Source: Solirubrobacteraceae bacterium
GTDB lineage: Bacteria; Actinomycetota; Thermoleophilia; Solirubrobacterales; Solirubrobacteraceae
Direction: 5' to 3'
Assembly: GCA_016462625.1 (NCBI GenBank)
Contig: JAEMSV010000094.1
Span: 1 to 14,405 of the forward strand
DNA length: 14,405 bases
The translations under genes and the position numbers were made by a program. The notes under the pieces were generated by a model. It was not told where the DNA came from. It worked only from the letters and a program-made list of their open reading frames with translations, and did no database searches. How positions within the stretch are numbered: the first letter of the stretch is position 1; every line of letters begins with the position of its first letter. Positions 1-14,405 of this stretch are shown piece after piece.

Positions 1-42
1 GTCAGCCTGGACGTGGAGGTTCTTGATCTCGAGGATGCTCAT
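1..42 (-). CDS. sufC: SufC-like Fe-S cluster assembly ATPase, N-terminal fragment
   Basis: Only the first 14 codons are inside the window; they read MSILEIKNLHVQAD. This is the typical opening of SufC, the ABC-type ATPase that works with SufB and SufD to build Fe-S clusters in the cytosol. The ATG is preceded by GGAGAAGC, a good ribosome binding site ending directly at the start codon region. The gene lies 31 bases downstream of the Rrf2-family regulator on the same strand, the arrangement expected for a regulator-led suf operon. ABC ATPases of other kinds can begin in a similar way (xxLEIxxLxV), so the identification rests on both the short peptide and the Rrf2 neighbour. The rest of the gene is outside the window. 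Confidence 0.62.
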   Translation of the reverse strand, partial: MSILEIKNLHVQAD

Positions 43-73
43 GCTTCTCCGGTGGGTCTCGAAAGCTTGTGGG

Positions 74-553
74 TCAGGCCGGGATCGGCGAGCGGGCGGA
101 TTCGCGCGACGAGAACTCGACCAGGTCGGCCAGGGTCGTCTGCGCGAGGGCGCGGGTGACGCCGCCCTGCACGCGGGTCCACAGCAGCTTGGTGGCACAG
201 CCATGGCCCTTGTCGGCCTCGTGCGAACAGAGCACGCGGGCCTGGTCGGGACGGTCCTCGACGAAGCACGCCATCGGGGCGACGGGCCCCTCCAGCGCGA
301 TGATGACGCGGTCCATCGTGAGTTCCGCGGCGTCGATCGTGAGCCGATAGCCGCCGTGCGCGCCGCGGGTCGATTCGACGATGCCGTCCTTCTTCAGCAG
401 CGCCACGATTCGCTCGAGATACGCGAGCGGCAGGCCCTCGGCCTCGGCGATCGCCTTGAGGGAAACGGGCTTGCCAGGATCGTCGGAGCGCTGGACGCGG
501 CCCAGCTCGACCAGGAGCCGGACGCCGTACTCCGCTTTGGTCGTGAAGATCAT
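74..553 (-). CDS. Rrf2-family Fe-S-responsive transcriptional regulator (SufR/IscR-like)
   Basis: A 159-aa protein beginning MIFTTKAEYGVRLL, with the Rrf2 winged-helix pattern: helix-turn-helix around residues 31-55 (VSLKAIAEAEGLPLAYLERI) and the family wing motif RGAHGGYRL at 63-71. Three cysteines at 96, 109 and 119 lie where IscR-type members carry [Fe-S] ligands (C92/C98/C104 in E. coli IscR), although the spacing is wider here. Rrf2 regulators of this kind sense Fe-S supply or redox stress and control suf genes, which fits the SufC-like gene directly downstream. I chose the ATG at 553 because the homologous part begins at MIFTTKAEYG; a longer frame upstream has no Rrf2 character. A TAGGAT box 8 nt before the ATG suggests a leaderless or nearly leaderless transcript. 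Whether the protein really binds a cluster is inferred from the cysteines. Confidence 0.9.
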   Translation of the reverse strand: MIFTTKAEYGVRLLVELGRVQRSDDPGKPVSLKAIAEAEGLPLAYLERIVALLKKDGIVESTRGAHGGYRLTIDAAELTMDRVIIALEGPVAPMACFVEDRPDQARVLCSHEADKGHGCATKLLWTRVQGGVTRALAQTTLADLVEFSSRESARSPIPA

Positions 554-561
554 CGGGCATA

Positions 562-582
562 ATCCTACCAGTGAGGTCGGAT
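562..582. promoter_or_regulatory. Inverted repeat: likely Rrf2 operator overlapping divergent promoters
   Basis: ATCCTACC (562-569), five spacer bases, then GGTCGGAT (575-582): 7 of 8 arm positions are complementary. It lies in the gap between the Rrf2 gene and the small plus-strand gene. On the minus strand the left arm contains TAGGAT (567-562), a -10-like box 8 nt before the Rrf2 ATG. On the plus strand CATAAT (558-563) is a -10-like box 7 nt before the GTG at 571, which itself lies in the spacer. Binding here would block both directions. No convincing -35 element is visible on either side. That Rrf2 is the binder is inferred from position and symmetry. Confidence 0.5.
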
Positions 583-774
583 AAGCCTTCATCCCCTGGC
601 GCCTGCGACACCGGTGTGTGCGGCGCGGATGTGCCGCCGCTGGTCGGGTCGATCCTGACCGGGGTCGGGATGACGGTCGCACAGGCTGCGGCGGCGCTGG
701 AGCGCGGCGAGACGGTCGCGCTCACCGACGTGCAGGAGCGGATCGTCCAGGAATGGGCTTCAGCGCGACTGTAG
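571..774 (+). CDS. Small uncharacterised protein with a CDTGVC motif, divergent from the Rrf2 gene
   Basis: A 67-aa reading frame starting with GTG and ending in TAG. After the first nine or so codons the third positions are almost all G or C, as in the neighbouring real genes. The N-terminal part carries CDTGVCG (residues 12-18), two cysteines separated by four residues. This is followed by a short hydrophobic Gly/Val/Leu section and an amphipathic acidic helix (AQAAAALERGETVALTDVQE). I do not recognise the family. A shorter form starting at the ATG at 670 (34 aa) is possible but would lose the cysteines. There is no Shine-Dalgarno sequence. The position back-to-back with the regulator and inside its putative operator suggests co-control with Fe-S or redox status; this is inference. 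Its stop codon is the TAG of the TAGGCT box before the next gene. Confidence 0.5.
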   Translation: MRSDKPSSPGACDTGVCGADVPPLVGSILTGVGMTVAQAAAALERGETVALTDVQERIVQEWASARL

Positions 775-777
775 GCT
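772..777 (+). promoter_or_regulatory. TAGGCT box upstream of regulator copy 1 (candidate -10)
   Basis: TAGGCT followed by CGC, 21 nt before the GTG of the first large regulator. It fits the TANNNT pattern of actinobacterial -10 elements and recurs, with similar flanks, before copies 3, 4 and 5. Its TAG is the stop codon of the small upstream gene. No clear -35 hexamer is seen about 17 nt upstream. If it is a -10, the leader would be only about 12-14 nt and would lack a Shine-Dalgarno sequence. Confidence 0.42.
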
Positions 778-798
778 CGCGCCCGCGTTGACGCATCC

Positions 799-3324
799 GT
801 GAGCACCGAGACGACACCCCAGCTGTTCGGACGCGCCCGTGAGGTCACCCGCGTCGCGCACGCCGTCACCGTGGGCAGGCCGGTGCTGATCATCGGAGAG
901 CCGGGAATCGGGAAGACCGCCTTGGCACGTGCGGGTGGCCGCGCGGCGAACCCCGCCAACATCTGGCAGGGCGGTGGCATCGCGACCCTCGACTGGGTCA
1001 GCTACCTCCCTTTCCGCCGCGCCCTGCAGACGGAGATCCCGAACGCTGAGCCGAGCGTGGTCGCGGACTTCCTCGCCGACCGCGCGGATGGCGGCGTCTT
1101 CATCATCGACGACCTGCAGTGGGTCGACGACGACACCATCACCGCGACGCTGCTCCTCGCGGAGCAGGCCCCCGTCATCGCCACGACCCGCCCGGTGCCT
1201 CGCGGCGAGGACGTGCGCGAGCGGCTCGCCGCAGCCCGCTTCGACGTCATCGACCTCGCGCCCCTCCCCGAGCCAGACGCCGCGGAGCTCGCCCTGGCAC
1301 AGAACCCTTCACTGACGCGCCTCGACGCGATCTCGGTCGCCCGCCGCGCCCGGGGGAACCCGCTCTTGATCCAGGGCCTCGCGCACGCCGAGCGCGACAC
1401 CACGGAGCTTTCCCTGGCGTTGCGGGCACGCCTGGCCGACCTCACGCCAGACGCCCGCGAGATCCTCCACCGCATCGCGATCCTCGAGCGTCCCGCGCAG
1501 CTCGACATCGCCTCGGACGACCTGCAGCAACTCCTCGACATGGGCCTTGTCATCGAGCTGCCGGACGGCGTCCAGGTACGCCATGCCCTCATTGCCGACG
1601 CCGTCCTCGAAGGGTTGTCGGCGGAGGAGCAGCGCGAGGTGCATCGCGCGCTCGCGCCGCTGCTCGACGCCCCGGGCGAAGCCGCTCGGCACTGGGCCGC
1701 CGCCGGCGAGAGGGGTGCCGCCAGAGGCCTCGCCCTCCGCGCCGCGCAGACGGCGGACCGACCGGTGGAGCGCGCCCGCTGCGCCGCGCTGGCGGCCACC
1801 TGCCTCGAGGGCCCAGAGCGCGACGGCCAGATCGTGGCGGCGATGGCGCGGCTCGCGGCACTGGGCGACTTCGGCTCGGTCGTCGGGCTCCGTGAGGAGA
1901 TCGCCCCAGGCAGCGATGTCGAGCCTGAGGCGTATCGCCTGCAGGCGCGTGGCCTATTCGAGAGCGACGACGCCGAGGCTGCCGGCGAGGCCATCGCGTC
2001 GGGGCTCACCGCCGCACAGAAGCTTGAGGATGCTGCCGCGACGGCGCGGCTGAAGATCACTGCTGCCTACCACGGGCTGTGGTCGATGGAGTTCGACGCC
2101 GACGCGATTCTCGAAGCGATCGCATGCGCCGAAGAGGTCGGCGCGATCGCCGACGCCGAGATGCACGTGCAGGCTGCGGCTGGACTCGCCCCGGCGCTGG
2201 TCGGAACGGACAACCCGCTGGCCGTCGAGATGGCCCACCGCGGCCGGGAGCTCGCCCGCGCTGAGGGACACGACTGGGCCGAGCAGGAATCCTGGGCCGC
2301 CGAAGCGACCGCGCTCACCAACCTCGACCGCGCGGCCGAAGCCCGGGAGTGCACCCGACGCGGCGAGGCGGAGCTGCTCGCGAAGGGCTACCACGCGACG
2401 GTCGCCAGGATCCGGGCGTCTCGCGCCGACCTGCTGATCTTCGACTGCGAGTTCGACACCGTCCTGGCGCTCACGGAGGAGCTGCTGGCCCGGCCGAGCC
2501 TGCTCGGCGGAAGCTGGGACACCGCCACCTGGAGCCGGGCCTTTGCGCTCAGCGAAACGGGCCACGCCGCCGCCGCGGACGCCCTGTTTTCCGAGCTCGG
2601 GAGCCAGGCCCAGCGAGACCGGACGTTCAACGTCACATGGCTCCGCGCCAAGGCGCTCCTGTCCCGCGGCGACGGGTGGAGCGCATTGCCGCTGGCCGAA
2701 GCCGCCGTCGAGTACAGCCAAGGAACGTTCCTGCAGCCCCAGGCGGCGGCCACGCTCAGACGCGCCCAGTGGGAATGCGGCATAGCCGTCACGCCGCCTG
2801 GCCCACTCATGGAGACGCGCATCGCCGCCGCCTTCCGAGCCGAGCTCGCGGGGCTGGGAGCGCTCGACGCCGGCGACTGTGGAGAAGCGATCGAGCACTT
2901 TCGGCTCGCGATTTCGCAGAACGGCTGGCGACGACACCGTCTGCGGTGCCGCCTCGGCCTCGCGGAGGCGCTCGATCAGGTCGATCCCGAGCAGGCCACG
3001 GCCGAGTTCGAAGCGCTCGCCACCGACCTGCGTGAAGCGGGCTGGGCCGTCCTGCACCGGCGTGTCGAGCCTCTCGTGACCGCTCCCCCCGGGAGTCGGC
3101 GTCTGCGCGCGGCCAGTCCCCGCGGCGCCGGTGACCTCACCGAACGTGAGAACACCGTCCTCACGCTGGTCGCCGACGGACTCACCAGCCGTCAGATCGC
3201 CGACCGACTCGGCATCAGCCAACCCACTGTCGAGACCCACGTCCAAGCGGCCATGCGCAAGCTCGGTGCCAAGACCAGGGCCGAAGCCGCAGCCACCGCG
3301 AAGACCCCCACCGCCACCCGATGA
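799..3324 (+). CDS. LuxR-family ATPase regulator (MalT/LAL-like), copy 1
   Basis: An 841-aa predicted cytoplasmic transcription activator. Walker A is GEPGIGKT at 33-40, Walker B VFIIDD at 100-105 followed by LQWVD, and a sensor-like strand ends in TTRP at 129-132. GNPLL at 186-190 is the conserved GNP motif of MalT/LAL NTPase modules. A winged-helix-like part follows at about 205-275. Helical TPR-like sequence then runs to about 700; it includes ARHWAAAGE and a QWECG motif. The C-terminal GerE/LuxR DNA-binding domain is at 780-832 (LTEREN...SQPTVETHVQAAMRKLGAKTRAEAA). In this class ATP and an inducer drive oligomerisation and DNA binding; the inducer here is unknown. The GTG start is fixed by alignment with copy 5, whose first codons are nearly the same. 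There is no Shine-Dalgarno sequence. The stop overlaps the ATG of copy 2. Confidence 0.93.
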   Translation: MSTETTPQLFGRAREVTRVAHAVTVGRPVLIIGEPGIGKTALARAGGRAANPANIWQGGGIATLDWVSYLPFRRALQTEIPNAEPSVVADFLADRADGGVFIIDDLQWVDDDTITATLLLAEQAPVIATTRPVPRGEDVRERLAAARFDVIDLAPLPEPDAAELALAQNPSLTRLDAISVARRARGNPLLIQGLAHAERDTTELSLALRARLADLTPDAREILHRIAILERPAQLDIASDDLQQLLDMGLVIELPDGVQVRHALIADAVLEGLSAEEQREVHRALAPLLDAPGEAARHWAAAGERGAARGLALRAAQTADRPVERARCAALAATCLEGPERDGQIVAAMARLAALGDFGSVVGLREEIAPGSDVEPEAYRLQARGLFESDDAEAAGEAIASGLTAAQKLEDAAATARLKITAAYHGLWSMEFDADAILEAIACAEEVGAIADAEMHVQAAAGLAPALVGTDNPLAVEMAHRGRELARAEGHDWAEQESWAAEATALTNLDRAAEARECTRRGEAELLAKGYHATVARIRASRADLLIFDCEFDTVLALTEELLARPSLLGGSWDTATWSRAFALSETGHAAAADALFSELGSQAQRDRTFNVTWLRAKALLSRGDGWSALPLAEAAVEYSQGTFLQPQAAATLRRAQWECGIAVTPPGPLMETRIAAAFRAELAGLGALDAGDCGEAIEHFRLAISQNGWRRHRLRCRLGLAEALDQVDPEQATAEFEALATDLREAGWAVLHRRVEPLVTAPPGSRRLRAASPRGAGDLTERENTVLTLVADGLTSRQIADRLGISQPTVETHVQAAMRKLGAKTRAEAAATAKTPTATR

Positions 3325-5822
3325 CCGGCACCACGGCGGATGCCCTCATCGGGCGCTCAGCAGAGGTCCACCGCGTTGCGCGCGCGGTCGCCGCCGGACG
3401 ATCCGTGCTGATCATCGGCGAGCCCGGCGTCGGCAAGACGACCCTCGCCCGCGCAGGGGCAACAGCGGCAAACGTGCCGAGGATCTGGGAGGGCGGCGGC
3501 ATCGCGATGCTCGACTGGGTCAGCTATCTGCCCTTCCGCCGCGCCCTGGGGCTCGACCTCCCCGATGGCGACGCGTCCGTTGTGGCCGACTTCATCTCCG
3601 ACCAGGCGGGAAGCGGCGTATTCCTCGTCGACGACCTGCAGTGGGTCGACCAGGACACGATCACGGCGACGCTGTTGATCGCCGAGCGGCTCCCCGTCGT
3701 CGGTGTCGTGCGCGAATCCCCGCGAGGGCACAAGGTCCGAGATCGCCTGGCGGCCGCGGGGTTCGAGGTCCTCGAGCTCGGGCCGCTCGACGACGCCGAC
3801 GCGACCCTGCTGGCACAGGCCCACAACGCCGCGCTGACCGCTGGCGATGCGGCGGCTGTCGCACGGCGCGCTCGGGGCAATCCCCTGATGGTCCAGGGCC
3901 TCGCGCACGCGGGTGAACGCACCGATGAGCTGGCGCTCGCGCTCCGCGCACGGCTCGGCGAACTCTCCGTCCCGGCGCGCGAGGCGCTGCATCGCATCGC
4001 CGTGCTGGAGCGACCCGCACGAATGGCACTGGCACCGGAGGACCTGCGACAGCTCACAAGCCTCGGCCTCATCGTCGAGACCCACGAGGGCGTCCAGGTC
4101 AGCCACGCGCTCATCGCGAGCGCCGTTCTCGACGGGCTGCCGGCAGAGGCCCTCGCCGAGGTCCATCGGCAGGTCGCACGAAACCTCGACGATCCAGGTG
4201 AGGCGGCGCGCCACTGGGCCGCGGCGGGCGACCGCGGGCACGCGCGAGCGCTCGCCCAGCGAGCGGCAACGACGACGGAGCGACCCGTTGAGCGCGCCCG
4301 TTGCGCCGCGCTGGCGGCTGAGTGCCTGGAGGGCCCGGGCCGCGACGAGGAGCTCGTCGCGGCGATGGGCGGCCTCGCTGCGGTTGGAGACTTCGCACGG
4401 CTCGTCGACCTGAGCGAGCACGTCTCCCCCGACAGCGACGTGCTGCCCGAGGCACAACGGCTCCGAGCGCGCGGCCTGTTCGAGGGCGAGGACGCAGGCA
4501 GTGCGAGCGACGCGATCGAGGCCGGGCTCTCGGCGGCCAAGCGGTTGGGCGATGAGGCGGGCCGCGTGCGTCTTGAGCTGACCGCGGGCTATCACGGCAT
4601 GTGGTCCACGCTGGGAAGCCTGGAGGACACGTCCGCCGTCCTCGCCGTGTTCGCCCGGGCTCAGGAGCTGGGCGTGGCCGATGCCGAGATGCACGTGCTG
4701 GCCGCGGCGGCGCTGGTCGTCCTCCCCGGCCCCGATGCGGCCCTCCTCGCGCGACGTGGACGGGAGCTCGCGCGAGCGGGCGGCGACGTCTGGTCGGAGC
4801 ACACATCCTGGCTCGCCGAGGCCAGCGCATGCAACAACCAGGAAGGAGGGGTGAAGGCAGCGGAGATCTCGCGCCAGGGCGCAGAAGAGCTCACCTCGCG
4901 CGGGTACCGAACACCTGCCGTTCGCCTCCAGGCGCAGCGGGCCGATCTCCTCGCGGAGGAGTGTGAATACGCCGCTGCGCTCGGCCTCACCGAGGAGGTA
5001 CTGGCACGGCCGGCCCTTCTGGGGAACTACTGGGACATGGCGACTTGGAGCCGTGCGATAGCGCTGAACGACATCGGACGGACCGCGGAAGCGGATGGGC
5101 TCTTCGACGAGCTCCAACGAGTCGAGCTCGACAACTCAGCTGGCTACGTCGCGTGGATCCACGCAGAGTCCCTGTGGGCGCGTGGCGACGCTCTCGGGGC
5201 CATGCGCGCAGCCACCGCCGGACTGGAACGCATGACGGTGACGGTGCAACGCCCGCAGATCGTCGCGGTGCTCGCCCGCGCCCAATGGGAGTACGGGGCG
5301 CCGCAGGCCCCGGACGGCCGGCTCGGGATCGACGGCGTCACCGCCCCGTACGAAGCGGAGAGTGACGCGCTGTATGCCCTCCAGATGGGCGCGTCTGCAA
5401 ACGCTGTCGAGGCCTTCGAGACCGCGATCGCGTTGGGCTCGAGCCGTCGGCACCGGCTACGTTGCCGTCTCGGGCTCGCGGAGGCGGTCGATCGCATCGA
5501 CCCCGAACGGGCCACCACGATGTTCGAGACCGTGAGTGCCGAGCTCGCCGTGGTGGGCTGGACGGTCCTGCACAAGCGGGTCGTATCGCTGATCGATCAG
5601 CCACTCGGAACCCGCCGGCTGAAGGCGGTGCCGCCGGCGGCCACGGGCGCGCTGACCGCACGCGAGCACGATGTCCTCACGCTGGTCGCCGACGGACAGA
5701 CGAGCCGGGAGATTTCCGAGCGGCTCGGCGTGAGCCTGCCGACCGTCGAGACGCACATCCGCTCGGCCAAGCGCAAGCTCGGCGCGAAGACACGAGCGGA
5801 GGCCGCGGCAGCGCGCCGGTAG
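3321..5822 (+). CDS. LuxR-family ATPase regulator (MalT/LAL-like), copy 2, divergent and coupled to copy 1
   Basis: An 833-aa paralogue starting in the ATGA overlap with copy 1, so the two are very probably co-transcribed and translationally coupled; it has no promoter box of its own. Walker A is GEPGVGKTTLAR at 33-44, Walker B about 100-105 (VFLVDDLQWVDQDT), and the GerE-type HTH at 778-830 (SLPTVETHIRSAKRKLGAK). It is the most divergent of the five. The TTRP/VTRP sensor-like motif has become VVRES, LLDMGL in the winged-helix part has become LTSLGL, and the QWECG cysteine is a tyrosine (QWEYG). The motif after YHxxWS is also changed. The catalytic P-loop and DNA-binding helix are intact, so it is not a pseudogene. 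It could have a different ligand or act as a partner of copy 1; that is inference. Confidence 0.92.
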   Translation: MTGTTADALIGRSAEVHRVARAVAAGRSVLIIGEPGVGKTTLARAGATAANVPRIWEGGGIAMLDWVSYLPFRRALGLDLPDGDASVVADFISDQAGSGVFLVDDLQWVDQDTITATLLIAERLPVVGVVRESPRGHKVRDRLAAAGFEVLELGPLDDADATLLAQAHNAALTAGDAAAVARRARGNPLMVQGLAHAGERTDELALALRARLGELSVPAREALHRIAVLERPARMALAPEDLRQLTSLGLIVETHEGVQVSHALIASAVLDGLPAEALAEVHRQVARNLDDPGEAARHWAAAGDRGHARALAQRAATTTERPVERARCAALAAECLEGPGRDEELVAAMGGLAAVGDFARLVDLSEHVSPDSDVLPEAQRLRARGLFEGEDAGSASDAIEAGLSAAKRLGDEAGRVRLELTAGYHGMWSTLGSLEDTSAVLAVFARAQELGVADAEMHVLAAAALVVLPGPDAALLARRGRELARAGGDVWSEHTSWLAEASACNNQEGGVKAAEISRQGAEELTSRGYRTPAVRLQAQRADLLAEECEYAAALGLTEEVLARPALLGNYWDMATWSRAIALNDIGRTAEADGLFDELQRVELDNSAGYVAWIHAESLWARGDALGAMRAATAGLERMTVTVQRPQIVAVLARAQWEYGAPQAPDGRLGIDGVTAPYEAESDALYALQMGASANAVEAFETAIALGSSRRHRLRCRLGLAEAVDRIDPERATTMFETVSAELAVVGWTVLHKRVVSLIDQPLGTRRLKAVPPAATGALTAREHDVLTLVADGQTSREISERLGVSLPTVETHIRSAKRKLGAKTRAEAAAARR

Positions 5823-5825
5823 GCT
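5820..5825 (+). promoter_or_regulatory. TAGGCT box upstream of regulator copy 3 (candidate -10)
   Basis: TAGGCT followed by CGC, 19 nt before the GTG of copy 3. The TAG is the stop codon of copy 2, so the box lies partly inside the coding sequence and any -35 element would be within the HTH codons of copy 2. No such hexamer is evident by eye. Confidence 0.4.
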
Positions 5826-5844
5826 CGCCGCCGCAGATCCTCCC

Positions 5845-8331
5845 GTGGCGACCGTCAAGACCCCATTCCTGTTCGGGCGCGCCCGCGAGATCGACCGGAT
5901 CGCCGACGCAGTCAAGACCGGGCGCCCCACCCTGATCGTCGGTGAGCCGGGCGTCGGCAAGACGGCCCTGGCGCGTGCCGGTGTCCGGGCCGCAAACACC
6001 GTCCAGACCTGGGAAGGCGGCGGCATCGCGACCCTCGACTGGGTCAGCTATCTCCCCTACCGCAGAGCGCTCGGAGTGGAGCTCCCCGACGGCGACCCCG
6101 TGGTCGTCGCAGACTTCCTCGCCGACCACGCGGCCGGGGGAGCGTTCATCGTCGACGACCTCCATTGGGTCGATCAGGACACCGTCACCGCGACGCTCCT
6201 GCTGTCCGAGCGCGTGCCGGTGGTCGCCGTCACACGGCCCATGCCTCGAGGCGAGGCCATCCGCGAGCGCCTGGCCGCCGCAGGCTTCGACGTCATCGAC
6301 CTCGAAGCGCTCGCCGAGAACGACGCGGCCCGGCTCGCGGCCGTCCAGAACGCTTCGCTGACCGGGGCCGATGCGCATTCGGTCGCGCGGCGGGCCGGCG
6401 GGAACCCGCTGCTCATCCAGGCGCTGGCCCACGCGGGCGACGACACGACCGAACTGGCGCTCGCGCTCCGCGCGCGTCTCTCGGAGCTCTCGCCCACCGC
6501 CCGCAGCGCCCTGAACCGCGTTGCGGTCCTCGAACGACCCGCACGGCTCGACGTCACTTCCGGCGATCTCCACCAGCTGGTGGACATGGGGTTGGTCACC
6601 AACGCGGCGGACGGGGTTGAGGTCCGCCACGCCCTCATCGCCGACGCCGTGCTGCAGGGCCTCTCGGCCGCCCAGTTGCGGGATGTGCACCGCGCCGTCG
6701 CCCAGCACGTCGACGACCCGGGCGAGGCCGCCCGGCACTGGGCCGCAGCCGACGAGCCGACCCGCGCCCGCGAGCTTGCCCTGCAAGCGGCGACGACGGC
6801 GACGCGTCCGGTTGAACGCGCGCGCTGCGCCGCGCTGGCCGCCTCGTGTCTCGACGGCCCGGTCGGGGATGAGGAGCTCGTCACGGCGATGCAGCGCCTC
6901 GCGGCCCTCGGTGACTTCCCCACCGTCGTCGACCTCAGCGTGAGCGTTCCCGCGGGCAGTCCACACGAGCCAGAGGCACTGCGCCTCCGAGCACGCAGCC
7001 TGTTCGAAGCGCACGACGCCGACGGCGCCGCGGAGGCTGTCGCTGCTGGCATGGCGGCAGCGATGCGCGTCGAGGACGCCGTCGCGACGGCCCGACTGCA
7101 GATCACCAAGGCGTACCACGACCTGTGGTCCTTGGAGACTGACGCCCAGGGCCCGCTGAATGCTGTCGCCCTCCTGGAGGCCGCCGGCGTCGCCGACGCG
7201 GAGATGTACGTGCAGGCCGCCGCGGCGCTCGCGTTCTTCCAGGACCCGGTCTTCGCCGTCGAACTGGCGCACCGCGGCCGGCAGCTCGCCGACGTGGAAG
7301 GCCACGCCTGGGCCGAGCAGGAGTCGTGGGCCACCGAGGCGACCGCCCTGAACAACAGCAACCGCGTGGAGGAAGCCGGCAAGGTCGCGCGCGAGGGCGA
7401 GATGGTGCTCCTCGGCAAGGGCTACCACTCCACCGTCGCGCGCATTCGAGCCACCAGAGCCGAGCTGATGGCGTACGCGTGTGAGTTCGACGCCGTACTC
7501 ACGCTCACCGAGGACCTGCTGGCGCGCCCGGGCCTCCTGGGCGGCAGCTGGGACACCGCGGTCTGGAGCCGCGCCCTCGCGCTGAACGACACGGGAGCGC
7601 TCGACGCGGCCGATGCCGCCCTGAACGAGCTGGACGGACGGGTCCTGACGGGCGGCGCGTTCTGCGCCACGTGGATCCGCGCAGAGACCCTCATCAGTCG
7701 TGGAGATGCCGCGGGAGCGATGCGCATGTCGGCGAACGCCGTCGACCTCGGCAACGATCTTCTGCGCCCCGTTGCGGCGGCCACCCTGGCTCGCGCGCAA
7801 TGGGAGTGCGGGGTCCCCGTGACGGCATCGTACGTCAAGCACCCGGGCCTGGGCTCCTACGACGCCGAAATCAAGGCATGGATCGCACTCGATGCCGGCG
7901 CCACCGCGGACGCGATCAGGCACTTGGAGCTCGGTGTCTCGCAAGGGCAATGGCGTCGGCACGCCCTGTGGTGCCGACTCGGTCTCGCGCAGGTCCTCGA
8001 CCGCGTGGACCCTGAGCGCGCGAGCATCGAGTTCGACGCTCTCGCTCGCGAGCTGCGCGAGGTCGGATGGATCACGCTCCTCGCCCGGGTCGAGCCGCTG
8101 CTCGACGCACTGCCCGGAAGCCGCAGCCTCGCGGCAGCCAAGGGCAGCGTCCGAGGCAGCCTCACGCAGCGTGAGCACGACGTCCTGACGCTCGTCTCCG
8201 ACGGACTCACCAGCCGTCTCATCGCCGATCAGCTGGGCATCGGCCAGCCCACCGTCGAGAGTCACATCCGCTCAGCCATGCGCAAGCTGGGCGCAAAGAC
8301 GAGAGCCGAGGCCGCGGCGGCCCACGGGTAG
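5845..8331 (+). CDS. LuxR-family ATPase regulator (MalT/LAL-like), copy 3
   Basis: At 828 aa the shortest of the array. It opens at a GTG (MATVKTPFLFGRAREIDRI) with no Shine-Dalgarno sequence; the start is set by alignment of the LFGR motif at residues 9-12 with copies 1 and 5. Walker A GEPGVGKT is at 33-40. Walker B reads FIVDD and continues LHWVD, where the other copies have LQWVD. The sensor-like strand ends VTRP, and GNPLLIQ follows in the GNP position. The helical region keeps the family landmarks YHDLWS, DAEMYVQAAAALA, WAEQESWATEA and QWECG. The LuxR HTH is at 773-825. In its recognition helix it has GQPTVESH where the others have SQPTVETH or close variants, so its DNA preference may differ slightly. 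It ends in a TAG that forms the next TAGGCT box. Confidence 0.93.
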   Translation: MATVKTPFLFGRAREIDRIADAVKTGRPTLIVGEPGVGKTALARAGVRAANTVQTWEGGGIATLDWVSYLPYRRALGVELPDGDPVVVADFLADHAAGGAFIVDDLHWVDQDTVTATLLLSERVPVVAVTRPMPRGEAIRERLAAAGFDVIDLEALAENDAARLAAVQNASLTGADAHSVARRAGGNPLLIQALAHAGDDTTELALALRARLSELSPTARSALNRVAVLERPARLDVTSGDLHQLVDMGLVTNAADGVEVRHALIADAVLQGLSAAQLRDVHRAVAQHVDDPGEAARHWAAADEPTRARELALQAATTATRPVERARCAALAASCLDGPVGDEELVTAMQRLAALGDFPTVVDLSVSVPAGSPHEPEALRLRARSLFEAHDADGAAEAVAAGMAAAMRVEDAVATARLQITKAYHDLWSLETDAQGPLNAVALLEAAGVADAEMYVQAAAALAFFQDPVFAVELAHRGRQLADVEGHAWAEQESWATEATALNNSNRVEEAGKVAREGEMVLLGKGYHSTVARIRATRAELMAYACEFDAVLTLTEDLLARPGLLGGSWDTAVWSRALALNDTGALDAADAALNELDGRVLTGGAFCATWIRAETLISRGDAAGAMRMSANAVDLGNDLLRPVAAATLARAQWECGVPVTASYVKHPGLGSYDAEIKAWIALDAGATADAIRHLELGVSQGQWRRHALWCRLGLAQVLDRVDPERASIEFDALARELREVGWITLLARVEPLLDALPGSRSLAAAKGSVRGSLTQREHDVLTLVSDGLTSRLIADQLGIGQPTVESHIRSAMRKLGAKTRAEAAAAHG

Positions 8332-8334
8332 GCT
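8329..8334 (+). promoter_or_regulatory. TAGGCT box upstream of regulator copy 4 (candidate -10)
   Basis: TAGGCT, 20 nt before the GTG of copy 4 and starting with the stop codon of copy 3. The leader between box and start contains the 8-bp palindrome CGGCGCCG. No -35 element is obvious. Confidence 0.4.
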
Positions 8335-8354
8335 CGGCGCCGCCAGACCCGTCC

Positions 8355-10877
8355 GTGAGCTCCCAACCAACATCCCTCGTCGGCAGAACCCAGGAGACGA
8401 AGCGCGTCGCCCACGCGGTCTCGGTCGGGCGTCCGGTGCTGATCGTGGGCGAGCCAGGGGTGGGCAAGACCGCGCTCGCACGTGGAGGCGCCCGGGCCGC
8501 GAACCCGCCGCGGATCTGGGAAGGCGGCGGGATCGCGACCCTCGATTGGGTCAGTTACCTCCCGTACCGCAGGGCGATGGACCTGGACCTTCCGAACGGC
8601 GAGGCGAGCGTCGTCGCGGACTTTCTCGCCGACAACGCGGATGAGGGGGTTTTCGTCGTTGACGACCTCCAATGGGTCGACGACGACACGATCACCGCAA
8701 CGCTGCTGCTCGCCGAGCGCGTGCCGGTGATCGCCGCCACACGGCCCATGCCGCGGGGACAGGATGTGCGAACGCGGCTGGCCGAAGCCGGGTTCGAGGT
8801 CATCGAGCTGGCGCCCCTCACCGAGGAAGACGCCGCGGACCTGGCGGCCGCGCAGAACCCGGCGCTCACAGAGCTGGATGCGCGGTCCGTCGCGCGCCGG
8901 GCCGGGGGCAATCCCCTGTTGATCGAAGGCCTTGCACACGCCGGCGAGCACACCACCGAGCTGGCGTTCGCGCTCCGTGCGCGGCTCGCCGAACTGTCCG
9001 AACCGGCACGCAGCGCGTTGAATCGCGTGGCGGTGCTCGAGCGTCCAGCGCGGCTCGACATCGATGCGGCTGATCTCGAGCAGCTTCTGGACATGGGCCT
9101 GGTTACCAGCACGCACGAAGGCATCCAGGTCCGTCACTCGCTCATCGCGGACGCGGTCCTGGAAGAGCTGTCGCCCGAGGCACTCCGCGAGGCCCACCGC
9201 GCGGTCGGTCAGCGGTTGGACGATCCGGGAGAGGCCGCGCGGCATTGGGCCGCAGCTGGGGATCTCGCGCAGGCAAGAGCACTCGCGTTGCGCGCCGCGC
9301 AGACCGCGGACCGTCCCGTCGAGCGCGAGCGGTGCGCCGCACTCGCCGCGACGTGCCTCGACGGCGCCGCGCGTGACGCCGAGCTGGTCGTAGCCATGGC
9401 CCGGCTTGCGGCGCTGGGCGACTTCGTCTCGGTCGTGGACCTTGGTCGGCACATCACACCAGGCAGCGTCCACGAGCCAGAGGCCTGGCGCCTCCGGGCC
9501 CGTGGCCTGTTCGAGACCCAAGCCTCCGAGGCCGCTGCGAACGCGCTCGCCTCTGGTCGAGCGGCGGCGCTCCGGCGCCAGGACGACGCCGGGATCGCCC
9601 GTCTCCGCATCACAACGGCGTACCACGACCTTTGGTCGATGGAGTACGACACAGCGACGACGATCGACGCGATTCAGTCGGCGCGGGAGCACGGCGTCGC
9701 GGACGCCGAGATGCACGTGCAAGCGGCGGCGGCCCTCGCCCCCGCCCCGGAGCGCAGGACACAGGCGCTCGCGGTGGAGCTCGCACAACGCGGCAATGAG
9801 CTCGCCGGAGTGGAAGGACATGCCTGGGCCGATCAGGAATCATGGGCTGTCACAGCGACAGCTCTGACCAACCTCGGGCGCGCGGCCGAGGCTCGCGAGG
9901 CCACCCGCCTCGGCGAGATCGAGATGCGTGCGCGCGGCTATCACGCGAGCGTTGCGCGCATCGGCGCTCGTCGCGCCGACCTGTTGGTCTTCGATTGCGT
10001 GTACGACGTCGTGATCGAGCTGACCGACGCCCTCCTCGCCCGCCCGGGTCTCCTCGGCGGAAACTGGGACACCGCGGTCTGGAGCCGGGCGCTCGCGCTC
10101 AACGACGTCGGGGCATTCGACACCGCCGACGCGCTGTTGGCCGAGCTCGAGGGTCGTGTCTCACGCGACGGCATGTTCAACGTCGCCTGGATCGGCGCCG
10201 AAGCGCTCCTGACACGGGGAGATCCGTGGGCCGCGACGCCGCTCGCGCAGACCAGCGTCCACATGACGCGTAAGGCCGCGATCATGCGCCCCCAAGCAGC
10301 GGCCACGCTGACCCGGAGCCAGTTTGAATGCGGTGTCCCACTCGTCGCGGAGACACTCGAGATCGACAGCATCGCCGCCCGCCCCTACAACGCGGAGATC
10401 CGTGGTCTCGAGGCGCTGCAGGCCGGTGCAGGGACTGAAGCAGTCGAGCGCTTCCGAACCGCGATCGCACAGAACGGCTGGCGGCGGCACGCGCTGCGGT
10501 GCCGCCTCGGCCTCGCGGAGGCCCTCGACCTCGTCGACCCTGAGCAGGCAACCGCACATTTCCATGAACTCGTCACGGACCTGCGCGACGTCGGGTGGAC
10601 CACCCTCCTTCACCGCGTTGAGCCGCTCGTCGACGCGCCTCCCGGTGGCCGCCGGTTGCGCCCGTCGGCACCTCCGGCCCCCGGCGGGCTCACCAAGCGC
10701 GAGCATGCCGTGCTGACCCTCGTCGCAGACGGGCTCACGAGCCGCGCGATCGCCGATCGGCTCGGGATCAGCCAGGCCACCGTCGAGACGCATGTCCGCG
10801 CCGCCAAACGCAAGCTCGGCGCGCGCACCCGGGCCGAAGCCGCAGCCTCGGTCAAGCCCGCCTCCGCGAGCCGATGA
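8355..10877 (+). CDS. LuxR-family ATPase regulator (MalT/LAL-like), copy 4
   Basis: An 840-aa paralogue starting at GTG (MSSQPTSLVGRTQETKRV), one residue shorter than copies 1 and 5 before the P-loop, so Walker A GEPGVGKT is at 32-39. Walker B reads VFVVDDLQWVDDDT and the sensor-like strand AATRP; GNPLLIEGLAHA is intact. Distinct features are QFECG in place of QWECG and a Thr-Gln-Ala-Ser-Glu insertion-like variation after ARGLFE. Its HTH at 779-831 has SQATVETHVRAAKRKLGAR. The lysine after AA is shared with copy 2 (SAKRKL), whereas the other copies have AMRKL. Domain order and length match the other copies and there is no sign of decay. The stop TGA lies in a CGATGA context like that at the end of copy 1, but here the overlapping ATG opens only a seven-codon frame. 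Confidence 0.93.
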   Translation: MSSQPTSLVGRTQETKRVAHAVSVGRPVLIVGEPGVGKTALARGGARAANPPRIWEGGGIATLDWVSYLPYRRAMDLDLPNGEASVVADFLADNADEGVFVVDDLQWVDDDTITATLLLAERVPVIAATRPMPRGQDVRTRLAEAGFEVIELAPLTEEDAADLAAAQNPALTELDARSVARRAGGNPLLIEGLAHAGEHTTELAFALRARLAELSEPARSALNRVAVLERPARLDIDAADLEQLLDMGLVTSTHEGIQVRHSLIADAVLEELSPEALREAHRAVGQRLDDPGEAARHWAAAGDLAQARALALRAAQTADRPVERERCAALAATCLDGAARDAELVVAMARLAALGDFVSVVDLGRHITPGSVHEPEAWRLRARGLFETQASEAAANALASGRAAALRRQDDAGIARLRITTAYHDLWSMEYDTATTIDAIQSAREHGVADAEMHVQAAAALAPAPERRTQALAVELAQRGNELAGVEGHAWADQESWAVTATALTNLGRAAEAREATRLGEIEMRARGYHASVARIGARRADLLVFDCVYDVVIELTDALLARPGLLGGNWDTAVWSRALALNDVGAFDTADALLAELEGRVSRDGMFNVAWIGAEALLTRGDPWAATPLAQTSVHMTRKAAIMRPQAAATLTRSQFECGVPLVAETLEIDSIAARPYNAEIRGLEALQAGAGTEAVERFRTAIAQNGWRRHALRCRLGLAEALDLVDPEQATAHFHELVTDLRDVGWTTLLHRVEPLVDAPPGGRRLRPSAPPAPGGLTKREHAVLTLVADGLTSRAIADRLGISQATVETHVRAAKRKLGARTRAEAAASVKPASASR

Positions 10878-10894
10878 GGCACGCTGTCCTGGAG

Positions 10895-10900
10895 TAGTCT
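10895..10900 (+). promoter_or_regulatory. TAGTCT box upstream of regulator copy 5 (candidate -10)
   Basis: TAGTCT followed by CGC, 20 nt before the GTG of copy 5, in the 43-base gap after copy 4. It matches the TAGGCT boxes before copies 1, 3 and 4 in sequence and spacing, with one base changed. Here the box is not the stop of the previous large gene, so its conservation is not simply a by-product of a conserved stop codon. Confidence 0.42.
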
Positions 10901-10917
10901 CGCGTCCCTTGGACGCG
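10901..10917. promoter_or_regulatory. 7-bp perfect dyad in the leader of copy 5
   Basis: CGCGTCC, three bases CTT, then GGACGCG: a perfect inverted repeat ending 3 bases before the GTG start. In DNA it could be an operator just downstream of the TAGTCT box. In RNA it would be a compact hairpin at the very start of the message, next to the start codon. The leaders of copies 1, 3 and 4 do not show this dyad, so any control through it would be specific to copy 5 and the coupled small HTH gene. Confidence 0.35.
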
Positions 10918-10920
10918 GCC

Positions 10921-13434
10921 GTGAGCACCGAGACGACACCCCTCCTGTTCGGCCGCTCCCGAGAGGTCGCGCGGGTCACGCACGCCATCAGGGCAGGGCG
11001 GCCGGTCCTGATCGTCGGTGAGCCCGGCGTCGGCAAGACCGCGCTCGCCCGCGCGGGCGCACGCACGGTGAATCGTCCACGCGTCTGGGAAGGGGGTGGC
11101 ATCGCGACGCTCGACTGGGTCAGCTACCTCCCCTACCGCCGAGCGCTCGGCCTCGATCTCCCCGACGGTGAGTCGAGCGTCGTCTCGGATTTCCTCGCCG
11201 AGCACGCGGACGGGGGCATCTTCATCGTCGATGACCTGCAGTGGGTCGACTACGACACCGTCACCGCCACGTTGCTCCTCGCCGCACGCATCCCGGTGAT
11301 CGCCGTCACGCGGCCCGTCCCGCGGGGCCACACCGTGCAGGAGCGGCTCGTCGACGCCGGGTTCGAGGTCATCGAGCTGTCGGCGCTCACCGAAGCCGAC
11401 GCGGCGTCGCTGGCGGCAGCCCAGAACACCTCGCTGACGATGGCCGACGCCATCTCCGTCGCCCGGCGGGCCAACGGCAATCCGCTCCTGATCCAGGGCC
11501 TCGCCCACGCCAGCGACGACACCAGCGAGCTGGCCCTCGCGCTCCGCGCGCGGCTGTCCGACCTCTCGGTCGACGCCCGCGAGGCGCTGCACCGCGTGGC
11601 GGTGCTCGAACGGCCCGCCCGCCTTGAGATCGCCGCCCCCGACCTGCGCCAGCTGCTCGAAATGGGCCTCGTCAGCGAGACACCGGAGGGCGTACAGGTC
11701 CGTCATGCCCTGATCGCCGACGCCGTCCTCGACGACCTGGCTCCGGACCAGCTCCGGGACGTGCACCGCTCCGTTGCGCAGCACCTCGACGACCCTGGCG
11801 AAGGGGCCCGCCACTGGGCCGCGGCCGGAGAGCCGGAGAGGGCGCGGGCGCTCGCCCTCCAGGCGGCGAAGACCGCAAACCGGCCGGCCGAGCGCGCCCG
11901 CTGCGCCGCACTCGCAGCCACCTGCCTGGATGGGCCCGGACGTGACCACGAGCTCGTGGTCGCCATGGGCCGGCTCGCCGCGTTGGGCGACTTCTCTTCG
12001 ATCGTCGAGCTGGGTGCGGAGATCGTGCACGGCGGCGAGCACGAGCCGGAAGCGCGGCGCCTCCAGGCGCGCGGGCTGTTCGAGGCGCGGGACGCGGACG
12101 CCGCGGAGGAGGCGCTCTCAGCCGGGCTGGCAGCCGCCCGACGGCTCGGCGACGAACGCGCCGAAGTCCGGCTGCGCGTCACGGCGGCCTACCACCGCCT
12201 CTGGTCGATGGAGTTCGACGCAGACGGCCTCCCCGAGCTGGTCGCGAAGGCCCAGGATCTCGACGTGGCCGACGCCGAGATCCTGATGCAGGCCGCAGCC
12301 ACGCTGGCACCGATGTGGGACCCGCCGCGCGCGCTCGAGCTGGCCCACCGCGGTCGCGACGTCGCCCGGTCCGCGGGCCACGCCTGGGCCGAGCAGGAGT
12401 CCTGGGTGATCGAAGCCACCACCCTGAACAACCTGGGCCGCCCGGTGGAGGCCGCCGAGGCCACCCGGGTCGGGGAGGCCGAGCTGCTCGCGAAGGGGTA
12501 TCACGCCACCGTCACCCGCCTGCGAGCGACGCGGGCAGAGCTGCTGGTGCACGCGTGTCGCTACGACGAGGTGCTCGCCCTCACCGAGGATCTGCTCACG
12601 CATCCGCACCTCCTCGGCGGCAACTGGGACGTCACCGTCTGGAGCCGTGCGCTCGCACTCAGCGACACGGGCGCCTTCGACGCCGCGGAGGCGCTCTGGC
12701 ACGAACTCGACGGCCGTGTCCTGCCGGACGGCGCGTTCCACGTCGCCTGGACCCGCGCCGAGGCGCTCCTCGCCCGTGGGGACACCTGGGCGGCGCTTCA
12801 GCTCGCCGGTACGGCGATCGAGCGAGCCAGTGCCAGTCTCATGCGCCCCCAAGCGGTGGGATCGCTCGCACGCGCGCAGTGGGAATGCGGCCTCCCGGTC
12901 GGCCGGAGCGAGCCGCCCGCGCACAGTCCCGCGGTGAACGCGTACGCCGCCGAGACGGACGGCCTCCTCGCGCTCCATTCCGGCGCGCCCGAGCGCGCGG
13001 TCGACCTGCTGCGCGACGCCGCGACGAGGACGGGATGGCGACGCCACGAGCTTCGCTGCCGCATCGGGCTCGCGGAGGCCCTCGACCTCTTCGACCCGGC
13101 CCAGGCGACCGTCGAGTTCCGCGCCATCGCAGAAGCACTGCGCGCACACGGGTGGATCCCCCTTCTCCAGCGGGTCGAACCGCTGCTCCACGCGCCTCCC
13201 GGCGGGCGCCGTCTTCGGCCATCTCGGACTCGCGCGCACGACAAGCTCACCGACCGGGAGCACGCCGTCATGTCGCTCGTCGCCGACGGGTTCACCAGCC
13301 GCCTCATCGCCGACCGGCTCGGCATCAGCCAGCCGACCGTCGAGACACACGTGCGCTCAGCAATGCGCAAGCTCGGGGCGAAAACGCGAGCCGAGGCCGC
13401 CGCAGCGACCCGCGCGACGGAGATCCCCGCGTGA
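10921..13434 (+). CDS. LuxR-family ATPase regulator (MalT/LAL-like), copy 5
   Basis: An 837-aa paralogue. I take GTG 10921 as the start because its first 22 bases equal those of copy 1 and the protein then begins MSTETTPLLFGRSREV. A longer frame from 10792 would only translate the end of copy 4 in another frame. Walker A GEPGVGKT is at 33-40, Walker B FIVDDLQWVDYDT at about 101-113, the sensor-like strand ends AVTRP, and GNPLLIQ is present. The GerE HTH at 776-828 reads SQPTVETHVRSAMRKLGAK; by hand it is identical to copy 1 at 44 of 53 positions. The helical part has QWECG and W-A-E-Q-E-S-W landmarks. The stop overlaps the GTG of the following small HTH gene (GTGA), implying coupled translation. 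Confidence 0.93.
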   Translation: MSTETTPLLFGRSREVARVTHAIRAGRPVLIVGEPGVGKTALARAGARTVNRPRVWEGGGIATLDWVSYLPYRRALGLDLPDGESSVVSDFLAEHADGGIFIVDDLQWVDYDTVTATLLLAARIPVIAVTRPVPRGHTVQERLVDAGFEVIELSALTEADAASLAAAQNTSLTMADAISVARRANGNPLLIQGLAHASDDTSELALALRARLSDLSVDAREALHRVAVLERPARLEIAAPDLRQLLEMGLVSETPEGVQVRHALIADAVLDDLAPDQLRDVHRSVAQHLDDPGEGARHWAAAGEPERARALALQAAKTANRPAERARCAALAATCLDGPGRDHELVVAMGRLAALGDFSSIVELGAEIVHGGEHEPEARRLQARGLFEARDADAAEEALSAGLAAARRLGDERAEVRLRVTAAYHRLWSMEFDADGLPELVAKAQDLDVADAEILMQAAATLAPMWDPPRALELAHRGRDVARSAGHAWAEQESWVIEATTLNNLGRPVEAAEATRVGEAELLAKGYHATVTRLRATRAELLVHACRYDEVLALTEDLLTHPHLLGGNWDVTVWSRALALSDTGAFDAAEALWHELDGRVLPDGAFHVAWTRAEALLARGDTWAALQLAGTAIERASASLMRPQAVGSLARAQWECGLPVGRSEPPAHSPAVNAYAAETDGLLALHSGAPERAVDLLRDAATRTGWRRHELRCRIGLAEALDLFDPAQATVEFRAIAEALRAHGWIPLLQRVEPLLHAPPGGRRLRPSRTRAHDKLTDREHAVMSLVADGFTSRLIADRLGISQPTVETHVRSAMRKLGAKTRAEAAAATRATEIPA

Positions 13435-13934
13435 GCCGGTACGTCCTCGCCGCCAGCAAGGAGGCGGCCGACCGCATCGCCGACGACCTCCGCAAGGAGG
13501 GCTGGCAGGTCCACCCCCGCCTCGAGCCCCCGGTCGCGGGCTGGCGGCTCGATCGCGGTCGCCATGTCTGCGTCGCGGAGACCGCGAACCGCCAGGCGGT
13601 GGAAACGGCGCTCCTGCTCGCGGTGCGAGGCGCAGGCATCATCGCCTGGACGTCGTCCCCAGATCATGCCGCCCAGCTCTACGACGGCCTCTCACGTCTG
13701 GGCACCGTGGAGATTCCCGAGGAGCCAAAGGTCGAGGGCGACCTCGACGCCGATCAGATTCGCATGCTCGGTCTGCTCGCCGACGGTGCCACCCAGGTGG
13801 AAGTGGCGGCGGCGCTCAGCTGGTCGCGCCGGACCGTGGCCCGGCGCCTCGCGGAGGCACGCAGCGCGCTTGGCGCAGCGACCACCGCGCAAGCCGTGGT
13901 GCTCTGGCGGCGCCGGTCCGATGGCACAGATTGA
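13431..13934 (+). CDS. Small LuxR/GerE-like HTH protein without ATPase, coupled to copy 5
   Basis: A 167-aa protein starting at a GTG inside the stop of copy 5, which argues for co-production. The C-terminal part (about 105-157, LDADQIRMLGLLADG...SRRTVARRLAEARSALGA) follows the GerE/LuxR HTH pattern but is degenerate. The usual LTxRE opening is LDADQ, the TVETH core is TVARR, and the KLGAKTRAEA tail is ALGAATTAQA. Residues 1-95 look like a small alpha/beta domain (RYVLAASKEAADRIADDLRK, then HVCVAETANRQAVETALLLA and GAGIIAW strands and helices). I cannot assign this part to a family. With no P-loop it cannot be an ATPase regulator itself. It may bind variant sites or act as a partner or antagonist of copy 5; this is inference. 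Its last four codons and stop lie inside the first unit of the downstream repeat array. Confidence 0.82.
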   Translation: MSRYVLAASKEAADRIADDLRKEGWQVHPRLEPPVAGWRLDRGRHVCVAETANRQAVETALLLAVRGAGIIAWTSSPDHAAQLYDGLSRLGTVEIPEEPKVEGDLDADQIRMLGLLADGATQVEVAAALSWSRRTVARRLAEARSALGAATTAQAVVLWRRRSDGTD

Positions 13935-14042
13935 TGAGGCCGCGATCGGGCGATGGCGCAGATTGATGAGGCGCCGCAGGCCGGGATGGCACACATTGAT
14001 GAGGTGGCCTCCAGAGGGCTGGCACACATTGCTGATGTGCCA
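13920..14042. repeat. Four-unit direct repeat array with potential covarying stem-loops
   Basis: Four 20-bp units begin at 13920, 13952, 13985 and 14018 (periods 32, 33 and 33). Unit 1 is GATGGCACAGATTGATGAGG. Unit 2 has GATGGCGCA, unit 3 has ACACATT for ACAGATT, and unit 4 is degenerate (GCTGGCACACATTGCTGATG). Units 2-4 can form stems around an 11-nt loop. In unit 2 GGCGC (13955-13959) pairs with GCGCC (13971-13975). In unit 3 GGCAC (13988-13992) pairs with GTGGCC (14004-14009) with one bulged G. In unit 4 GGCAC (14021-14025) pairs with GTGCC (14037-14041), and one more pair can be added on each side. Unit 1 can pair only GGC/GCC. The stop codon of the small HTH gene lies in unit 1. The array could be tandem operator sites on one face of the helix or a structured RNA; function is unknown. 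Confidence 0.75.
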
Positions 14043-14044
14043 AG

Positions 14045-14092
14045 AGGGGGAGCTGGGCAGGCTCTCGTTCCACCATGCACTCAGCTCCCCCT
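14045..14092. repeat. 11-bp perfect inverted repeat around the start of the 87-aa gene
   Basis: AGGGGGAGCTG (14045-14055) is exactly complementary to CAGCTCCCCCT (14082-14092), with a 26-nt loop. A G-U and a G-C pair can extend the stem inward. The ATG at 14075 is in the loop and codons 3-6 are in the right arm, so in RNA the stem would enclose the start site and hide the purine-rich AGGGGGAG. There is no T-tract on either side, so a classical intrinsic terminator is unlikely. It could modulate translation, block read-through from the regulator array, or be a protein-binding palindrome. Confidence 0.6.
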
Positions 14093-14338
14093 GACCACGA
14101 GCGTCACGCGCCGGACGACCTTCCCAGGACCCCAGAGCAGTGGTCGACGGACCTCGCCGAGCGACTCGACGATCACGTCAGCGATCTCGTCGACGTGGCG
14201 GAGGCGCTGCTCGAGTTCGTGGACGCCGGAGCCGGCGATCCCGACGACCTCGTGGTCCGGCGAGCCCGCCGCATGATCGACACGAGCGTGCAGGGTCTCG
14301 GCGCCATCGGCGCACAGCTCTGGGTCGGACCCCAGTAG
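14075..14338 (+). CDS. Acidic 87-aa protein of unknown function
   Basis: The reading frame MHSAPPDHERHAPDD... has strong third-position GC bias from about codon 12 to the TAG, which supports real coding. The first 20 residues are Pro/His/Asp-rich and probably disordered. Residues about 23-50 form an acidic helix (WSTDLAERLDDHVSDLVDVA), and a second amphipathic helix follows (DDLVVRRARRMIDTSVQGLG), ending GAQLWVGPQ. This would give a small two-helix protein with no signal peptide or membrane segment. I do not recognise the family. No ribosome binding site is visible at the usual distance; a purine-rich AGGGGGAG lies about 20 bases upstream but within a hairpin arm. The start could instead be further inside. 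Whether it belongs functionally with the regulators is unclear. Confidence 0.65.
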   Translation: MHSAPPDHERHAPDDLPRTPEQWSTDLAERLDDHVSDLVDVAEALLEFVDAGAGDPDDLVVRRARRMIDTSVQGLGAIGAQLWVGPQ

Positions 14339-14358
14339 CGCGTCACACCGCGCGGGCC

Positions 14359-14364
14359 TACCCT
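14359..14364 (+). promoter_or_regulatory. TACCCT box before the gene at the right edge (candidate -10)
   Basis: TACCCT fits the TANNNT form of the other boxes in the window and lies 7 nt before a GTG, the spacing expected for a leaderless transcript. It resembles the TAGGAT-8 nt-ATG arrangement before the Rrf2 gene. Confidence 0.35.
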
Positions 14365-14371
14365 CCCGGCG

Positions 14372-14405
14372 GTGAGCTCTCAGTTCCCGCTCCCCCGCCG
14401 CACCT
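14372..14405 (+). CDS. Start of an unidentified gene, cut by the window edge
   Basis: A GTG 33 bases after the stop of the 87-aa gene opens a frame reading MSSQFPLPRRT to the end of the window. Support comes from the TACCCT box 7 nt upstream and from the open, GC-rich codons. Eleven residues are too few to name a family, and the start may not be real. Confidence 0.35.
   Translation, partial: MSSQFPLPRRT

Follow-up and report, generated by a model that had tools for sequence, protein, structure and literature searches.

The MalT boxes of enterobacteria are direct repeats that are bound cooperatively, and CIRCE is a palindromic operator with a 9-bp spacer. The MalT sites of E. coli and Klebsiella are described as repeats of a GGA(T/G)GA core within the box GGGGA(T/G)GAGG, and the actinobacterial MalT motif in the same source, that of the MalT-like regulator of Actinoplanes, is an inverted repeat (PMC7567727). 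The SARP-LAL regulator PimR is reported to have one target gene, whose promoter contains the direct repeats that it binds; its operator is described as CGGCAAG heptamers separated by 4-nt (or 3-nt) spacers, and PimR lacks a LuxR-type HTH (PMC5930380).

The locus considered here lies in a window of 14,405 nucleotides, the whole stretch of DNA analysed, from a Solirubrobacteraceae bacterium. It contains five complete genes for LAL-type regulators of 828-841 residues (from the starts used) at positions 799-3324, 3321-5822, 5845-8331, 8355-10877 and 10924-13434, the last of which encodes an ATPase plus a LuxR HTH. They are followed by a small regulator gene (13431-13934, 167 residues) and by an orphan gene (14075-14338, 87 residues). 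All these genes are on the + strand and, as far as the small gene, each one overlaps its predecessor or follows it after a short gap. Between the small regulator gene and the orphan gene lie four copies of a motif with the consensus TGGCRCASATTGMTGAKG, starting at 13922, 13954, 13987 and 14020. The copies are arranged head to tail with spacings of 32, 33 and 33 nt, that is with a period of about three helical turns. On the + strand, unit 1 spans 13922-13939 (TGGCACAGATTGATGAGG) and includes the TGA stop codon of the small gene, unit 2 spans 13954-13976 (TGGCGCAGATTGATGAGGCGCCG), unit 3 spans 13987-14009 (TGGCACACATTGATGAGGTGGCC) and unit 4 spans 14020-14042.

The array has the top score among the eight rows returned for the window by Tandem Repeats Finder. 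When a chain was defined as 18-mers spaced by 30-36 nt with at most 4 mismatches, the longest chain in 200 shuffles of the 400-bp region was 1 in 197 cases and 2 in three cases, against 4 observed, and no chain of three or more copies was found elsewhere in the window. The four units at a 32-33 bp period, which had been proposed in a sequence-only reading of this DNA, are real and beyond chance. The array is best read as a set of direct-repeat binding sites for the adjacent LuxR-type regulators, which would control the orphan gene; a probability of about 0.45 is given to this reading, just short of even odds.

A scan of genome contigs with a LAL alignment yielded 12 loci, of which two are close relatives of the array: L001 in Svornostia abyssi and L002 in a Solirubrobacteraceae MAG. 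Each carries a single copy of the motif at the same place as in the window. The exact motif core is present once in L001 and once in L002, and is absent from the other 10 of the 12 loci. In the whole genomes of these two relatives (G001 and G002, which carry the L001 and L002 loci), one exact core match each was found among the matches listed, both at this locus. The distance from the start of the motif to the ATG of the orphan gene is 55 nt in the window, 53 nt in L001 and 55 nt in L002. Unit 4, which is the copy starting 55 nt 5' of the start codon in the window, is the positional counterpart of the single copy of the relatives. The small HTH gene adjoins the motif in two of the three loci, and a copy overlaps the stop codon of this gene in the window and in L001. 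Since the motif still precedes the orphan gene in L002, where the small gene sits elsewhere in the cluster, it goes with the orphan gene, just upstream of which it is found in all three loci. The small regulator gene of L002 (9394-9897) lies between two LAL genes rather than at the end of the array, and has no motif at its end.

The comparison of the motif rests on these three loci. Between L001 and L002 the first 20 motif bases (TGGCGCAGATTGATGATGCG) are identical at 20 of 20 positions, and identity is 91% over 23 nt, while ungapped alignment of the flanks gives 40% identity on the left and 26% on the right. Gapped alignment extends the likeness somewhat on the immediate left of the motif, where in the window and in L001 it partly reflects the 3' end of the small gene. 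Within the window, identity among the four units is 78-94% over the 18 nt that make up the left arm and centre, against 29-36% for the three spacers. This conservation extends to units 1 and 3, neither of which pairs. Over the six copies (the four units, L001 and L002), the invariant columns are six of seven in the left arm, seven of nine in the centre and two of seven in the right arm. Because the copies are alike and the spacers and flanks are poorly alike, we take the 18-20 nt sequence of the motif to be under selection, and to that extent the earlier claim of selection on the repeats holds. In favour of a neutral minisatellite, or of chance hairpins without function, tandem repeats arise by slippage and perfect 7-bp stems with 9-nt loops occur about three times per 10 kb in this GC-rich DNA. 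This explanation is already disfavoured by the position of the motif, which is the same in two other genomes whose flanks align poorly, and by the preservation of the motif inside an array that has not kept its spacers; very little weight is given to it.

A model built from the six copies and run with stricter filters at E <= 0.01 matched 7 of 232 genomes of the order. The best were G001 and G002, at about 3e-6 and 4e-6, followed by five others at 7e-4 to 0.009. The latter were treated as chance matches, with 4-7 mismatches from the 23-mer of L001; the stretches examined, one for each of the five, contain no relative of the small gene or of the orphan gene, and one of the five has a LuxR HTH match. 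Inside G001 and G002, the next matches of the model have E values of 0.28 and weaker. Inside L001, in a smaller search, a match was seen in the LAL region at 11855 (E 0.047). No copy of the motif was found in the upstream region of the LAL array itself. The tandem motif as an exact pattern gave no match in the genome contigs, a 241-bp query gave none in the plasmid collection, and viral contigs contained neither the tandem motif nor a relative of the small protein or of the orphan protein.

The protein of the orphan gene, a predicted two-helix hairpin, is 87-98 residues long across the loci. It belongs to no Pfam, NCBIfam or PADLOC family, and a structure search returned no match at E <= 0.001. 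Five relatives were found when the longer L001 form was used as the query, and in a class-level sample of 399 genomes it was detected at E <= 1e-6 in two, G001 and G002. A perfect 11-bp inverted repeat (AGGGGGAGCTG / CAGCTCCCCCT, 14045-14092, + strand) with a 26-nt loop encloses its start codon in the window. This repeat pairs a GGGGGAG stretch 5' of the start codon with codons of the orphan gene and is, by eye, absent from L001 and L002.

The motif copies can also be read as a short upstream frame (MAQIDDA / MAQIDEA / MAHIDEV / LAHIADV), which would be either a leader peptide or the true N-terminus of the orphan protein. The motif of L001 is indeed continuous in frame with the orphan gene. 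Of the four variable columns of the 18-mer, three fall on third positions (by-eye count), and spacings of 33 nt preserve the frame. However, the 32 nt from unit 1 to unit 2 break it, the frame stops after 11 codons in L002, and by its coordinates it is out of frame with the orphan gene in the window. In all five database homologues of the orphan protein, the annotated start is the later Met. The six copies also share the ATT codon and a T at the third position of GAT/GCT, although the surrounding genes have a GC3 of 0.83-0.89. Since the frames disagree between loci and between units, a coding role is considered most improbable.

The pairing of the arms had been central to the sequence-only reading, which described a 5-bp stem with an 11-nt loop in units 2, 3 and 4. 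The full hairpin of unit 4 has instead 7 bp and a 9-nt loop (TGGCACA-CATTGCTGA-TGTGCCA), and unit 3 has a G-G mismatch inside the 5-bp stem; only units 2 and 4 pair well. With G-U pairs allowed, three of seven positions are paired in unit 1, six in unit 2, four in unit 3 and seven in unit 4, compared with seven in L001 and six in the mismatched stem of L002. The perfect 7-bp arms of unit 4 and L001 differ by one compensated change, from A-T in unit 4 to G-C in L001. Over the six copies, 78.6% of the cells pair, versus 17-62% in registers slid by 1-3 columns, and both partners change in one of the seven pairs. When the columns of the six sequences were shuffled, 98 of 500 trials came up to the real alignment in covariation score and in the proportion of paired cells. 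The covariation that had been claimed thus amounts to one base pair and lies within what shuffling produces; with units 1 and 3 keeping the sequence without pairing, the conclusion of selection on structure was overstated.

Given the left arm, the chance that the right arm pairs as observed is 1.4e-4 for unit 4, 1.1e-3 for L001, 0.016 for unit 2, 0.018 for L002, 0.19 for unit 3 and 0.48 for unit 1, values that do not multiply because the copies are related. The folding of the whole region as RNA is ordinary, with z of -1.43 and -1.23 for the + strand and -0.51 for the - strand. In single contexts of 205-254 nt, one for each copy, the hairpin was predicted at 0.93-1.0 for L001 (250-nt context), at 0.77-0.83 for six of the seven pairs of unit 4 and at 0.71 for five pairs of unit 2 (a 205-nt context for both units), and was not predicted for L002, unit 1 and unit 3. 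Over seven contexts, the L001 hairpin was predicted at 1.00 in six and at 0.00 in one, that with only 57 nt added downstream, in which the left arm folds onto the start-codon region. Values were context-dependent for unit 2 (0.03-1.00) and unit 4 (0.28-1.00). The L002 hairpin was predicted at 0.79 as a bare 23-mer and at 0.00 in all six flanked contexts, and units 1 and 3 did not exceed 0.03 in any of the seven. Homologues that keep the sequence but not the pairing had been named in advance as evidence against a structural role, and the outcome is mixed: L001 has a perfect stem, L002 a mismatched one for which no hairpin was predicted once flanks were included, and units 1 and 3 have the sequence without the pairing. 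Some copies do pair, but pairing is not the feature common to all of them. A looser hairpin pattern with 2 mismatches was not used, as it matched 226 of the 232 genomes.

These predictions bear on the main rival of the operator array, namely an RNA element. In this reading, stem-loops of the intercistronic mRNA, with (G/C)AUUG(A/C)UGA as their conserved loop, would be bound by a protein or a small RNA and act on the translation or stability of the orphan message. Such an element would account for the hairpins predicted in L001, unit 4 and unit 2, for the pair that changes on both sides between unit 4 and L001, and for right arms that pair improbably well in unit 4, L001, unit 2 and L002. The co-directional arrangement of the genes, which overlap or are close together, and the lack of a visible -10-like site before the orphan gene, are also consistent with it. 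It is harder to reconcile with the absence of a predicted hairpin from the flanked contexts of L002 and from units 1 and 3, with the dependence on context of units 2 and 4 and the loss of the L001 hairpin in one context, with covariation that does not exceed that of shuffles, and with a left arm that is kept more strictly than the right. Rfam gives no match in the window at the gathering score, the best sub-threshold match near the array being to a lncRNA model (E 0.065). An RNA element is held to be rather unlikely.

The regulators next to the array are candidate binders. Precomputed assignments place GerE (PF00196) and AAA_16 (PF13191) in all five LALs of the window; our own scan of two of the five found GerE in both and AAA_16 above the cut-off in one. 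The HTH of the last LAL matches the NCBIfam MalT model at its C-terminus only, with 29 bits against a cut-off of 537, and this model is one of 20 families matching that HTH, several NarL-type families scoring higher. PADLOC gave two weak CARF-HTH matches on a LAL and nothing for the small protein. The latter has a predicted receiver-like N-terminal domain and a LuxR-type HTH. Its predicted fold has a mean pLDDT of 86, and its best PDB matches, among 11 at E <= 0.001 with low whole-chain TM-scores, are NarL-type response regulators. Six relatives besides itself were found among about 5.8 billion proteins at E <= 0.001. When its alignment was run against the 232 genomes of the order, 231 had some match at E <= 0.001; among the matches listed, only those in G001 and G002 are full length, at about 1e-88, the next being at 4.8e-11, and the top others cover mainly the HTH part.

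A tree built from 11 LAL proteins has a branch that places the five window copies together on one side; its support is 92/96 (not starred), it is present in 93% of 200 bootstrap trees, and the root is by midpoint only. The LAL array has thus probably expanded in this lineage. The numbers of LALs and of sites are five and four in the window, two and one in L001, and two and one in L002 (20-kb stretches for the relatives). That the number of sites follows the number of LAL paralogs is, from three loci, only a suggestion. Some LAL genes of the relatives appear to change frame, as separate tblastn pieces, at 10660-10669 and 12928-12931 in L001 and at 12343-12349 in L002; these may be real breaks or sequence errors. 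A similar short frame (by eye ..LVGS(I/V)LTGVGM..AQAAAALERGE..) ends just 5' of the first LAL in the window (571-774) and in L001 (9780-9921). The window copy overlaps an Rrf2-type regulator frame on the opposite strand.

The preference for an operator array rests on the retention of copies that do not pair, on a spacing close to three helical turns, and on LAL neighbours that are DNA-binding proteins with relatives that use repeated sites. The greater invariance of the left arm than of the right also suits a linear site. The motif would then be a locus-specific cis-acting site on DNA, repeated head to tail at about three turns of the helix. The binder would be one or more of the adjacent LuxR-type HTH proteins, among the five LAL/STAND ATPase regulators and the small receiver-like regulator, and binding would be cooperative, in the manner of MalT. 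The array would control the downstream orphan gene. The proximal copy may be ancestral, the extra copies having arisen or been kept where the LAL genes multiplied. The sequence-only reading had offered either tandem operators for the adjacent HTH regulators or a multi-hairpin RNA; the former is retained as the best reading and the latter as a rival only.

Several points stand against the operator array. An operator would need a promoter to act on, and none is visible. This argument is weak: no TANNNT (-10-like) sequence occurs in the 400 nt that precede the orphan gene in any of the three loci, but only about 0.17 would be expected per 400 nt; a scan of positions 13000-14405 gave no sigma-70 promoter. 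The search for a copy upstream of the LAL array was negative. The likeness to the MalT box is loose, the actinobacterial MalT motif is inverted, and PimR has no LuxR HTH. The arms of unit 4, L001, unit 2 and L002 also pair better than chance. A scan for intrinsic terminators also gave none. A sigma-54 promoter, suggested by the TGGCAC..TTGC likeness, was discarded, the GG-GC spacing being 2 nt short by a hand count against the consensus.

In a bolder form of the operator reading, the LAL expansion to five would have gone with an increase from one to four sites before a single orphan gene. The signals of sister regulators and of the receiver-like protein would be integrated by occupancy of a ladder of phased sites, the proximal rung of which could also form a hairpin in the mRNA. 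This scheme is regarded as improbable. As it stands, the motif is a conserved and uncharacterised cis element seen at three loci. No description of it was found in Rfam or in a literature search that included the decamer ATTGATGAGG (the titles among the matches listed were unrelated), in line with the earlier statement that no element of this form has been described. If it is an operator, it would provide the LAL/STAND regulator family, in an actinobacterial order that has been little studied, with a candidate target and binding site, and would be a natural example of regulators and sites multiplying together. If it is an RNA, it would count as a novel stem-loop, small and conserved.

Among known systems, operators of the CIRCE type resemble unit 4 and L001 in having inverted arms around 9 bp. 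However, the arm sequences differ, the 9-bp centre is itself well conserved here, and several copies have not preserved the right arm. MalT box arrays likewise repeat a short, asymmetric site whose core is GATGA, and MalT combines a STAND ATPase with a LuxR HTH, an architecture that the LAL neighbours appear to share. The GATGAGG of units 1-3 corresponds to seven of the ten positions of the MalT box; the likeness is loose, lower in unit 4, and absent in L001 and L002, which have GATGATG. Compared with the MalT box, the site is longer (16-18 nt), has the core TTGATGA and is spaced by 32-33 bp. Unlike MalT arrays, it is found at one locus per genome and has no visible promoter, and the LAL neighbours are not MalT by model score. 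The array is also direct, in contrast to the inverted repeat presented for Actinoplanes MalT. The PimR operator, as described, differs in being built of heptamers with 4-nt (3-nt) spacers rather than of an 18-mer at 32-33 bp, and in being bound by a regulator that lacks the LuxR HTH; in both cases, direct repeats precede a single target gene, here a putative one, and are associated with a large ATP-binding regulator.
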